The notes beneath the pieces are model-generated. The model saw only the letters and a list, made by a program, of their open reading frames with translations. It was not told the DNA's origin and made no database searches. 64,000 nucleotides of DNA from Halorubrum alkaliphilum (GTDB lineage: Archaea > Halobacteriota > Halobacteria > Halobacteriales > Haloferacaceae), in assembly GCF_017873815.1 (NCBI RefSeq), contig NZ_JAGGKQ010000003.1, forward strand, positions 62,001 through 126,000, given 5' to 3'. The position numbers were made by a program, and so were the translations under genes. Below, one piece after another: positions 1-64,000 of this stretch (position 1 is the stretch's first letter; the number at the start of each line of letters is the position of its first letter).

Positions 1-153
1 AACAAGGGGCCCGACCCGAACGAGGGAGTCATCGCGTCGGCCGAACGAGTCGTTCACGTCGGTGCCGACGCGAGCGAGCGTCAACTGCTCGATGCGGTTC
101 GGACCGACGGCAGTTACGGTCCGGAGCCCTCCGTCGACGAACGCATCGAGTGA
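1..153 (+). CDS. C-terminal end of an unidentified protein, cut by window start
   Basis: Frame 1 is open from the first base to a TGA at 151-153 and gives 50 residues, beginning NKGPDPNEGV and ending PSVDERIE. Codon third positions are mostly G or C, as in the real genes of this window, and the frame ends 61 bases before the next gene. The start codon lies outside the window, so family and function cannot be read. I do not recognise the tail; it has no cysteines and no membrane segment. Confidence 0.6.
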   Translation, partial: NKGPDPNEGVIASAERVVHVGADASERQLLDAVRTDGSYGPEPSVDERIE

Positions 154-214
154 CGCGTACACGCCACGCTGCCGAAGCGTCACCGTTTATTCCTCTGCCC
201 GCGTCGATCCTGTA

Positions 215-1204
215 ATGACCGTCTCCTGTGTCGCCGTCGACCGCGAGCGCGGCGAGTCCGTCCGCGAGCGACTCGCCGACGCAGGGGTTCTCGACGGCGA
301 CCACCGGATCGAGGTCGTCGACGGAACCATCTACCTCCCGGTGACGGATCCGGCCGGAGTCCCGTCCGACCTCGCCGAAACTCTCGTGGACCGTAACGTG
401 GACGAGCGTGACCGACCGCGGACGCCCGCCGACCTGCTCGGATACGAGCCGTCCCTCGAACGCCTCGGCGACATCGTCATCATTGACGAGGACGACGACG
501 GTCGAGCTCGCGAGATCGCCGACGCCGTGATGGCCTCCGATCTTCCGTGCGCGACCGTCCTCAACCGAGCCTCGCCGATCGAGGGCGACCTCCGGGTCCG
601 CCAGTGGGACGTGCTGGCCGGAAACGGCACCGAGACGGTTCACCGCGAGTACGGCCACGAGTTCGTGCTCGACGTCGCCGAAGTGTACTTCTCGCCCCGG
701 CTCGCGACCGAGCGCCACCGCGTCATCGAGCAGGTCGCGGCCGGCGAGTCGGTCGTCGACATGTTCGCTGGCGTCGGCCCGTATGCGATCCCGATGGCCG
801 CACGCGGGGCCGACGTCGTCGCCTGCGATCTCAACGGGACCGCGATCGAGTACCTCCGGGAGAACGCCGAGCGGAACGGCACCAGCGACCGCGTGACCGC
901 GATCGCCGGAGACGTTCGCGAAACGACCGGCGAGTACGCCGGCTCCGCCGACCGACTGGTGATGAACCTTCCCCACTCCGCCGACGAGTTCCTCGATACC
1001 GCGGTGACGCTAGCGGGCGAGGACGGCCTCATCCACTACTACGACATCCAGCACGAGGACGACCCGTTCGGTCCCGGAGCCCGAGCGATCCGGGCGGCCG
1101 CGGGCGACGACTACGACGTGACGGTCGAGACGGAGCGCGTCGTTCGGTCGTACGCCCCCCACGAGTACAACGTCTGTCTCGACGTCCGGCTGTCGAAACG
1201 CTGA
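215..1204 (+). CDS. trm5: Trm5-type tRNA (guanine37-N1)-methyltransferase
   Basis: This 329-residue protein should transfer a methyl group from S-adenosylmethionine to N1 of G37, next to the tRNA anticodon, which protects the reading frame. The SAM-binding loop FAGVGPY is at about residues 184-190 and the NLPHS substrate motif at about 251-255. The segment before the Rossmann core (EVYFSPRLATER) and the tail (VRSYAPHEYNV) are typical of archaeal Trm5. The ATG at 215 was chosen because the longer frame upstream reads through low-quality sequence, and a TTTATTCC box lies about 27 bases before it, fitting a leaderless transcript. Trm5a versus Trm5b cannot be settled here. Confidence 0.9.
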   Translation: MTVSCVAVDRERGESVRERLADAGVLDGDHRIEVVDGTIYLPVTDPAGVPSDLAETLVDRNVDERDRPRTPADLLGYEPSLERLGDIVIIDEDDDGRAREIADAVMASDLPCATVLNRASPIEGDLRVRQWDVLAGNGTETVHREYGHEFVLDVAEVYFSPRLATERHRVIEQVAAGESVVDMFAGVGPYAIPMAARGADVVACDLNGTAIEYLRENAERNGTSDRVTAIAGDVRETTGEYAGSADRLVMNLPHSADEFLDTAVTLAGEDGLIHYYDIQHEDDPFGPGARAIRAAAGDDYDVTVETERVVRSYAPHEYNVCLDVRLSKR

Positions 1205-1259
1205 TTCGTTTCTATCTGGCGATAAGTTATATCCCGGTCGGGCCCGTACGATCGTTCGT

Positions 1260-1481
1260 ATGACGGACGAAACCGCACCCGAAGAGCGCATCGACGAGAC
1301 GACCACGTGGCCGGATCTGGCGATCGGTCTCTACGACCGACTCACCGGTCGAAACGCCGAGATCGTCTACGAGTTCGAGGAGATGAGCGTCGACGTCCCG
1401 AGCGGAACCGGTGACGACGTCGAGCACGCCAGCTGGCAGCTCGACGGCACCGTTCGGGTCACGACCCGTGAGCAGGACTGA
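1260..1481 (+). CDS. Small conserved haloarchaeal protein, function unknown
   Basis: A 73-residue acidic protein (WPDLAIGLYDRLTGR, then EIVYEFEEMSVDVPSG) without membrane segments or cysteine motifs. The core looks like a short helix followed by beta strands. A box reading AAGTTATATCCC lies about 27 bases before the ATG, so the message is probably leaderless. The last 14 bases overlap the start of the next gene, so the two are probably translated together. I do not recognise a named family. Confidence 0.75.
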   Translation: MTDETAPEERIDETTTWPDLAIGLYDRLTGRNAEIVYEFEEMSVDVPSGTGDDVEHASWQLDGTVRVTTREQD

Positions 1482-1857
1482 CTCGACCGCCCCGCTCTCG
1501 ATCACGACGGAAGATCTGACGCTTACGATCGAGGGCGTCCGGATGGACGTGCGATCGACCGGCGAACGGGTGTTCGTCGAGGTGCCGACGGTTCGGGGAG
1601 CGATCCGGGTGGCGCGGTCGCTTCCGGACGGTGTCGACGCGGATGGCCCGGCGAAGCTTCTGACCGCGGCGGATCTCACGACCGAGATCCGCGTTCGTGG
1701 CCGCACCGTGATCGTCTTCGGATCAGATGCGCGGCCGGGACCGCTCGCTCGCCGCCTCGGGATCGCCCCCGCTGAGCCACGCCTCTCCGGGTTCCTCGGT
1801 GCCGGCTGGGCCGGTCTGGTTGGGGTTCCGGTCGCGCTCCGACGGCTGTTTCGGTGA
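1468..1857 (+). CDS. Conserved haloarchaeal protein coupled to the upstream small gene, function unknown
   Basis: The protein is 129 residues if read from the GTG at 1468 (VSRTDSTAPLSITTEDL). That start was chosen over an earlier ATG at 1411, which would run far into the preceding gene and gives a serine/threonine-rich stretch unlike a folded protein. The core (LTLTIEGVRMDVRSTGERVFVEVP) is predicted beta-rich, and a weakly hydrophobic C-terminus (GFLGAGWAGLVGVPVALRR) may contact the membrane. The 14-base overlap with the preceding gene suggests a two-gene operon. I do not know the function. Confidence 0.7.
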   Translation: MSRTDSTAPLSITTEDLTLTIEGVRMDVRSTGERVFVEVPTVRGAIRVARSLPDGVDADGPAKLLTAADLTTEIRVRGRTVIVFGSDARPGPLARRLGIAPAEPRLSGFLGAGWAGLVGVPVALRRLFR

Positions 1858-2454
1858 GAAGGATCCGGTCGATCCGATAGCAGACGCCTTCGAACGGTCC
1901 ACCGTTCGGTATCTACTGTGGAGCGGTCGCTCAAGAGGGACGTATCGGACGCAAACCGCCGTCGCCCCGAAACGGAAGTCGGGACGACGGCTCAGCCCGT
2001 AACATGACAAGAGGTCGCGACCGTGGGTTCTCGGACCAGAGGCGATCTCGCGCTTGGTACGTCGGAGACGTGCACCACACGACGGTCGCGGTGGATACGT
2101 ATCGTGACCGATCGTTTGGTCGACGACCGTGGGGTCTGCCGCCGACCACCGTCGGAAACGCCCGGTACGGGCTTCGACCGGACTGACACCGCCCGGAGAT
2201 CCGCGGTCTCCGTATGAACCGGTGTCTCACTGCGGGCGTTCGTAGATCGGTCGGTTGTTTATGTCTTTTCCTTATATCTACACAAGGAATGTAGACAATA
2301 TGCGTTCGTATGTGTAGTGTTGATCTCGAATAGTACAAGATCGAACCGCTGGATCGAGCGCCGTTCAACGGTCCTGTCCGTGCTCGTAAGTTGTCCCCGC
2401 GGTGGCTCCGTTTCGGAACCCTTATTTTTACCATCGGGGAATGAAAAGGTACGC
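1858..2454. other. Intergenic region, AT-rich towards the tRNA
   Basis: No convincing gene is seen in these 597 bases; the reading frames present lack the codon bias and composition of the neighbours. From about 2258 to 2345 the DNA turns AT-rich and holds an inverted repeat, TCTACA at 2277-2282 and TGTAGA at 2290-2295, with a 7-base spacer. The tRNA-Thr promoter is at the right end. Confidence 0.6.
2421..2431 (+). promoter_or_regulatory. TATA-like box of tRNA-Thr
   Basis: CTTATTTTTAC is centred about 29 bases before the first base of tRNA-Thr, the normal archaeal spacing for a TBP/TFB promoter. Confidence 0.6.
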
Positions 2455-2527
2455 GCCGGAGTAGCTCAGCTGGCAGAGCGATTCCTTCGTAAGGAATAGG
2501 CCGAGGGTTCAAATCCCTCCTCCGGCT
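2455..2527 (+). tRNA. tRNA-Thr (anticodon CGT)
   Basis: A complete cloverleaf can be folded by eye. The acceptor GCCGGAG pairs with CTCCGGC, the D stem is GCTC/GAGC, the anticodon stem ATTCC/GGAAT carries the loop TTCGTAA with anticodon CGT at 2488-2490, the variable loop is five bases and the T stem GAGGG/CCCTC carries TTCAAAT. The discriminator is T and CCA is not encoded. No intron is present. It reads ACG codons. Confidence 0.96.
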
Positions 2528-2710
2528 CTTCCACCGCACACCGTGAACCCCACCGCGTCAATGCCGTCGCGCGGCTTCAACTCCCCAAAGGTCCGTCTGA
2601 AACCGTGTTGCGCTCGACGACTCCTCTGAACCGCGAGTCATCGGTGACGCCGTGTTCCGTCTCCGCATCCGTTTCGTCCGTCGTTCGTCCACCCGTACTA
2701 CTCTGTCAGA

Positions 2711-2725
2711 AGCAATATAATACGG
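2711..2725 (+). promoter_or_regulatory. TATA-like box before a predicted structured RNA
   Basis: AGCAATATAATACGG is the only AT-rich box in its surroundings. It is centred about 25 bases before the start of a 10-bp stem at 2741, which is where archaeal transcription from it would begin. Confidence 0.4.
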
Positions 2726-2740
2726 TTTGGCACCCACATC

Positions 2741-2868
2741 GTGGTGACGGGTACTCCGGGAGACGACTCGGGAGTGTTCACTCGTGAACGATCACCGTCA
2801 CCACTGATCGACTCTGTTCCGATGGATCGTTAGTGGTAGGTCGGTATGAACGAGAGACCTACATTTTT
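2741..2868 (+). ncRNA. Predicted structured small RNA with terminator-like hairpin
   Basis: GTGGTGACGG (2741-2750) pairs perfectly with CCGTCACCAC (2795-2804). Inside it are two abutting hairpins, ACTCC/GGAGT (2753-2757, 2771-2775) and GTTCA/TGAAC (2776-2780, 2785-2789), making a three-way junction. A 7-bp hairpin GTAGGTC/GACCTAC (2836-2842, 2856-2862) followed by ATTTTT ends the unit like an intrinsic terminator. A TATA-like box sits at the right distance upstream. No RNA family is recognised and expression is inferred only; the reverse strand would fold equally well. Confidence 0.35.
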
Positions 2869-3161
2869 GTATATAAATAGCGTCGAGGGTATCACAGTGT
2901 CATGTAGGTGGCTCTCACACAAAGTTTAACCTGAGCACAACACATATATACTGTATGGACTCCGACAGTCCCGTGAACGCGCGTATCGCCGGCCAGCCGA
3001 ACATCGACCTCGGCACCTCCTTTATGTCCGGCAATACACGCAAACGGTTTTCGTGGACTCGTCGGTCCCTCATCGGATCCGACTCCGTATGCCGGTCACC
3101 CGGCTATCGTGGGTCGCCCGCTTCCCACCGCGTACCCGACGGTCACGGGTATCGTCCCTGA
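2869..3161. other. Intergenic region with two AT-rich promoter-like boxes and a possible short gene remnant
   Basis: A TATA-like stretch near 2868-2880 and another (CACATATATACTG) near 2942-2954 precede the DUF5794-type gene. ATGTAGGT at 2902-2909 is the exact complement of the segment at 2857-2864. An ATG at 2955 opens about 68 codons; the first 23 (MDSDSPVNARIAGQPNIDL) have good codon bias but the rest does not, so this may be a gene remnant or chance. I do not call it a gene. Confidence 0.45.
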
Positions 3162-4217
3162 ATGAGCGTCTCACAGCATCCCGTTGCGCTGCGGTTAGAA
3201 CGACGTGTCGGCGGCGCGACGAAGCTGCTCGCCACCGTGATGGCTCTCCCGCTGATCGACGGGATATTCGCGGCACTCGTCGTCGCCGGCGTGTTGGCGA
3301 CGCCGACCGGCGTTATCGAGACGGGTATCCTCATCTTCGGCGGGTCCGCCACCATGGCCGTCATCCTCGCGGAGATGGACGGGAGTCGAAGGCAGATGGC
3401 GACGTCGGTGCTACTCATCGGCGCGGTCATCATCCCCGTCGCGGCGGTTCAGGCGGCGCTCGCACCCACGCTCGAGGGATTCTTGAACCTCGACATCTTC
3501 GAGCGGTTCGCGGGGCTCGTCATCCTCGCCATCGCGGCCAAGACGGCGAGCGCGGAGTTCGGCGAGTATCTCCCGGGCCCCGGTGTCATCATCGGACTCG
3601 GTCTGATCGCGAGCGTGACGCCCGCCGGATTCAGCATCGAGACCTCAACCGAGTACGTCGTCAACGGGACCGCGGCCGCGGCGATCGGCGTCGCCTTCGC
3701 GCTCCTCGTGGCGCTGCTCGCTCCACACCTCCGTGGGCGGGTCGACATCGATCGGTTCCGGTTCGGCTCCGCGGTCGCGCTCGGCGTGCTCGCGCTCCCG
3801 ATCCTGTTGCGACCGTTCGACCTGATGCAGACGGAGGTTCCGATCGCACTCGCCGTGCTCGGTGTCACCGCGCTGTTCGCATACGATCCCAATGCTGCGG
3901 GCATCGGAGACGTCGTCGGCGATTCTGACGGCGGGAACGACCCCGAAGGTGGCACGGGAGGCGATGACGGCCCACGTGGAGAGGAGGGTCCCGGAGACGA
4001 CGCGGATGGCTCCGGAAGCGAATCCGGGCAAAGCGACGAACCGATCGACGAGGGCGACGACTCGGATCCGACCGAGCCGCCGTTGGACGCCCCCGAGGTG
4101 CCGGGGCGGATCGTCGACGACGATGTGGCGGTAGCCGCGGACGAGGAGGGCGCGGGCGAGAGCGAAGACTCGACGGACCCCTTCGCCGAGGACGACTCGC
4201 GGGCACCCTGGTTGTGA
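3162..4217 (+). CDS. DUF5794-type haloarchaeal integral membrane protein
   Basis: The protein has 351 residues. After a short cytoplasmic start (MSVSQHPVALRLERRVGGAT) come about seven or eight hydrophobic segments up to residue 245, including LIDGIFAALVVAGVLATP and VLLIGAVIIPVAAVQAAL. A long acidic, glycine- and serine-rich tail follows from about residue 246. I recall this haloarchaea-restricted family as DUF5794; its function is unknown. The tail is low complexity and probably cytoplasmic or disordered. The gene stands alone, about 70 bases before a separate zinc-ribbon gene. Confidence 0.85.
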   Translation: MSVSQHPVALRLERRVGGATKLLATVMALPLIDGIFAALVVAGVLATPTGVIETGILIFGGSATMAVILAEMDGSRRQMATSVLLIGAVIIPVAAVQAALAPTLEGFLNLDIFERFAGLVILAIAAKTASAEFGEYLPGPGVIIGLGLIASVTPAGFSIETSTEYVVNGTAAAAIGVAFALLVALLAPHLRGRVDIDRFRFGSAVALGVLALPILLRPFDLMQTEVPIALAVLGVTALFAYDPNAAGIGDVVGDSDGGNDPEGGTGGDDGPRGEEGPGDDADGSGSESGQSDEPIDEGDDSDPTEPPLDAPEVPGRIVDDDVAVAADEEGAGESEDSTDPFAEDDSRAPWL

Positions 4218-4284
4218 GGTCGTGAGCGTCGGTCCCTCCGCCCGATGTGCCGGGGTTTAGGTGGCTCCATCGCATACGCCGGGT

Positions 4285-4506
4285 ATGTCGAACCGCGTCG
4301 TACAAGGTCGAATGGTGACGCCGGCGACCCTCGCGGAGCTCGTCGAGGGCGAGTCGGTGTTGGAAGCGGAGGACATCACGGACGCGGACCGCGACTGTCC
4401 CGAGTGTGGCGGCGATGTCATCAGCGTCGGCTATATGCCGAGCGTCACCGAGTTCGTGACCGGGTACAAATGCCAGGAGTGCGACTGGGCCGACGACAAC
4501 CGGTAG
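4285..4506 (+). CDS. DUF5795-type small zinc-ribbon protein
   Basis: The protein has 73 residues from the ATG at 4285; an earlier ATG at 4261 adds eight poorly conserved-looking residues. Two knuckles, CPECGG and CQECDW, sit about 29 residues apart and should bind one zinc ion. The central stretch (ISVGYMPSVTEFVTGY) is predicted beta-rich. I recall this as the haloarchaeal family DUF5795, of unknown role. It follows the DUF5794-type gene on the same strand, but spacing does not prove an operon. Confidence 0.85.
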   Translation: MSNRVVQGRMVTPATLAELVEGESVLEAEDITDADRDCPECGGDVISVGYMPSVTEFVTGYKCQECDWADDNR

Positions 4507-4617
4507 CCGCGCGGGTCGGTCGCGAGCCCACCCCCTGACCACGCGCCGGGCGACGGATCGTCCCGGATCGAAACCCCTTTATCCGCGTTTCGGCAACCCA
4601 TGATCGCAAGATCACGC

Positions 4618-4792
4618 GGGGCTGTGGCCAAGCCAGGCATGGCGACTGACTCCAGAGGCTCGCGCCCGGGACGACACTCCAGACTGATATACCGAGCGGC
4701 CGACTGATCATCGGTCGCGTTGACGACCCTCTGGAGTTCCGAGGCGCACCGGAGATATCAGTCGATCGGGGGTTCAAATCCCTCCGGCCCCA
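4618..4792 (+). tRNA. tRNA-Trp (anticodon CCA) with intron
   Basis: Exon 1 is 4618-4655 and exon 2 is 4757-4792, giving a 74-base mature tRNA. The acceptor GGGGCTG pairs with CGGCCCC, D stem GCCA/TGGC, anticodon stem ACTGA/TCAGT with loop CTCCAGA (CCA at 4652-4654), T stem GGGGG/CCCTC with one G-T pair. The 101-base intron begins after G37. A bulge-helix-bulge is visible: helix CTCC/GGAG (4650-4653, 4751-4754) flanked by three-base bulges AGA and ATA, as the archaeal splicing endonuclease requires. CCA is not encoded. Confidence 0.95.
4656..4756 (+). ncRNA. tRNA-Trp intron carrying two box C/D methylation guides
   Basis: Two guide units can be read. The first has a C-like box GGACGA (4669-4674), guide ACTGATAT (4683-4690) and D-like box CCGA (4692-4695); the fifth base before the box, A4687, pairs with U39 (4758). 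The second has TTGACGA (4720-4726), guide TCTGGAGT (4730-4737) and CCGA (4739-4742); its fifth base, G4734, pairs with C34 (4652). This matches the known Haloferax intron that directs 2'-O-methylation at C34 and U39. It lies within the tRNA-Trp gene. Confidence 0.85.
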
Positions 4793-4840
4793 CTTACTGC
4801 CGCCGCGAGCACTCTCGCGAGCGGCGGCGACGTGCCTCGG

Positions 4841-4903
4841 GGAAATTTGAACCCAGAAGGCGAGCGAAGCGAGGCCTCGTGGTTCAATATTCCTCCGGCC
4901 CCA
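4841..4903. repeat. Hairpin element ending in a degenerate copy of the tRNA-Trp 3' end
   Basis: The stretch at 4881-4903 repeats the tRNA-Trp 3' end (4771-4793) with about two differences: both end CCTCCGGCCCCAC and begin GGTTCAA. Its arm TGGTTCAATATTCC (4880-4893) is also the near-complement of GGAAATTTGAACCC (4841-4854), so the region can fold back. No integrase or element lies between the two copies. It could be an integration scar or a dispersed hairpin repeat. Confidence 0.55.
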
Positions 4904-5006
4904 CCCCCTTACTTTCAAATCATAAAACCACCAGACGGGTGGGCCCCAATATGACGCATCGTACTTGACCCCCACATTTATTCACGCCACAGCACACCCT
5001 TACGGT

Positions 5007-5048
5007 ATGCGCGCGGATCGAGCGAACTATGCGGGGGCCTCGCCGTGA
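5007..5048 (+). other. Possible 13-codon leader reading frame before the DUF1289 gene
   Basis: An ATG at 5007 opens 13 codons (MRADRANYAGASP) whose TGA overlaps the next ATG as TGATG. A TATA-like ATTTATT at about 4975-4981 would start transcription close to 5004, so this would be the first start codon on the message. It may be a translated leader that couples to the DUF1289 gene, or chance. Confidence 0.3.
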
Positions 5049-5182
5049 TGGAGTCACCCTGTATCGACATCTGTGAAGTCGAAGACGGTGAGTGTACGGC
5101 CTGCGGGCGAACACTCGAACAGATCGCGGCATGGTCTTCGCTGAGTGACGCGGAGCGCCGCGAGATCATGGACGACTTATAA
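5048..5182 (+). CDS. DUF1289-family small cysteine-motif protein
   Basis: The protein has only 44 residues: it opens MESPCIDICEVEDGECTACG, continues with RTLEQIAAWSSLS and ends ERREIMDDL. It carries the family signature PCIxxC, then CxxCGRTxxEIxxW and a final ERREI helix. The family occurs in bacteria and archaea as Fe-S or zinc-binding-like proteins of unknown function. The ATG at 5048 overlaps the stop of a short upstream frame; a GTG at 5045 is a possible alternative. The pattern of four cysteines and one tryptophan is intact, so I believe it is functional. Confidence 0.85.
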   Translation: MESPCIDICEVEDGECTACGRTLEQIAAWSSLSDAERREIMDDL

Positions 5183-5208
5183 GCGTCCGAAGACCCCCTT
5201 ACTCCCCG

Positions 5209-5218
5209 CTTATATACA
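5209..5218 (+). promoter_or_regulatory. TATA-like box before the DUF357 gene
   Basis: CTTATATACA, about 60 bases before the ATG at 5275, is the strongest TATA match in this spacer and implies a 5' leader of about 35 bases. Confidence 0.5.
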
Positions 5219-5274
5219 TCCCTCGCGCCACGCGCCTCCGCCGACGTTTTACTCGCGCCCGGACACGGCTCCGT

Positions 5275-5559
5275 ATGAGCGCCGATCTGGAGGAGAAGAC
5301 GGACCGTTACGAGCGGATGCTCGCGGACGCCATCGAGGCGGCCGACCCACGACCGCCGGCGGACACCCCGCTCGGCGTGGCTGCCGCGGACGTGATCGAG
5401 ATGGCGGAGTCGTATCTGGAGGACGGGCGGCACTTCCGCGCGGACGACGACCCCGTGAACGCGCTCGCGTCGTACTCGTACGGCTACGGCTGGCTGGACG
5501 CCGGCGTCCGCATGGGGCTGTTCGCGGTCCCTGACGACACCGAGCTGTTCACGACGTGA
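5275..5559 (+). CDS. DUF357 domain protein
   Basis: The protein has 94 residues and is predicted mostly helical, matching the archaeal DUF357 family, which is a small helical-bundle domain of unknown function. Visible signatures are the N-terminal helix LEEKTDRYERMLADAIEAA, the central AADVIEMAESYLEDG and the aromatic YSYGYGWLDAGVRMGLF near the end. It is soluble, with no cysteines. Its own TATA box suggests independent transcription. Confidence 0.85.
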   Translation: MSADLEEKTDRYERMLADAIEAADPRPPADTPLGVAAADVIEMAESYLEDGRHFRADDDPVNALASYSYGYGWLDAGVRMGLFAVPDDTELFTT

Positions 5560-5604
5560 GCGACGCGGGCGGCGCGGGCGACCTGACCGACCGCGCCGAA
5601 CCGG

Positions 5605-5614
5605 ATTTATATAC
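5605..5614 (+). promoter_or_regulatory. TATA-like box of the M20 peptidase gene
   Basis: ATTTATATAC is centred about 26 bases before the ATG at 5635, so transcription should start at or next to the start codon. It supports the chosen start. Confidence 0.6.
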
Positions 5615-5634
5615 TCTCGGACGGACCGGCCGGT

Positions 5635-6789
5635 ATGGACGAGACGGACGAGATCGCAGAGCTGACGGAGCGACTGGTCGCGATCCCCTCTCACGAGGAC
5701 GAGGCCGCCGCCGGCGACGCGATCGAGTCGTGGCTTCGGGCGGAAACGGACGCGACCGTCGAGCGCGACGCCGTCGGCAACGTCATCGCTTATAAGCGAT
5801 CACGAGAGGCTGGCGGCGACGATCCGGGCGAGTCCTCGACCCGACCCCACACGCTCGCGCTCGTCGGCCATCACGACGTAGTGCCGCCCGGGGAGCGACA
5901 GACGACGGGCGAGGGGATCGACGGCGAGTACGTCGTCGAGCGCCGGGACGGGCGGATCCACGGACGCGGCGCGGCGGACATGAAGGGAGCCGTCGCGGCC
6001 TGCCTACTCGCGTTCCGGGACGCGAGCCCACCGCCGGGGCGCGAGCTCGCGCTCGCCTCCTTCGTCGGTGAGGAGGTCGGCGGTGAGGGTGCGCGTCATG
6101 CGATCGACGAAGGGTTCGCGCCGGAGTACGCGCTCGTCGCCGAGGGGTCCACGAACTACTCGAAGCCGGGCGTCACCGATGTTGCCGTTGCTCATAAGGG
6201 GCGACGCGCGTCGACGCTCGTCGCGACGGGCACTGCGGCGCACGCCTCCGAACCCGAGGCGGGCGAGAACGCGATCTATCGGGCCTGCGACGCGGTCGAC
6301 GTCGTCCGGACGCTCGACCCGCCGGAAGCGACCGTGTTCGATGAGCCGGTACGGGGCTCGCTGGCGGTTACGAAGCTTCACGGCGGCGACACGTGGAACG
6401 CGATCCCCGACCGCTGTACGGTCACTATCGACGAGCGGACAGTTCCGGGCGACCGGGCCGACATCGGTCGCGCGCCGGACGCGGTCTCGGGCGTCGAGTG
6501 GACCGTGGAGCAGGATCTCCCGCCGATGGCCTGTGGGGACGACGCGTTCGCGGACGCCGCGCTGGATGCGTCTCGGGATGTCCACGCTGACCGTGGGCTC
6601 GATACCCCTGAACACGTGGTGAAGCCGCACGCGACCGACGCCGGGTGGCTGGCGGGTGCCGGAACGGCACCCGTAGTCTGTGGTCCGTCTGAGCCGGGGG
6701 AAGCACACACGGACACCGAGAGCGTCTCGATACCGGTTCTTGACCGGTGTTACGAGATCTATCTCGATCTCGCCGAGCGCCGGTGGTGA
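5635..6789 (+). CDS. M20-family metallopeptidase / amidohydrolase (ArgE/DapE-like)
   Basis: The protein has 384 residues. The di-zinc site is visible as GHHDVVPPG (about residues 78-86), [13 protein letters not shown] (about 110-122) and [11 protein letters not shown] (about 146-156), with a final HTDTESV near the C-terminus; the central dimerisation domain runs from about 180 to 290. Members hydrolyse N-acyl or peptide bonds, for example acetylornithine, succinyl-diaminopimelate or small peptides. The substrate cannot be assigned: no arginine or lysine biosynthesis gene is adjacent. It appears cytosolic and monocistronic. Confidence 0.88.
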
Positions 6790-6902
6790 GGTGTCGGTCG
6801 AGCGCGACCCGGGCGGGTGGGCGTTCGATGCGCTCGTTGCGGTTGGCTCGTCCGATCCGTATGGAAGGGGTTTTATGCGGTCCGCGGGAACTACGTGCTA
6901 CT

Positions 6903-7055
6903 ATGGGAGACAAATCGAAGGCCAAAAAGAAGCGTCTGGCGAAGGCGGAGCGCCAGAACACCCGCGTTCCTGCGTGGGTGATGATGAAGACGGATATGAA
7001 CGTCACGCGAAACCCCAAGCGACGCAACTGGCGGCGCAACGACCTCGACGAATAG
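6903..7055 (+). CDS. rpl39e: 50S ribosomal protein L39e
   Basis: The protein has 50 residues and is very basic ([30 protein letters not shown]), the usual size and composition of L39e, which lines the large-subunit exit tunnel. It opens the conserved archaeal operon rpl39e-rpl31e-eif6-rpl18a-pfdA-ftsY. The stop at 7053-7055 abuts the next ATG. A GGTTTTATG box lies about 30 bases before the start. Confidence 0.97.
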
Positions 7056-7334
7056 ATGTCTACGAGTGATTTCGAGGAGCGTGTCGTCACCGTCCCGCTC
7101 CGCGACGCCAAGGAGAAGCCGGTCCAGCAGCGCGCCGACTACGCCATGAAGATCGTCCGCGAACACCTCGCGAAACACTTCTCGGTCGACGGCGAGGACG
7201 TGATCCTCGACACCTCCGTCAACGAGGCGGTGTGGGCAAACGGTCGACAGAACCCGCCGAGCAAGCTCCGCGTTCGCGCGGCCCGGTTCGTTGAGGACGG
7301 CGAGCCGGTCGTCGAAGCCGAGTACGCCGAGTAA
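7056..7334 (+). CDS. rpl31e: 50S ribosomal protein L31e
   Basis: The protein has 92 residues with the family pattern [13 protein letters not shown], then [17 protein letters not shown] and [14 protein letters not shown]31e lies at the exit of the nascent-chain tunnel, near where signal recognition particle docks. It starts on the base after the L39e stop and is followed after one base by the GTG of eif6, so translation is coupled through the three genes. Confidence 0.97.
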
Positions 7335-7335
7335 C

Positions 7336-8001
7336 GTGTTACGGGCGACCTTCACCGGCTCGTCGTACGTGGGGGTCTTCGCCCGCGCGGTCGACGACCT
7401 CCTCCTCGTCAGACCGGATGTCGACGACGACCTCGCCGACGAGCTCGGCGCGGAACTCGACGCGGACGTGCTCGCGACGACCGTCGGCGGCTCCAACACC
7501 GTCGGCTCGCTCGTCGCCGGCAACGAGAACGGCGTGCTCGTGTCTGAGCGCGCCACCGATCGCGAGCGCGAGCGGATCGCCGAGGCCGCGGACCGCGAGG
7601 TCCGCGAACTTCCCGGTCGGATAAACGCCGCCGGCAACGTCGTCCTCGCGAACGACTACGGCGCGTACGTCCACCCGGACCTCCCGCGCGAAGCGATAAC
7701 GACGATCAAGGAGACGTTGTCGGTGCCGGTCGAACGCGGCGATCTCGCCGACGTTCGAACGGTCGGCACCGCCGCGGTCGCCAACGACACCGGCGTCCTT
7801 TGCCACCCGAAATCACGGGAAGAGGAGCTACAGGCCGTCGAAGACGCGCTCGACGTCCGGGCCGACCTCGGCACGATCAACTACGGCGCGCCCCTCGTCG
7901 GTTCGGGGCTCATCGCCGGCAACGACGGCTACGTCGTCGGCGAGGACACGACGGGCCCCGAGCTCGGCCGCATTGAGGAGACGCTCGGATTCATCGACTG
8001 A
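7336..8001 (+). CDS. eif6: Translation initiation factor aIF6 (anti-association factor)
   Basis: The protein has 221 residues starting at GTG 7336 ([21 protein letters not shown]), one base after the L31e stop. Repeated modules such as [33 protein letters not shown] and [15 protein letters not shown] give the five-fold pseudosymmetric propeller of IF6. The factor binds the 50S subunit near L23/L24e and stops premature joining with 30S. The length is as expected for archaeal IF6. The next real gene begins 451 bases later, an unusual break in this operon caused by an inserted gene fragment. Confidence 0.97.
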
Positions 8002-8109
8002 CGGTGTTGTGGTACTCGGTCCTCTCTCCCTGTTTCTAAGCTACCGTACCGTGGCGTCGTCGCTCCGACGGCCATCGAGTACACAGGCAGCCAAGGCGAC
8101 TGCCCCGGG

Positions 8110-8325
8110 GCTTGGCCCTGGGGTGAGTTCACCGGTCTCACGGAGTACGACGGCGACGTTCGAGGGATCGAGGACCTCTCTTCTGCCGCCGAGGAGGACG
8201 AGGTGTTCGGCGTTCTCGGACCGAATGGAACCGGAAAGACGACGGCGGTCCGCACGCTTCTCGACGTTTTCGGACCGACGAGCGGCGGCGGACGCCTGCT
8301 CGACCACAGCGCCACCGATGAGGCT
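8110..8325 (+). pseudogene. Decayed N-terminal fragment of an ABC transporter ATPase
   Basis: Frame 1 reads FTGLTEYDGDVRGIEDLSSA, then EVFGVLGPNGTGKTTAVRTL and a PTSGG motif, ending around ATDEASLRRAR. This is the first 60-70 residues of an ABC-2-type ATPase, with an intact Walker A GPNGTGKTT. There is no proper start: the upstream part of the frame reads GDCPGAWPWGEF, unlike any ATPase. After LRRAR homology stops, with no Q-loop, signature or Walker B. The fragment lies between eif6 and rpl18a and is most simply a leftover of an insertion and deletion. Confidence 0.75.
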
Positions 8326-8409
8326 TCGCTTCGTCGCGCTCGGCGGCCTGTTCGCTCTGTTGATGTTCGAGTCGCTGACGGCGGGTGTCGGCGGAGGGTT
8401 CCGCTCTCG

Positions 8410-8418
8410 GTTTTTAGG
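8410..8418 (+). promoter_or_regulatory. TATA-like box before rpl18a
   Basis: GTTTTTAGG lies about 35-40 bases before rpl18a. It would give rpl18a-pfdA-ftsY their own start, which may be needed because a gene remnant separates them from eif6. Confidence 0.4.
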
Positions 8419-8452
8419 AAGATACTTCCCTGTCGCTGCCGGATCCATGGAT

Positions 8453-8629
8453 ATGAGTACCTACACGGTGAGTGGACGGTTCCAGAGTCGAGACGGCTTC
8501 CAGCCGTTCACCAAGGACGTCGAGGCGGAGAACGAGGATCTCGCCCGCGAGCGTATCTACACGCAGGTCGGTAGCCAGCACAACCGGAAGCGTACCCAGA
8601 TCGACATCGAGGAGGTGTCCGCGGCATGA
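8453..8629 (+). CDS. rpl18a: 50S ribosomal protein L18Ae (L20a/LX)
   Basis: The protein has 58 residues (MSTYTVSGRFQSRDGFQPF, then RERIYTQVGSQHNRKRTQ), the single-domain archaeal LX form. The ATG at 8453 gives the usual MSxYTVSGRF start; an ATG at 8447 would add two residues. The stop overlaps the pfdA start as ATGA, so the two are coupled. Confidence 0.95.
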   Translation: MSTYTVSGRFQSRDGFQPFTKDVEAENEDLARERIYTQVGSQHNRKRTQIDIEEVSAA

Positions 8630-9081
8630 TGGGTGGCGGACAACAGCAGCTCCAGCAGCTCTCCCAGGAGCTTCAGGCGCTCGACGAAGAGATCGAGGCG
8701 CTCGAAGCCGAGATCGAGGAGTACGAATCGGAGAAAGCCGACATCGACGACGCGGTCGAGGCGATCGAGACGCTCGATACGGGCGAGACGGTACAGGTTC
8801 CGCTCGGCGGCGGCGCGTACCTCCGTGCCGAGGTTCAGGACATCGACGAGGTCATCGTCTCGCTCGGCGGGAACTACTCCGCGGAGCAGGGACAGGACGA
8901 CGCGATCGACGTCCTCCGACGCAAACAGGAGGCACTCGACGACCGGATCGAGGAAACGCAGGCGGAGGTCGACGAACTCGAATCCGAGAGCCAGGAGCTC
9001 GAACAGCAGGCCCAGCAGATGCAACAGCAGATGCAACAACAGCAGATGCAGCAGATGCAGGCGCAGGCGGACGACGAGTGA
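8626..9081 (+). CDS. pfdA: Prefoldin subunit alpha
   Basis: The protein has 151 residues. A first coiled coil (residues 5-45), a short beta section (TGETVQVPLGGGAYLRAEV and VIVSLGGNY) and a second coiled coil (about 90-130) give the prefoldin alpha plan. The hexamer captures unfolded proteins and hands them to the thermosome. The tail is exceptionally glutamine- and methionine-rich (about residues 124-147, repeated QQMQQ), longer than usual. A GGAGG sequence precedes the start, and a second ATG follows directly. Confidence 0.96.
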   Translation: MMGGGQQQLQQLSQELQALDEEIEALEAEIEEYESEKADIDDAVEAIETLDTGETVQVPLGGGAYLRAEVQDIDEVIVSLGGNYSAEQGQDDAIDVLRRKQEALDDRIEETQAEVDELESESQELEQQAQQMQQQMQQQQMQQMQAQADDE

Positions 9082-9092
9082 GGTAGCCGACC

Positions 9093-10211
9093 GTGTTCGA
9101 CGGACTGAAGGACAAGCTGAGCAGCTTCCGAGAGGACGTCGAGGAGTCGACCGCGTCGGACGAACCCGCCCCTGAGGGCGACGAATCCGAGGCCGAGTCG
9201 AACTCGACGGAGAGCGGCGAGGTTGCCGACGCCAGCGCGGACGCTGCGGCGACGGCCGCTAGTACCGAGTCCGAGGCGGCCGACGGCGATGACGCCGAAT
9301 CGGCGGATTCCGACGGTAACGAACCGAGCACCTTCCAGCGTGCGAAGGCGTTCGCGACCGGCCGGATCATCATCGAGGAGGAGGACCTCGAAGACCCGCT
9401 GTGGGACCTCGAGATGGCACTACTGGAAAGCGACGTGGAGATGAGCGTCGCCGAGCGGATCCTCGACACCGTCCGCGAGACGATGCTGGGCGAGTCGCGA
9501 AAACAGGTCGAGACGACCGGTGAACTCGTCGAGGCGGCGCTTCACGACGCGCTACTCGACGTCATCGCGGTCGGCCAGTTCGACTTCGAGGAGCGGATCG
9601 CCGAGGGAGAGAAGCCGGTCACGATCGTCTTTACCGGCGTCAACGGCGTCGGCAAGACGACGACGATCGCCAAGCTCTCGGAGTGGCTCGCCGACCGCGG
9701 CTACTCGTCCGTGCTAGCGAACGGCGACACCTATCGGGCGGGGGCGAACGAACAGATCGGCGAGCACGCCGACCGGCTCGGCCGTGAACTCATCTCACAC
9801 GATCAGGGTGGCGACCCTGCTGCCGTGATCTACGACGGGATCGAGTACGCACAAGCCAACGACATCGACGTCGTACTCGGCGACACTGCCGGTCGACTCC
9901 ACACGAGCGACGACCTGATGGCCCAACTCGAGAAGATCGACCGCGTCGTCGACCCCGACATGACCCTGTTCGTCGACGAGGCGGTCGCCGGACAGGACGC
10001 AGTCAACCGCGCGAAGGAGTTCGACGCGGCCGCGGAGATCGACGGCGCGGTGTTGACGAAGGCGGACGCGGACTCCTCCGGCGGGGCCGCAATATCCATC
10101 GCGTACGTCACGGGCAAGCCGATCCTCTTTTTGGGGACCGGTCAGGGCTACGACGACATCGCCCGGTTCGATCCGGAAGCGCTGGTCGACAGCCTCCTCG
10201 GCAACGAGTGA
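9093..10211 (+). CDS. ftsY: Signal recognition particle receptor FtsY
   Basis: The protein has 372 residues from a GTG at 9093 (VFDGLKDKLSSFREDVEE). An acidic A domain of about 75 residues, rich in Glu, Ser and Ala, precedes the helical N domain and the GTPase G domain. Visible GTPase motifs are GVNGVGKTTTIAKL (about 184-197), NGDTYRAGA, DTAGRLHTSDDL and TKADADSSGGA, and the C-terminus carries the GTGQGYDD motif. It docks SRP-ribosome complexes at the membrane for co-translational insertion. Only 11 bases separate it from pfdA. The length and motifs are normal. Confidence 0.97.
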   Translation: MFDGLKDKLSSFREDVEESTASDEPAPEGDESEAESNSTESGEVADASADAAATAASTESEAADGDDAESADSDGNEPSTFQRAKAFATGRIIIEEEDLEDPLWDLEMALLESDVEMSVAERILDTVRETMLGESRKQVETTGELVEAALHDALLDVIAVGQFDFEERIAEGEKPVTIVFTGVNGVGKTTTIAKLSEWLADRGYSSVLANGDTYRAGANEQIGEHADRLGRELISHDQGGDPAAVIYDGIEYAQANDIDVVLGDTAGRLHTSDDLMAQLEKIDRVVDPDMTLFVDEAVAGQDAVNRAKEFDAAAEIDGAVLTKADADSSGGAAISIAYVTGKPILFLGTGQGYDDIARFDPEALVDSLLGNE

Positions 10212-10271
10212 CTGACCCTCCTCAGTGAATCGGTCACGAGGTTTTATTATGTGGAACGCGAAAGGAAGAAG

Positions 10272-10490
10272 ATGACCGACGCGTCGGGCGATGTCACGTT
10301 CAGCGACGGATACGTCGTTCCGATAACCGGCTTGCTCGCGTTCCTGTTCGCGTTGATGGCCGGAATGAGCGTGTTTCCGGCCTTGTCCGGCTCTCCGGGC
10401 GACCTCGTGCTTCCCGTCATCTTCGGGGCGGCGAGTCTCGTCTGCCTTCGAGTGCGTAGTTCCCACGTTACGGTCGGCGATGACACGTGA
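10272..10490 (+). CDS. Small two-helix membrane protein, function unknown
   Basis: The protein has 72 residues. Two hydrophobic segments are visible, ITGLLAFLFALMAGMSVF (about 18-35) and VLPVIFGAASLVCL (about 46-60), joined by a Ser/Gly/Pro turn. The ATG at 10272 was preferred to an in-frame codon at 10251, because the extra residues (ERERKK) sit in the leader next to a TTTTATTATG box. It has no recognised domain and no obvious partner. Confidence 0.65.
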   Translation: MTDASGDVTFSDGYVVPITGLLAFLFALMAGMSVFPALSGSPGDLVLPVIFGAASLVCLRVRSSHVTVGDDT

Positions 10491-10642
10491 GCGGTCGTGG
10501 CCGCTCTCTCGATCCGGGAGTACTGGTGTAACCGTATTCAGGCGATGAAACGGGATCCCGACGGGGGTTCGATTCGATCACGCGGGGGACTGGATCGTCC
10601 GACACCGAACCCGTTAACCGCCCGGGACGCCGGATCCAAGCC

Positions 10643-11392
10643 ATGACTTCGCCTTCGGATGTCGGCGGCGAGATCGGCTTCGACATCGACGTCCGAGATG
10701 TCGACGCGGTCGCCGACCGACGCGACGAACTGGTCGCGTCGGTCCGCGATCACGCGGGGACGATCGCCTACCAGCTCGCGCGGCTTCAGGGGGGCGACTA
10801 CGGCCGCACCGAGCTGTCGACCCCCGGCGGAGAGTGGACGGTCAAGCACGAGGCGGGCGAGCTGGAGTTCCTCCTCTTTTCACCGAATCGGGGATCCGAC
10901 ACCTACGTCGTCTCGACGAAACGGCCGCCGGACCCGGCCGGACTGGCCACCGCGCTCGACGACTACGCGAACATGGTCGCCGCGTGGAACGACTACGTCG
11001 AGTCGCTGTCGGGCGTGCTCGACGGCGTCACCGCCGATTTCCCGGAGCCCGAATCGACCGACGGCGTCGTCGCCGAACGGGACCGGGTGCTCGACGCGGT
11101 TCGAGAGACCTGCGGCGTCATCGCCGGCGAGATACACCGCTACGAGGGCGACGACTACGGGACCTTTACAGCCCGCGTCGACGGCGACCGCTGGGAGCTC
11201 AAGTGGGACGAGGGGGCCGTGTCGTACCTCCGCGTGGGTGGGTCCGGCGGCGTCTACCTGCTCTCGCAGTACGAGGCACCCTCCGCGGCGGATGTCCGCG
11301 AGTACGCCGATCCGTTCGCCGGGTTCGTGGAGGCGTACAACGAGTTCGTCGCGGAGTTGGAGAGCGACCTCACGCGCGTCGACATCTCCTAA
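10643..11392 (+). CDS. Conserved haloarchaeal protein with an internal duplication, function unknown
   Basis: The protein has 249 residues made of two similar halves. In the first, RDELVASVRDHAGTIAYQLA, GGDYGRTELSTPGGEWTVKH and FLLFSPN appear; in the second, RDRVLDAVRETCGVIAGEIH, GDDYGTFTARVDGDRWELKW and SYLRVGG fill the same order, and each ends in a helix with AWNDYVESL or AYNEFVAEL. Each half is helix, three or four strands, helix. No catalytic motif is seen, and both halves appear soluble. Its stop overlaps the stop of the convergent gene by four bases. Confidence 0.8.
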   Translation: MTSPSDVGGEIGFDIDVRDVDAVADRRDELVASVRDHAGTIAYQLARLQGGDYGRTELSTPGGEWTVKHEAGELEFLLFSPNRGSDTYVVSTKRPPDPAGLATALDDYANMVAAWNDYVESLSGVLDGVTADFPEPESTDGVVAERDRVLDAVRETCGVIAGEIHRYEGDDYGTFTARVDGDRWELKWDEGAVSYLRVGGSGGVYLLSQYEAPSAADVREYADPFAGFVEAYNEFVAELESDLTRVDIS

Positions 11393-12018
11393 GCGGACGA
11401 CTGGGGGTCCTCGCCGAGCGCCCGCCAGCACCAGACGAACCGCTGGCCGGCAGTTACGTGGGTGAAGACGGCGAGGAACGCGAGCGTCCACTCGACGAGC
11501 GAGAGCCCGTACACCGTCGGGTCGACGACGGTCCCCACGCCGGCAACGACGCCCACGAGCAGGAGGATGTCCGCCCGGCCGAGCAGCCCGCCATAGATCC
11601 GATCGAGGCCCAGCGCCTCCGCCTGCGTCCCGAGGTATGCGGTGAGCAGAACGCCCGTGAGCGCAAGCATTCCAAGGAGGTACTGCTCGACGCCCACCGC
11701 GAGCCCCCCGAGGATCAACACGTCACCGTAGCGGTCGAGGACGTGATCGAGGAAGTCCCCGGCGTCGGAGGCGGTGTCGGTCGCGCGAGCGAGCGCGCCG
11801 TCGAGGACGTCGAAGAAACCGGTGACGAGCACGAGGAGGGCGGCGGGGCCGTACCACGACGGATCGCTTCCGCCGACCACCAGGGCGTACCCCCCCGCAG
11901 CGGCCGTGAACACGGACAGCGTCGTGATCGCGTTCGGGGAGAGGCCGATCCGCTCGGCGGCGGCCACGAACGGGCGTATCGCTCGCGTCGCCAGCGGCCG
12001 CAGACTGTCCAGCGTCAT
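11389..12018 (-). CDS. CDP-alcohol phosphatidyltransferase family membrane enzyme
   Basis: The protein has 209 residues and about six membrane helices. The family signature DGxxARx8GxxxDxxxD is complete (DGALARATD, then GDFLDHVLD, about residues 72-94). Such enzymes swap CMP of CDP-archaeol for an alcohol phosphate, giving archaetidyl-inositol, -glycerol or -serine lipids; which one cannot be told. The gene faces away from purK, and a long inverted repeat lies in the shared promoter region. Confidence 0.9.
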   Translation of the reverse strand: MTLDSLRPLATRAIRPFVAAAERIGLSPNAITTLSVFTAAAGGYALVVGGSDPSWYGPAALLVLVTGFFDVLDGALARATDTASDAGDFLDHVLDRYGDVLILGGLAVGVEQYLLGMLALTGVLLTAYLGTQAEALGLDRIYGGLLGRADILLLVGVVAGVGTVVDPTVYGLSLVEWTLAFLAVFTHVTAGQRFVWCWRALGEDPQSSA

Positions 12019-12048
12019 CGCCGCCGATCGCCCTCGCGCTGTGATGGC

Positions 12049-12117
12049 ATCCGTACCGCTCGCTACTCGCGCATACGGGATAAAAAGCGCGGGGCGCGAG
12101 TAGCGGGCGGTACGGAT
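12049..12117. repeat. 24-base inverted repeat in the promoter region between a lipid synthase gene and purK
   Basis: The arm at 12049-12072 (starting ATCCGTACCGCTCGC) and the arm at 12094-12117 (ending GGGCGGTACGGAT) are complementary at 23 of 24 positions. The 21-base spacer contains GGGATAAAAAGCG, a TATA-like box readable on either strand. The site lies 31-99 bases upstream of the minus-strand gene and 74-142 bases before purK. Confidence 0.85.
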
Positions 12118-12190
12118 CGAGGCGCGGTGCCGTCAGTGATCCTCGGCGCTCTTGGCAATCCTTATTCGATGTCCCGAGGATGGCTGTCAC

Positions 12191-13387
12191 ATGTCCATTA
12201 CGCTACCCGGCCCGACGCTCGGCGTCGTCGGCGGCGGCCAGCTCGGACGGATGCTGGCCGAGGCGGCCGCGCCGCTCGGCGTCGACATCGTCGTGCTCGA
12301 CCCGACTCCCGACTGCCCGGCCGCGCCGGTCGCCCGCGACCAGATCGTCGCCGACTTCGACGACGCCGACGGGATCTTCGAACTCGCCGACCGCGTCGAC
12401 GCGCTCACCTTCGAGATCGAGCTCGCCGATCCAGACGTGCTGGCGGCTGCCGCCGCCGAACACGACGTGCCGGTCCATCCGGACCCCGACACGCTCGAAA
12501 CCATTCAGGACAAACTCGTTCAAGCGGAGGCGCTCGCGGACGCGGGGATCCCGGAGCCTGAGTTCGTCGCGACCGCGACGAGCGAGGGGCTCGAACGCGT
12601 CGTCGAGGAGTTCGGCGGCGTGATGCTCAAAGCCCGGACGGGGGGGTACGACGGTCGCGGAAACGTTCCCGTTGCGGACCCCTCCGAGGCGGCGGACGCC
12701 CTCGCCGAGGTCGGCGGCGACGCCATGGCGGAGCGGTTCGTCGAGTTCGAGCGCGAGCTCGCCGTGATGGGCGTCAAGGGGGCGAACGGGGAGACGCGGA
12801 CGTATCCCGTCACGGAGACGGTTCACCGCGAGGAGATCCTTCGCGAGAGCGTGACGCCAGCCCCTGCGGGCGACGACGTCCTCGAACGCGCCGAGAGCGT
12901 CGCGAACGACGTGCTTGACGTCCTCGACGGCCGCGGCGTCTACGGGATCGAGCTGTTCGAGACCGCCGACGGCGACGTGCTCGTCAACGAGATCGCACCG
13001 CGCCCGCACAACTCCGGCCACTGGACGATCGAGGGGGCGCGGACCTCGCAGTTCGAGAACCACGTTCGGGCCGTCCTCGGGTGGCCGCTCGGCCCGACGG
13101 ACCTCGTCGCGAACGCGGTCACGGCGAACCTACTCGGCGACGTGGACGAGACCGGACCGGCGACGCTTCGCGGCGTCGACTCCGTCCTCGCCGCGCCCGA
13201 CGCCGATATCCACTGGTACGGGAAGGCGGACGTCCGGCCGCTTCGGAAGATGGGTCATCTGACGGTAACGGGATCGAGCGGATCCGGCGACGACCCGGGC
13301 GACGCGCGCGACGCGTTGCTGTCGCGGGCACGGACGCTCCGCGACGAAACGACGTTCCGGGACGAAACGACGCTCCGGGACGAGTAG
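12191..13387 (+). CDS. purK: 5-(carboxyamino)imidazole ribonucleotide synthase PurK
   Basis: The protein has 398 residues with an ATP-grasp fold. It converts aminoimidazole ribonucleotide, bicarbonate and ATP to N5-carboxy-AIR in purine synthesis. The signatures GVVGGGQLGRMLAEAA (about 10-25), LKARTGGYDGRGN, AERFVEFERELAVMG and EIAPRPHNSGHWTIEG are intact. The ATG at 12191 fits homologous starts. The last residues are an 18-base tandem repeat (RDETTL, RDETTF, RDE). The usual partner purE is not adjacent; the next gene runs towards it. Confidence 0.95.
   Translation: MSITLPGPTLGVVGGGQLGRMLAEAAAPLGVDIVVLDPTPDCPAAPVARDQIVADFDDADGIFELADRVDALTFEIELADPDVLAAAAAEHDVPVHPDPDTLETIQDKLVQAEALADAGIPEPEFVATATSEGLERVVEEFGGVMLKARTGGYDGRGNVPVADPSEAADALAEVGGDAMAERFVEFERELAVMGVKGANGETRTYPVTETVHREEILRESVTPAPAGDDVLERAESVANDVLDVLDGRGVYGIELFETADGDVLVNEIAPRPHNSGHWTIEGARTSQFENHVRAVLGWPLGPTDLVANAVTANLLGDVDETGPATLRGVDSVLAAPDADIHWYGKADVRPLRKMGHLTVTGSSGSGDDPGDARDALLSRARTLRDETTFRDETTLRDE
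13337..13386 (+). repeat. 18-base tandem repeat at the 3' end of purK
   Basis: Units begin at 13337, 13355 and 13373 (core GACGAAACGACG) and encode RDETT repeats. The third unit is cut by the stop codon. Confidence 0.85.
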
Positions 13388-13431
13388 CGTGACCCGGTCG
13401 ACGTGACGATCCCCGCCCCGTTCGTTCCGCG

Positions 13432-15000
13432 TCACCAACTCGAGAAACCGCCCGAAACGAGCGTCTCCGACTGGTTTTCAATGTAGGCCCGCTGCATCCC
13501 GTGGACCGCGTCGGCGAACGTCTCGCCGTCGTCGAGACGGGTCCGGATCGCCTCGCGCTTCCAGTCCGCCGGAGTGGTCCCGTGGTCGGCTCGATAGCGG
13601 AGCGGGGCGAGCCACGATTCCGCCTCGTCCTCCGAACAGCCCGCGGTCACGAGTCCCGCAGCGGCGTGATCGAGGAGATCCGTAAACAGCGTCTCCGCGT
13701 CCGTGGTGTGTTCGCCGTCGTAGCCGATCCACTCCATGTCGGCGTCGATCCCGTCCGCGACTGCCGCGTAGAAGTTGTCGCGGGCGATCTCCCAGTCGAG
13801 GCCGATGATGGGGTGTTCGTGTCGTGGAAGCGCCTGCATCAACCCCGCGAAGGCGGCCTGAAAGGCGATCGAGTCCCGGACGGTCGGCTGGGCCGCCACG
13901 GGCCTGAACTCGATGCGAGCGTTCGCGCTCGACCGGCTCGCTCCCTCGAACACCGGTCGTACCCACCGCCAGTAGGTGCCGTGTTTCGTGCGGAAGGTGG
14001 CGAACGCGTCGTCGTAGCGGTCGGAGTCTCCGGACTCGGGCATCGGGATCATCGTTTCGTCGCCCGCGATCCGGTCGACCGCCTCCTCGATGTCGTGGAA
14101 GTCCTTCGGGAACCGGACCTTGTTCGCGTCGGTGTGAGCGTTGAGAACCGACTCGAACACGTGGATGCGGTTCTCGGTCGCGCCCTCGTCGAGGACGCGC
14201 TCGCCGTCCCAGTCGTCGTCGTACAGGTCCGGCGGCAGGACCGGGGAGTTGACGCCCAACGCCAGCAGCGGCCCGGCGATCCGAAGCGCGTATCGGAAGT
14301 GGACCGGGAGGGTGTCGGCCTGTGCGACCTGATAGTGGGGCTGGATCGACGTGATGAGGCTTTCCGGCATCACCGTCTCCGCCGACAGCGACACGCCAGG
14401 AACCTCCAGCGAGGTCGATCCGCCGCCGCTCCCTTCGCTCCGATCGGTCGACTCGCCCGCGTTGGCCATCGCGTGATAGCGGGCGGCATCGCTCATGTTG
14501 ACCGCGACCGTGATCCCGTCGACGTCGACGTTGTCGGTGAGATAGCCCCGGGCGGTTTCGCCGGCGGGAGGGATCGTCCAGACGCCGTCGGAGACGAGCC
14601 GCATCCCCTCGACGCGGGCACAGTTCTCGGCGGCCTCCAGCCGAGCGCGCACCTCGGAGAGCTGGGCCCGGAGTCCGTGATCCGAGAGCGGCTGTGGACT
14701 GGTACACATCTCCGCGTTGTGAAGGCCGAGCTCCTTCTCGAATCCCATCAACTCGAGGAGTCGCCGCGGAACGCGCATCAGGGCGTACTCGCCGGCGCGC
14801 GACTCCTCGCTCCAGCGACCGTCGGCGACCGCGTAGAACTCGTACTCGAACCCCACGATCGACTGGTGGTTGTCGAAGACGCCGTCGTGTAATCCCTGTT
14901 TGACGACCTCCGCCTCCTCCTCGGCGCGCGCGGTGAACTCCTCCGCGTCAACGGCGAGCGCCTCCCGGACGCCGTCGGCGAGGGCCGACTCGGTGCTCAT
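13432..15000 (-). CDS. Glutamate-cysteine ligase-like (GCS2/YbdK-type) enzyme
   Basis: The protein has 522 residues. Signatures of the carboxylate-amine ligase fold are VGFEYEFYAV (about 50-59), LGLHNAEMCTSPQPLSDHG (about 91-109), SIQPHYQV, SRSSANARIEFRPVAAQPT and a C-terminal IGLDWEIARDNFYAAV. Haloarchaea use gamma-glutamylcysteine as their main thiol, so thiol synthesis is plausible. The family also contains ligases with other substrates, and I cannot tell which this is. It is convergent with purK and divergent from ligA, with a CTATATTAAAAGC box between. Confidence 0.8.
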   Translation of the reverse strand: MSTESALADGVREALAVDAEEFTARAEEEAEVVKQGLHDGVFDNHQSIVGFEYEFYAVADGRWSEESRAGEYALMRVPRRLLELMGFEKELGLHNAEMCTSPQPLSDHGLRAQLSEVRARLEAAENCARVEGMRLVSDGVWTIPPAGETARGYLTDNVDVDGITVAVNMSDAARYHAMANAGESTDRSEGSGGGSTSLEVPGVSLSAETVMPESLITSIQPHYQVAQADTLPVHFRYALRIAGPLLALGVNSPVLPPDLYDDDWDGERVLDEGATENRIHVFESVLNAHTDANKVRFPKDFHDIEEAVDRIAGDETMIPMPESGDSDRYDDAFATFRTKHGTYWRWVRPVFEGASRSSANARIEFRPVAAQPTVRDSIAFQAAFAGLMQALPRHEHPIIGLDWEIARDNFYAAVADGIDADMEWIGYDGEHTTDAETLFTDLLDHAAAGLVTAGCSEDEAESWLAPLRYRADHGTTPADWKREAIRTRLDDGETFADAVHGMQRAYIENQSETLVSGGFSSW

Positions 15001-15081
15001 GAAATGGCCGGACGGGCCGCTATATTAAAAGCCTCGCGGCCGCACCGGCGTCCTTTTGAACGGCGATCACCGATCCCGGGC

Positions 15082-16935
15082 ATGGAGTTCGCCGCGTTCG
15101 CCGACCGGGCGGAGCGACTGGAAGCGGAGTCGGCCGACCTCGCGACGACCGCCGGGGTTGCCGACCTGCTGTCCGCCGCCGACGACCTCGCGACGGTGAC
15201 CCGGTTCCTCCTCGGCCGGGTGTTCCCTGCCCACGACACGCGAACGCTGGACGTCGGGCCCGCCTCGTGCCACGAGGCGATCGCTCGCGCGGCCGGTCCG
15301 AACGTGACTGCCGAGGATGTCGAAACACGGCTCGCGGATCGGGGCGAGATCGGCGCGGTCGCGGCCGGATTCGACTTTGGCGGCCAGCGAGGGCTCTCGG
15401 CGTTCGCGGGCGGTCGAAAGCCGCTTACGGTCGCCGAACTCGACCGCTCGCTTCGCGAGCTGGCGGCCGTCGAGGGAGCGGGAAGCGAGTCCACGAAGGT
15501 AGACTCGCTGTTCGGGCTGTTCAACCGGTGTGAGCCCGCGGAGGCGAAGGTCCTCGCACGGCTCGTACTCGGCGAGATGCGGATCGGCGTCGGCGAGGGG
15601 ACCGTCCGGGACGCGATCGCCGAGGCGTTCCTCGTTGCGGACGGCGGAGCCGGCGGGGGTGACGATTCCGTGAACGACGGCTCGGACGACGATTCCGTGA
15701 ACGACGGCGAGAAGAACGGGTCCGATGCGGTCGCGCTCGTCGAGCGCGCGCTCCAAGTCACGAACGACTACGGCCACGTCGCGGTTCTCGCGCGGCGGGC
15801 GGGCGAGGAGGGGCTGCGCGCGGAGGGCCTAGAGGTCGGGCGGCCGGTCCAGGCGATGCTCGCGCAGGCCGGAACCGCGAGCGACGCGGTCGAGTCGTTC
15901 GGCGAGGTCGCCGTCGAGACCAAGTTCGACGGCGCGCGCGTCCAGATTCACTACGTTCCGGGGGGTGGGTGCGGAGGAGCGGGCGACGACGGCGCCCACG
16001 AGGACGCCGCGTTCGGGCCGCGCCTCTACTCGCGGAACATGGACGACGTGACCGACGCCCTTCCCGAGATCGTCGAATTCGTGGCGTCGCGAGTGGACGT
16101 TCCCGTCATCCTCGACGGCGAGATCGTCGCGGTCGACGACGAGGGCTCCCCGCTCCCGTTTCAGGAGGTGTTGCGCCGCTTCCGACGGAAACACGACGTC
16201 GACCGCATGCGCGAGACGATTCCCTGTCGGCTCCACGCGTTCGACTGTCTGTACGCCGACGGCGACGAACTGCTCGACGAGCCGCTTTCGACCCGCCACG
16301 AGCGACTCGTCGAGGTACTCCCCGACGCGGCCGCCGACGTGCGTACGACGACCGATATCGAAGCTGTCGAGTCGATCGAAGCCGACGCGCTCGAAGCGGG
16401 TCACGAGGGCGTCATGCTCAAGGACCCGGAGTCGGCCTACACGCCCGGCGACCGCGGGCGGGAGTGGCTGAAACGGAAGCCGGCCGTCGAGACGCTCGAC
16501 GCGGTCGTCGTCGGCGCGGAGTGGGGGGAGGGCCGGCGCGCAGAGCTGTTCGGGACGTTCCTGCTCGCGGTTCGGAGCGATGAAACCGCGGTCGCGACCG
16601 GCACCGGTCCGACGGGCACCAACGGGACGAACGTCGCCGCCGACGGACCGGACGGATACGCGACGATCGGCAAGGTCGCAACCGGACTCACGGACGAGGC
16701 GCTTGCGGACCTCACGGAACGACTGGAGCCCCACGTGGTCTCGGAGTCGGGGGCCGAGCTGCGGCTCCGCCCCGAGGTCGTTATCGAGGTCGGCTACGAG
16801 GAGATACAGACCTCCCCATCGTACGGCTCCGGATTCGCGCTCCGGTTCCCGCGGTTCGTCGGCGTTCGCGAGGACAAGTCCGCCGCTGAGGCGGACAGCG
16901 TCGAGCGGGTGGCCCGGCTTGCGGAGTCGGAATGA
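15082..16935 (+). CDS. ligA: ATP-dependent DNA ligase (archaeal LigI type)
   Basis: The protein has 617 residues. An N-terminal DNA-binding domain (1-240) is followed by the nucleotidyltransferase core: motif I KFDGAR with the adenylated lysine at residue 281, LYSRNMDDVTDALPEI, motif IIIa region RLHAFDCLYADG, motif IV EGVMLKDPES and motif V REWLKRKP, then the OB domain ending LRFPRFVGVREDKS. It seals nicks using ATP. The ATG at 15082 gives the expected MEFAxFA start. An acidic linker (about 190-217) carries a duplicated 21-base segment. Confidence 0.96.
   Translation: MEFAAFADRAERLEAESADLATTAGVADLLSAADDLATVTRFLLGRVFPAHDTRTLDVGPASCHEAIARAAGPNVTAEDVETRLADRGEIGAVAAGFDFGGQRGLSAFAGGRKPLTVAELDRSLRELAAVEGAGSESTKVDSLFGLFNRCEPAEAKVLARLVLGEMRIGVGEGTVRDAIAEAFLVADGGAGGGDDSVNDGSDDDSVNDGEKNGSDAVALVERALQVTNDYGHVAVLARRAGEEGLRAEGLEVGRPVQAMLAQAGTASDAVESFGEVAVETKFDGARVQIHYVPGGGCGGAGDDGAHEDAAFGPRLYSRNMDDVTDALPEIVEFVASRVDVPVILDGEIVAVDDEGSPLPFQEVLRRFRRKHDVDRMRETIPCRLHAFDCLYADGDELLDEPLSTRHERLVEVLPDAAADVRTTTDIEAVESIEADALEAGHEGVMLKDPESAYTPGDRGREWLKRKPAVETLDAVVVGAEWGEGRRAELFGTFLLAVRSDETAVATGTGPTGTNGTNVAADGPDGYATIGKVATGLTDEALADLTERLEPHVVSESGAELRLRPEVVIEVGYEEIQTSPSYGSGFALRFPRFVGVREDKSAAEADSVERVARLAESE
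15661..15708 (+). repeat. Direct repeat in the acidic linker of DNA ligase
   Basis: A 21-base sequence starting GACGATTCCGTGAACGACGG occurs at 15661-15681 and 15688-15708 and encodes DDSVNDG twice. Confidence 0.85.
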
Positions 16936-16993
16936 GCGGGAAGCCAGTCCGGAACGCGAAACGCGCTTCACGCTCCGGCCCCTCCCTCCGTGT

Positions 16994-17926
16994 ATGTCGA
17001 ATCCTCTCGGCGACGCGACGCGTCGCCGACTGACGGACGCCGCGGCTGCCCGGCTCGCGGCCGACGGCTTCGCGATCACGCGCTCGGAGAGCCGCGCCGA
17101 ACCGCCAGCGATCGCCAAGACGGGGGACGAAGGGGGTTCAGAGCGCGGGGGGAACGAACACGGCGGAACGGACGGGCCAGTCGAGGAGAGACCGTTGGCC
17201 ATCGAGCCGTTGGCCGCGGACGACGTCACGCCGACCACGCTCGTCTCCCGGGTCGCGCACGCGCTCGACCGGGACCGACGCGTGCTGTTCGTCGTCGCTG
17301 ACGAGTCGGTCGCGTCGGCGCTCCGATCGGTTCTCGAAGACCCGCCGTTACTCGTCGCCGAGACCGACCGACGCCGGACGTTCTACGCGGGTCCGGACCG
17401 GATCCCGGTCGACACGACGGGACTCCGCGTCGACACGGGCGGCTACGCCTGTATCCGGGTGGCCGATCCGATCGGCGGTGCGCCGGATCCGGCGTTCCGG
17501 TGGCGCGAGACCGGCACCCCGATCGGTCCGGTACCGTCCGTCGGAGGGGTCGACGCCGGGGCCGTGGACGAGACGGGTCGTCCCGACGTGCCGCGGCTCG
17601 TCTGTGCGGTCGACGGCCGGGTTCGTGGCGTCCTCGCGGGCGTCCAGAGTCTTCGAACCCCGCCGTCGACCGCGTTCCCGTACTTCTATCGGCGCGACCC
17701 GGAGGACAAGCGGTTCCGCGTTCGTCGCGGTGACGACGGGTCCGTCGTCGAGAGCGTGGGCGGCTTCGCAGCGATGCGTGCGGCGGGGTTCGTTCCGATC
17801 CCGATGCCGCTTGTCCCCGAACACGCGGTCGGCATCGGGGTCGGAGGCGGGAACGCGCGTGAGGACGCAGCCGAGACGATCCGGGGTGCGTGGGATCTCC
17901 TCGTCGTCGACCACACCGGGCGATAG
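16994..17926 (+). CDS. Conserved haloarchaeal protein, function unknown
   Basis: The protein has 310 residues from the ATG at 16994, the first start after ligA and preceded by a pyrimidine-rich spacer. The N-terminal half contains a helix (DATRRRLTDAAAARLAADGF), an acidic variable insert of about 35 residues and a Rossmann-like stretch (DRRVLFVVADESVASALRSVL). Later parts hold GGYACIRVADP and PYFYRRDPEDKRFRVRRG. I do not recognise the family. It lies between ligA and an MBL-fold gene on the same strand. Confidence 0.75.
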   Translation: MSNPLGDATRRRLTDAAAARLAADGFAITRSESRAEPPAIAKTGDEGGSERGGNEHGGTDGPVEERPLAIEPLAADDVTPTTLVSRVAHALDRDRRVLFVVADESVASALRSVLEDPPLLVAETDRRRTFYAGPDRIPVDTTGLRVDTGGYACIRVADPIGGAPDPAFRWRETGTPIGPVPSVGGVDAGAVDETGRPDVPRLVCAVDGRVRGVLAGVQSLRTPPSTAFPYFYRRDPEDKRFRVRRGDDGSVVESVGGFAAMRAAGFVPIPMPLVPEHAVGIGVGGGNAREDAAETIRGAWDLLVVDHTGR

Positions 17927-17986
17927 CGTCGTCGATTACACCGAGCGATGGCCACGCTCAAGGAGACGGCCGGCCGATGGGGGAAC

Positions 17987-18721
17987 ATGACCGTTCGATA
18001 CGACGGCCTGACCGTGGAGTGGCTCGGCTATGCGACCGCGCGCGTCGCCGCCGTCGACGGCCCGACCGTCTACACGGATCCGGGTCGATACGGCGTGCTC
18101 GACGACTACTGGACCCGCGACGGTGATCTCGTCCTCGTCACCCACGACCACCACTACGACCCCGAGGGGATCCGGTCGGTCGCCGACCCGGGCGCGACGC
18201 TCGTGATCTACGAGGCAGTCGACCCCGATCGGATCGACCGCGACGTGGAGTCCGTCGAGTCGCTTTCGGACGACTACGACGTGATCCGCGTCGACGACGA
18301 AGCGGAGTTCGAGGTGGAACTCGACGACGGAACCGTTACCGTCTGGACGGTCCCCACGTACAACGATCCGGAGGGACCCCGTGCGGACGCGGACGGCACT
18401 GTTCCACATCCGGAAGGCTTCGGCTGTGGCTTCCTGTTCTCGATCGGAGACCGAACCGCCTTCTGGCCGGGCGACGGCGACGCTCTCGACGGGTTCGCCG
18501 AACTCGACGTCGATCTCTTCCTCGCGAACATCGGTGGCGGGGACATCGTTTCGGACCGTCACGAATCGGCCGACCTCGCGGAGGGAATGGCCCCCGAGCT
18601 GGTCGTTCCGATCCACTATGACACCTTCGACGCTCTGGAGGCCGACGGCGAGGCCTTCGCCGGCGACGTCGCGTCCCGGTCGATCCCGGCCGCGCTCGAC
18701 GAACGGTCCGTGAACCGGTAG
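17987..18721 (+). CDS. MBL-fold metallo-hydrolase (UlaG-like)
   Basis: The protein has 244 residues. The beta-lactamase-fold pattern VEWLGYATARV, VYTDPGRYGV and the metal motif THDHHYDPEG (normally HxHxDH) are visible, with FWPGDGD and a late PIHYDTFDAL supplying further ligands. Members hydrolyse esters, phosphodiesters or lactones; the substrate is unknown. I chose the ATG at 17987, with GGGGGAAC just before it; an in-frame ATG at 17948 would add 13 residues. The second metal site differs from the strict consensus. Confidence 0.85.
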   Translation: MTVRYDGLTVEWLGYATARVAAVDGPTVYTDPGRYGVLDDYWTRDGDLVLVTHDHHYDPEGIRSVADPGATLVIYEAVDPDRIDRDVESVESLSDDYDVIRVDDEAEFEVELDDGTVTVWTVPTYNDPEGPRADADGTVPHPEGFGCGFLFSIGDRTAFWPGDGDALDGFAELDVDLFLANIGGGDIVSDRHESADLAEGMAPELVVPIHYDTFDALEADGEAFAGDVASRSIPAALDERSVNR

Positions 18722-18730
18722 CCGGCGAAC

Positions 18731-18740
18731 CGTTTTTATG
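18731..18740 (+). promoter_or_regulatory. TATA-like box of the GNAT gene
   Basis: CGTTTTTATG is centred about 27 bases before the ATG at 18762, which fits a leaderless message and argues against the earlier in-frame ATG at 18738, lying inside the box. Confidence 0.55.
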
Positions 18741-18761
18741 TTCGGTGCCGTAGAGTCGAGT

Positions 18762-19349
18762 ATGTACGTCCGCGACGCCAAGAACCGTGACGAGGCGTGG
18801 TTGCTGGACGCGATCGAGGACGTCGGACTCGACGACGTCGCCTTCCGGTCGCGGGACTACGTGATCGCGGTCGATCAGGAGTCCGGCGACCGAGCGGGTT
18901 TCGGGCGACTGCGGCTTCACAAGCCGGACGGCGAGGAGGCGATCGAGCTCACGGGGATCGGCGTGTTGCCCGAGTGGCGCGGGGCCGGCGTCGGCGCACA
19001 CGTCGTCGAGCGACTCGTCGACACCGCGGCCGCGGAGGGGTTCGACGTCGTCTACGTCCTCACCGATCAGCCGGAGTACCTCACCCAGTTCGGGTTCAAA
19101 CCGATCGACGATGGTACGGTTCCCGACCCGCTCACGGATCGCCGCGCGGAGAAGCGCGAGACGCTTGACGGAGAGATCACGCCACTGCGGCTTCCCACCG
19201 ACGGCTTCGAGATGCCGAGCGGGCTCCGGGAGGCGTTTAAAAACGCGACACAGAGGGCGGGCGACGACGACGAGGACCCCGTGGAGTCCGCGGAGGACTT
19301 CGGGATCGACCCGGAGTCGGCGACGTATAAATACGACACCGGGCAGTGA
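18762..19349 (+). CDS. GNAT-family N-acetyltransferase
   Basis: The protein has 195 residues. The acetyl-CoA binding motif is visible as ELTGIGVLPEWRGAGVGAHVV (V/I-x-P-x-W-R-G-x-G-x-G, about residues 67-86), followed by the YLTQFGFKP beta-bulge of motif B. This resembles ArgA/arylalkylamine-type GNAT proteins, but the substrate is not identifiable. The C-terminal 50 residues are acidic and probably flexible. It is a single gene with its own promoter. Confidence 0.85.
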   Translation: MYVRDAKNRDEAWLLDAIEDVGLDDVAFRSRDYVIAVDQESGDRAGFGRLRLHKPDGEEAIELTGIGVLPEWRGAGVGAHVVERLVDTAAAEGFDVVYVLTDQPEYLTQFGFKPIDDGTVPDPLTDRRAEKRETLDGEITPLRLPTDGFEMPSGLREAFKNATQRAGDDDEDPVESAEDFGIDPESATYKYDTGQ

Positions 19350-19430
19350 GAGTGGTCGACGATCGCTCGTCGGAGCGGGCGTCGGAGCGGGGAACCCGCA
19401 ACTTATGCGACCGCCAACCGACCCTCCGAC

Positions 19431-19850
19431 ATGGATCCGCTGATCGAGGCCGCACGCGACGCGCTTGAGAACGCGCACGTCCCCTACTCCGAGTATCGGG
19501 TCGGTGCCGCCATCGAGACCGCCGACGGAACCGTGTTCACGGGTTGTAACATCGAGAACGCCAACTACTCCAACAGCCTCCACGCCGAGGAGGTCGCCAT
19601 CGCGGAGGCGGTCAAAGAGGGCCATCGGGAGTTCGACCGGATCGCCGTCACGTCCGGGGTTCGGGACGGCGTGACTCCCTGCGGAATGTGTCGACAGACG
19701 CTTGCGGAGTTCGCGGACGGCGACCTCCCCGTCCTCTGCGACGAGGGCGGCGGCGAGACCAGCGAGTACGCGCTCGGCGAGTTGTTGCCGAACACGATCA
19801 GCGAGGGAACGCTGGACGACGCCGATCGGGACCGATCGCCCTCAGAGTAG
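19431..19850 (+). CDS. cdd: Cytidine deaminase
   Basis: The protein has 139 residues, the homotetrameric short type. It deaminates cytidine and deoxycytidine to uridine and deoxyuridine. Zinc ligands and catalytic residues are in place: HAE at 51-53 and PCGMC with cysteines at 84 and 87. CNIENANYSNSLHAEE is the substrate loop. Its product is a substrate for the nucleoside phosphorylase 2.5 kb downstream. The stop overlaps the end of the convergent amidohydrolase gene by nine bases. Confidence 0.95.
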   Translation: MDPLIEAARDALENAHVPYSEYRVGAAIETADGTVFTGCNIENANYSNSLHAEEVAIAEAVKEGHREFDRIAVTSGVRDGVTPCGMCRQTLAEFADGDLPVLCDEGGGETSEYALGELLPNTISEGTLDDADRDRSPSE

Positions 19851-21329
19851 GCCGCTCTCGCGGAGCACCCGCTCGCCGGACTCGACGAATCGGTCGTGCT
19901 CCTCGGCGAGCGTGTCGTTCAGGAGCCCACCGTCGCGTTTGACCACGGTGCCGTCGACGACGACGGTATCGACGTTGGCGACGCTCGCCTGGAAGACGAC
20001 CGTCTCGACCGGGTCGTGAACCGGCGACGTGTTCACCGAATCGCCGCCGATGATCGTCAGGTCTGCGCGCTTGCCGGGGGTGATGGAGCCGATCCGGTCG
20101 TCGAGTCCGAGGGCGCGAGCGCCGTCGATAGTCGCCAGCTCCAACGCTCGTTCCGCATCGATCGAGACCTCGCCGATCTGCTCGCCGGCCTCGACGGCCG
20201 GCTGGTTGTCGCGGCCCCGCTGGACCTGTACCGCCGTGCGCGTCTGCGTGAACATGTCGCCGCTGACGTTCGAGACGATATCGACGCCGACGGTCGGCGT
20301 CGCGCCCGCGTCGAGCGTCTCGCCGAGGGCGGGCATCCCCATCCCCATCTGGAGCTCGACCTCTGGCGTGATTGAGACGGAACCGCCGGAGTCCCCGATC
20401 AGGGCGAACTCCTCCTCCTCGAACCGGTTGGCGTGGACGTAATTGAGGTCGTCGCCGAGAAGACCGAGATCCTCCAGCGCGTAGACGGTTCCCGGACCGA
20501 GCGACCCGGCATGCATCGACACCGGGATCCCCATCTCGCGAGCCCGGGTGATGTCCTCCTCGACCACTTCGTCCGTGGCGTAGTCGGGGCCACGGATCCC
20601 CATCGCGAGCGTGAGTCGGTCGTCGGCCGCGGGGAACCGCTCCTCGTGGAGCCGTTCGATGTCGTCGGGATGGGACTCCGTGCTCGCCTCCCACCACGTG
20701 TCGCCGTCGTCGCCCGGCGGACCGTGTGCGAAGACGGCGCGAACCCCGGCGTCCGCGAGCCCGTCGATCGCGCGGTCGGAGTGCTCGGGAGTGTTGGCGA
20801 TGTGGAACCAGTCGAGGATCGTCGTCGTCCCCGCGTTGAGTTGTTCGGCGGCACCGAACAGATTGCCGAGATAGGCGTCCTCGGGCTCGTAGTGGCTGCT
20901 CACCTCGCCGAGCATCGTGTCGAGGTAGTCCATGAACGTCCAGTCGCCGGCGACGCCGCGCACGCCGGCCTGCCACGTGTGGAGGTGAGAGTTGACGAAA
21001 CCGGGCGCGACCACGCTGCCCTCCGCGTCGATCACGGTCGCGTCGTCGGCCGTCAACCCCTCGCCGACCTCGACGATCTCGCCGTCCTCCACGTACACGT
21101 CCCCGTGCTCAAGCACGCCGATGTCAGGATCGACGGAGACCACGGTCCCGTCCCGTACGAGAAGCCGATCCGGCTGCTCGCCCGCGGCGTTCTCGGTCCC
21201 CGTACCGTTCCCGTCATCTCCGCCGAGCGACCCCAGACAGCCAGTGAGGGGCAAGGAGAGGGCAGCCGCGCCGCCCGCAAGGTAGCTCCGTCGCGATACG
21301 TCGTTCGAGTCGGTGTTGCGTCGTCGCAT
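19842..21329 (-). CDS. Tat-exported lipoprotein amidohydrolase (deaminase-like)
   Basis: The protein has 495 residues. The N-terminus carries a twin-arginine motif (SRRSYLAGG) and a lipobox ending LTGC at about residue 31, so it should be exported folded and anchored by lipid outside the cell. The amidohydrolase core follows, with metal ligands in FVNSHLHTW, SMHAG and the later YVHANRF, and the closing segment SITPGKRADLTIIGGD. It resembles guanine deaminase, 5'-methylthioadenosine deaminase and atrazine hydrolase relatives. The substrate is unknown; extracellular placement is unusual for the family. Confidence 0.85.
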   Translation of the reverse strand: MRRRNTDSNDVSRRSYLAGGAAALSLPLTGCLGSLGGDDGNGTGTENAAGEQPDRLLVRDGTVVSVDPDIGVLEHGDVYVEDGEIVEVGEGLTADDATVIDAEGSVVAPGFVNSHLHTWQAGVRGVAGDWTFMDYLDTMLGEVSSHYEPEDAYLGNLFGAAEQLNAGTTTILDWFHIANTPEHSDRAIDGLADAGVRAVFAHGPPGDDGDTWWEASTESHPDDIERLHEERFPAADDRLTLAMGIRGPDYATDEVVEEDITRAREMGIPVSMHAGSLGPGTVYALEDLGLLGDDLNYVHANRFEEEEFALIGDSGGSVSITPEVELQMGMGMPALGETLDAGATPTVGVDIVSNVSGDMFTQTRTAVQVQRGRDNQPAVEAGEQIGEVSIDAERALELATIDGARALGLDDRIGSITPGKRADLTIIGGDSVNTSPVHDPVETVVFQASVANVDTVVVDGTVVKRDGGLLNDTLAEEHDRFVESGERVLRESGLL

Positions 21330-21449
21330 CGTCGGTGGTTCAGGATACGCGCCGTGACATCGTGGAGGTTCGTTCGGTATGTTACGAACCGGTCGGCGCG
21401 GCTACCCCGCCACCGATCGAAGAGCGACGCTGACGAACCGGTCAGGGCT

Positions 21450-21505
21450 GTCGAGAACACGCGGGGGCGTCGAGAATACGCGAGGGCGTCGGGAACACGC
21501 GGGGC
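21450..21505. repeat. Three tandem 19-base repeats upstream of the amidohydrolase gene
   Basis: Copies at 21450-21468, 21469-21487 and 21488-21505 share the pattern GTCGAGAAYACGCGRGGGC with few changes. They lie between the start of the amidohydrolase gene and the end of the next minus-strand gene. Confidence 0.8.
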
Positions 21506-21521
21506 GCGAAAAAACGGACGG

Positions 21522-22283
21522 TTATGGCGCTGTCTCGCCGATCTCGGCGCTCTCCGCCGCGAACTCCGTCCGTCCGGAGAGGTAGTTCTTCGCGAGCCAC
21601 GCCTCCGCGCGAGTGACGCGATACTGGAGGGTGGAGACGGGGATCCCCTCGGCCTCCGCGACCTCCTGAAGCGAGTTCCGTCGCGGAGTGTCGTAGTAGC
21701 CTCGCTCGATGGCGGCCCGGAGCGCCTCGCGCTGCTCGGGCGGGAGGTCGTCGGCGTCCGGCCGGTCGGTCGTCCAGTCGGGCGACCCGTCGACCCGCTC
21801 GAAAGAGATCTCCAGTCCGGGACGCAGGTTCGCCTCCAGCTCCTCGTATATCGGACTCAACGCGGCATCGTCCTCGGCGAGCACGTTCCACTCGTACGTG
21901 TTCCCGTACTGCTGGGCACGACAGAGCGCGCCGTCGCCGAGCCGCTTGGTGACCAAGTACGGCACGGAACGACATCCCTCTCCCTCGGATTGTCGGGAGT
22001 AGATGAGCCGGCTCGTCGGGCGCTCGGCAAGCACCTCGTGGTCCCAGTCCAGCTGACAACCACCCATTCCCTGAAGGCTCGAACACCGGGGGAGTCCCCG
22101 GAGATGGCGGTCGTACGCGGTGAGCGCGTCCGGGGGACCAGTGACCTCGTCGACGCGCCACATCGTGTCGGCGCTGGCGTGGCACGAGACCGTCCGCGAG
22201 TAGAGGCCGGGATGCCGAACGAAGACGTCCATCAGATCGTCGGCACCCTCCTCGTAGGTGACCGTGAAATCGAACTCCTGCAT
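21522..22283 (-). CDS. Bacterio-opsin activator-type HTH transcriptional regulator
   Basis: The protein has 253 residues. The N-terminal half is a haloarchaeal sensor-like domain (MQEFDFTVTYEEGADDLMDVF onwards), and the C-terminal domain (about 180-235: LPPEQREALRAAIERGYYD, PRRNSLQEVAEAEGIPVSTL) is the HTH_10 DNA-binding domain of the Bat family. Such proteins activate or repress neighbouring genes. It is divergent from the nucleoside phosphorylase gene, with an inverted repeat between them, and is followed on the same strand by the lipoprotein amidohydrolase. Confidence 0.88.
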   Translation of the reverse strand: MQEFDFTVTYEEGADDLMDVFVRHPGLYSRTVSCHASADTMWRVDEVTGPPDALTAYDRHLRGLPRCSSLQGMGGCQLDWDHEVLAERPTSRLIYSRQSEGEGCRSVPYLVTKRLGDGALCRAQQYGNTYEWNVLAEDDAALSPIYEELEANLRPGLEISFERVDGSPDWTTDRPDADDLPPEQREALRAAIERGYYDTPRRNSLQEVAEAEGIPVSTLQYRVTRAEAWLAKNYLSGRTEFAAESAEIGETAP

Positions 22284-22302
22284 CGGTTGAATATAACAAG
22301 CG

Positions 22303-22322
22303 ACCGTACATCAACGTACGGT
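22303..22322. promoter_or_regulatory. Inverted repeat, candidate operator between regulator and nucleoside phosphorylase
   Basis: ACCGTAC at 22303-22309 and GTACGGT at 22316-22322 form a perfect 7-base inverted repeat with a 6-base spacer. It lies 20 bases before the regulator start and next to an AATATAAC box on that side, so a protein bound here would affect the regulator and perhaps its neighbour. Confidence 0.45.
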
Positions 22323-22399
22323 TAGCATATGCGGAGCGAGCGGTGGCCGGGACCGGGCGTTTTCTGAACTGTTTTACGAGAGCACTCCGATCACCGCCT

Positions 22400-23218
22400 A
22401 TGACAGCGGACAGCGAGGATCCGAACGCGGAGAAACAGTACCACCTCGAGGTCGGGCCGGACGACGTCGCCGATGCCGTGCTCCTCCCGGGGAACCCCGA
22501 GCGCGTCGACAAGGTGACCGCGCTGTGGGACGCTCACGAGGAGGTCGCCCATCACCGCGAGTATCGCACCGCGACGGGCGCGTACGACGACGCCCCGATA
22601 TCGGTGACCTCGACCGGGATCGGGTCGCCCTCGGCGACCATCGCCGTCGAGGAGCTCGCGCGCGTCGGCGTCGAGACGTTCATTCGGGTCGGCTCCTGCG
22701 GGGCGATCCAACCGGAGATGGACGTCGGCGACCTCGTCATCACCACCGGCGCGGTCCGTCAGGAGGGGACGAGCGACGAGTACGTCCGGGAGGACTACCC
22801 CGCGAGCGCGGACGGGGAGGTCGTCTCCGCGCTCGTCGCCGCAGCGGAACGGCTCGGGCACGACTATCACATGGGGATCACGATGAGCGCCGACTCCTTT
22901 TACGCCGGACAGGGACGCCCGGGGTTCGAGGGGTTCGAGGCGGCCGGCTCCGATGCGCTCGTCGAGGAGCTACGGGAGGCGAACGTGAAGAACGTCGAGA
23001 TGGAGGCATCGGCGATCCTCACCGTCGCGAACGTGTACGGACTCCGCGCCGGCGCGGTGTGCTCGGTGTACGCGAACCGCGTGACCGGGGAGTTCCGGAC
23101 GGAGGGCGAGACGCGAGCCGCCGAGACCGCAAGCCTCGCCGTGAAGCTGCTCGCGCGCATGGACGAAATCAAACGCGAGTCCGGCGCGGATCGCTGGCAC
23201 GCGGGACTCTCGTTGTAG
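22400..23218 (+). CDS. udp: Uridine phosphorylase-like nucleoside phosphorylase
   Basis: The protein has 272 residues of the PNP/UDP family. The phosphate loop LLPGNPERVDKV (about 28-39), IRVGSCGAIQ and the ribose-binding VEMEASAILTVANVYG (about 200-215) are visible, with RTATG and GITMSADSFYAGQG lining the active site. It splits uridine, and perhaps other nucleosides, with phosphate into base and ribose-1-phosphate. The start at 22400 follows a CTGTTTTACG box by about 27 bases. Substrate choice (uridine versus purine) is inferred from overall similarity. Confidence 0.88.
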   Translation: MTADSEDPNAEKQYHLEVGPDDVADAVLLPGNPERVDKVTALWDAHEEVAHHREYRTATGAYDDAPISVTSTGIGSPSATIAVEELARVGVETFIRVGSCGAIQPEMDVGDLVITTGAVRQEGTSDEYVREDYPASADGEVVSALVAAAERLGHDYHMGITMSADSFYAGQGRPGFEGFEAAGSDALVEELREANVKNVEMEASAILTVANVYGLRAGAVCSVYANRVTGEFRTEGETRAAETASLAVKLLARMDEIKRESGADRWHAGLSL

Positions 23219-23283
23219 TCCGGCAAGAATTGCTTCCGGCCGCTTCCAAAGTGACTTTACCCGCGGCCCGCGCATCGAAAGAC

Positions 23284-24465
23284 ATGACATCCCAGATCGT
23301 CGTCGTCGGCTCCGGGTATGCCGGCGCGGGTGCGGTGAAAGCGTTCGAAGAGGAAGTCGGCCACGGTGAAGCGGAGCTCACGTGGATCTCCGAACACGAC
23401 TACCACCTCGTCTTACACGAGGTCCACCGGGCCATCCGCAACCCCGCGGTCGAGGACAAGATCACCATCCCCGTCGGGGAGATCATGTCCGACGAGTCGA
23501 CGTTCGTTCAGGGACGCGTCGTCGACGTCGACACCGACGAGCGAGTCGTCGAGACCGACGACGGCGAGACGGTCGACTACGACTACCTGCTGCTCGGGAT
23601 CGGCTCCACGACTGCCTTCTTCGGCATCGAGGGGCTGAAGGAGCACGCACACCAGCTGAAGGGGCTCGACGACGCGAAGGCGATCCACGAGGACGTCCGC
23701 GAGGCGGCCGCGAACGCGACACGTTCGGACCCGGCCCACGTCGTTGTCGGCGGTGCTGGACTCTCCGGGATCCAGACGGCCGGCGAGGTCGCGGAGTACC
23801 GCGACAAACACCGTGCGCCCATCGATATCACTCTCGTCGAAGGCCTCGACGAGGTGTTCCCCGGAAACGACCCGCAGCTACAGGGCGCGCTCCGCCAGCG
23901 GCTCGAGGACGCCGATGTCGAGATCCTCACCGGCAACTTCATTTCGAAGGCCGAGGAGGACGCCGTCTACTTCGGCGGCGATGAGGACGAGGACCCGGAG
24001 GAACTGCCCTACGACGTGCTCGTCTGGACGGGCGGCATCACGGGTCAGGAGGAGCTCGATGGGGTCGAAGTCGAGAAGGACGACCGCTCGAACCGCGTGT
24101 TCGCCGAGTCCGACTTCACGACGAGCGACGACCGCGTGTTCGCCATCGGCGACACCGCCTTGGTCGATCAGGGCGGTGACGACGTCGCGCCGCCGACCGC
24201 ACAGGCCGCGTGGCAGGCCGCCGAGGTCGCCGGCGAGAACCTCGCGCGGGCCGCCCGCGGCGCGCCCCTCCAGTCGTGGGAGCACAAGGACAAGGGAACC
24301 GTCATCTCGGTCGGCGAGGAGGCGGTGGCACACGACGTAATGGGGATGCCCATCAAGACGTTCGGCGGCACGCCCGCGAAACTGCTGAAGAAGTCCATCG
24401 CGGTCCGCTGGATCGCGAAGGTCTCCTCGACCGGACGCGGCGTCAGCGCGTTCGGCGATATGTAG
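23284..24465 (+). CDS. FAD-dependent NADH dehydrogenase-like oxidoreductase (type II)
   Basis: The protein has 393 residues. The first Rossmann motif binds FAD (VVVGSGYAGAGAVKAFEEE, about 6-24), the second binds NAD(P)H (HVVVGGAGLSGIQTAGEVAE, about 152-171), and the FAD-closing motif VFAIGDTALV is near 286. The C-terminal region (LLKKSIAVRWIAKV) is amphipathic and may contact the membrane. Proteins of this type pass electrons from NADH to quinone without pumping; sulfide-quinone reductase relatives cannot be excluded. It is transcribed alone, downstream of the phosphorylase. Confidence 0.85.
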   Translation: MTSQIVVVGSGYAGAGAVKAFEEEVGHGEAELTWISEHDYHLVLHEVHRAIRNPAVEDKITIPVGEIMSDESTFVQGRVVDVDTDERVVETDDGETVDYDYLLLGIGSTTAFFGIEGLKEHAHQLKGLDDAKAIHEDVREAAANATRSDPAHVVVGGAGLSGIQTAGEVAEYRDKHRAPIDITLVEGLDEVFPGNDPQLQGALRQRLEDADVEILTGNFISKAEEDAVYFGGDEDEDPEELPYDVLVWTGGITGQEELDGVEVEKDDRSNRVFAESDFTTSDDRVFAIGDTALVDQGGDDVAPPTAQAAWQAAEVAGENLARAARGAPLQSWEHKDKGTVISVGEEAVAHDVMGMPIKTFGGTPAKLLKKSIAVRWIAKVSSTGRGVSAFGDM

Positions 24466-24560
24466 GGAGAGGGTTCCCGATCGACCGGCTACCGGCTCGC
24501 TCGGACCGGAACACGAACGGGCTCCTTCAACAATACGCCTCGGACCGATCCGTCGGCGGA

Positions 24561-24865
24561 GAGTGCTCCTTGATCGATGTCGGGAGCGGGTATAGCACGT
24601 CGGGTGGGTGGTCGTTTATAAGTAGTGAAGCGGTGTTGCTTGCGGCTGTTTATAAGTGGTTGAGTATGGATCGGCGGTATTGAACTAGTTAAAAGCACCA
24701 ACCGCTCGCTTATACGTAGTTGCCGGCGGATCGGCGGTAAACACCGCCAAAGCCCCAGCCGTGAGGCGCTCCGCGCCTCTGGCAGCCGGACGTAGTCCGG
24801 CGACTGCCCCTTTGAGTCCCACCCCGCACAGCGACCGCCCCGCACCTCACGCCTCCCCAGCCTCG
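24561..24865 (-). repeat. Structured non-coding element, copy 1
   Basis: Read on the minus strand, this stretch shares several blocks with another at 26106-26446: GAGGCTGGGGAGG, GTGGGACTCAAAGGGGCAG, CTGGGGCTTTG and a distal ATCGATCA-GCACTCT region. The core (24748-24814) folds as CAAAG/CTTTG, a GGG/GGG internal loop, a CAGTC/GGCTG stem and two 7-bp hairpins (GCCGGAC/GTCCGGC and GAGGCGC/GCGCCTC). No protein-like codon usage is seen in any frame. A TATA-like box lies upstream on the minus strand at 24935-24948. The function is unknown. Confidence 0.6.
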
Positions 24866-25147
24866 TCAGGGGCGCGGGACGAGAGCGAAGCTCTCGCTAG
24901 CAACCGGCGGCTCCGCCGCCGGTGACGCCACCGCGGTTTATTTATAAGAGATCGTCGCTGCCGCCCGTTCCATATTTAAATACGATCTCGTCGCCATCGA
25001 TCTGAGCGATCTACTCCCGGCATCGCTCGTTGCGCTCGACGACCGGTGACGGCGGCTCACCGAAGCAGCCAACGAGAGAGAGAGAGAGAACCGCCGAGCA
25101 TACATTCGCGGGGACGGCGCTGCGGTGCGTGAGTGTCGGCGGCCGCG
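24866..25147. other. Intergenic region with GC hairpins and TATA-like boxes
   Basis: Right of element copy 1 are two perfect hairpins, CGAGAGC/GCTCTCG and CCGGCGGC/GCCGCCGG, then TATA-like TTTATTTATAAG and ATATTTAAATAC boxes and a GA-rich run at 25073-25090. No gene is seen. Confidence 0.5.
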
Positions 25148-25681
25148 TCAGTGTGCGGGCTCTTCGTCGGGCGCGCGCATGTCGTCGATCCGGAGGATGA
25201 GGACGTTCGCGGTGTCGTCTTTCCCGTCCACGGTTCCGCGGATGGCGAGCTTCGAGAGCGGGGTCGGTCCCACGGTGACCGAGTCGCCCTCGTGGAAGTC
25301 ACGGACCGAGCCCTGAACGTGGATCTCCGCGCGGCAGAGCTCCGGGTGATGGACGCTGGAGAGGTCGATCCCGTCCACGTTGACCCCATCTACCTCCTCG
25401 CCGTTGTGTTTGATGGGAACGTGAGCCGGCTCGTCCATCCGTTGGATGTCGAGCGCCTCGTAGGCGTTCGAGGTGGGTTTGTATCCTCCCTTGGGGCCGG
25501 GGACGCCCTCGACCAACTGAAGCGCCTTCAGGCTCTGCATCTGGTTGCGGATGGTACCGGGATTCCGGTCGACTTCCTCGGCTATCGACTCGCCTTTCAC
25601 CGCGTCCTCCTCCTGGCCGTACAGGTTGATGAGGGCCGTGAGGATGCTTTTCTGGCTCGATGTGAGCTCTATCGATGACAT
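25148..25681 (-). CDS. Winged-helix (Rrf2-like) transcriptional regulator
   Basis: The protein has 177 residues from the ATG at 25681; an upstream in-frame start would add nine arginine-rich residues. The N-terminal winged helix (LTSSQKSILTALINLY, SIAEEVDRNPGTIRNQMQSL, PGPKGGYKPT) matches the Rrf2-like haloarchaeal family. The C-terminal half (CRAEIHVQGSVRDFHEGDSV, TPLSKLAIRGTVDGKDD) is a beta-barrel-like domain with one cysteine and no Fe-S motif. The ligand and targets are unknown. It lies between two copies of a structured repeat. Confidence 0.82.
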   Translation of the reverse strand: MSSIELTSSQKSILTALINLYGQEEDAVKGESIAEEVDRNPGTIRNQMQSLKALQLVEGVPGPKGGYKPTSNAYEALDIQRMDEPAHVPIKHNGEEVDGVNVDGIDLSSVHHPELCRAEIHVQGSVRDFHEGDSVTVGPTPLSKLAIRGTVDGKDDTANVLILRIDDMRAPDEEPAH

Positions 25682-25750
25682 AACTCCGAATAGACGACGA
25701 CCCCGCATAAATCCGATGGAAGAGCCTTATAAACGAATCGGCGGGACGGA

Positions 25751-25990
25751 TCACGGTCCGTCGAGACCACGGAACCGGAGGTACGCGACCGGACTCGCCA
25801 GTACGACGATAACCCCGAGAACGACGAACACGAGGGCGGCGTCGCCGACGAGCGGGACGAGCCCCGCCCCGACGAGGCCGATGATCGCGCCGGTGAACGC
25901 CACGGCGATCAGCGCGCCGGCCGGCTCGATGTCACCGGGGTCGATGCCGGTCGGATCGTCGTCCGCCACCGCTTCCGTCTCTTCGTCCAT
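25751..25990 (-). CDS. Small membrane protein, function unknown
   Basis: The protein has 79 residues: an acidic N-terminus of about 22 residues, then two hydrophobic helices (GALIAVAFTGAIIGLVGAGL and AALVFVVLGVIVVLASPVAY) and a short basic end. It is 69 bases upstream of the winged-helix gene on the same strand, so the two may share a transcript. No family is recognised. Confidence 0.65.
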   Translation of the reverse strand: MDEETEAVADDDPTGIDPGDIEPAGALIAVAFTGAIIGLVGAGLVPLVGDAALVFVVLGVIVVLASPVAYLRFRGLDGP

Positions 25991-26105
25991 ACCCTCCCGT
26001 TCGTCCCGGCGACCGAAACCGTGACGGATCCGCGATGGGATCGGGCGGATCCGTTGAAATTCCGGTCTTCAAATGGCTTCTCGACTGAAACACCCGGTCG
26101 CTGAA

Positions 26106-26446
26106 GAGTGCTTTCTGATCGATATCGGGAGTACGTCCATTAGAACGGTTGTGTGACCCTTTATAAACGGTCGAACGACGTCGCCGGCGGCCGTGTATAC
26201 GTCGTTGCTGGGGCGGTAAATACGTCTGAAGGCTCGATCGTTCGCTAATAAATGATTACTGCTGGATCGACGGCGAACGCGTTCAAAGCCCCAGCCTGCT
26301 CCGGTCGAAGGGCTCGCTGCGCGCTGGAACGGGCTCGCGATGCTCGCCCGTTCCAGTGCTTGCGTCACCCGTCTTCCCGGAGCAGGCTGCCCCTTTGAGT
26401 CCCACCCCGCACCGCACGGCACCGCACCTCACACCTCCCCAGCCTC
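26106..26446 (-). repeat. Structured non-coding element, copy 2
   Basis: This is the second copy of the element at 24561-24865, in the same orientation. The core (26284-26397) keeps the CAAAG/CTTTG pairing and GGG/GGG loop, but the next stem is now 13 bp (CAGCCTGCTCCGG with CCGGAGCAGGCTG) and the inner hairpin is 11 bp (CTGGAACGGGC with GCCCGTTCCAG). Stem sequences differ between copies while pairing is kept. A TATA-like box (CTTATAAG) lies on the minus-strand upstream side near 26545-26552. Confidence 0.6.
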
Positions 26447-26750
26447 GCCGAAACGGCGCTTATAAGCGCCGTTCCGGGCTCCCTCGCGGGCTCCTCGCGG
26501 CCTCGCTCCGCTCGGCCACTCGGAGGCGCGCCACCGTATCGTCTCTTATAAGCAATCGTTGAAGCCGCTCGCGGCTGTTTTAAGTTCGATCACGGTTCTC
26601 TCGGTCCGAGATGTTCACGGTGGATGGGCGGGCGGATGGATGGGTGGATGGATAGGCGGGTGGATGGATGGGTCCGGAGCGAAGTCGTCGTCGTCGACGA
26701 GTGCGGACCGGACCCCGGCCATTCAAGCCACGTCGCGTTCGCCTTGGCGT
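26447..26750. other. Intergenic region with a 22-base palindrome and GGATG repeats
   Basis: A perfect palindrome, AACGGCGCTTATAAGCGCCG plus TT, lies at 26452-26473 beside element copy 2. At 26621-26674 short GGATGG(GC/AT)-type units repeat in tandem. No gene is seen; the open frame running into arginase here is unlike coding sequence. Confidence 0.6.
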
Positions 26751-27656
26751 ATGACACGGGTTCGAATCATCGGGGCACCGACCGACTACGGGGCGAACCG
26801 ACGCGGCGTCGACATGGGGCCGTCAGCTATCCGGTATGGGGGGCTCGCCGACGAACTCGCCGGCGCGGGAGTCGACGTCGTCGACGTGGGGGACCTCCAC
26901 GTTCCGCGCGCGGAGGAGCGCGACCCGGACACCGCGGAGCCGGCGGTTGGAAACGCGAAGTTCCTCAAGGAGACGGCCGGGGTATGCCGCCGGCTCGCCG
27001 ACGAGGTGAGCGACACGCTCGCGGACGGCGCGGTGCCGCTCGCGCTCGGCGGTGACCACTCCATCGCGATCGGCTCGCTCGTCGGCTCGGCTCGCGACGC
27101 CGACATCGGCGCGGTGTGGTTCGACGCTCACGCTGACCTCAACACGCCCTCAACGAGTCCCTCCGGGAACGTCCACGGGATGCCCCTCGCGGCCGCGCTC
27201 GGGATCGACGAGTTCGCCGGCAAGGCGTGGGCGAACGCGCCGACGCTCTCGCCGGAGAACGTCGCGCTGGTCGGACTCCGATCGGTCGACTCCGCCGAGG
27301 TCGATCTCATCCGCGATCGCGGATTTACGGCCTACACGATGTCCGACATCGACGAACGGGGCGTCACCGACGTCACCGAGGAGGCGATGGCGGCGGCCGC
27401 CGAGGGCGTCGACGGGGTTCACGTCAGCCTCGACCTCGACTGGCTGGACCCCAACGAGGCACCCGGCGTCGGGACGCCCGTCCGCGGCGGCGTCACCTAC
27501 CGGGAGGCCCACAGCGCGATGGAGCTCGTCGACGAGGCCGACTGTCTCCGGTCGATGGAGCTCGTCGAGGTCAACCCGACGCTCGATCGAAACAACGAGA
27601 CCGCCTCGCTCGCGACCGAGCTCGCGGCCAGTGCATTCGGAAAACGAGTTATCTGA
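26751..27656 (+). CDS. rocF: Arginase
   Basis: The protein has 301 residues. The two-manganese site of the ureohydrolase family is complete: GGDHS (about 101-105), WFDAHADLNTPSTSPSGNVHG (about 121-141) and SLDLDWLDP (about 225-233). The sequence SPSGNVHGMPLA and the closing GGVTYREAHSAMELV fit arginase better than agmatinase. It converts arginine to ornithine and urea. The ATG at 26751 matches the usual MxxVRIIGAPTDYG start. It is convergent with aroA; no other arginine gene is nearby. Confidence 0.93.
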   Translation: MTRVRIIGAPTDYGANRRGVDMGPSAIRYGGLADELAGAGVDVVDVGDLHVPRAEERDPDTAEPAVGNAKFLKETAGVCRRLADEVSDTLADGAVPLALGGDHSIAIGSLVGSARDADIGAVWFDAHADLNTPSTSPSGNVHGMPLAAALGIDEFAGKAWANAPTLSPENVALVGLRSVDSAEVDLIRDRGFTAYTMSDIDERGVTDVTEEAMAAAAEGVDGVHVSLDLDWLDPNEAPGVGTPVRGGVTYREAHSAMELVDEADCLRSMELVEVNPTLDRNNETASLATELAASAFGKRVI

Positions 27657-27689
27657 TCCCGGTCGCCAGCAACGGCCTCTGGACACCCG

Positions 27690-29027
27690 CTATCGCTCGA
27701 CGCGAGCGCCCAGTTCCGCCATCGTCTCGAAGAAGTCGGGGAACGAGACGTCGACGTGTTCGCCGCCGCGGATCGTCGTCGTCCCCTCGGCCGCGAGCGC
27801 AGCGACCGCTAGCGACATCACGATCCGGTGGTCGGCCCGCCCGTCGACGGTCGCCCCCCGGAGGTCGCTCTCGGAGCCGTGGATCGTGAGAACGTCCCGC
27901 TCTTCCGTCGTTTCTGCGCCGAGCTTCTCCAGCTCCTCGGCCATCGCGGCGACGCGATCGGTCTCCTTGTAGCGGACGTGTTCGCAGTTCGTGATCCGCG
28001 TGTCGCCGTCGGCAACCGCGCCGAGCGTCGCGATCGTCGGGAGTAGATCCGGCGTGTCGCCGACGTCGACCGCCACGCCCGACAGCGCGGAGCGCTCGAC
28101 CGTGATGATCCCGTTCTCACGGTCCCAGTCGATGGTCGCTCCCATCCGGTCCGCGATGTCGACGATCGCGGCGTCGCCCTGCGCGCTCGGACGCGCACCC
28201 TCGATCCGAACCGCGTCGTCCGGATCGGCGGCGACCGCGCCCGCGGCGACGAGATAGGAGATCGACGAGAAGTCGCCGGGGACCTCGTAGCGACCGTCCT
28301 CGGGCGCGTACGTCTGGCCGCCGGGAACGACGAACCCCTCCGCGCCGGCCGCCGTCTCGCTCCCGATCGGGTCGGCCGTGATCCCGAATTCGTCCAACAA
28401 CTCGAGCGTGATGTCGACGTAGGGGGCCGATTTGAGTGCCGTCGTCAGCGACACCTCGATCCCGTCGTCGGTGACCGCGCCGGCCATCAACAGGGCGGTG
28501 ACGTACTGTGAGGAGACGTCGCCCGGGATCGCCACGTCGCCGCCCGAGAGTGGACCGAAGACGACGAGCGGTGCCTGCCCGTTCCCGCGGGTCGACTCGG
28601 CACGGACGCCCAGCTCGTCGAGCGCGTCGAGAAGCGGGCCCTGCGGTCGCGACCGCAGCGAGGAGTCCCCGGTCAACACCGTTCCGCCGTCGGCGAGTGC
28701 CGCGGTCGCGGTCACCAATCGGGTCGTCGTCCCGGAGTTCGCACAGTCGATCACGTCGGCGGGAACACTGGGTCGTCCGCCGAACCCCTCGACGACGAGC
28801 GAGTCGGCGGCGGCGAGGTCGTCGGCGCCCCCCTTCTCCGGCGTAACGCTGCCGCCGAAGGCGGTCACGGCGCGGGCCGTCGCTTTCGTGTCGGCGGAGA
28901 CGAGCGGGGACGCGACGGTCGCACCGTCGCTGTAGCCCGCCGCGAGCAGCGCGCGATGAGTGTAGCTCTTCGAGGGCGGGGCGCGGGCGGTCCCAGCGAC
29001 GTCCGATCGCGTGAGATGGATGTCCAT
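27690..29027 (-). CDS. aroA: 3-phosphoshikimate 1-carboxyvinyltransferase (EPSP synthase)
   Basis: The protein has 445 residues with the two inside-out alpha/beta domains of the family. It joins shikimate-3-phosphate and phosphoenolpyruvate in aromatic amino acid synthesis. Visible motifs are [20 protein letters not shown] (substrate lysine), [48 protein letters not shown] and [17 protein letters not shown]. The ATG at 29027 ([20 protein letters not shown]) was preferred to the longer frame. No other aro gene is adjacent; TrmB lies upstream. Confidence 0.95.
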
Positions 29028-29116
29028 ACTCCCCGTGTCGTGCCCGGTAATAAGTCGGTACCGGCCGCGACACCGCACCGGTCCCGTCCGGACCGGTCGG
29101 ACCCCGTCCGAACCGA

Positions 29117-30169
29117 TCAGATCTCCGGCGGCGACCCGCGGCCGATGACGATCTCCTGTCCCTCGACGTCCTCCAAGGCGGCGACGCGGCCGCCGATCTC
29201 GATACGACCGGCGTCGGTCTCGACGACGAGCGAGGCGACCTCCTCGCTGTCCTCGAACGCGCTGTCGACCACCCGCCCGCGGACCGTGACCGCCTCGCCG
29301 GTCTCGATGTCACGCCCGGAGATGGTCGCATAGAACGGATCCCCGTCGAACGCGCGAACGTCCTTCACCGCCCGGCGGATCGAGGCGTACCGGCGCGGGA
29401 AGGGACGATCCATGTCGTTGGTCGCGATGGTCTCCGCCGTCGTCCACAACACCGTCCCGAAGAACCCGGAGACGAGGAAGCCGAGTGCCGACCGGTTGAA
29501 GATGACGCCGTACCGCTCCCGATCGTCGCGTAACGCGTCTTGGGTCGCGTACACGGAGTACACCCCGTCGCCGACGGCGAGGATCGGAGTCGTAATGCCG
29601 CGACGCGCGCGAGCGGTCGTCGACACTTCGAGGTAGTCGAACTCATCGGGGGCTGGTGCCCGAGTGGCTGGCGTCACCAGGAGTTCGACGCTGACTCCCT
29701 CCGCTACCTTTTTTGCGAGGTCATCGCGGAACCGACGGAGCAGCTCCGGCGTGAGCGAAACGGCGAGTTCGTACTCGGCACCGACGATCACTTCCTCGAG
29801 ATATCGGAGAATGGTCGAACGAGACTTCACGAGCGAGACGGCCTCGGTCTCGCGGGTAGGGGCCGTGTAGCGAGCTTCGAGTTCGTCGACCATCTCCGTG
29901 AACGACGACCGGAGTTCGCCGAACGCGTCCTCCGGATCCACCGCGACGATCTTCATCGGACGGGACTCGCGGAGTTCGACGAGACCTCTGTCCGACAGGC
30001 TTCGAACCGTGTCGTAGACCCGTGGTTGCGGAATGTCGGTTCGGTCGGCGATCCCGCTGGCGGTCAACTCACCGTGTTCCAGCACCGTGAGATACGCGTC
30101 TATCTCGTACTCGCCCAGATTGAACCGGTCTCCGACGTGATCGAGCGTCGTCCGGAGATCGTCTGCCAT
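29117..30169 (-). CDS. trmB: TrmB-family sugar-responsive transcriptional regulator
   Basis: The protein has 350 residues, close to Halobacterium TrmB. The N-terminal winged helix (residues 15-75: [40 protein letters not shown]) is followed by a coiled linker and the sugar-binding domain (about 110-345). TrmB proteins repress or activate glycolysis, gluconeogenesis and cofactor genes according to sugar. The gene is minus-strand and lies upstream of aroA, with an 89-base gap. The sugar and targets cannot be read from sequence. Confidence 0.9.
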
Positions 30170-30269
30170 GAACGTTTCAACACGGTCCTCCGGTATAATT
30201 TTTTACTATGAGACGAGTTTCACCCGATTTCATATCCGAATTATCCACCCCATAACCGGATCGACCCGA

Positions 30270-31007
30270 TCACATGTACATCCGGTCGTACGTTCCGTCC
30301 GGTTCACGCTCCTCGATCCGCTCCGCGAGGTCCTCGTAGTGGCGGCGCACGTCGGCCGCAAACGCCTCGAGCGGACCGGCGTCGATCCCGAGGCCGTACA
30401 CGTCGTCCGCGGTCTCCACGAGTCGAATGGCCGCCTCGACGTCCGGCACCTGTGCGTGTACCGGCGTGATGAACACCCCGACACCGAGCGGCGACTCCAT
30501 GCCGCGTTCGAGCAGTGTCGCGTTGACCCCGTCGAGGAACCCGGACTCCATCGCGGGGATCCCGTCCCCGTCGAGTCGTCCTTGGTGATAGTCGTCGGTT
30601 GCGACGTAGACCGTTCGGTGGGCGTCCGGACCGTGAGGGATCGGCACGCCGGACAGGACGGCGATCTCGGAGACGTCGTTGCGTTCCGTCCAGTCGAGAA
30701 CCGACGTCGCTAGGTGCTCGCCGAACGCCGACGGGACGAACTGCTCGCCGACGAGCACCGTCACGTCGAGATCCGGGGCGGAGTACAGGCGGGTCGGATG
30801 GCGCGGTCGACCCTTCTCGAAGGGGGTGATCGAGGGAATCCCTTCGGCCGTGACGTGGCCGTGCTCCTCGAGTTCGAGGTGATCGATGAGGTAGTCGACG
30901 GCGGTGAGTCCGGCGAGGCCGTACGCCGAGAACCCCGCGATGAGCGTGTCCTCCGGCTCCGTCTCGTGTGTGAAACTGAACGTCGGTTCGGACGTGAGAT
31001 CGCGCAT
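30270..31007 (-). CDS. PAC2-family proteasome assembly chaperone-like protein
   Basis: The protein has 245 residues of the PAC2 fold: DTLIAGFSAYGLAGLTAVDYL, ITPFEKGRPRHPTRLY, LDVTVLVGEQFVPS and SGFLDGVNATLLERGMES. Archaeal PAC2/PbaB proteins can bind 20S proteasomes and act as assembly factors or ATP-independent activators. The function is inferred from family. A second PAC2 protein occurs at 52854-53591. It appears to be transcribed alone; TrmB follows 101 bases downstream on the same strand. Confidence 0.85.
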   Translation of the reverse strand: MRDLTSEPTFSFTHETEPEDTLIAGFSAYGLAGLTAVDYLIDHLELEEHGHVTAEGIPSITPFEKGRPRHPTRLYSAPDLDVTVLVGEQFVPSAFGEHLATSVLDWTERNDVSEIAVLSGVPIPHGPDAHRTVYVATDDYHQGRLDGDGIPAMESGFLDGVNATLLERGMESPLGVGVFITPVHAQVPDVEAAIRLVETADDVYGLGIDAGPLEAFAADVRRHYEDLAERIEEREPDGTYDRMYM

Positions 31008-31107
31008 ACGCCCGCTTCGACCGGGTGGGGGTTATGGTTTCCCCACCGTCCCGCTCGCGCGCTCGCGGGAGGAAACGCTTTTTCGGGTGGACGACGCGGT
31101 GTTCGCT

Positions 31108-32217
31108 ATGGTACGACTGGAGGTGACCGCGCCGATCGACGACTGGTCCTCGTGGCTCGGGGAGATCCCCGGAGCGCGGTTCCTCTTCGTCGTTCTCTCC
31201 GTCGTCATCGGCGTCGTGCTGGCGCGGTTCATCGTTCGGGTAATCGGCCGGCCGGTTGCCCGGCAGTTCTCCCGACAAAGCGTCGCACAGACGATCGTTC
31301 GCGGGGTTCGAGTCGGAACGATCGTGTTCGCGTTCCTGTTCGGGCTCTGGGCGATCGGGTTCCGGTTCACGGACCTCCTCATCGGGACTGCGGTGCTCTC
31401 GGCCGTGGTGGGAATCATCCTCGCCCCGCTCGTCGGAAACTTCATAAACGGCGTGTTCATCCTCGCGGACCAGCCGTTCGAGATCGGCGACATGGTCGAA
31501 CTCGACGACGGGACTCAAGGATTCATCGAGGACATCACGATCCGCTACACGAAGATATTCACCCTCGACAACACGTTTCTCGTGATTCCGAACGGGAACA
31601 TGCGCGACCGCGACGTGACGAACTACTCCGCGGAGGACGAACGAACTCGCCGGAGCGCCGACGTGCTCGTCACCTACGAGTCCGACATCGACGAGGCTCG
31701 GCGACGGATCGAGCGGTCGGCCCGGGACTGCGAGGCGGTCATCAACGGCGGCCCGGACATCCGGGTCGGGGTGGCGCGGTACAACGCGAGCCCGGAGTGT
31801 CGGATCCAGGAGTTCGGCGACAACGGGGTCCTGTTGCGGCTCCGCTACTGGGTGAAGAAGCCGTACAAGCTCGCGAAGGTCCAGTCGGAACTGAACACGC
31901 GGATCCGCGAACGGCTCGCGGACGCCGAGGTGGAGATGGCGTACCCGCATCGGCATCTCGTCTTCGACGACACCTCGGGAGTCGCACAGGTGGGAATGCG
32001 TGACGACCGAGGACACGGGCAGCGAACGGAGAGCCCCGATCCGGGAAGCGAGATCGGCGTCGAGGTCGACGTGGACGCCGGAGCCAACGATAACACGGGA
32101 GCCAGCGGCGACACGGACGTCGAAACCGACACCGGAGACAGCGGAACCGAAGTCGGAGGTGACCCCGATTCCGGCGTACCCGGCTCCGGCTCCGATCCGT
32201 CCGACACAGACCAGTAA
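31108..32217 (+). CDS. MscS-family mechanosensitive ion channel
   Basis: The protein has 369 residues. Membrane helices lie at about 24-43, 64-82 and 85-110, the last being the pore-lining TM3 (GTAVLSAVVGIILAPLVGNF). The beta domain (QPFEIGDMVELDDGTQGFIEDITIRYT, then NTFLVIPNGNMRDRDVTNYS) and the C-terminal alpha-beta domain follow. A strongly acidic tail from about residue 300 is longer than usual. The channel opens under membrane tension to release solutes in osmotic downshock. The ATG at 31108 follows an ACGCTTTTTCG box by about 30 bases. Confidence 0.92.
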   Translation: MVRLEVTAPIDDWSSWLGEIPGARFLFVVLSVVIGVVLARFIVRVIGRPVARQFSRQSVAQTIVRGVRVGTIVFAFLFGLWAIGFRFTDLLIGTAVLSAVVGIILAPLVGNFINGVFILADQPFEIGDMVELDDGTQGFIEDITIRYTKIFTLDNTFLVIPNGNMRDRDVTNYSAEDERTRRSADVLVTYESDIDEARRRIERSARDCEAVINGGPDIRVGVARYNASPECRIQEFGDNGVLLRLRYWVKKPYKLAKVQSELNTRIRERLADAEVEMAYPHRHLVFDDTSGVAQVGMRDDRGHGQRTESPDPGSEIGVEVDVDAGANDNTGASGDTDVETDTGDSGTEVGGDPDSGVPGSGSDPSDTDQ

Positions 32218-32290
32218 CGGGCCCGTCATTTTGAGGGCGTCTAGGCCGCTACCGGAACCCTGATACGCCGAGATTACATCCTATCACGGA

Positions 32291-34027
32291 GTGAGCGACG
32301 AGCCCTCCGAGCAGTCCTCCGGTCACGACGAGCGCGAAGACGTACCGCCCGAGAGTGGCGATGCTGGCGAGAATGGGCCGTCCGACCCGGGCGACGAGAA
32401 TGGCGATGCTGGCGAGAATGGGCCGTCCGACCCGGGCGACGAGAATGGGCCGTCCGACCCGGGCGACGAGAATGGGTCGTCCGACGATCCGACGGACTCG
32501 ATCACCGAGGGGAGCCTCGTTCGGCCCCTGTTCCATCTCGCGTGGCCGATCGTCGTCATTCAGCTGTTACAGGTCACGTACAACGTCGTCGACACGCTGT
32601 ATCTCGGTCGGCTCTCGGCCGAGGCAGTCGGCGCGATCAGTCTGGCGTTCCCCCTCATTTTCCTCCTCATCGCGGTCGCCGGCGGGTTCACGACCGCGGG
32701 GGCGATCCTCGTCGCGCAGTACACCGGCGCGGAGGGTGACGACTCGGCCGGACTCGTCGCTGGCCAGACCATCTTTACCGTCTCCGTGCTCTCCGTGTTC
32801 ATCGGGATCGGGGGGTACTTTTATACCCGGCCGGCACTCGAACTGCTTCCGAGTGATCCCGACACCGCCGCGACCGTGATCCCGCTCGCGGCCGACTACA
32901 TGGAGATCATCTTCCTCGGGATCCCGCTGATGTTCGGCTTCTTCGTCTTCTCCGCGCTCATGCGTGGCTACGGAGACACCCGGACGCCGATGGCCGTGAT
33001 GCTCGTCTCAGTCGTCGTCAACGTCCTGCTCGATCCGTTCCTCATCTTCGGGTTCGAGAACAACCCGCTGTTCGGGTGGCTCGCGGCGGTTCCCGGGATC
33101 GCCGCGCTCGACCCCGTCGCGATCGAGTCCTCGCTGTTCGCGGCGACCGGGTTCACCGGCTACGGGATCGAGGGGGCCGCGCTGGCGACGATCGCCGCTC
33201 GCGGCGTCGCGACCGCCATCGGGCTGTGGGCGCTGTTCGCGACCGACCTCGGTCCCGCGGTCGCGCTCGCCGATCTCCGCCCCGACTTCGGGTTCATCGA
33301 GGACATCTTCCGACTGGGGCTCCCCTCCAGCGTCGAACAGACGACGAGCGCGATGGCGATGATCACACTCACCGCGATGATCGTCACGTTCTCGCCGCCG
33401 GTCGTCGCGGCCTACGGCCTCGGGAACCGGCTCATCTCCCTCGTCTTCCTGCCGGCGATGGGGCTCGGCCGCGCGATCGACACGATGGTCGGACAGAACC
33501 TCGGTGCGGACCGGGCGGACCGCGCGGCGGAGGCGGTCAAGCTCGCCGCAACGACCGGTGCGGGGGTGATGTTCCTCGTCGCCGTGATCGCTGTGACGTT
33601 CACCGAACCGATCGTCGCGGCGTTCCTCGGGGACGTGCCCGACGCACCGGCGACCATCGAGCTCGCAGTCGAGTACGTTCGGATCCGCTCGGTCGAGTTC
33701 GCCTTCATCGGCGTCTCGCAGGTGATCCTCGGCGCGTTCCGTGGCGCGGGCAACACCAAGACCGCGATGATCATCTCGATCCTCACGCTGTGGGTCGGCC
33801 GCGTCGCCAGCGTGTTCTACCTCGCGTTGACGTGGAGCGTGACGATCCCCGTCGTCGACGTCACCGTCGCTGCGCTTGGCTGGGGAGCGACCGGCGTGTG
33901 GGTCGGGATGGCGCTCGGGAACGTGTTCGGCGCGATCGTCGGAGTCGCCTGGTTCGCCCGCGGAACGTGGACCGACCGGTACATCGAGGAGCCGGCTCCC
34001 GACGTCGACCCGGTCGGCGAGGACTGA
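32291..34027 (+). CDS. MATE-family multidrug efflux transporter
   Basis: The protein has 578 residues from a GTG at 32291. An acidic 65-residue N-terminal extension built from tandem repeats precedes twelve hydrophobic segments. Family features include PLFHLAWPIVVIQLLQVTYN, VDTLYLGRLSAEAVGAISLA, GLGNRLISLVFLPAMGLGRA and MVGQNLGADRADRAAEAVK. MATE proteins export cationic drugs or organic solutes in exchange for sodium or protons. It follows the MscS gene by 73 bases on the same strand. The substrate is unknown. Confidence 0.92.
   Translation: MSDEPSEQSSGHDEREDVPPESGDAGENGPSDPGDENGDAGENGPSDPGDENGPSDPGDENGSSDDPTDSITEGSLVRPLFHLAWPIVVIQLLQVTYNVVDTLYLGRLSAEAVGAISLAFPLIFLLIAVAGGFTTAGAILVAQYTGAEGDDSAGLVAGQTIFTVSVLSVFIGIGGYFYTRPALELLPSDPDTAATVIPLAADYMEIIFLGIPLMFGFFVFSALMRGYGDTRTPMAVMLVSVVVNVLLDPFLIFGFENNPLFGWLAAVPGIAALDPVAIESSLFAATGFTGYGIEGAALATIAARGVATAIGLWALFATDLGPAVALADLRPDFGFIEDIFRLGLPSSVEQTTSAMAMITLTAMIVTFSPPVVAAYGLGNRLISLVFLPAMGLGRAIDTMVGQNLGADRADRAAEAVKLAATTGAGVMFLVAVIAVTFTEPIVAAFLGDVPDAPATIELAVEYVRIRSVEFAFIGVSQVILGAFRGAGNTKTAMIISILTLWVGRVASVFYLALTWSVTIPVVDVTVAALGWGATGVWVGMALGNVFGAIVGVAWFARGTWTDRYIEEPAPDVDPVGED
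32357..32473 (+). repeat. 45- and 27-base tandem repeats in the 5' end of the MATE gene
   Basis: A 45-base unit occurs twice (32357-32401 and 32402-32446), followed by its last 27 bases once more (32447-32473). It encodes GDAGENGPSDPGDEN repeats. All units are identical, so expansion is recent. Confidence 0.95.
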
Positions 34028-34028
34028 G

Positions 34029-34090
34029 CGGACCGAGAACGGGCCGGACCGAGAACGGGCCGGACTGAGAACGGGCCGGACCGAGAACAG
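34029..34090. repeat. 16-base tandem repeat after the MATE gene
   Basis: CGGACCGAGAACGGGC is repeated almost four times immediately after the stop codon, with one C-to-T change in the third copy and a shortened last copy. Confidence 0.9.
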
Positions 34091-34091
34091 T

Positions 34092-34319
34092 TCAGTGTCG
34101 AAATAGGTGAAGCGTCTCCTCGTCGCGCGCGAGACAGAACCGTGCTCCGTCGTTCTCGGGGAACTGTGCCGTCGACTTCCCCGTGGTGAACAGGCGGTCG
34201 AACGGCTCCGAGCAGACGGGACAGTCGATGGCCTTTCGGTTCTCCCAGAGGCTCGTGTCGCCGGTGTCCCGGAGCTGTTTCAGCGCGTGGCGGTGCTCGT
34301 GGACGTCGAAGTCGGGCAT
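34092..34319 (-). CDS. Small conserved haloarchaeal protein with a CPVC knuckle
   Basis: The protein has 75 residues: a helical start (DVHEHRHALKQLRDTGDTS), then AIDCPVCSEPFDRLF and a final GARFCLARDEETLHLFRH. One CxxC pair and a third cysteine suggest zinc or Fe-S binding, possibly completed by histidine. Related small proteins in haloarchaea are sometimes called flagella cluster proteins, a label nothing here supports. It is convergent with the MATE gene, with a tandem repeat between. Confidence 0.75.
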   Translation of the reverse strand: MPDFDVHEHRHALKQLRDTGDTSLWENRKAIDCPVCSEPFDRLFTTGKSTAQFPENDGARFCLARDEETLHLFRH

Positions 34320-34375
34320 ACGCGAGTGTCCGAGCCGAACGTTTTGAACGTGTGCCCGCGAGTATCAGTCGTGAT

Positions 34376-35167
34376 TCACGCATCCGCGCCGTCGAGCAGG
34401 GATCGGGCCCGGTCGAGCGCCTCCGTATCGCCGGTCCGGACATACGCGCCCGTCGCGTTCGCCGCCTCGATCAGAGCGTCGGCGACGGTAGGGTCGACAT
34501 CCCCCTGTAACGCGCTCATCCGTTTCGTCCGGTCCCTGACGCGTTCGAGAAGCTCCCGCGCGGGCTCGATCCGCGCCGTCCCCTCCTCGCCGGCGACGGA
34601 GACGGTGGGATCCGCGTCCGGATCCGATCCTGCCGGCGACGCCAACTCGTCGAGGAACGTGAGGAAGTCGTCCCGATACTCGCTCACGATACGGGCGGCC
34701 GCGCTGCCACGGGCCTCCCGCATCGACCCGGGAACCTCGGTCGCTGCCGGTCGCTCCCCGTCATCCGCGCCAGCCAGCAGCGCGAGGAGGTACTCGCGGT
34801 CAGCGTCGGTCGGTTCACGAAGACGGTCGTACACGTCGACCGCTTCGAGCAGCTCGCGCGCGGCGATGACGGTCCCGTCGAGCGGTCGGAGCTCGCCGCC
34901 GCTAATGAATCCTCGTTTCCGTAGGTACTCTCGGAGATCACGTTTCAGGTCGGCGACGCCGTCTGCCGGGAGCGTTTTCCTCGCGTCGCCGAAGCGATCT
35001 CGGTGTGGGGCGAGATCGAGCGACGCGGGCGTGTCGGTGTGGGTCGCCCGTCCCTCGAGGCCAACGCTCCGGACGCTTCCACAGTCGGGACACTCGATCG
35101 ACCCGGTCTCGTAGTACGACCAGCGACCGCCGCAGTCGCGACACTCCCGCTCGCCGCGAACGTTCAT
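34376..35167 (-). CDS. Zinc-ribbon protein with a helical C-terminal region, function unknown
   Basis: The protein has 263 residues. A TFIIB-like zinc ribbon occupies residues 8-32 (CRDCGGRW, then IECPDCGSVRS). The remainder is predicted helical (LKRDLREYLRKRGFISGGEL, ARELLEAVDVYDRL, ARELLERVRDRTKRMSALQG). I recall it as a haloarchaea-only family without known function (possibly DUF7117). It might bind nucleic acid through the ribbon; that is inference. It is 56 bases upstream of the small CPVC gene on the same strand. Confidence 0.8.
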   Translation of the reverse strand: MNVRGERECRDCGGRWSYYETGSIECPDCGSVRSVGLEGRATHTDTPASLDLAPHRDRFGDARKTLPADGVADLKRDLREYLRKRGFISGGELRPLDGTVIAARELLEAVDVYDRLREPTDADREYLLALLAGADDGERPAATEVPGSMREARGSAAARIVSEYRDDFLTFLDELASPAGSDPDADPTVSVAGEEGTARIEPARELLERVRDRTKRMSALQGDVDPTVADALIEAANATGAYVRTGDTEALDRARSLLDGADA

Positions 35168-35215
35168 TATCCGATATGGGTCGCGTGCGTGGTAAAATAC
35201 TGCGGGTTCGTCCGA

Positions 35216-36805
35216 TCAGGCCAAAAAGACGTGTCGTGGTCGGTCAGCAAGGACTTCCCGCCCCCACTGTACCGTCTCGCGGAAGTCGTCCGACCGGAAG
35301 AACGTCATCGCGTCCTCCTTCGAGCGCCACTGGCTCGCGATGAACATGTCGTTCTCGTCCTCGACGTTGGTCATCAGATCCGTCTCGAAGTGGCCGTCCA
35401 TCTCCGCGAGGGCTTCCCCCACGTCGTCGAACGTGTCGACGAACTCCTCGGTGTACTCCGGTATCGTCTCGTAGAACATCCCCATCGTGCCGAAACCGGA
35501 CTCCTCGCCCGCACGGGCGACGATACCCGGAAGCTCGGAGAGGAAGCCGGCGGCGGTCTCCGCGGCCGACCCCGTCTCCCAGATGGAGACGACCGCCGTC
35601 CGGTCCGTCGTGTGGCCCTCGTAGACGGCGGTCTTCACGTGGGTGCCGTAGTGATCGAAGTTGCCGCGGAGCCCCTCGACCTCGTCGAACAGTTCGTCCA
35701 CGTCGGCCTCGCTGTAGAGGACCGTCGCGAACACATCCTCGCCGTGGGGCTTGCCGGCGTAGATGTCGAGGTCCGCGAGCTCGCCGCGGATCTCCTCGTC
35801 GGAAGTCCCGTCCCCGTCGCCCGCTTGCGAGTCATCTCCGTGTGGATGGTCGCCCTCGCCGCCCGTCTCCTCCTCGCCGTGCGGGTGGTCGCCGTGTGCG
35901 GACCCGCCGCTCGCGTCGGCGTGGTCGTGGCCCCTACCGTCTCCGTGGGAACCGTCGCCGTGCGCGTCGTGTGAGCCATCCGGATGTGTCCCGGTTGCGT
36001 GAGCGTCGCCGTCGGCGGACTCGCCCGTCGGGACCGACTCGCCGGCGAGGTACGCGCCGAGGTCGCTCGGCGGGAACCGCCGACCGACGTAGAACTGCCC
36101 GAACTCGCCGTATCGCGAGGAGGCCTCGTCGAAGCGCATCTCATAGACGATGTCCTTGATGTCGGTCGGGTCCGCGCCGAACAGGGTGACGCCCCACTCG
36201 TGGTCGTCGAAGCCGACCGAGGAGGCGATGACCTGTTTGATCCGCCCGGCGTACTGTTTCCCGACCTCGCCGTGGCCCGCCATGAGGTCGGCGCGGTCCT
36301 CGAAGGAGAGGTCATACCAGTTGTACTCCTCGCCGCGTCGCTTGCTCATCGGATAGAAGGAGACGTACTCGTCGTCGGGCATCTCCGGTTTCAGCTTCCC
36401 CTCGATGTACCGGCGGAGCCCATCGTCGATCTCCGCCTCGTCGTCCTCGAAGTACGCGTCGGAGACGTATCCCGACACTTCGGTGACGGAGACGTACGAC
36501 GACTCCGTCGTCGTGAACTCGGCGAGCGCAGTGTTCTCGAACGATCGCTCGATCGTCGAGAGCGCGTCCAACGTCGGCCGGAAGTGGATCGTCAGCAGGT
36601 CCGCCTTGTGCCCGATGACGGAGAACACCGCCGAATCGCCGGTCTCGGCGGTGGCGAGCGCCTCTCGGTGGGCGAGAAACGACCGTCCCTCCTCGATGGC
36701 TCGGTCCCGCTCGTGACGTGGTGCGTTTCGCCACGCGTCCCAGTCGATCGATCGGAACTCGTGGAGCGCGAACCACCCTTCCTCTGTCGCTGGTGCCTCG
36801 ACCAT
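35216..36805 (-). CDS. pitA: PitA-type heme protein: chlorite-dismutase domain fused to a monooxygenase-like domain
   Basis: The protein has 529 residues. Residues 1-250 form the chlorite dismutase/HemQ-like domain (GWFALHEFRSIDWDAW, YVSFYPMSKRRGEEYNWYDL, GFDDHEWGVTLFG). A histidine-, aspartate- and glycine-rich linker follows (about 258-335). Residues 345-529 form an antibiotic-biosynthesis-monooxygenase-like domain (FATVLYSEADVDELFDEVEG, MFIASQWRSKEDAMTFFRSD). This is the Cld-ABM fusion known as PitA in Haloferax. A role in the last step of heme synthesis, decarboxylating iron-coproporphyrin, has been proposed. It is monocistronic here. Confidence 0.92.
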   Translation of the reverse strand: MVEAPATEEGWFALHEFRSIDWDAWRNAPRHERDRAIEEGRSFLAHREALATAETGDSAVFSVIGHKADLLTIHFRPTLDALSTIERSFENTALAEFTTTESSYVSVTEVSGYVSDAYFEDDEAEIDDGLRRYIEGKLKPEMPDDEYVSFYPMSKRRGEEYNWYDLSFEDRADLMAGHGEVGKQYAGRIKQVIASSVGFDDHEWGVTLFGADPTDIKDIVYEMRFDEASSRYGEFGQFYVGRRFPPSDLGAYLAGESVPTGESADGDAHATGTHPDGSHDAHGDGSHGDGRGHDHADASGGSAHGDHPHGEEETGGEGDHPHGDDSQAGDGDGTSDEEIRGELADLDIYAGKPHGEDVFATVLYSEADVDELFDEVEGLRGNFDHYGTHVKTAVYEGHTTDRTAVVSIWETGSAAETAAGFLSELPGIVARAGEESGFGTMGMFYETIPEYTEEFVDTFDDVGEALAEMDGHFETDLMTNVEDENDMFIASQWRSKEDAMTFFRSDDFRETVQWGREVLADRPRHVFLA

Positions 36806-36935
36806 ACGTCGACTTGGAGCCCCCGTGGCTTAGGGGTTTTCGGGTCGTACTCGGAACGCCCCGGGGCGACCGTATCGTCCTCGTGCCGTCGCCGGGACCG
36901 AAACCGTTTCACGACGACCGTGTGAGACGGAAACG

Positions 36936-37091
36936 ATGCGGGAAAGCGTCCCACCGAAAGGACTGATCTCGTATCTCGCCTTGGAGCTGCTCGCCGAGCG
37001 GATCACGGACTCGGTCGAGGAGCTCCACGCGACCGCGGAAACCGAGGGCGACGCGGCGGAGGGCGAGATCTCGTCTGGGTCGGCGGACTGA
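36936..37091 (+). CDS. Small (51-residue) haloarchaeal protein, function unknown
   Basis: An ATG at 36936 opens 51 codons. The product starts MRESVPPKGLISYLALELLA, continues ERITDSVEELHATAETE and has an acidic tail. Codon third positions are nearly all G or C, and the first 33 residues form a convincing amphipathic helix. GAAACG precedes the start. The gene fills the gap between the divergent pitA start and the convergent SDR gene. I do not recognise a family. Confidence 0.65.
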   Translation: MRESVPPKGLISYLALELLAERITDSVEELHATAETEGDAAEGEISSGSAD

Positions 37092-37117
37092 GACGGGGCG
37101 GAGTCACTTCTCCTCGC

Positions 37118-37924
37118 CTAGCGGTCTATCAACCGCCCGAGGAGGCCGCCCGGGAGGCCCGTTCTGACGAGCCGGTCGTACACGCGGTCGGGGAGCACCG
37201 CGGCGAGTCGTGGGAGCCATTTCGCCCGACGACTCACCCGGTATCGGGTACGAGGTTGGTCGGTCGTCGCCGCGGTGACGACCGCCTCGACGACGGTTTC
37301 GACCCTCGTCGCGGCCGGCGTGTACGCCTCGAACTCGCGGTAGACGTCGGCGTACGCGCTCCCGCCGTCCGACAGCGACCGGATCCCGTCGCTCGCGCGC
37401 TCGTTGAACCCGGTTCGAACCGGTCCCGGCTCGACGAGGGCGACGGTGGGCCCGCGCGGTTCGAGCTCGCGTCGAAGCGCCTCAGTGTACCCACGTACTC
37501 CGGCTTTCGCGGCGCTGTACGCGCCGTGGTACGGCAACGCGACGCTGCCCACCATCGAACCGACGACGACGATCCGCCCGTTCCGCTCCCGGATCGATGG
37601 CGCGACGGCGCGGACCACGGTATGAACCGTCGTGAGATTCGTGTCCAGCTGCCGGCGAAACGACTCCGGCGTGGTGTCCTCGAGCGCGGCGAGCTCGTAG
37701 CCCCCGGCACAGGTGACGACGACGTCGAGGTCGCGTCCGGACAGTTCCTCCCGGACCGCGTCGCCGTCACGGAGATCGAGGACCGCGGTCTCGATCGAGT
37801 CGGGAAGCGTCGAGAGGCCGTCGGCGTCGTGATCCAGCGCGATCACGTCGTGATCACGGTCGACGAGCGTCTCCGCGACCCCGCTCCCGATCCCGCCCGC
37901 CGCACCGGTAACGACGACTCGCAT
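37118..37924 (-). CDS. Short-chain dehydrogenase/reductase
   Basis: The protein has 268 residues. The cofactor motif TGAAGGIGSGVAETL (TGxxxGIG, residues 6-20), the VVVTCAGGYEL segment (NAG replaced by CAG) and the catalytic SMVGSV...YHGAYSAAK (Ser about 134, YxxxK about 147-151) are visible. The aspartate in ALDHDADG after the Rossmann beta2 strand favours NAD. The C-terminal extension (RVSRRAKWLPRLAAVLPDRV) resembles lipid- or retinol-type SDRs. The substrate is unknown. The ATG at 37924 matches MRVVVTGAAGG. Confidence 0.9.
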   Translation of the reverse strand: MRVVVTGAAGGIGSGVAETLVDRDHDVIALDHDADGLSTLPDSIETAVLDLRDGDAVREELSGRDLDVVVTCAGGYELAALEDTTPESFRRQLDTNLTTVHTVVRAVAPSIRERNGRIVVVGSMVGSVALPYHGAYSAAKAGVRGYTEALRRELEPRGPTVALVEPGPVRTGFNERASDGIRSLSDGGSAYADVYREFEAYTPAATRVETVVEAVVTAATTDQPRTRYRVSRRAKWLPRLAAVLPDRVYDRLVRTGLPGGLLGRLIDR

Positions 37925-38028
37925 GCCTCGGCGTTCGAGCCCCCGGGTCATAGTAGGCGGTACTTCGTCGGTTCACGGTCGAGGCCATCCCCGAAGGACT
38001 ATATCCGTCACCGCCGACGGTTCGAGAC

Positions 38029-38247
38029 ATGCCAACGGAGGAACCGCGCGTTCCGATCGTCTGTACCGACTGCGAGACGGAGACCCGTGTCCCTCTGAAC
38101 GATCTCGAGGACGCGCTCTCGCGACACAACGAGGGGAAACACGACGGTGAGGAAGTGGCGGAGGTCGACCCCGGACTGAAGAACCAACTGGCCGACCTCG
38201 TCGCGGAGGACCTCGGTCTGTTCGACGAGGACGCCGAGGAGCGCTGA
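38029..38247 (+). CDS. Small conserved haloarchaeal protein with a CxxC knuckle
   Basis: The protein has 72 residues. VPIVCTDCETETRVPLNDLE near the N-terminus gives one CxxC, and SRHNEGKH supplies two histidines, so it resembles a C2H2-type zinc site. The rest is acidic and helical (LKNQLADLVAEDLGLFDED). A GACTATATCC box lies about 25 bases before the ATG, suggesting leaderless transcription. The function is unknown. Confidence 0.78.
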   Translation: MPTEEPRVPIVCTDCETETRVPLNDLEDALSRHNEGKHDGEEVAEVDPGLKNQLADLVAEDLGLFDEDAEER

Positions 38248-38259
38248 TCCGAGGGTGGA

Positions 38260-38490
38260 TCAGTCGTGGTCGGCGAGCGCGCCCTGCGGATGACCCTTGT
38301 GTTGTAGGTTCCGGTTGTCACGCTTGCGGACCGCGGTCGCCGGGATGACCTCGTCGACCTCCGATCGCGGCCGACCCGTGTACCCGTGGTTCGGGTGCTG
38401 CTCACAGTGTGCCATCGCGTCGTGGGAACCCTCCCACGGCCCGGCCTCGCACTCGTCCGCCGTACAAACGAAGACTATCTCTTCTGACAT
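38260..38490 (-). CDS. Small conserved haloarchaeal protein, possible zinc binder
   Basis: The protein has 76 residues from the ATG at 38490 (MSEEIVFVCTADECEAGPWE). The frame extends further upstream but into non-coding DNA. Two cysteines near the start, then HCEQHPNHGYTG, resemble a C2H2-like zinc finger (C-x5-C..H-C-x2-H). A GGTATATAAAAAAA-like run lies upstream, an excellent TATA box. It is convergent with the preceding small gene, with 12 bases between stops. The function is unknown. Confidence 0.75.
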   Translation of the reverse strand: MSEEIVFVCTADECEAGPWEGSHDAMAHCEQHPNHGYTGRPRSEVDEVIPATAVRKRDNRNLQHKGHPQGALADHD

Positions 38491-38590
38491 GCTGGCTCGT
38501 GGTATCGCTCGGGTATATAAAAAAATCCGTACCCAGTTATCAGGAATGATATCAAGGTGACGACGCGGTCGACGGCGAAGGCGACGCAGA

Positions 38591-39364
38591 TCAGTCGGTC
38601 GGGGCCGGTACGCCGGTGATCTCGACGCTCGTTCCGTCGTGTCGACAGTCCTCAAGCGCATGTTTGGCGGCGAAGCCGGCCTCGTGGGCGGTCGCACCGC
38701 GGCCGACGCCGACCTGAAGGTCGACGTCGACGTCGTTCATGACGTGATCGACCGCGTCGGTGAACGCGGACTCGTTCAGGTCGGGACAGACGGCGATGAT
38801 GTTGTCGCCGCCGACGAAAAACGAGAGCGCGCCGTGGGCTTCCCGGAGGTACTCCATCAGCGACGCGTACGCCCGTTCGATGTTGATGAACGTGTCGAAC
38901 TCGTTGAGTCGGTCGGTGTACTTTCCAGTCGCGTTCACGACGTCGAAGTGGGCGATCTGTAGGTCGGAGGGAGTCGTCTCCGTGAGATACTCTCCTGCGA
39001 GCACTTCCGTCCGGTGTTCGTCCTGGGCGCTCCCTTCGAGTTGGATCCGGTGGTTCGCCTCCTCCAGAGCGTCGACCGGGCGGTCGCTCACGGCGGTGCC
39101 GAGGCTGACGGTCACCGGGTAGCGATTCCGGATCGATTCCTGAAGCGTTGCGTGTGCGTCGCCGTCGATGCCGTTCGTCACCGTGATCATGTTATCGAAT
39201 CGGGTGAAAAAGGCGTACCCGTCACGGTGGCCGAGATACTCGGCGATGTCGGCGAACAGCCGGGACTGTAGCGTCTGTAAGTCCATCTCTCGACGGGGCT
39301 CCGGCGTCACGGTCCACGGTCCGTAGTTGTCGATCTGGACCAGCGTCACCTGGGTCGTCGTCAC
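38591..39364 (-). CDS. gch3: GTP cyclohydrolase III (ArfA)
   Basis: The protein has 257 residues from a GTG at 39364. It opens GTP to 2-amino-5-formylamino-6-ribosylaminopyrimidinone phosphate, the first step of archaeal riboflavin and F420/deazaflavin synthesis. The adenylyl-cyclase-like fold appears twice: QVTLVQIDNYGPWTVTPEPR with RFDNMITVTNGID, and IAHFDVVNATGKYTDRLNEF with SFFVGGDNIIAVCPD. These two GGDN/RFDN loops hold the catalytic metals. No other riboflavin gene is next to it. Confidence 0.94.
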   Translation of the reverse strand: MTTTQVTLVQIDNYGPWTVTPEPRREMDLQTLQSRLFADIAEYLGHRDGYAFFTRFDNMITVTNGIDGDAHATLQESIRNRYPVTVSLGTAVSDRPVDALEEANHRIQLEGSAQDEHRTEVLAGEYLTETTPSDLQIAHFDVVNATGKYTDRLNEFDTFINIERAYASLMEYLREAHGALSFFVGGDNIIAVCPDLNESAFTDAVDHVMNDVDVDLQVGVGRGATAHEAGFAAKHALEDCRHDGTSVEITGVPAPTD

Positions 39365-39595
39365 AGTACTACTCCGTTCGGCCCGCCGTCGCTTTACCCT
39401 TCCGTTATCACGAAGGTGGAACCGGTTTCAAAACTGGAACGATATCGGTCGGATCCGACTTCATACCGACCTGCGTTACTCACTCTCGCTGTCTAGCGAA
39501 AACCACTCCTCGACGAGCGGTCTCGAACCACCGATTCGATTTCAACGGAGCCGAAACGACGCGCCAACAACCGCTTCGCGGTGGTCGTAGCGGTC

Positions 39596-39949
39596 TCAGT
39601 ACTCCTCGTACGCGAGGTTCATCAGCCACTGAGAGAAGGCGTCCGACTGCGGGTCGATCTCCTCCTCGCCGATGAATGGGGACAGCATGTCGTCGGCCAT
39701 CAGGAGCCCGAACTCGAGGTCACGGGGGGCGGGTTCGAGGTAGTAGGTGTTGTGCCCATTATAAACGGTGTTCTCGCGCTGGATGAGCCCGGACTCCTCT
39801 AACGCCTCCGCGATGCGGCTTCCCTTCCGCGAGGAGACGTCGAGCTCCTTCCAGAAGTCGCTCTGGTGGATCCCGCCGGTCTCGCGGATGAGTTCGAGGC
39901 CGGCGCGCTCGTCGGCCGACAGCTCGGACTCGAGTTCGGACACGCTCAT
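39596..39949 (-). CDS. Winged-helix DNA-binding protein
   Basis: The protein has 117 residues from the ATG at 39949. The longer frame upstream is Pro/Arg-rich shadow sequence. A MarR/Lrp-like winged helix is visible: LSADERAGLELIRETGG, HQSDFWKELDVSSRKGSRIA, EALEESGLIQREN, NTYYLEP. The C-terminus (MLSPFIGEEEIDPQSDAFSQ) is a conserved tail. It may regulate transcription, with unknown targets; no ligand pocket is apparent. Confidence 0.82.
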   Translation of the reverse strand: MSVSELESELSADERAGLELIRETGGIHQSDFWKELDVSSRKGSRIAEALEESGLIQRENTVYNGHNTYYLEPAPRDLEFGLLMADDMLSPFIGEEEIDPQSDAFSQWLMNLAYEEY

Positions 39950-39974
39950 GTCCCTACACCCGCTCGCGAGTCGC

Positions 39975-40784
39975 TTAAAACTGGCTTTCCGTCGCGTCGC
40001 TGCCGTCGCCGAACCCGTCGGGGACGACGATCGCCTCTGCGGCGGTCTCACACGGCGGCCCGTCGGCGTACGCGAACGCGGGGTCGGACCCGGTCCGGAT
40101 CCGGGTGAACGACCGGGTCCCGAACCCGTCACCGTGGAGACACGCGCCGTACGAGTGGTCCGCGAGCACGTCGGCCGCGCGGTCGAGCCATGTCCCCGCC
40201 CCCTCCCCGGGCTCCGGAACGACCGCGGCGGCGACCCGGTAGGCGCTGTCCGCCCGCTCCGCGCCGGACTCCGCGCGCCGCTCCGGGACCGCGAACCGTG
40301 GCTCGCCGTTCACGACTCCGCCGACGTTGCCGACGACGTGGACGCCCGGATCGAGCCGGGTGACCGACAACCGGCCGTCGTACGAGAGGAGGAACGCGGC
40401 GAGGTCGTCCGCGAGTACGAGGTTGAACCCGTCGTAGGTCCGCTCGTCGACCTCCCGCTCGACCGCTCTGACGGCCGCCCCCGCGGAGGACATCCGGAGG
40501 CAGTCGGCGACCAGCAGGCCGCGGGATCGGTCGCCCTCGCGGTCACCGTCGAGCCACCGGTTCGTGACGGCGACGACGAGCCCCGAAGGTCCCATCCCGA
40601 TCCACGTCCCCCCGGCCTCGGCGTCCCGCGGGGCGAGGTACTGACCCTCGTCGCCAGAGTCGGCATCACCTTCTCCCTGAAGCGCGGGCGGCTCCGACTC
40701 CCTGTCGAGAGCCTCGTCACGGTTCGCGGCGAGAGCGATCGGGACTCCCTCGAACGCGCGCCAAGCGATCGTGAGCGTACACAC
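39975..40784 (-). CDS. NRDE/TANGO2-family protein
   Basis: The protein has 269 residues from a GTG at 40784. The eponymous motif is AANRDEALDRESEPP (about 17-31), followed by GGTWIGMGPSGLVVAVTNR and GLLVADCL, typical of the NRDE/TANGO2 superfamily with an Ntn-hydrolase-like fold and an N-terminal cysteine (Cys2). Animal TANGO2 has been linked to heme and lipid handling; the archaeal role is unknown. It is divergent from the glucose dehydrogenase gene, with 104 bases between. Confidence 0.88.
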   Translation of the reverse strand: MCTLTIAWRAFEGVPIALAANRDEALDRESEPPALQGEGDADSGDEGQYLAPRDAEAGGTWIGMGPSGLVVAVTNRWLDGDREGDRSRGLLVADCLRMSSAGAAVRAVEREVDERTYDGFNLVLADDLAAFLLSYDGRLSVTRLDPGVHVVGNVGGVVNGEPRFAVPERRAESGAERADSAYRVAAAVVPEPGEGAGTWLDRAADVLADHSYGACLHGDGFGTRSFTRIRTGSDPAFAYADGPPCETAAEAIVVPDGFGDGSDATESQF

Positions 40785-40837
40785 GACCGTCGATCGCCGG
40801 CCTCGGACAAAAACCCGCGGTCGGAAACGTGATATCG

Positions 40838-40852
40838 TTTACTCGGAGTAAA
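40838..40852. promoter_or_regulatory. 15-base palindrome upstream of gdh, candidate operator
   Basis: TTTACTCGGAGTAAA is a perfect palindrome around one central base, 36 bases before the gdh start and overlapping its AT-rich promoter. Its half-sites TACT and GAGTA match those published for Halobacterium TrmB, but the spacing here is two bases, not seven or eight. GfcR or TrmB are both plausible binders. Confidence 0.5.
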
Positions 40853-40888
40853 AGAAATCTTTTGGTCACTGGCCCACTCGATAGACGC

Positions 40889-41959
40889 ATGAAGGCGATC
40901 GCAGTGTACGAGGGCGGCAGCGAGCCGGTCGTGATCGACAAGCCCCGGCCCGAGCCGTCGTCGGGGGAAGCGCTGGTCCGAACGCTGCGCGTCGGCGTCG
41001 ACGGCACCGATCACGAGGTGATCGCCGGCGGTCACGGCGGCACCCCTGAGGGTGAAGACCACCTCGTGCTGGGCCACGAGGCCGTCGGCGTCGTCGAGGA
41101 CCCGAACGACACCCCGTTCGAGGCGGGCGATCTCGTCGTGCCGACGGTCCGCCGCCCGCCCAACGGTGCCAACGAGTACTTTGCGCGGGGAGAGCCGGAC
41201 ATGGCCCCAAACGGACGATATCACGAACGGGGGATCGTCGGTGCGCACGGGTTCATGGCCGAGTACTTCACGAGCCCGGCCGAGTTCCTCGTCGGGGTGC
41301 CGCCGTCGCTGGCCGAGTGGGGGTTCTTGATCGAGCCGGCGTCGATCACGGAGAAGGCCGTCGAACACGCGGCCGCGAGCCGGTCGGCGTTCCACTGGGA
41401 GCCGGAGTCGATGCTCGTGTTGGGCAACGGCGCGCTGGGGCTTCTCACCGTCGCGATGCTGGACGATGAGTTCGAGCGGATCTACTGTCTCGGGCGCCGT
41501 GACCGCCCCGATCCGACGATCAACGTCATCGAGTCGCTCGGCGCGACGTACGTCAACTCGAACGAGACGCCGGTGCCGGCGGTCCCGGACGCTCACGAGG
41601 CCGTCGACTTCGTCTTCGAGGCCACCGGGTACGCCCCGCACGCCTTCGAGAGCATCGAGGCGCTCGCGCCCAACGGGGCCGCCGCGCTGCTCGGCGTGCC
41701 CGGCGACTGGGAGTTCGAGATCGACGGGGGACGGCTCCACCGCGAACTCGTCCTCCACAATAAGGCGCTCGTCGGGAGCGTCAACTCCAGCTACGAGCAC
41801 TTCGAGGCCGCCGTCGAGTCGCTATCGACGCTCTCCGAGTCGTTCCTGACCGATCTCGTCACCGGCGTGTATCCGCTCGACGAGTTCGAGGCCGCCTTCG
41901 AGGATGACGACACGACTATTAAAACGGCGGTCGAATTCGGCGCATATGAAGAACGTTGA
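40889..41959 (+). CDS. gdh: Glucose 1-dehydrogenase (zinc, NADP-dependent)
   Basis: The protein has 356 residues and closely follows the Haloferax mediterranei enzyme. MKAIAVYEGGSEPVVIDKPR, GHEAVGVVEDPNDTPFEAGD and YHERGIVGAHGFMAEYFTSP belong to the catalytic zinc domain; MLVLGNGALGLLTVAML binds NADP. It oxidises glucose to gluconolactone, the first step of the semi-phosphorylated Entner-Doudoroff pathway. The last 14 bases overlap the start of gfcR, so the enzyme and its likely regulator are translated together. Confidence 0.94.
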   Translation: MKAIAVYEGGSEPVVIDKPRPEPSSGEALVRTLRVGVDGTDHEVIAGGHGGTPEGEDHLVLGHEAVGVVEDPNDTPFEAGDLVVPTVRRPPNGANEYFARGEPDMAPNGRYHERGIVGAHGFMAEYFTSPAEFLVGVPPSLAEWGFLIEPASITEKAVEHAAASRSAFHWEPESMLVLGNGALGLLTVAMLDDEFERIYCLGRRDRPDPTINVIESLGATYVNSNETPVPAVPDAHEAVDFVFEATGYAPHAFESIEALAPNGAAALLGVPGDWEFEIDGGRLHRELVLHNKALVGSVNSSYEHFEAAVESLSTLSESFLTDLVTGVYPLDEFEAAFEDDDTTIKTAVEFGAYEER

Positions 41960-42587
41960 CGACCTGATCGACAGCGCAGCCGAGCTCGCCGAGCACGGGC
42001 TCTCGAAGGGAGAGATCGCGGACGAGCTGAACGTCTCCCGGGAGACCGCAAGCTGGCTCGTCGAGCGAGCCGGCGGAAACGGCGACGGGTCGGCGTCCAC
42101 CGACGCCGACTCCACGGACTCCACCGCCGACATCCACGTGGACTGGTCGGCGCTCGGTCGGGACTCGACGCGCCTCTCGTACGCTGCCGCGGCGATGGCG
42201 GACCTCCTCGCGAAGCAGGGCGAGGCGGTGGACCTCACGGTCGGGATCGAGAAGGCCGGCGCGCCGCTCGCGACCGCGGTCGCCCGTGAGCTCGACACCG
42301 ACCTCGGGACGTACGCGCCCGCGAAACACCAGTGGGAGGAAGGCGACATCGCCGACCACGGTGGCGGGTTCTCCCGCAACTTCGCCGGGATCCGCGACCG
42401 CGATTGCTACGTCGTCGACGACATCATCACGTCCGGGACGACGATGCGGGAGTCGATCGACGCGATCCGCGAACACGGTGGCGAGCCGGTGGCCTGTGCC
42501 GTGTTGGTGGACAAAGTCGGCTACGACGACATCGAGGGCGTCCCCGTTCACTCGCTCGTCGACGTCGTCAGCGTCGACCGCGAGTAG
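41946..42587 (+). CDS. gfcR: GfcR, phosphoribosyltransferase-like sugar-catabolism regulator
   Basis: The protein has 213 residues. The N-terminal HTH (LAEHGLSKGEIADELNVSRE) is joined to an orotate-phosphoribosyltransferase-like domain with the PRPP loop CYVVDDIITSGTTMRESIDA (about 155-174). In Haloferax, GfcR activates genes of glucose and fructose breakdown. Here it overlaps glucose dehydrogenase by 14 bases, so its level is tied to the pathway it should control. A true orotate transferase role is unlikely because of the fused HTH and the context. Confidence 0.92.
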   Translation: MKNVDDLIDSAAELAEHGLSKGEIADELNVSRETASWLVERAGGNGDGSASTDADSTDSTADIHVDWSALGRDSTRLSYAAAAMADLLAKQGEAVDLTVGIEKAGAPLATAVARELDTDLGTYAPAKHQWEEGDIADHGGGFSRNFAGIRDRDCYVVDDIITSGTTMRESIDAIREHGGEPVACAVLVDKVGYDDIEGVPVHSLVDVVSVDRE

Positions 42588-42676
42588 CCCGGCGGATCCG
42601 ATCGGGATGACTTCCCTCGACCGGACGGTATGGTCCGGGCGGAACCCCTTTGAATCGTCGTCGCCTACCCATGCCC

Positions 42677-43021
42677 ATGACGTTTCAACCAGAGGGCGAC
42701 ATGGATCCCGACGCGGTCGCGGAGCGAGTCGACGAGGCGATAGCCGAGAACGACGTGGTGCTGTTCATGAAGGGGAACCGACTGATGCCCCAGTGTGGCT
42801 ACTCGCAGCGCGCGATTGAGCTGATCAGCGGTCACGTCGAGGAGTTCGAGACGGTGGACGTGTTGCCGGCGCTACCCGCCTATCGTGAGGCACTCACCGA
42901 GCACAGCGGCTGGGAGACGATCCCGCAGACGTACGTGGACGGCGAGTTCATCGGCGGGAGCGACGTCCTCGCGGAGCTCGACGAACGCGGCGAGCTCGCG
43001 GGCGAGCTCGGCGTCGCGTAA
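42677..43021 (+). CDS. Monothiol glutaredoxin-like protein
   Basis: The protein has 114 residues from the ATG at 42677 (an ATG at 42671 adds two residues). The active site is CGYS (normally CGFS) in VLFMKGNRLMPQCGYSQRAI, followed by the TVP-like loop TIPQTYVDGEFIGG of the Grx4 class. Such proteins carry or deliver [2Fe-2S] clusters using a low-molecular thiol, gamma-glutamylcysteine in haloarchaea. It appears to be a single gene. Confidence 0.9.
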   Translation: MTFQPEGDMDPDAVAERVDEAIAENDVVLFMKGNRLMPQCGYSQRAIELISGHVEEFETVDVLPALPAYREALTEHSGWETIPQTYVDGEFIGGSDVLAELDERGELAGELGVA

Positions 43022-43042
43022 CGGCGTCGTCCGAAGAGTAGG

Positions 43043-43053
43043 CCATATAAACC
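43043..43053 (+). promoter_or_regulatory. TATA-like box before the DUF7110-type gene
   Basis: CCATATAAACC is followed by a second AT stretch (CGTATATGG) and implies a leader of roughly 50-65 bases before the ATG at 43137, unusually long for haloarchaea. Confidence 0.4.
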
Positions 43054-43136
43054 TACGTCACGTATATGGGGTAGGTACAACCGTTTCCGCCCGCGTTCCG
43101 ACGACCCGTCCAACCCATCATCCATCCCAGTAAACA

Positions 43137-43703
43137 ATGACAGGCCGCGTGTTCAGACTTCACTCGACGCTCGAACTGCCACTCGAAGACGTAGAGACGT
43201 ACTTCGACGAAGACCCCGACCTACCGCCGGAGATCGACGGCATCGACATCACGCGTCGAAACAATACGCTCATTATCAAGGCCCTGTCCGACGACGAGAG
43301 CATCAGCAAGTACACGCCGACCGCCCAGCTGAAGGCGTCCGTCTCCGAGACCCGCGTGTGGGAGGAGGAGCCCCCTCGTGCCGGCGGCCCACAGTGGATG
43401 GACGACGAGGAGGAGGAGATCCCCTCCGAGCTCGTCGAGTTCGCCTGTTTCAAGGGCGATCGGGAGACCGTGCTCCAGAACAGCGCGCTCCAGTACCCGA
43501 TGTTCCTCGTCCTGCGGGAGCTGGCGACGCGTTCCGAGAAGGGGACCCTGACCGCGATAACCGAGGCCGACGACGAGCTGGAGGCAACGCGGATCGTCGA
43601 GGGTGAGCCGCGACCGGCCAGCATCGAGGTCGTCGAGAGTCCGCAGGGCGGAGACGGCGACGGCGGCGTCAACTGGCGCGACAACGACTTCATTTCGGAC
43701 TGA
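43137..43703 (+). CDS. Conserved haloarchaeal protein (DUF7110-type), function unknown
   Basis: The protein has 188 residues: MTGRVFRLHSTLELPLEDVE, RRNNTLIIKALSDDESISKY, SELVEFACFKGDRETVLQNS and YPMFLVLRELATRSEKGTLT. It is soluble, acidic and without metal motifs. I recall it as a family present in nearly all haloarchaea (DUF7110), without known role. The strong promoter region suggests high expression. Confidence 0.78.
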   Translation: MTGRVFRLHSTLELPLEDVETYFDEDPDLPPEIDGIDITRRNNTLIIKALSDDESISKYTPTAQLKASVSETRVWEEEPPRAGGPQWMDDEEEEIPSELVEFACFKGDRETVLQNSALQYPMFLVLRELATRSEKGTLTAITEADDELEATRIVEGEPRPASIEVVESPQGGDGDGGVNWRDNDFISD

Positions 43704-43806
43704 GCGGATCGTCGACGCCGACGACCCGCCCCGACCGTCACCCGTTTTGGCCTGCCGACCCGCTCCGACCGCCGACGCTTTAGGCGTCCCCTGCGTCCGA
43801 TGACTC

Positions 43807-44523
43807 ATGACTGGCGACTGGGTAAGCCTCTTTTCCGGCGGGAAGGACTCCTCGTGGGCGCTGTATCGCGCGATGGAGAGCGATCTGGATGTCTCTCGGC
43901 TGCTCACCGTTCATCCGGCCGGGGACTCCTACATGTACCACACGCCGGCGACGCGGCTCGCGGCGCTCGCCGCCGAGAGCGTTGGGATCGACCTCGTCGA
44001 GCTCGAACCGGACGATTTCGGTGCCGACGACGTCGACGACGCCGGCGCGCAGGGTGACGACGAGTTGGAGCCGATGGAGGCTGCGCTTCGCGAGTTGGCC
44101 GCCGACCGCGACATCGATCTGGCGGGTGTCACCGCGGGAGCCGTCGAGAGCGAGTTCCAGACGAGTCGGATCCGGGGGATGTGCGACCGGCTCGGGATCG
44201 AGCTGTTCGCCCCGCTGTGGGGGGAGGACCCGGTCGAACTCGCGGAGGCGATGTTCGACGCCGGCTTCGAGATCCGGATCGTCCAAGTGGCCGCCTACGG
44301 GCTCGACGAGTCCTGGCTCGGTCGACGATACGACGCGGCAGCACTCGCGGAGTTGCTCGAACTCCGGGAGGAGTACGGCGTCCATCCCTTGGGCGAGGGC
44401 GGCGAGTTCGAGACGTACGTCGTCGACGGGCCACACATGAACCGGCGGATCGATCTGGAGTACGAGACCGTCTGGGAGGGTGATCGGGGCCATATCGACG
44501 TGACGGACGCGACGCTGCGCTGA
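43807..44523 (+). CDS. dph6: Diphthine-ammonia ligase
   Basis: The protein has 238 residues. The PP-loop ATP-pyrophosphatase motif SLFSGGKDSSWALYRA (about 7-22) and the C-terminal EGGEFETYVVDGPHMNRRI are diagnostic. It amidates diphthine on elongation factor 2 in the last step of diphthamide formation, using ATP and ammonium. LFAPLWGEDPVELAEAMFDA supplies further family residues. A CTTTAGGC box precedes the start. No other diphthamide gene is adjacent. Confidence 0.93.
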   Translation: MTGDWVSLFSGGKDSSWALYRAMESDLDVSRLLTVHPAGDSYMYHTPATRLAALAAESVGIDLVELEPDDFGADDVDDAGAQGDDELEPMEAALRELAADRDIDLAGVTAGAVESEFQTSRIRGMCDRLGIELFAPLWGEDPVELAEAMFDAGFEIRIVQVAAYGLDESWLGRRYDAAALAELLELREEYGVHPLGEGGEFETYVVDGPHMNRRIDLEYETVWEGDRGHIDVTDATLR

Positions 44524-44614
44524 GTCGGGAGCGTCACTCTCCGGGACGCCCACGGGAAGTCAGTACTGCCGGCATGTATGTCATTTTTTATCATATGGCC
44601 CCTTCGTCCGTGAC

Positions 44615-45082
44615 ATGGAGTTCGATCGGTACCGCGAGGCGGTGGCTGCGAACCGACGAGAGCACGATTTCGACGCCCTCGACGGGAGGTCGGGATTCGA
44701 TCGGTTGTGGACGAGACGAGAGGAGGACCCGACGGTCGGGTCGGTGTCGTTGTTCGGAACCGTCGTCGACGCGACCGACTACGACGCTGATGACCTCGCG
44801 GACACCGCCGACCGATTTCGGGCGGTGGTCGACCGCCGAACCGACGACGGCGACGAATCGGTGACGCGGATCGGCTACGTCGTCTTCGTGGTCTCCGGTG
44901 CCGATGACGCACTCAGTACGGCGGCGGCCGAGTACACGGTTGCCGAGCGGCGAACGAACGTGTTTCCGCTCGTATACGACACCGAGACGCGGACGCTCCA
45001 CACGCACTCGGTTCCGCGATTGAAAGGGCGCGGGATATACCGTCGGCAGGCGGACGACGCGGAACGGCTCTTCGAGGTGTAG
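44615..45082 (+). CDS. Hypothetical protein, function unknown
   Basis: The protein has 155 residues. The N-terminus is helical (MEFDRYREAVAANRREHDF); the rest alternates strands and helices (VGSVSLFGTVVDATDYDADD, GYVVFVVSGADDALSTAAAE, TNVFPLVYDTETRTLHTHSV). There are no cysteines, membrane segments or catalytic motifs I can recognise. A TTTTTTATCATATGG run about 25-35 bases upstream is a good promoter. Codon use is like that of its neighbours. Confidence 0.7.
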   Translation: MEFDRYREAVAANRREHDFDALDGRSGFDRLWTRREEDPTVGSVSLFGTVVDATDYDADDLADTADRFRAVVDRRTDDGDESVTRIGYVVFVVSGADDALSTAAAEYTVAERRTNVFPLVYDTETRTLHTHSVPRLKGRGIYRRQADDAERLFEV

Positions 45083-45097
45083 TTCTCGTTTCGAGGC

Positions 45098-46351
45098 CTA
45101 AGGCCAGTTTCCGCTCTGATCGTACGCGTTCGCGACTCGATCGAGAGCGACGACGTACGCGGCCGTGCGGAGGTTCGGGAGGTCGTGTGTCTCGTACGCC
45201 TCGATGAGCCCGTCGAAGGCGTCGGTGATGACGCGTTCGAGCTCCTTGTTAACGCGCTCTTCGGTCCAATGGAACCGCTGTCGGTTCTGGACCCACTCGA
45301 AGTACGACACCGTGACGCCGCCGGCATTCGCGAAGACGTCGGGGACGACGGTGACGCCACGCTCGGTTAATACGTCGTCGGCACCGGGCGTGAGCGGCCC
45401 GTTGGCCGCCTCGACGACCACGTCGGCCGACACGTCGACCGCGAGGTCCGCGTCGATGGCGTTCTCCAGTGCCGCAGGGACGAGGAGGTCGACGTCCGTC
45501 GTCAGCAGCTCGTCGTTCGTGATCGGCTCGGTTCCCTCGTACCCGCCCACCGCGCCCGTCTCGGATTTGTGGTCTTTGACCGCACGCGGGTCGAACCCCT
45601 CGGGATCGTAGATCCCGCCCCCGGAGTCGGAGACGGCGACGATCGTTGCCCCGAGATCATCGAGCAGGGCCGCCGCGACGGATCCCGCGTTCCCGTACCC
45701 CTGTACTGCGACGGTCGCGTCCGCGACGTCGCGGCCGAGCCAGTCGAACGCTTCGCGCGCGGCGAGGGTGGTCGACCGCCCGGTGGCCTCGACGCGACCA
45801 GCGCTGCCGCCCGAGTCGATCGCCTTCCCCGTTATGACGCCGGGAGCAGTCGTGTTCTCCAGCGTCTCGTAGGTATTTTTGATCCAGTTCATCTCGCGCT
45901 GGCCCGTGTTCACGTCGGGTGCCGGGATGTCCCGGTCCTCGCCGATCATAGGTCGGAGCTCCGTCGCAAAGGAGCGAGTGAGCCGTTCGAGCTCTGCCAT
46001 CGAGTACTCCGCGGGGTCGATCTCGATCCCTCCCTTCCCGCCGCCGTAGGGGATGTCGACGACCGCGCATTTATAAACCATCCAGCCGGAGAGCGCCTTC
46101 ACCTCGTCTCGGGTAACGCCCGGGTGATATCGGATACCTCCCTTATATGGGCCTCTATCGCCGTTGAACTGTGCGCGGTACGCACGAACGGTTTCGAGCG
46201 ACCCGTCATCGCGCTCGAACGTCAGGTTCGTCTCCAACACCCGCTCGGGCCGTTTCAGTCGCTCGATGACGCCCCGGTCGACGTCCAGATGGACGGCCGC
46301 GTCGTCGATCTGCTCCTGAAGGCTCTCGAACGGATTCGCTTCGTCGCTCAT
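45098..46351 (-). CDS. gdhB: Glutamate dehydrogenase (Glu/Leu/Phe/Val family)
   Basis: The protein has 417 residues. The active-site lysine segment [17 protein letters not shown], the earlier [15 protein letters not shown], the substrate loop [14 protein letters not shown] and the coenzyme motif [17 protein letters not shown] (about 205-221) are all present. It interconverts 2-oxoglutarate plus ammonium and glutamate. The nucleotide preference is not obvious from sequence. The CitE-like gene is divided from it by 40 bases on the same strand, so they may be co-transcribed. Confidence 0.95.
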
Positions 46352-46391
46352 ACTCGAGTATCCGGTGCCCGAGAGTTAACGGTGGCGAATG

Positions 46392-47333
46392 TCACGGATC
46401 CTCTCGATCGCCCACGCCGACGCGATCGACGAGGCCGGCCGCGCGAGCGCGGTCCACGACTCGCTCCGCCTGTGTGAGAAGCGGCGCGTCGATCATCTCG
46501 CCGTCGACTTGGAACACGCCGCGCTCCTCGGCGTCGGCCTCGTCGCGAGCCGCCAACACCTCCCTCGCCCACTCGACGCGTTCCGGGTCCGGCGTGAACG
46601 CCTCGTTTATCGGGTCCACCTGCGAGGGATGGATAGCCAACTTGCCGTCGTAGCCGAGCGTCATCGCGAACTTCGTCTCCTCCCGGAGGCCGTCCGGGTC
46701 CGAGAAGTCCGTGTACACCGTGTCGATCGCGTCGACCTCGGCGGCGCTGGCGGCGAGAACGACGTGCTCGCGAGCGTGGAGCACTTCGGTCCCCTCGTCG
46801 GTCCGAGTCGCGCCGATGTCCGCCGCGAGGTCCTCCGCCCCGAACGCGACCGCGGTCGTCGCCGACGCCCCGGCGATCTCCCGTGTCGAGAGCACTCCCT
46901 CCGCGGTCTCGACGAGCGCGAACACGTCGATAGCGTCGAGCCCGCGATCGCGACACAGCGCCGCCACGCGATCGATCCGATCGGCCGATTCGACTTTCGG
47001 GAGCATGACCGCGTCCAGTCGGAGGGGCTCGTCGTTCCCCTCGGAGTCGGAGCCACCGTCGTCACCCTCGGATCCCTGCCCGGCGATGCTGCCCGCGAGC
47101 GCGTTGAGGTCGGCGTCCGCTTCGGTCGCGGTCAGCCGGACGCACACCTCGGCGTCGGGGTTGAAGGCGGGATCGGTGAGGAGTTCTCGGATCGCCTCGC
47201 GGGCGTATTCCGTCCGGCTCGGCGCGACCGCGTCCTCCAGATCGAAACAGAGGACGTCGGCGTTCGTGGCCGGCCCCTTCCGCATAAGTTCGGGGCGGTC
47301 ACCGGGCGAGAACAGGAGGCTTCGTCGGGCCAT
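46392..47333 (-). CDS. CitE-like lyase (malyl-CoA / beta-methylmalyl-CoA lyase type)
   Basis: The protein has 313 residues from the ATG at 47333. The HpcH/HpaI TIM barrel is marked by RRSLLFSPGDRPELMRKG, VLCFDLEDAVAPSRTEYARE, VMLPKVESADRIDRVAALC, FALVETAEGVLSTREIAG, FGAEDLAADIG and GKLAIHPSQVDPINEAFTPD. Members cleave or form malyl- and methylmalyl-CoA esters, or citramalyl-CoA. An acidic insert of about 15 residues follows residue 75. Haloarchaeal homologues work in the methylaspartate cycle; that role here is inference supported by the neighbouring MaoC and glutamate dehydrogenase genes. Confidence 0.88.
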   Translation of the reverse strand: MARRSLLFSPGDRPELMRKGPATNADVLCFDLEDAVAPSRTEYAREAIRELLTDPAFNPDAEVCVRLTATEADADLNALAGSIAGQGSEGDDGGSDSEGNDEPLRLDAVMLPKVESADRIDRVAALCRDRGLDAIDVFALVETAEGVLSTREIAGASATTAVAFGAEDLAADIGATRTDEGTEVLHAREHVVLAASAAEVDAIDTVYTDFSDPDGLREETKFAMTLGYDGKLAIHPSQVDPINEAFTPDPERVEWAREVLAARDEADAEERGVFQVDGEMIDAPLLTQAERVVDRARAAGLVDRVGVGDREDP

Positions 47334-47373
47334 GCCCGAGGCTGGTCGCCGTCGAATAATAAAGCCGGTGAGC

Positions 47374-47445
47374 CGGCGACGAGCGGACGGTCGGCGACGA
47401 GCGGACGGTCGGCGACGAGCGGACGGTCGGCGACGAGCGGGCGGT
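47374..47445. repeat. Four tandem 18-base repeats between the CitE-like and MaoC genes
   Basis: CGGCGACGAGCGGACGGT occurs four times in a row, with one A-to-G change in the last copy. It lies in the shared upstream region of two divergent genes. Confidence 0.95.
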
Positions 47446-47495
47446 GATCGACTGCGAGCGCCAGCCATATGTGGGTGCCCGTGGAGGCTCCCGAC

Positions 47496-47972
47496 ATGAC
47501 CGGACGCTACTACGAGGAGTTCACGGTGGGCGAGACGATCGACCACGCGAAGCGGCGGACAATAAGCGAGTCCGACAATCAGCGGTTCTGTGATATGACG
47601 ATGAACCAGCAGCCGCTCCACCTCGACGCCGACTTCGCCGCCGACACGCAGTTCGGCGACCGGCTCGTGAACGGCTTATATACCATGTCGCTGGCGGTCG
47701 GCGTGTCGATCCCGGAAACGACCGACGGCACTGTCGTCGCCAATCTCGGGTACGACGCCGTCGAACACCCGAACCCCGTCTTCCACGGCGACACGATCCG
47801 CGCGCGGTCGACGGTGCTCGACAAGCGGGAGACGAGCGACGGCGAGCGCGGGATCGTCACACTGCGCGTGGAGGCGTTCAAGACCGTCGACGACGCCGAG
47901 GACGTCCTGGTCTGTTCGTTCGAGCGAACGGTGCTCTCCCTGAAACGGTCCGAGACGACCGACGGAGAGTGA
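47496..47972 (+). CDS. MaoC-family (R)-specific enoyl-CoA hydratase-like protein
   Basis: The protein has 158 residues from the ATG at 47496, with GGAGG ten bases upstream. The hot-dog fold carries TGRYYEEFTVGETIDHAKRR and the hydratase motif NQQPLHLDADFAADTQFGDR (D/H catalytic pair), then GDTIRARSTVLDKRETS. It should hydrate enoyl- or mesaconyl-type CoA esters. It is divergent from the CitE-like lyase, with four tandem repeats between them, suggesting a joint pathway. It is a single-domain protein. Confidence 0.88.
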   Translation: MTGRYYEEFTVGETIDHAKRRTISESDNQRFCDMTMNQQPLHLDADFAADTQFGDRLVNGLYTMSLAVGVSIPETTDGTVVANLGYDAVEHPNPVFHGDTIRARSTVLDKRETSDGERGIVTLRVEAFKTVDDAEDVLVCSFERTVLSLKRSETTDGE

Positions 47973-47988
47973 GCGTCTTTTAAATGGT

Positions 47989-48558
47989 CTACTCGTCCGC
48001 GAGCAACAGCCCGAGATACGACGTTCGGATCTGATCGGCGGCGTCGAGACCGAGCCGTTCGAGGGCGTCGACCGCGCTATCGCGGGCCGGAGCGATCGCG
48101 TCCTCCGTCTCGACTTCGCGTTCGATCTCGACGAACTCCCCGAGGCCGTCAACGGCGTCGAGACTGACCGTGAACCCTTCAAACGACCAGTACTCGCGGC
48201 GTTTCTCGACGGTCGCCGTCGGCTCGAACCCGAGCCCGTCGAGTATTCCGGCGGCCTCGTCGGCGTCGTCCACTCCCGTCTCGTGTTCCGAGCGGGTCTT
48301 CGATCCCTCGTCGAGGAGCGGCCCTTTATACGTGATCCGCGTCGATTCCGTCTCTTCGTCCCCGCTCGCCTCGCCCCCGTTTCGAGTCGTTTCATGCCGG
48401 ATCCGGAGCGCCTCGTCCGTCTCCGCGAACTCGCGGTGTGGGGCGTCGTAGTAGACATCCCGTTGCCAGCGCGTCTCGCCGGGCCGGGCGTCACCGTTTG
48501 TAAGCCGTGCCCGAACGGCGTCGTGGGCGGCCGGGACCTTGATCTCCACCTCGTACAT
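47989..48558 (-). CDS. cyaB: CYTH-domain protein (class IV adenylate cyclase / CyaB-like)
   Basis: The protein has 189 residues. The family signature ExExK is EVEIKV at residues 3-8, followed by RWQRDVYYDAPHREFAETDE, LRIRHE, RITYKGPLLDEGSKTRSEHE and FVEIEREV, which line the triphosphate tunnel. Members cyclise ATP or hydrolyse triphosphates such as thiamine triphosphate or inorganic triphosphate. The true activity is not readable. The ATG at 48558 was chosen because the upstream frame is arginine/serine-rich shadow. Confidence 0.88.
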   Translation of the reverse strand: MYEVEIKVPAAHDAVRARLTNGDARPGETRWQRDVYYDAPHREFAETDEALRIRHETTRNGGEASGDEETESTRITYKGPLLDEGSKTRSEHETGVDDADEAAGILDGLGFEPTATVEKRREYWSFEGFTVSLDAVDGLGEFVEIEREVETEDAIAPARDSAVDALERLGLDAADQIRTSYLGLLLADE

Positions 48559-48760
48559 ACTCGCGGGTCGGCGGGAGTACTCAAAAGGGCGACGGCAGCG
48601 GTCGGACCGGAGCCGAGATCGATCGGACGACTCCGGCAGCGGTCGACCCGAGCGCAGCAGCGGCGTAGCACGGGCGAGGAGCGGACCCATCGGCCGGGTC
48701 TCTCGGCCGCCGTTCGGCCCGAACCGTGCGCCTTAAGAGTGTAACGGGTGTTGTTCCGCT

Positions 48761-49708
48761 ATGAGCGATCAGGAGCAGGCTGAGGCGGCCGAGAGCGCCG
48801 AGGAGTCCGACGCAGAGCCGGACGAGGAGACCGAGTCCGACGCGAACGGACTCGACGACGGCGACTTCGTCCGACTCGCGTACACGATCCGAACGGCCGA
48901 CGACGGCAACGTCATCGACACCACGGACGAGGCGACCGCTGAGGAGGCCGAGATCGACACCGACGAGTACGAGTTCGAGCCCCGGATCATCGCGCTCGGT
49001 GCCGGCCACGTGTTCCCGAGCGTCGAGGAGGCGCTCATCGGAGCGTCCGTCGGCGACGAGGATGTCGTCGACGTCCCCGCCGACGACGCGTTCGGCGCGT
49101 ACGACCCCGACGAGGTCGAGACCGTCAAGGCCGACAAGATCCCCGAGGACAGCCGCTACCCCGGCGCACAGGTCCAGATCGACAACCGTCAGGGCCACCT
49201 CGAAACGATCATCGGCGGCCGTGCCCGCGTCGACTTCAACCACCCGCTGGCCGGCGAGGACCTCGAATACGAGTACGAGGTGCTCGAGATCATCGAGGAT
49301 CGTGAGGAGAAGGCCGCCGGCATGCTCGGGATGCACCTTCAGGAGGCTCCCGAGGTCCGAATCGAGACGGTCGTCGAGGAGGAGGAGACCGTCACCGAGG
49401 ACGACGAGGGTGAAGAAGTTGTCGAGACCGAGGAGGTCGAGAAGGACGTCCTCTACGTGACGGCAACGCAGGCGATGCAGATGAACCAGCAGTGGATGTT
49501 CCAGAAACAGCAGATCGCGCAGGACCTCATGAGCCGCCTCGATCTCGACCGCGTGGTCGTCGAGGAGGTCATCGAGGGTGGCGGTATGGGCGGTCTCGGC
49601 GGCATGATGGGCGGCATGGGCGGTGCCGGCGCGGGCGACATCGAGGACGCGCTCGAAGACGTCGACATCGACGCCGACGAGATCGCGGACGAGATCGACG
49701 AAGCATAA
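48761..49708 (+). CDS. FKBP-type peptidyl-prolyl cis-trans isomerase (SlyD-like)
   Basis: The protein has 315 residues. After an acidic start come the FKBP domain (DGDFVRLAYTIRTADDGNVI, IIALGAGHVFPSVEEALIGA) with the inserted IF domain (DAFGAYDPDEVETVKADKIP) and DFNHPLAGEDLEYEYEVLEI. A helical extension of about 120 residues follows, ending with methionine- and glycine-rich repeats (GGMGGLGGMMGGMGG). It speeds proline isomerisation and chaperones folding in the cytosol. The long acidic C-terminal part is typical of haloarchaea. A CCTTAAGAG box lies about 27 bases upstream. Confidence 0.93.
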   Translation: MSDQEQAEAAESAEESDAEPDEETESDANGLDDGDFVRLAYTIRTADDGNVIDTTDEATAEEAEIDTDEYEFEPRIIALGAGHVFPSVEEALIGASVGDEDVVDVPADDAFGAYDPDEVETVKADKIPEDSRYPGAQVQIDNRQGHLETIIGGRARVDFNHPLAGEDLEYEYEVLEIIEDREEKAAGMLGMHLQEAPEVRIETVVEEEETVTEDDEGEEVVETEEVEKDVLYVTATQAMQMNQQWMFQKQQIAQDLMSRLDLDRVVVEEVIEGGGMGGLGGMMGGMGGAGAGDIEDALEDVDIDADEIADEIDEA

Positions 49709-49803
49709 CCGGGTTCGTCGCTTCCAACCGGGCGATTTCCCCCTCCATGCCTGGAGAGGGAGACGAACGGATCGACACCTTTTGAATCTCCCCGTCTCCA
49801 CTC

Positions 49804-50085
49804 GTGAGCATGGGGATCGAACGGGCACGCGGGGACCTCCTCGTCGCCGCGAGCGCCGGGGGATCGACGATCGTCCTCGCCGTCGTATCGAGCGTCATCG
49901 GAGCAGTGACCATCGGAACGGCTCCGACGCTGGTGCCGCTCGGCGTCTACCTCGCGTACCTCTTCTCTCGGAAGGGCGGACCGTACGGAGGGATGGACAC
50001 GTCACGGAACTGGGCGGTCGCGGCGGTGCTCGCCGGCTTCATAGTGCTCGCGATCGAGGCGGGCCGGGTCGTCATTGGCGTGTGA
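49804..50085 (+). CDS. Small membrane protein, function unknown
   Basis: The protein has 93 residues from a GTG at 49804 (an ATG at 49810 would remove two). Three hydrophobic segments are visible: DLLVAASAGGSTIVLAVVSS, ITIGTAPTLVPLGVYLAYLF-like residues 33-53, and WAVAAVLAGFIVLAIEAG. A lysine-glycine loop (SRKGGPYGGMDTSRN) separates the last two. A CCTTTTGAATC box lies upstream. No family is recognised. Confidence 0.7.
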   Translation: MSMGIERARGDLLVAASAGGSTIVLAVVSSVIGAVTIGTAPTLVPLGVYLAYLFSRKGGPYGGMDTSRNWAVAAVLAGFIVLAIEAGRVVIGV

Positions 50086-50127
50086 TCCCGTTGCTCCGAC
50101 GCACGTGTTCGGTGCTCGGCCGGAACA

Positions 50128-50751
50128 CTAGGCGATGTCCCGGCTCGTGTCGACCGAGACGGTGTCAGTGAGCTTCAGCTTGACCGGCTCCTCCAGTGCG
50201 GCACCGCCGCGGAACTTGGTGACGGCGAGCCGGTTCACGATCTCGGTCGCCGAGACCGTGGTTCGAAGGTCGAAGACGACATCGGCCACCTGCTCGGAGA
50301 CGACTCGGTTTCGCGAGCGGGTTCCGGTGTCAAGGGCGTGTAGTACGCCGATCGCGCCAGCATCGTCGACCGTTCCACGGAGGTCGCCGAGAAACGACCG
50401 GTATCGACCGGTTTCGGCGTCCTCCAGCGGTTCCGCTGAGTCGACGATGAGGGTCCCTTCATCCGGCAGCGTCGAGACACGATCGAGCGCGTCATCGAGG
50501 GGCTCTCCTCCGTCGAGCGCCTCGACTCTCGGGTCGCCCGTCGGGACCGCGGACGCCGAGAGGGCGTCCCCCACGGCGTCCGCGGTTCGGACGGTTGTGA
50601 GATAGAGCGTCTCGCGAACGTGAGTGAACGTGTTCAAGAACAGCTCAGACTGACTCGAGGGATCGGCCTTCAACACGACGAGACTTCCGGCCGGCAGACC
50701 CCCGTCAAGCTCCCTGTCGAGCACCGGGATCCCGGTTGCCAGCCGCTCCAT
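50128..50751 (-). CDS. KaiC/RecA-like protein with degenerate Walker A
   Basis: The protein has 207 residues from the ATG at 50751. The fold is that of RecA/KaiC (GIPVLDRELDGGLPAGSLVV, TLIVDSAEPLEDAETGRYRS), but the phosphate loop reads KADPSSQSELFL and lacks the GKT/S lysine. Haloarchaea have a family of such RecA-like proteins with an SQSE loop. ATP binding is therefore doubtful; it may be a scaffold. It is downstream of a MinD-like gene on the same strand, 92 bases away, so they are probably co-transcribed. Confidence 0.82.
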   Translation of the reverse strand: MERLATGIPVLDRELDGGLPAGSLVVLKADPSSQSELFLNTFTHVRETLYLTTVRTADAVGDALSASAVPTGDPRVEALDGGEPLDDALDRVSTLPDEGTLIVDSAEPLEDAETGRYRSFLGDLRGTVDDAGAIGVLHALDTGTRSRNRVVSEQVADVVFDLRTTVSATEIVNRLAVTKFRGGAALEEPVKLKLTDTVSVDTSRDIA

Positions 50752-50843
50752 ATGCGTCGTTGTCCGCCCCGAAGGTTTGGCTCTGTCGGTGGCGTCACTC
50801 TCCTCGCCGCGGCGACGCCCGGCATCGATCGGTCGCCGTCGAG

Positions 50844-51548
50844 TCACGCGACCCGCCATCGATCGCCCCCGTACGTCTCCACGAGCCGATCGGCGGCCGC
50901 GTCGTACGCCGACCGTACCGTTCCGTCGGACAGGGGCTCCGGTGCCGCCGCCGGCGTTCGCGCGAGCACCGGACAGTCGAGGAGATCCGGGAGCGCGTCG
51001 GGAGTCGACCGGGCACGGGTGACGATCGTCCCGAGCGGTGGACAGTCGAGCCGTCGGGCGAGAGCGGCCGTCTTGGCCGCGTCGCGGATCGCGGGGCGAC
51101 GAAGCGGCGTCACCAGAACACAGCGATCGGCCGCGCGAAGGGGTGCGGCCGCGTCGGGCGAGGCACCTGCCGGACAGTCGAGGAGAACGGGGGCGTCCTC
51201 CGGAAGAACGTCTTCGAGGCGCTCGAACACGGCCGCCGCGTCGACCTCCCGTGGCCGATCAGGGGCCGAGAGCACGGCGGGTTCGGTCCGGTCCTCGGGG
51301 ATCGCGGCCGACCCGCGAGCGACTTCGTCGACCGCAAGTCCGGGCATCGACGGCCGCGTTTCCGCACCGGCGCGTCTGGCGGTCGCTGCCGGACGTCCCG
51401 TCTCGGCGGCGAGTTCCGCGAGGTTCGGGAGATCCCAGTCGGCGTCGACGGCGACGACCGGCGCGCCGCGACGGGAGAGCGCACGCGCCAACCCGACCGT
51501 CGTGGTCGTCTTCCCGCTGCCACCCTTTCCGCCGGCGAGGGCTATCAC
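50844..51548 (-). CDS. MinD/ParA-like ATPase
   Basis: The protein has 234 residues from a GTG at 51548. The deviant Walker A GGKGGSGKTTTTVGLARAL (residues 6-24) and DADWDLPNLAELA are intact; VLLDCPAGASPDAAAPLRAA supplies the switch II aspartate. No C-terminal amphipathic helix is visible, so membrane targeting of the bacterial MinD kind is unlikely. Haloarchaea carry several MinD homologues involved in polar organisation or unknown tasks. It precedes a KaiC-like gene on the same strand. Confidence 0.88.
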   Translation of the reverse strand: MIALAGGKGGSGKTTTTVGLARALSRRGAPVVAVDADWDLPNLAELAAETGRPAATARRAGAETRPSMPGLAVDEVARGSAAIPEDRTEPAVLSAPDRPREVDAAAVFERLEDVLPEDAPVLLDCPAGASPDAAAPLRAADRCVLVTPLRRPAIRDAAKTAALARRLDCPPLGTIVTRARSTPDALPDLLDCPVLARTPAAAPEPLSDGTVRSAYDAAADRLVETYGGDRWRVA

Positions 51549-51625
51549 GGAGCGGAGTGCGTCGGTATCGTATAAAAAGGAACGGACGGGGTCGCCGTCG
51601 TCCGATCGGGCAGTCTCGACGGCGG

Positions 51626-52000
51626 TCAGTCCTGACAGCAGCCGCCCGCCTCGCCGCCGAAGTCGACCGCGAGCGGGTCCGATATCGCTTGGTTCACGGC
51701 TTCGAGCCGCTCCGACAGCTCGTCCTGTGCGTCGAGGAACTCGCGCATCACCGGCATCGAGTGGAGTTCCTCTTGAGTGCGCTGGACGCGCTGGAGGTCC
51801 GACTGGCTCGCGTCGCCGGTCCGCCGGGCCTGCATGAACTCCTCGCGGATGCGTTCGAATCGGTCGATCTGCTCTTGAACCTCCTCGTCGCGCTGAACCG
51901 CCTCGCGTGCCTCCTCGAAGCGGTCGTACTCGGGTGTTCGGGCGATCTGCTCGCCGAGCTCTCGACCCAGCTCCTCGATGGGGGCTTGTTCGACGCTCAT
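51626..52000 (-). CDS. YlbF/YmcA-family protein
   Basis: The protein has 124 residues from the ATG at 52000. It is almost wholly helical (IEELGRELGEQIARTPEYDR, FEEAREAVQRDEEVQEQIDR, EELHSMPVMREFLDAQDELS). The C-terminus ends GGCCQD, a pair of cysteines typical of the haloarchaeal form. In Bacillus, YlbF and relatives form an Fe-S complex that aids RNA processing; the archaeal role is unknown. It lies upstream of the MinD-like gene, 77 bases apart. Confidence 0.88.
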   Translation of the reverse strand: MSVEQAPIEELGRELGEQIARTPEYDRFEEAREAVQRDEEVQEQIDRFERIREEFMQARRTGDASQSDLQRVQRTQEELHSMPVMREFLDAQDELSERLEAVNQAISDPLAVDFGGEAGGCCQD

Positions 52001-52246
52001 ACCCGACCTAACGGGGCGATCGGTTTCAACCTGCCGGAGGGGGAGACGTGCTGAGATCGATCGTATGCGTGAGTTCACGATCTGTGTGACCGCGTCGGGA
52101 TCGACGGGATCGACGGTTCGATCGCTGATCCCGCGGACGCGGCTCTCGGAGACGGCTGATCGTCCGCGACGACGGCCCGGGCGTCCGCCATGAACCGCCT
52201 TCTCGAGCCGGTAGGTACTTATGACGCCCGGAAAGACGTGGGTGAC

Positions 52247-52828
52247 ATGTCCCTCTCGACCCGCTCGGACACGACGAGTCGCCTCGCCATCGGTGCTGCC
52301 GGCGGTGTCGCTTCCTACCTCCTCGGATATCTCCTCGTTTACGTCACACAGCGTGGCGGCGTCGACGAGCAGCTCGAGGGGTTCAACTTCATCGCCGACC
52401 TCTTCGGAAGCGACCCCATCCCCGCTTGGCAGGCGGTGGGCTGGCTGTTCTACAACGCCCACTTCGTCGCCACCGAGCTCCCGTCGTTGGTCGGCGGCGT
52501 CCGCTCCGAGAACTTCATCGCGGCCGGGGACGACGGGACGCTCACGGCGCTGTATGTCGTTCCGGTCGTGTTGCTTCTCGTCGCCGGCCTCGCGGCCGGT
52601 CGACTCGGGAACGCCGAGGATCCCGCGGACGGCGCACAGGCCGGCGCGCTCGTCGTCGTCGGATACCTACCGCTCGCGATCGCCGGTGCGGTCCTCTTCG
52701 GCTACTCGGTCGGCGAGGGAACGATCGCGCCGGACCTCGTGACGGCGGTCCTGCTCGCGGGGGTCGTCTATCCCGCCGCACTCGGGGCGGTCGGGGGCGT
52801 CGCCTCGACGTTTCTCGGAAACGAGTAG
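52247..52828 (+). CDS. Conserved haloarchaeal integral membrane protein, function unknown
   Basis: The protein has 193 residues from the ATG at 52247. About five hydrophobic segments are visible, including LAIGAAGGVASYLLGYLLVY, LTALYVVPVVLLLVAGLAAG and AGALVVVGYLPLAIAGAVLF. A hydrophilic loop around residues 40-85 (GVDEQLEGFNFIADLFGSDP, AWQAVGWLFYNAHFV) probably faces outside. A GGTACTTATGACG box lies about 27 bases upstream. No transporter signature is recognised. Confidence 0.78.
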   Translation: MSLSTRSDTTSRLAIGAAGGVASYLLGYLLVYVTQRGGVDEQLEGFNFIADLFGSDPIPAWQAVGWLFYNAHFVATELPSLVGGVRSENFIAAGDDGTLTALYVVPVVLLLVAGLAAGRLGNAEDPADGAQAGALVVVGYLPLAIAGAVLFGYSVGEGTIAPDLVTAVLLAGVVYPAALGAVGGVASTFLGNE

Positions 52829-52853
52829 GGACGGCCGGCCACGTTCGCGTCGG

Positions 52854-53591
52854 CTACTGGTACATCTTCAGCGGCTCCGCCTGACTGCTTTCTTCCGTTG
52901 CCTGCCGCATCCGCTCGGCGAACTGCTGTTTCGCGTCGCGGATCTCGCTCGCCTGATCGACGAGCCCGTCGGTCGGCGTCTCCGTCCCGGCGATCGGATC
53001 GATCCCGTCGACGATGAGCGTTCGTGAAGCCTCCGGATCGGGGAACTGTGGATCCGACTCCACGATCAGTCCGATCGCGTCGCGCCCGCGTTCGAGCGCG
53101 TCAGCGAGCATGGCACCGGTCGGTCCGGAGACGAGTCCCGACTCGGGCGGGTCGTCGACATCGCCGGCGAGTCGGTCGCCTCCGTCGCCGGCGGTGACGG
53201 CGTAGAGTCCGGGTGGTTCGGCGTCCCGCTCGCTCGGCCGGCCGGAGAGGAACACCGGAAACGTCTCGGTCTCGTCGAACCAGCCGGCGAGACAGTCGGC
53301 GAACGTGGTGGCCGCCGCCGGGTTCACCGGAACGTCGCTCTGGAGAACCACGAGTCCGGACTCGGGCGCGGCGTACAGCCTGACGGGCGTGGTGAGCGCC
53401 CGTTCCGACTCCCGGTACACGGCGACCTCGGGAAGCCCCTCGCAGTGAACGTTCGCGTAGTGGCGCATGTCGTGAACGTCGACGAGGTGGTCCGCGGCGA
53501 TCTTCCCCACCAGTCCGGCCCCCGGGAACCCCTCGACGAGCACGGGACTATCCAGCGCGATCGACTCATCGACGACGGAGATACGGGCCAT
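52854..53591 (-). CDS. PAC2-family proteasome assembly chaperone-like protein (second copy)
   Basis: The protein has 245 residues from the ATG at 53591. SPVLVEGFPGAGLVGKIAAD, LTTPVRLYAAPESGLVVLQS, SGLVSGPTGAMLADALERGR and a C-terminal helix (QASEIRDAKQQFAERMRQAT) ending LKMYQ are typical of archaeal PbaA/PbaB. The C-terminal end may dock into the proteasome ring, as in known archaeal chaperones; that is inference. It differs clearly in sequence from the PAC2 protein at 30270-31007. Confidence 0.88.
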   Translation of the reverse strand: MARISVVDESIALDSPVLVEGFPGAGLVGKIAADHLVDVHDMRHYANVHCEGLPEVAVYRESERALTTPVRLYAAPESGLVVLQSDVPVNPAAATTFADCLAGWFDETETFPVFLSGRPSERDAEPPGLYAVTAGDGGDRLAGDVDDPPESGLVSGPTGAMLADALERGRDAIGLIVESDPQFPDPEASRTLIVDGIDPIAGTETPTDGLVDQASEIRDAKQQFAERMRQATEESSQAEPLKMYQ

Positions 53592-53684
53592 ACCGGCGCG
53601 TACGACAGGAGGCGCATTAAGCCTCCGGCGGATCCGGGGCGCTCGTTCGAAACCGTCTAACCGGGGCGGGTGAAACGGGAGGAC

Positions 53685-54638
53685 ATGAATCCGCTCGAGC
53701 GGTACCAACCGCTCGTCGACGACGTGGAGGCGTTCCGGGCGGCCTGCGACCGACCGCTTCCCTCCGTCGTCCGTACGAACACGCTCGCCGCATCGCCGGC
53801 CCGCGTCCGCGACGCGTTCGAGGCGGCCGGCGTCGCCTACGAGACCGTCGACTGGCACGACGGCCTCTTTCGACTCCCCGACGGCAACCCCGGCGGCAAC
53901 TGGCCGCACGCACACGGGTGGACGCACGGACAGGAGGAGGTGTCGGTGCTCCCGGGGCTGGCGCTCGACGCGCAGCCGGGGGATCGCGTCTGGGACGCCT
54001 GTGCGGCACCCGGAAGCAAGACGACCCAGATCGCCAACGCGATGGACGACACCGGGACGCTCGTCGCTAACGACAACAACCTCGGTCGGCTCTCCGCACT
54101 CCGACACAACGCGGAACGACTGGGTGTGACGAACGTCATCGTCACGAACCAGGACGCGCGGAACTTCTCGACGAAACCCCTCGCGTTCGACGAGTTCGAC
54201 CGCGCGTTGGTGGACGCGCCCTGCTCGTGTGAGGGTACCTGCCGGAAGAACCCGGACGTGCTCGACCAGTGGACGCTCGACCACGTACACGGCGTCGCCG
54301 GGATCCAGAAGGGGATCCTCGCGCGTGCCGTTCAGGCCACCCGGCCCGGTGGGACGGTCGTCTACTCCACCTGTACGTTCGCGCCCGAGGAGAACGAGGC
54401 GGTCCTCGATCACGTCCTCCGCGAGGAGGACTGCGAGCTCGTCCCGTTCGACCTCCCCCTGAAAACCGCCCCCGGCGTCACGGCGTGGGACGGGGAGACG
54501 TACGACGACAGCGTGACCCGCGCACACCGGGTGTACCCCCACCACAACGACACGGGCGGGTTCTTCTGTGCGAAGCTGCGCGTTGGTGGGCCGGGACGCG
54601 ACGACGCCGCGAGCGACGACGCGGAGGTGGGCGCATGA
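53685..54638 (+). CDS. RNA (cytosine-5-)-methyltransferase, NOL1/NOP2/RsmB family
   Basis: The protein has 317 residues. SAM motif I is VWDACAAPGSKTTQIANAM, the catalytic PCS motif is VDAPCSCEGTCRKNPDVLDQ and the second cysteine is in VVYSTCTFAPEENEAVLDHV. It methylates C5 of cytosine in rRNA or tRNA. The ATG at 53685 was preferred to an in-frame GTG at 53670, because GGGAGG directly precedes it. The stop overlaps the next start as ATGA, coupling it to a partner that may supply an RNA-binding domain. Confidence 0.92.
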   Translation: MNPLERYQPLVDDVEAFRAACDRPLPSVVRTNTLAASPARVRDAFEAAGVAYETVDWHDGLFRLPDGNPGGNWPHAHGWTHGQEEVSVLPGLALDAQPGDRVWDACAAPGSKTTQIANAMDDTGTLVANDNNLGRLSALRHNAERLGVTNVIVTNQDARNFSTKPLAFDEFDRALVDAPCSCEGTCRKNPDVLDQWTLDHVHGVAGIQKGILARAVQATRPGGTVVYSTCTFAPEENEAVLDHVLREEDCELVPFDLPLKTAPGVTAWDGETYDDSVTRAHRVYPHHNDTGGFFCAKLRVGGPGRDDAASDDAEVGA

Positions 54639-55216
54639 GGGACGCCTCGGAACCGGACGACGATGACGCCCCGACAAACGATGTCCCGACCACCGATGCC
54701 CCGACAAACGACGGTCAGCGGTTCGATCGCCTCCCCGAGACGGCCGAGGATCGCGAGGTTGCCGGCCGGGCGAGTCGCGAGGAGGTCCTCGACTGGTGGG
54801 CAGATCGGTTCGGGATCGGTCGCGACGTGCTCGGCGAGTACACCTTCTGGGAGAAGGGAGCGGGGAAAGTGTGGGTGTTCAACGGTGAGGCCGACGATCC
54901 GAGCCGTGTCGAGGCGATCGGAATGACGTTTCTCCGGACGCGCCAGGAGCACTGGAAACCGACGACGCGCGCGGTCCAGCGGTTCGGCGAGCACGCGACG
55001 CGGAACGTCGTCGAACTCGACTCCGAGGCGGCCGCCCGGTTCGTTGCCGGCGAGGACCAGGAGCTCCCGGAGTGGGACGGCGACTGGGGGTACCTGATCG
55101 CCAGCCACCGGATCGCGGGCGGAACCGCTCCCATCGGGGTCGGGCTGTACCTCTACGACGAGTTGCGCTCGGTCGTTCCGAAGGGAAGTCGGGCGGACCT
55201 ACCGGCCGTCGAGTGA
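54635..55216 (+). CDS. Predicted PUA-like partner of the RNA methyltransferase (DUF7122-type)
   Basis: The protein has 193 residues starting at the ATG at 54635, overlapping the methyltransferase stop. After an acidic, repeat-like start (about 30 residues) the body reads SREEVLDWWADRFGIGRDVL, KVWVFNGEADDPSRVEAIGM, RFVAGEDQELPEWDGDWGYL and GTAPIGVGLYLYDELRSVVP. These resemble the C-terminal RNA-binding PUA-like part of RsmF/NSUN proteins. The split into two coupled genes suggests a heterodimer. I recall the haloarchaeal family as DUF7122; the role is inferred from context. Confidence 0.75.
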   Translation: MRDASEPDDDDAPTNDVPTTDAPTNDGQRFDRLPETAEDREVAGRASREEVLDWWADRFGIGRDVLGEYTFWEKGAGKVWVFNGEADDPSRVEAIGMTFLRTRQEHWKPTTRAVQRFGEHATRNVVELDSEAAARFVAGEDQELPEWDGDWGYLIASHRIAGGTAPIGVGLYLYDELRSVVPKGSRADLPAVE

Positions 55217-55421
55217 GGCGTCGAGGAGGAGTCACGTCGAAACCCGTGGAACGAACCGACCTGCTCGTGCCACTGACCGTCGCTTTTCAGCGATCGCGGC
55301 ATCCACTCTTCAACGGGCGATGCTCGTCCGAGCGGGTGTGACGTGTGCCTCGGCGATGCCTTCCTCCCGCGTCGCTGGAACGCGGAGAAAGATTAACCGC
55401 CTCCCCCGTCTTCTCTCGGCC

Positions 55422-56024
55422 ATGGACCTGTCGGGGCTGCGTCTCCACACACCGGGGACGGTGACCGGCGCTCGTCGCGAGGCGGCCGTGTTAGCGCCCG
55501 TCATCGAGCGCGGGGGTGACGCCCACCTCCTCGTGACGAAGCGCGCCGCCCACCTCGGCGAGCATCCCGGACAGATGAGCTTCCCGGGAGGCGGTCGGGA
55601 GCCGTTCGACCGGACTCTCACCGATACCGCGCTCCGGGAAGCGAACGAGGAGGTCGGGATGCGGCCCGACGAGGTCGACGTCGTCGGCCGCCTCGACGAC
55701 ACGCGAAGCAGCTCCCGCTACAGGGTCCGGCCCTTCGTCGGCGTCGCGCCCGACCGCGAGTACGTCCCCGACGAGTCCGAGGTCGCCGAGGTCGTGGTCC
55801 TCGCGGTCGACGACCTCACCGATCCGGCGAACTACGAGTCCGAGCGCCGGCTTGGACACCCGGAGTACGGCGACCACCGCGTCCACTACTTCCACGTCGA
55901 CGGCTACACCGTCTGGGGCGTGACCGGTCGGATGGTCGTTCAACTGCTCGAACGGACGACCGACTGGCGGGCCCCCGAGGAGGTCGACCGCGTCGTCGGC
56001 GTCGACGCGGAGCTGCCGATCTGA
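55422..56024 (+). CDS. Nudix hydrolase, CoA pyrophosphatase type
   Basis: The protein has 200 residues. The Nudix box is GGGREPFDRTLTDTALREAN followed by EEVGM, matching Gx5Ex7REUxEExGU (about 52-76). The preceding LGEHPGQMSFPGG is the signature of the NudL/CoA-diphosphatase subgroup. It should split CoA or its esters into phosphopantetheine and 3',5'-ADP, needing Mg or Mn. The ATG at 55422 follows an AAAGATTAACC box by about 27 bases. It appears monocistronic. Confidence 0.9.
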   Translation: MDLSGLRLHTPGTVTGARREAAVLAPVIERGGDAHLLVTKRAAHLGEHPGQMSFPGGGREPFDRTLTDTALREANEEVGMRPDEVDVVGRLDDTRSSSRYRVRPFVGVAPDREYVPDESEVAEVVVLAVDDLTDPANYESERRLGHPEYGDHRVHYFHVDGYTVWGVTGRMVVQLLERTTDWRAPEEVDRVVGVDAELPI

Positions 56025-56097
56025 GCGCGCCGACGAGCGCACCGCCCGTCAACCGCGAACGGTTGGATTCAAGTCCGCCGGACCGGAATCGGCTGGT

Positions 56098-57471
56098 ATG
56101 CAACCGGGAGATCGCGTCCGCGTCGACCGCGGGGACGTCACGAACGAGGGGGTCCTGCTGCCGTCGACGACGCCCGACCACCTCGTCGTCAAGCTCGACG
56201 GCGGATACAACGTAGGGATCGATCGCGACGACGCCGACGTCGAGGTGCTGGAGTCGGGCGTCCGCGACGTCGACGGTGGGGGAGGCGACGGCGGAGACAG
56301 CGACGACGAGGGGGCGGACGGATCGGAAGACGGGAGGGCGGACGGATCGGAAGACGGGAGGGCGGACGGATCGGGAGACGAGGGGACGGCGAGCGAGGTC
56401 ACCTTCGACGACGACCTCCCCACGATCTCCCTCATCTCGACGGGGGGCACGATCGCCTCGACGGTGGACTATCGGACGGGAGCGGTCACGGCCCGGTTCG
56501 ACGCGGAGGACGTGTTGCGTGCGGTCCCCGACCTCGCGGGGCGCGCGAACTACCGCGGACGGGTCGTCGCCAACATCCTCTCGGAGAACATGGACCCGGA
56601 TATCTGGACAGAACTCGCGGCGGCGGTCCGCGAGGAGATCGAGGCGGGCGCGGACGGCGTCGTCGTGATGCACGGCACGGACACCATGCAGTACTCCGCC
56701 TCGGCGCTCTCGTTCGTCCTCGACGCGTCGGTTCCGGTCGTGTTCACGGGAAGCCAGCGGTCGGCGGATCGTCCCTCCTCGGACAACGTCATGAACGCCG
56801 TCTGTGCCGTCGAGGCCGCCAAGGCCGACCACGGGGAGACCCTCGTCTGTATGCACGCCGGACCCTCCGACGACGACTGCGCGCTCCACCGGGGGACGCG
56901 CGTCCGGAAGAATCACACCTCTCGCCGGGACGCCTTCGAGACGGTCGGCGCGAGGCCGCTCGGCGTGGTCGACTACGAGACCGCGGCCGAGTCGGGTGCC
57001 GACGGCGCAGTCGCCACTGACGCGATCGACTGGAACCGCGATCCGGCACCGCGCGGGGACGACGAGCCGACGGTGACGCCGGATCTCGCCGGCGACGTCG
57101 AGCTCGTCAAGTTCACGCCGGGGATGGATCCCACGGCGTGGGACTACCTCGACGGGAAGTCCGGCGTCGTCATCGAGGGTACCGGGCTCGGCCACGTCCA
57201 CACCGACCTCATTCCCCGGATCGAGTCGCTGGTCGAGAGCGGGACGACCATCGTCATGACGAGCCAGTGTCTCGAAGGACGCGTCTGTGACCGCGTGTAC
57301 GACACGGGTCGTGACCTCCTTGATGCGGGCGTCGTCGAGGCGGGCGATACGCTTCCGGGGACCGCGAAAGTCAAGCTGATGTGGGCGCTCGCGAACCGCG
57401 ACGATCCGGCGGCGACGATGCGACGAAGCCTCGCCGGCGAGCTGACCGAGGAGTCACAGCCTTGGAGGTAA
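56098..57471 (+). CDS. gatD: Glu-tRNA(Gln) amidotransferase subunit GatD
   Basis: The protein has 457 residues. The N-terminal barrel-like domain (MQPGDRVRVDRGDVTNEGVL) is followed by an acidic linker with an eight-residue tandem repeat, then the asparaginase-like catalytic part: ISLISTGGTIASTVDYRTGA, VVMHGTDTMQYSASALSFVL and VFTGSQRSADRPSSDN. GatD releases ammonia that GatE uses to turn Glu-tRNA(Gln) into Gln-tRNA(Gln). gatE is not in the window, as often in haloarchaea. A GNAT gene follows after three bases. Confidence 0.95.
   Translation: MQPGDRVRVDRGDVTNEGVLLPSTTPDHLVVKLDGGYNVGIDRDDADVEVLESGVRDVDGGGGDGGDSDDEGADGSEDGRADGSEDGRADGSGDEGTASEVTFDDDLPTISLISTGGTIASTVDYRTGAVTARFDAEDVLRAVPDLAGRANYRGRVVANILSENMDPDIWTELAAAVREEIEAGADGVVVMHGTDTMQYSASALSFVLDASVPVVFTGSQRSADRPSSDNVMNAVCAVEAAKADHGETLVCMHAGPSDDDCALHRGTRVRKNHTSRRDAFETVGARPLGVVDYETAAESGADGAVATDAIDWNRDPAPRGDDEPTVTPDLAGDVELVKFTPGMDPTAWDYLDGKSGVVIEGTGLGHVHTDLIPRIESLVESGTTIVMTSQCLEGRVCDRVYDTGRDLLDAGVVEAGDTLPGTAKVKLMWALANRDDPAATMRRSLAGELTEESQPWR
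56314..56385 (+). repeat. 24-base tandem repeat in the GatD linker
   Basis: Three copies of a 24-base unit (core GCGGACGGATCGGAAGACGG) encode ADGSEDGR, ADGSEDGR and ADGSGDEG. The last copy has diverged. Confidence 0.9.
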
Positions 57472-57474
57472 CGG

Positions 57475-58491
57475 ATGGGACGAGTTACCGTTCGACAGGC
57501 TCGAGAACCGGATGCTGAGGCGGTCGCCGCCTTCACCGGAGACACGTGGGGCGAACGACACGACGACTACATCCCGCGTGTGTTCGCGGAGTGGGTGGCG
57601 TCCGACGACGAGACCCAGCGCACGTTCGTGGCGACCGTCGACCCGGCGGATCTGGAGTCGATCGCCGGCAGCGAGGGGGTCGGCGATCCGACCGTCGTGA
57701 CCGGCGACGGGACGGGTGCGGCGGCCTCGGGCGAGCCGGAGGCGGTCGTCGGCTGTGTACAGGGCGTACTCCTCTCGGAGTGGGAGTCGTGGGCACAGGG
57801 GATCCGCGTGACCCCCGCGGCCCGCGGGCTGGGCGTCGGGAGCCGACTGAGCGAGGCGGTACTCGACTGGGCGCGGTCCGCGGGAGCGACGGTGTGTCGG
57901 AACATGGTGTTCTCGTGGAACGTCGCCGGACTGGGGCAGTCACGGGCGGTCGGGTTCGACCCCGGAACCGAGTTCCGGTTCGCGCGTCCCGACCCGGCAG
58001 CGGCACCGGCATCCCGCCCCGAGGGTGTCGTCGACGATCCGGATCCCGACGCCGTCTGGGCGTTCTGGAGCCGGAGCGACGCACGCGACCACCTCGACGG
58101 GCTCGGACTCGACCCCGGCGAGTCGTGGTCGTGCTCGCAGCTGACCCGCGAGCGACTGGCGACCGCCGCCGACGAGGATCGACTGATAGCGATACGGAAC
58201 GACGGGATCGCCGCGTTCGCGCTCCACACCCGGGTGTGGGAACGCGCGGGCGACGACGAAGGTGGCGACGGCGAACGAAACGCGATATACGGCAATACTG
58301 CGTGGCGCGACGCCGAGACGGCGGAGCAGCTGTTGGACGCGATCGCTCGCGACGCCGCCGAGCGCGACGCCGACAACGTCCGGGCGTTCATCCCCGAAAC
58401 CGTCGACCACGTCAGCGACGTGGCGGCCAGCCGGGTGGACGTGAGCGCCGAACCGGACTTCGTGATGACGGCGGACCTGACGGACCGCTGA
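57475..58491 (+). CDS. GNAT-family N-acetyltransferase with a C-terminal extension
   Basis: The protein has 338 residues. The acetyl-CoA motif is IRVTPAARGLGVGSRLSEAV (R/Q-x-x-G-x-G/A, about 103-122) in an N-terminal GNAT domain (VRQAREPDAEAVAAFTGDTW). A second, more diverged half from about residue 190 (WAFWSRSDARDHLDGLGLDP, AEQLLDAIARDAAERDADNV) resembles a further GNAT-like unit. The substrate is unknown. It starts three bases after gatD, so the two are co-transcribed, though a functional link is not obvious. Confidence 0.85.
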   Translation: MGRVTVRQAREPDAEAVAAFTGDTWGERHDDYIPRVFAEWVASDDETQRTFVATVDPADLESIAGSEGVGDPTVVTGDGTGAAASGEPEAVVGCVQGVLLSEWESWAQGIRVTPAARGLGVGSRLSEAVLDWARSAGATVCRNMVFSWNVAGLGQSRAVGFDPGTEFRFARPDPAAAPASRPEGVVDDPDPDAVWAFWSRSDARDHLDGLGLDPGESWSCSQLTRERLATAADEDRLIAIRNDGIAAFALHTRVWERAGDDEGGDGERNAIYGNTAWRDAETAEQLLDAIARDAAERDADNVRAFIPETVDHVSDVAASRVDVSAEPDFVMTADLTDR

Positions 58492-58507
58492 CCCGGTTCG
58501 GCGTCCG

Positions 58508-58559
58508 TCAGCCGTCCGAGAGTCGAAATGCCATCAGCCGTCCGAGGGTCGAAATGCCG
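58508..58559. repeat. 26-base direct repeat between a GNAT gene and a small membrane protein gene
   Basis: TCAGCCGTCCGAGAGTCGAA-type units of 26 bases lie side by side at 58508-58533 and 58534-58559, differing at about two positions. Confidence 0.85.
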
Positions 58560-58641
58560 TCACGACGGCCGCGGAGCCGAACCGGCAACGCAACCGCCCC
58601 GGAACGAAGTGCTGAAACGCTCCGCGGGCGAACGTGTCGAC

Positions 58642-58860
58642 ATGCTATCGCTCGTCGCGGGCATCACGCTTCCCTGGTCGCTGCCGCTCACGCTCGTGAT
58701 CTACGGTATCGTCGTCGCCGTCGCGGTGTGGATCTACCGCGATGCGAGCGCTCGGGGGAGCGATCGAGCGATCCTCTGGTTCCTGGCGACGCTCGTGTTC
58801 ACGATCGTCCCCGTTCTCGTGTACATGTACCTCCACCGCGCCGAGGGGCCGGCGCGCTGA
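58642..58860 (+). CDS. Small two-helix membrane protein, function unknown
   Basis: The protein has 72 residues from the ATG at 58642. Two hydrophobic helices are visible, LPLTLVIYGIVVAVAVWIY and AILWFLATLVFTIVPVLVYM, joined by RDASARGSD. The pattern resembles haloarchaeal PLDc_N-like small membrane proteins. The longer upstream frame has a direct repeat and no coding character. It lies 59 bases before the prepilin peptidase gene and may be co-transcribed with it. Confidence 0.7.
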   Translation: MLSLVAGITLPWSLPLTLVIYGIVVAVAVWIYRDASARGSDRAILWFLATLVFTIVPVLVYMYLHRAEGPAR

Positions 58861-58919
58861 GTATCGCTCACGATAGCCGAACCCGAACGCCTAATTCTCC
58901 CCGCCACCCGCGTGTACTC

Positions 58920-59924
58920 ATGTTCCCGACGTTGCCGGACGTCCTCCGACTCCTCGTCGTCCCCGTGTTCCTCTGGGCGGCGGTTCGGGACGTCCGGACG
59001 CGACGGCTCCCGAACTGGCTCTGGCCACCGCTGTACGCGTTCGGCGTGCTGTTGGTGCTCGTCGAAGCCGTTCGGTTCGCTCCGTTCGCCGGGTTCGAGG
59101 GCCGGCTGTTCCTCGTACAAACGCTTATCAGTCTGTTCCTCGTCGCGCCGCTCGGCTACGCGTTCTGGTATCTCGGTGCGTTCGGCGGCGCGGACGCGAA
59201 GGCACTCATCGCTATCGCCGTGTTGTTCCCGACGTTTCCGACCTACGAGATCGCGGGTGCCACGCTCCCGTACGTCGAGACCGCGCTCGGCGTGTTCTCG
59301 CTGACGGTCCTCACGAACACGGTCCTGATCGGGCTCGCCTATCCGGTCGGTTTGGCCCTCTATAACCTCACGACGGGGGAACGCTCCGCGACGATGTTTC
59401 TCGCCCGACCCGTCACGACCCCGTCGCTGTCGAAGCGACACGGGCGGCTCTTCGAGGACACGTCCGGAACCACCCGGAACGGGCTCGACCTCGACGCGCT
59501 CCGGATGTACCTTCGATGGCGCGGACTGACGCTGTCGGAACTTCGCGCGGACTCCGACGCCCTTCGCGACCCCGAAAGCGTGACGGAGACGTATGAGCCG
59601 ACCGACGGCGGAACGCACGTCGGACCCGCAACCGACGGCGGCGAGCCCATACCCGATGATCTCAGCACCGTCGGCGACGTGGCCGCCTCGGAAACGTTCG
59701 ACGACCCGTGGGCGGCCGACCGGTTCCTCGCGGAGATCGAGCGCGGAGCGTACGGTACCGACGCCGAGACGCTTCGGGAGGGACTGGAGGTCGTCGCGAG
59801 CCGTGAGTCGGTGATGGTGTCGCCCGGGATGCCGTTCGTCGTGCCGATGGCGGCCGGACTGGTCGTTTCGCTGACCTACGGCGACGTGCTGTTCGCGTTC
59901 CTCGCGGTACTCGGGCTCGTGTGA
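58920..59924 (+). CDS. pibD: Archaeal prepilin/preflagellin peptidase (PibD-type, A24 family)
   Basis: The protein has 334 residues. The catalytic aspartates are in AVRDVRTRRLPNWLW (Asp about 23) and the GxGD-like GAFGGADAKALIAI (Asp about 91), between membrane helices. An acidic cytoplasmic region of about 150 residues (about 155-300) precedes a final hydrophobic hairpin. The enzyme cuts class III signal peptides of archaellins and type IV pilins. No pilus or archaellum genes are adjacent. Pilus and archaellum assembly would depend on it. Confidence 0.92.
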   Translation: MFPTLPDVLRLLVVPVFLWAAVRDVRTRRLPNWLWPPLYAFGVLLVLVEAVRFAPFAGFEGRLFLVQTLISLFLVAPLGYAFWYLGAFGGADAKALIAIAVLFPTFPTYEIAGATLPYVETALGVFSLTVLTNTVLIGLAYPVGLALYNLTTGERSATMFLARPVTTPSLSKRHGRLFEDTSGTTRNGLDLDALRMYLRWRGLTLSELRADSDALRDPESVTETYEPTDGGTHVGPATDGGEPIPDDLSTVGDVAASETFDDPWAADRFLAEIERGAYGTDAETLREGLEVVASRESVMVSPGMPFVVPMAAGLVVSLTYGDVLFAFLAVLGLV

Positions 59925-59962
59925 CGTTCTGAAACGATCACAAACGCTCGATATGCGTCTAC

Positions 59963-61372
59963 TCAGGCCTCCGCGGGCAGATCGCCGACCGTCTGTACGC
60001 GCGTGCCGATCGGCCGTTTGACGAACTCACCGACCGCTCGACCGAGCAGTCGGGTGACGCCTCGCTGCGCGGAGACGTCGAGCAGTCGCTGATCGATGCG
60101 GCCGTCGACGACGACGACGTGTGGCGCGTCGTCCGCGCTCTCGATCGCGTCGAACGCGTCGTCCGCGTCCACCTCCCGGAGAACGGAGAGGTCGGCATCG
60201 AGAAGCCGTGCGAGGCCGCTCTCGGCATCGACGACCTCCTGTACGTGCTCCTCGATGGACCGAGGGGCGGCGTCCTCGGGCTCCGTGTCGGCGACCTCTC
60301 CGGCCGATCCGGCGTCGGTGCCATCGGGCTCGTCGTCGGACGCCAAGTCCGATGGCTCCCCTGCGTTTCGACGTTCGCCCGCGGGCTCAGTCGCCGCTTC
60401 CGTCGATTCTTCGGACGGCCCTGGTTCGTCGGACGGCCCTGGTTCGTCGGATATCGCCGCACTACCGGTTTCGTCCGCCGCCGCGTCGGCGACGGCCTCC
60501 ACCGTCACGTTCCCCTCGTCGGGTCCGGGGCGGTCGTCGCCGCCGACCGCCTCGCGTGCGTTCGGCTCGTCTGCGAGCGTTTCATACGGAACCTTCCCGC
60601 GAAGCGATTCGAACACCGCGCCACGGTCGAGATCCTCGACCGACTCTCCCGGCGGGGCGAACGCGACGTAATCGACGTCGCCGACCTGAGCGAGCTCGCG
60701 TAAGATCAGCTCTCCGCCGCGGTCGCCGTCCAGAAACGCGGTGACGGTCCGTGACTCCGTCAGCGTCGCGACCGCGTCAGGGACGTTCGTTCCCTCGACC
60801 GCGACCGCGTTCTTGATCCCACACTCCAGAAGCGTCGACACGTCCGCGCGCCCCTCGACGATGATCACGGCGTCGGAGTCACCGACCCGCGGGCCGGCCG
60901 GGACCCCTTCGTAGTCCGTGACGCCCTCTATCCGAGCGGCATCCCGGACCTCCTCTAACACGTCAGTGCTTCCCAGACTCGTCTCGTCGAAGCCGCTCGC
61001 GACGAGTTCCTTCGCGCGCTCGACGACCTCGCGCCGTTTGGCCGCGCGGACATCCTCGATGCTCGTCACCTCGACGGAGGCGTCACAGGGACCGATGCGG
61101 TCTATCGTTTCGAGTGCTGCGGCGAGGATCGCCGTCTCGACCTTGTCGAGGCTGGAGGCGACGGTCACCTCGCCGAACGACTGGCCGTTCTCCGACTGTA
61201 TCGCGACGTCGATCCGCCCCACTTTCGAGGACTCCTGTAGGTCACGGAGGTCCAACTCGTCGCCGAGTAATCCCTCCGTCTGCCCGAACACCGCGCCGAC
61301 GACGTCGCTCCGCTCGACGACGCCGTCGGCCGCGATGGTGGCGCGGATCAGGTATTTTGCTGTGTCGTTCAT
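59963..61372 (-). CDS. dnaG: Archaeal DnaG-type primase / exosome subunit
   Basis: The protein has 469 residues. The N-terminal part (MNDTAKYLIRATIAADGVVE, LDLRDLQESSKVGRIDV) is followed by the TOPRIM domain with VIIVEGRADVSTLL (metal-binding Glu about 174) and the DxD motif FLDGDRGGELILREL (about 218-232). A long acidic linker (about 295-385) with an 18-base tandem repeat precedes the C-terminal domain. Archaeal DnaG associates with the RNA exosome and can synthesise primers. It is divergent from the symporter operon. Confidence 0.95.
   Translation of the reverse strand: MNDTAKYLIRATIAADGVVERSDVVGAVFGQTEGLLGDELDLRDLQESSKVGRIDVAIQSENGQSFGEVTVASSLDKVETAILAAALETIDRIGPCDASVEVTSIEDVRAAKRREVVERAKELVASGFDETSLGSTDVLEEVRDAARIEGVTDYEGVPAGPRVGDSDAVIIVEGRADVSTLLECGIKNAVAVEGTNVPDAVATLTESRTVTAFLDGDRGGELILRELAQVGDVDYVAFAPPGESVEDLDRGAVFESLRGKVPYETLADEPNAREAVGGDDRPGPDEGNVTVEAVADAAADETGSAAISDEPGPSDEPGPSEESTEAATEPAGERRNAGEPSDLASDDEPDGTDAGSAGEVADTEPEDAAPRSIEEHVQEVVDAESGLARLLDADLSVLREVDADDAFDAIESADDAPHVVVVDGRIDQRLLDVSAQRGVTRLLGRAVGEFVKRPIGTRVQTVGDLPAEA
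60411..60446 (-). repeat. 18-base tandem repeat in the DnaG linker
   Basis: TCGGACGGCCCTGGTTCG occurs at 60411-60428 and 60429-60446 and encodes the tandem EPGPSD repeat on the minus strand. Confidence 0.9.
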
Positions 61373-61475
61373 GTGAATGGTGATAGTGATGTGAACCGGC
61401 GACGGCCGCCGTTCCGTTTATAATACACGGGGTTCCGGAAAATACCTGTCGGCCTCCCGATCGGATATGGTCTTT

Positions 61476-61498
61476 TTCGAAGAGAAATCCTCTTCGAA
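61476..61498. promoter_or_regulatory. 9-bp inverted repeat upstream of the symporter operon
   Basis: TTCGAAGAG (61476-61484) and CTCTTCGAA (61490-61498) are exact complements around a 5-base spacer. It lies about 60-80 bases before the DUF3311 start in AT-rich DNA and may be an operator or RNA hairpin. Confidence 0.5.
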
Positions 61499-61520
61499 TT
61501 GTCTCATCGAATCAAATAGT

Positions 61521-61534
61521 AGGGTTTAAACCCT
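61521..61534. promoter_or_regulatory. 14-base perfect palindrome upstream of the symporter operon
   Basis: AGGGTTTAAACCCT is fully self-complementary and contains TTTAAA, which could be part of the promoter. It is centred about 28 bases before the ATG at 61556, where a TATA box is expected, so a bound protein could block transcription. Confidence 0.5.
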
Positions 61535-61555
61535 GTTGATTCATTTAAATTGGTA

Positions 61556-61798
61556 ATGAGCCGTTCTCGGAGAGATCTCCTCTGGGTGCCAGTCTTCGCA
61601 ATACTCGTCGCCTTCGCGGTACCGTGGCCGCTGTGGGGGGTCGACTACGTCGTCGCCGGGCTCCCGGTGTGGATCTGGTGGCACGTCGGGTGGCTCGGGC
61701 TGTGTTCTCTGTTGTTCTCGCGGTTCGTCGCGAGCGGCGCGTGGGAGCGAGGCATGGGGGTTGGATCCGGAAGGGAGCCGGCAGTCGAGGGGGGGTGA
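61556..61798 (+). CDS. DUF3311 small membrane protein
   Basis: The protein has 80 residues from the ATG at 61556. Two membrane segments are visible (LLWVPVFAILVAFAVPWPLW and VWIWWHVGWLGLCSLLFSRF) separated by GVDYVVAGLPV, the DUF3311 pattern. Such proteins are regularly encoded directly before sodium:solute symporters and are thought to be accessory subunits. The symporter GTG begins six bases after its stop. Confidence 0.9.
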   Translation: MSRSRRDLLWVPVFAILVAFAVPWPLWGVDYVVAGLPVWIWWHVGWLGLCSLLFSRFVASGAWERGMGVGSGREPAVEGG

Positions 61799-61804
61799 TC
61801 GACC

Positions 61805-63289
61805 GTGAGTCTCGCGATCCAACTGGGCGTCGTCGTGGGCTACCTGCTCGTCGCGCTCGCGGTCGGGCTCGTGGCCTATCGCGTTGCGGGGGCGACCGCG
61901 GAGGACTACTACCTCGCGAGCCGGTCGATCGGAACCCTCGTGCTGCTGTTCACGACGTTCGCCACGTTGCTCTCGGCGTTCACCTTCTTCGGCGGACCAA
62001 ACCTCGCGTACCAGGCTGGCCCCGAGTGGCTGATCGTGATGGGCGCGCTCGACGGGGTGCTGTTCGCGGTGTTGTGGTACGTCATCGGGTATAAACAGTG
62101 GCTCATCGGGAACCGAAACGGCTACCTCACGCTCGGGGAGATGCTCGGCGACCGGTTCGGCTCCGCGGGGCTTCGCGCGCTCGTCGCCGGGATCAGTCTC
62201 GTCTGGCTCTTTCCGTACGTCATGCTCCAGCAGATGGGGGCAGGAGAGGCTATCGTCGGGCTCACGAACGGCGCGGTGCCCTACTGGGGCGGGGCAGCAC
62301 TGATCACAGCCTTCATGATCGGCTACGTCACGCTTGCGGGGCTGCGCGGCGTCGCGTGGACCGACACGATCCAGGGACTGTTCATGCTCTCGATCGTCTG
62401 GATCGCGGCCGTCTGGGTGCTCTCGGCGGTGGGCGGGCTCGGGGCGGCTACCAGCTCGATGCTCGCAGCCCGTCCCGAGTTCGGGAGCTTCGGCGGCGGG
62501 CTCTACTCGCCGGCGTTCATCGTTTCCAGTGCTATCACCATCGCGTTCGGCGTGACGATGTTCCCCCAGATCAACCAGCGCTTCTTCGTCGCGAAGAGCG
62601 GTGCGGTGCTCAAACGCTCCTTTACGCTGTGGCCCGTCCTCGTCCTCCTGTTGTTCCTGCCCGCGTTCATGATCGGCGCGTGGGCGGTTGGGATGCCGAT
62701 CGACGTGCCCGAGGGCGCGAACGTGCTCCCGGTGGTGTTGAACGAGTACACGCCGGTGTGGTTCGCCGCGCTCGTGATCGCGGGTGCGATGGCCGCGATG
62801 ATGTCCTCGTCGGACTCGATGCTCCTCTCCGGGTCGTCGTACTTCACGCGCGACCTCTACCGTCCCTTTATCAACCCTGACGCCTCCGAGCGCCGCGAGG
62901 CGTGGCTCGCGCGGATCGGCGTCGCGGCGTTCGCGACGCTCGCCTTTTTCGCCAGCCTCCTTCGCCCCGGCACGCTGATCGAGGTGGGCGACACCGCCTT
63001 CTCCGGGTTCGCGCTGCTCGCGCTCCCCGTGATATGTGCGCTCTACTGGGACCGGACCACCCGCGACGGGATGATCGCCGGCGTGCTCGTCCCACAGGTC
63101 GCGTACCTGACGGTGGTGTTGTCGTCGGTGCTCCCGCTCGTCCCGACGCTTCCCCGCTCCGTCGCCGGGGGTTGGGACATCGCACTCGGGCTGATGGTCC
63201 TCTCTGCGGTCCTCACGGTCGGCGTCTCGCACCTGACCGCGCCGACCGCCGAGAGCGACGCTTCTCGGTTCGCTGTTGCTGGCGACTGA
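61805..63289 (+). CDS. Sodium:solute symporter (SSS family)
   Basis: The protein has 494 residues from a GTG at 61805, with about 13 membrane segments. SSS features include VGYLLVALAVGLVAYRVAG, DYYLASRSIGTLVLLFTTFA, GYVTLAGLRGVAWTDTIQGL and AAMMSSSDSMLLSGSSYFTR (sodium site region). It imports an organic solute, such as an organic acid, sugar or amino acid, with sodium. The substrate is unknown. DUF3311 pairing and two palindromes upstream suggest regulated expression. Confidence 0.92.
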   Translation: MSLAIQLGVVVGYLLVALAVGLVAYRVAGATAEDYYLASRSIGTLVLLFTTFATLLSAFTFFGGPNLAYQAGPEWLIVMGALDGVLFAVLWYVIGYKQWLIGNRNGYLTLGEMLGDRFGSAGLRALVAGISLVWLFPYVMLQQMGAGEAIVGLTNGAVPYWGGAALITAFMIGYVTLAGLRGVAWTDTIQGLFMLSIVWIAAVWVLSAVGGLGAATSSMLAARPEFGSFGGGLYSPAFIVSSAITIAFGVTMFPQINQRFFVAKSGAVLKRSFTLWPVLVLLLFLPAFMIGAWAVGMPIDVPEGANVLPVVLNEYTPVWFAALVIAGAMAAMMSSSDSMLLSGSSYFTRDLYRPFINPDASERREAWLARIGVAAFATLAFFASLLRPGTLIEVGDTAFSGFALLALPVICALYWDRTTRDGMIAGVLVPQVAYLTVVLSSVLPLVPTLPRSVAGGWDIALGLMVLSAVLTVGVSHLTAPTAESDASRFAVAGD

Positions 63290-63334
63290 GATCGTTGGCG
63301 CCTGAACGGTCACCGAGGCCGGCACGTTCGGAGT

Positions 63335-63346
63335 TATTATAAGACG
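63335..63346 (+). promoter_or_regulatory. TATA-like box before the YqcI/YcgG gene
   Basis: TTATTATAAGAC would start transcription near 63367, upstream of a 23-codon leader frame at 63382 and of the main gene at 63450. Confidence 0.5.
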
Positions 63347-63381
63347 ATCTCGCCGCCGCCAAATCGTGTACGGGTGTCCGT

Positions 63382-63453
63382 ATGCCTGCCATTCTCGTCC
63401 CGCTGGGTTCGTCGAAAGGCAAAAGCCGGTCTACGACCCAGTAACGGTATGAA
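63382..63453 (+). other. Possible 23-codon leader reading frame overlapping the YqcI/YcgG start
   Basis: ATG at 63382 opens MPAILVPLGSSKGQKPVYDP followed by VTV and a TGA that overlaps the next ATG as ATGA (63450-63453). It could be a translated leader, or chance. Confidence 0.3.
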
Positions 63454-64000
63454 CGAGCCCGGCACCGAGGGCGTGCTGTTGGACCAGGAAACGCTCCACG
63501 ATCGGCTCGACGACGCTCCCGAGTGGCTACAGGACCATTACCGAACCTTCCGCGAATCGATGCTCGGCGAGCGCGACGGCTCGCCGTTTCCCTGTTACTT
63601 CGGTATCGAGGTCGAACGCGAGGGCGAGATGCTGTACGCGGCCTGTGAGTCGACCACCGATCCGGCCGCGCTGTTGCGGCTCCGGGATACCCTGTTGGAG
63701 TATCTGGAGACGTATCCCGATCACGCGGACCGCGCCCCACTCGCCGTGTTTTTCGCGCCCCTCAGTGAGCAGGCATCTGAGTCCGACTACCACGAGCGGC
63801 TCTGGCACGTGCTGGAGTTCCTCCACGTTCACGACCCGGAACCGTGGCCCGAGTCGATCCCGACCGATCCGGACACCTCGACGTGGGAGTTCTGTTTCGG
63901 CGGCGAGCCGCTGTTTCCGACCTCCCGTGCGCCCTTCTACGACGACCGGAAAAGCCGGTACTCGCCGATCGGCTTAGAGATCACGTTCCAGCCGCGGGCC
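63450..64000 (+). CDS. YqcI/YcgG-family protein (3' end outside window)
   Basis: The first 183 residues are present; the frame is open at the window end. FPCYFGIEVEREGEMLYAAC (about 49-68), LWHVLEFLHVHDPEPWPESI, WEFCFGGEPLFPTSRAPFYD and KSRYSPIGLEITFQPRA match the YqcI/YcgG family, found across bacteria and archaea without a settled function; links to siderophore- or heme-related genes are known in some species. The start overlaps a short upstream frame. I am fairly sure of the family from these motifs. Confidence 0.8.

Follow-up and report, generated by a model that had tools for sequence, protein, structure and literature searches.

The 64,000 nucleotides of Halorubrum alkaliphilum DNA analysed here (positions 62,001 to 126,000 of contig NZ_JAGGKQ010000003.1, hereafter referred to as the window) contain, on the minus strand, two copies of a dispersed element that is mobile or was formerly mobile and whose strand-specific fold is under selection; this conclusion is strongly supported. 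Taken further, the element can be read as REPIN-like and non-autonomous, with a hairpin recognised as a folded single strand, more likely of DNA than of RNA, a reading in which we place about half of our confidence. The element is apparently undescribed, having neither a description in the open papers searched nor a name in the family libraries.

Anatomy of the two copies in the window

The two copies share the box GTGGGACTCAAAGGGGCAG, which occurs exactly twice in the window (24804-24822 and 26387-26405, both on the minus strand) and in none of 100 shuffles, in agreement with an earlier note that had described common boxes; a second box, GGCTGGGGCTTTG, is located at 24747-24760 and 26283-26296. 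The outer CAAAG/CTTTG stem and the GGG/GGG internal loop fold as that note described, as do the 13-bp CAGCCTGCTCCGG/CCGGAGCAGGCTG stem and the 11-bp inner hairpin of copy 2, and the CAGTC/GGCTG pairing with two 7-bp hairpins of copy 1. The sites proposed for the copies (24561-24865 and 26106-26446) are correct, but their extent was underestimated, as the true element exceeds them at either end. On the 5' side it comprises two more hairpins and a GGCTGGGGAGG box, reaching out to approximately 24948 (copy 1) and 26552 (copy 2), and the opposite end lies at approximately 24519 (copy 1) and 26047 (copy 2), within remnants of transposon-type ends. The features of both copies are as follows, all on the minus strand:

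24881-24923 (minus strand): copy 1, two short hairpins (24903-24923 and 24881-24895) in place of the usual H1 and H2, from the fold and the layout compared with 205 copies
24840-24865 (minus strand): copy 1, 5' box CGAGGCTGGGGAGGCGTGAGGTGCGG, common to other copies
24804-24822 (minus strand): copy 1, box GTGGGACTCAAAGGGGCAG, forming the 5' half of the outer stem; none expected in shuffles
24757-24806 (minus strand): copy 1, degenerate H3 hairpin consisting of two 7-bp hairpins, interior motif lost, from the covariance model and the fold
24747-24760 (minus strand): copy 1, box GGCTGGGGCTTTGG, forming the 3' half of the outer stem, from the fold
24606-24746 (minus strand): copy 1, 3' tail of direct repeats of about 60 bp, each ending in TATA-like CTTATAAA
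24519-24583 (minus strand): copy 1, decayed type-A transposon-like end (GGCTCC...GATCGATGTCGGGAG), recognised by eye and below the HMM threshold
26545-26552 (minus strand): copy 2, TATA-like box 5' of H1
26527-26535 (minus strand): copy 2, GGTGGCGCG 5' of H1
26488-26526 (minus strand): copy 2, 5' hairpin H1, from the fold and the layout comparison
26446-26478 (minus strand): copy 2, H2 hairpin GCCCGGAACGGCGC TTATAA GCGCCGTTTCGGC, from the fold
26422-26447 (minus strand): copy 2, 5' box CGAGGCTGGGGAGGTGTGAGGTGCGG, from the fold
26280-26406 (minus strand): copy 2, canonical core with box, GGG/GGG loop, H3 with conserved ACGCAAGCAC / GCGCAGCGAG interior, and box; training row of covariance model R1
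26047-26110 (minus strand): copy 2, type-A transposon-like end with inverted terminal repeat GGATCCGTTGAAAT (nhmmer E 9e-14, locus L018)

Copy 2 is canonical, while copy 1 is rearranged: the interior motif conserved throughout the order is kept in the former and lost from the latter. With R1, copy 2 scored 110 bits (E 3e-20; the E-values of the model are rough), a score obtained partly by construction since its core (locus L018) was among the 32 training rows. Copy 1, scored with the same model, which was built mostly from other copies, reached 54 bits (E 4e-9) because the interior of its stem is replaced by two small hairpins.

Distribution and consensus structure

The genome of Halorubrum alkaliphilum contains 51 matches to a 16-base box when up to one mismatch is allowed, compared to none for a reversed control pattern. 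The box is present in 50 of 53 Halorubrum genomes with a maximum of 169 copies per genome, copies being collected by box sequence so that decayed ones are under-represented. All exact-match records were from Halorubrum, and a variant box was found in 94 copies in one genome outside it. An element restricted to Halorubrum, as suggested by the exact-box searches, was rejected on the basis of a covariance search of haloarchaeal genomes, of the kind proposed in the earlier note, which returned numerous homologues: R1 (127 positions) detected the hairpin core in 220 of 293 genomes and in 69 of the 87 genera of the order, and thirteen chosen genera carried between 3 and 124 copies each.

The core has a common order comprised of GGTGGGACTSAAAGGGGC, a copy-specific stem of 8-16 pairs, a conserved interior (GACGYAAGCAC opposite GCGCAGCGAG), an apical hairpin and GGGGCTTTS, with near-invariant GGG/GGG internal loop and interior loops. 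In Halorubrum and some other genera it is preceded by a 5' part consisting of GGTGGCGCG, H1, CGCGAGGGAG, H2 and GAGGCTGGGGAGGCGTGAGGTGCGG. In the 3' tail of the Halorubrum copies, the box is followed up by about 60 bp that end in CTTATAAA, and both together are repeated one to five times. TATA-like boxes are found at fixed upstream places and in the 3' repeats of the Halorubrum copies; by eye, none was seen upstream of the cores in other genera. At one gene boundary shared by two genera (L346 and L356, family f7) the core occupies the same place and its stem changes are compensated, which suggests very long persistence at one site.

No Rfam 15 family matched the window copies or the core loci examined in seven further genomes, a result that held when the E-value was relaxed, and no description was found in the open papers, in line with the earlier statement that the element belongs to no named family. 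A viral origin was rejected, the window copy having no phage match and its box no match in IMG/VR. Elsewhere in the window, a 175-nt, presumably intron-containing tRNA match was found at 4618-4792 (plus strand), and a lone Rfam CRISPR-DR24 match at 2574-2603 (minus strand), just past a tRNA gene.

Covariation and the folded strand

Double-sided changes were seen in 20 of 30 pairs across 32 diverse copies. The alignment of 84 copies taken from five other genera was fitted to the model and therefore somewhat favours structure; in it, 95.9% of the cells pair, compared to 30-41% with slid partners, and 549 cells are double-sided, compared to 152 in shuffles. Covariation, which the earlier note had named as a test, is consequently present beyond both the shuffled and the slid controls, and it is strand-specific. 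Among the cells without Watson-Crick pairing, 66 are G-T and 12 A-C (p 3e-10), and the outer stems of the Halorubrum copies show 38 G-T versus 17 A-C after one dominated position was dropped; this excess of G-T over A-C indicates that one particular strand folds. The share of G-U pairs in the element (2.8-4.3%) is lower than in the tRNA stems of the same loci (6.0%).

The earlier note had also proposed compensatory changes in the stems. Pairing is indeed kept, but a stepwise, pair-by-pair origin should be assumed with caution, as many stems in Halorubrum differ through the swapping or flipping of whole hairpins. Three orthologous copies (L243, L252 and L253) are located at one gene boundary, and in two of these the right flanks are nearly identical while the hairpins differ completely. 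The H3 interior lies forward in 175 of 183 copies and is inverted in the remaining 8, and flips from G-C to C-G are common with few intermediates. The different hairpins at orthologous sites, together with the eight inverted H3 interiors, show that a large part of the variation comes from whole-hairpin exchange or flipping, for which template switching provides a documented route (PMC8794818). At five loci of the Halorubrum alkaliphilum genome (L016, L019, L022, L024 and L077), the hairpin junctions carry inserted strings of small palindromes whose loops are three bases long, which look as though the small hairpins were mobile themselves or arose by template switching.

Mobility and terminal repeats

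The orthologous site of the window is mostly empty in relatives, a copy or remnant being found in seven of the other 29 fetched loci. Copies at orthologous sites lie in either orientation, and occupied and empty alleles can be compared among close relatives. Inverted ends that start with GGCTCTGTTGAAAT flank approximately 23 of the 205 Halorubrum copies, either on one side or on both. These ends are of two types, point almost always inward and lie at consistent distances, with the core between them in either orientation. The target duplications are 8 bp long: they read TTATAACT/TTATAATT in L074, have one or two mismatches in three core copies, and are perfect in the plasmid elements L290 and L293, which have the same ends and other cargo. 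The former (L290:252-1628, plasmid p163 of Halorubrum sp. BOL3-1) has type-A and type-B ends, a perfect 8-bp duplication and an enclosed gene annotated as a restriction endonuclease, and is a transposase-free cargo transposon.

Contig 24 of the Halorubrum alkaliphilum genome (G000) encodes an IS5-family transposase preceded by the terminal repeat of these inverted ends, which makes an IS5-type transposase acting in trans a good candidate mover in Halorubrum. An IS6-family origin of the ends, the first idea based on the 8-bp duplication, was rejected since the IS behind the repeat belongs to the IS5 family, and IS240-type matches were discarded as a source because they lack those ends. The small number of copies with recognisable inverted ends counts against the main reading: most Halorubrum copies show none, and none were seen by eye around the cores of other genera, so that the majority may have moved, or been kept, by some other route. 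In L081, near position 1807 (minus strand), an apparent IS605-type right end (CCCACGACTTCAGTCGTGGG) is inserted within H3.

Outside Halorubrum the element frequently forms head-to-head pairs, with about 20 divergent pairs and one convergent pair. The spacers measure 25-52 bp (family f4, eight pairs), most of them too short for an archaeal promoter, or 119-256 bp, most of which contain the 5' part. Ten Halorubrum genomes carrying between 6 and 96 copies, including G001 (96), G018 (94), G028 (62) and G045 (53), had no match to Y1_Tnp (PF01797). A retron or other retroelement was ruled out by the absence of reverse transcriptase, RVT_1 having no match in any of the 53 Halorubrum genomes.

Genomic and plasmid context

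The copies are intergenic, with some enrichment between convergent genes in Halorubrum and no orientation bias relative to genes, which for this comparison were called by a simple acidity heuristic. A UTR or terminator element tied to genes in one orientation was rejected for lack of this bias. One plasmid was matched by the window copy and 40 haloarchaeal plasmids by the consensus core. In the short plasmid form, an RPA-like gene adjoins the core in all ten loci examined, from ten strains, the core being located approximately 470-750 bp from the start of this divergent gene; an RPA/SSB-type OB fold was found in the neighbouring protein (four sequences scanned). The plasmids with the short form are mostly typed with a type IV secretion system, and these type-IV-secretion plasmids are probably conjugative. 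Between the core and the RPA-like gene, the plasmids are identical at about 75% of positions, and the intervening sequence has many hairpins. A 480-700 nt non-coding region 5' of the RPA/SSB-like gene of T4SS plasmids (L390-L393 and L456-L461; e.g. L390:3535-4108), which keeps an identity of about 75% across distant genera and is full of long perfect hairpins, may function in transfer or in single-strand initiation.

Nature of the element

The earlier note had left the choice between a functional RNA and a palindromic mobile repeat. Its mobile half is favoured by the multiple copies, the insertion polymorphism, the inverted ends, the target duplications, the paired copies and the lack of orientation bias. 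That the fold was instead selected in RNA, the copies being transcribed genes for structured non-coding RNAs, or processed RNA elements, of one family spread by transposition, is possible but rather doubtful. The strand-specific fold with its conserved non-canonical interior loops, the bias of G-T over A-C, and the TATA-like boxes upstream and in the 3' repeats of the Halorubrum copies are in its favour, as is a 600-nt, highly structured and very conserved non-coding plasmid region in which the core forms the final domain. Nevertheless, the cores of other genera appear by eye to lack an upstream TATA box, head-to-head pairs whose 5' ends lie 25-30 bp apart cannot accommodate promoters between them, orientation to genes is unbiased, G-U pairs are rarer than in tRNA stems, and no Rfam relative was found. 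For the proposal that single-stranded DNA is the acting form of the fold, the balance is about even. Single-stranded DNA is preferred to RNA on indirect grounds: no obvious promoter is seen outside Halorubrum, the neighbouring gene is SSB-like and G-U pairs fall below the level of tRNA stems. The TATA-like boxes upstream of the Halorubrum copies argue against this preference.

Pairing might also be kept by mutation alone, with template switching and gene conversion perfecting palindromes in a decaying repeat and so imitating covariation. Orthologous copies with nearly identical flanks that differ by whole hairpins, the eight inverted H3 interiors and the frequent G-C/C-G flips with few intermediates all speak for this mechanism, which is documented (PMC8794818). 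It does not account for unpaired boxes and interior loops that stay near-invariant throughout the order, the preference of H3 for one orientation (175:8), the asymmetry between G-T and A-C or the fixed position on plasmids. As a full account we consider it improbable, although template switching or gene conversion probably does operate on the stems. The GTGG-tagged hairpin, the intergenic position, the high copy number and the inverted pairs would fit a REPIN-RAYT system of archaea in which a Y1 (HUH) transposase is the mover. This reading is contradicted by the ten Halorubrum carriers of 6-96 copies that lack Y1_Tnp and, barring a highly diverged HUH enzyme, is very improbable. Least probable, to the point of being negligible, is that the minus-strand frames 24489-24845 and 26069-26422 encode related small proteins. 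Both are open for 117-118 aa and contain AGWDSKGQ, but this peptide is only the translated box, the stem lengths of the copies differ by non-multiples of three and the changes are compensatory rather than synonymous; the earlier note was correct in setting a protein gene aside.

Under the preferred reading of a mobile element acting as a folded DNA strand, the core would be recognised by a putative protein when its strand is single and folded, presumably at replication forks, during conjugative transfer or in transposition rather than as a transcript. In Halorubrum the element is likely moved in trans by an IS5-family transposase that works on the inverted ends, and recombination or template switching would exchange or flip hairpins between copies, leaving the arms paired while their sequences change. 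The copy fixed on plasmids beside the RPA/SSB-like gene suggests a role in the handling of incoming single strands. More tentatively, and with somewhat less than even confidence, we propose an order-wide haloarchaeal module, the folded single strand of which is read by a putative host factor and which is both a selfish chromosomal repeat and a functional component fixed next to the RPA-like gene of type-IV-secretion plasmids, being neither a RAYT-driven REPIN nor a known class of RNA.

Comparison with known systems

Similar to the REP and REPIN sequences of bacteria (PMC3116915, PMC2817692), the element forms persistent populations of high-copy intergenic hairpins, often in inverted pairs. However, REPs measure 20-40 nt and the core described here about 110-130 nt with conserved interior loops, ten carrier genomes have no Y1 transposase, and the element was seen in haloarchaea only. 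The PATE and SMR repeats of Haloquadratum are likewise small, palindrome-bearing, transposase-free mobile repeats of haloarchaea; SMR-A repeats are about 110 bp long with an unknown mover, and PATEs derive from IS605 ends (PMC3119063), to which the core, in a comparison with PATE and SMR by description, bears no resemblance. With IS5-family MITEs it shares the GGCTCTGTTGAAAT inverted terminal repeats, common to the IS5 transposase-bearing copy, the 8-bp duplications and the lack of its own transposase. It differs in that such ends are found in a minority of copies, and that the core is found throughout the order in places where such ends do not enclose it and, where they do, may have either orientation.

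The F-type conjugative plasmids have single-stranded promoters and hairpins in their leading region, large one-strand hairpins being located beside an SSB gene. The haloarchaeal transfer plasmids resemble them in this arrangement, known here from sequence alone, whereas the core is also scattered over chromosomes. The attC sites of integrons consist of a folded strand with paired boxes, an unpaired spacer and a variable terminal stem, an anatomy which the element shares. Identity with attC was rejected, as the boxes are GTGGGACTSAAAG / CTTTS and not the GTTRRRY/RYYYAAC boxes of attC, and the cassette arrays of integrons are absent.

Haloarchaeal genomes apparently carry tens to more than 100 copies of one structured element, which confounds annotation by drawing false gene and false tRNA calls. 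It provides a system for asking how repeated hairpins last very long without a RAYT, how palindromes are maintained, by template switching or by selection, and how haloarchaeal transfer plasmids treat single-stranded DNA on arrival.
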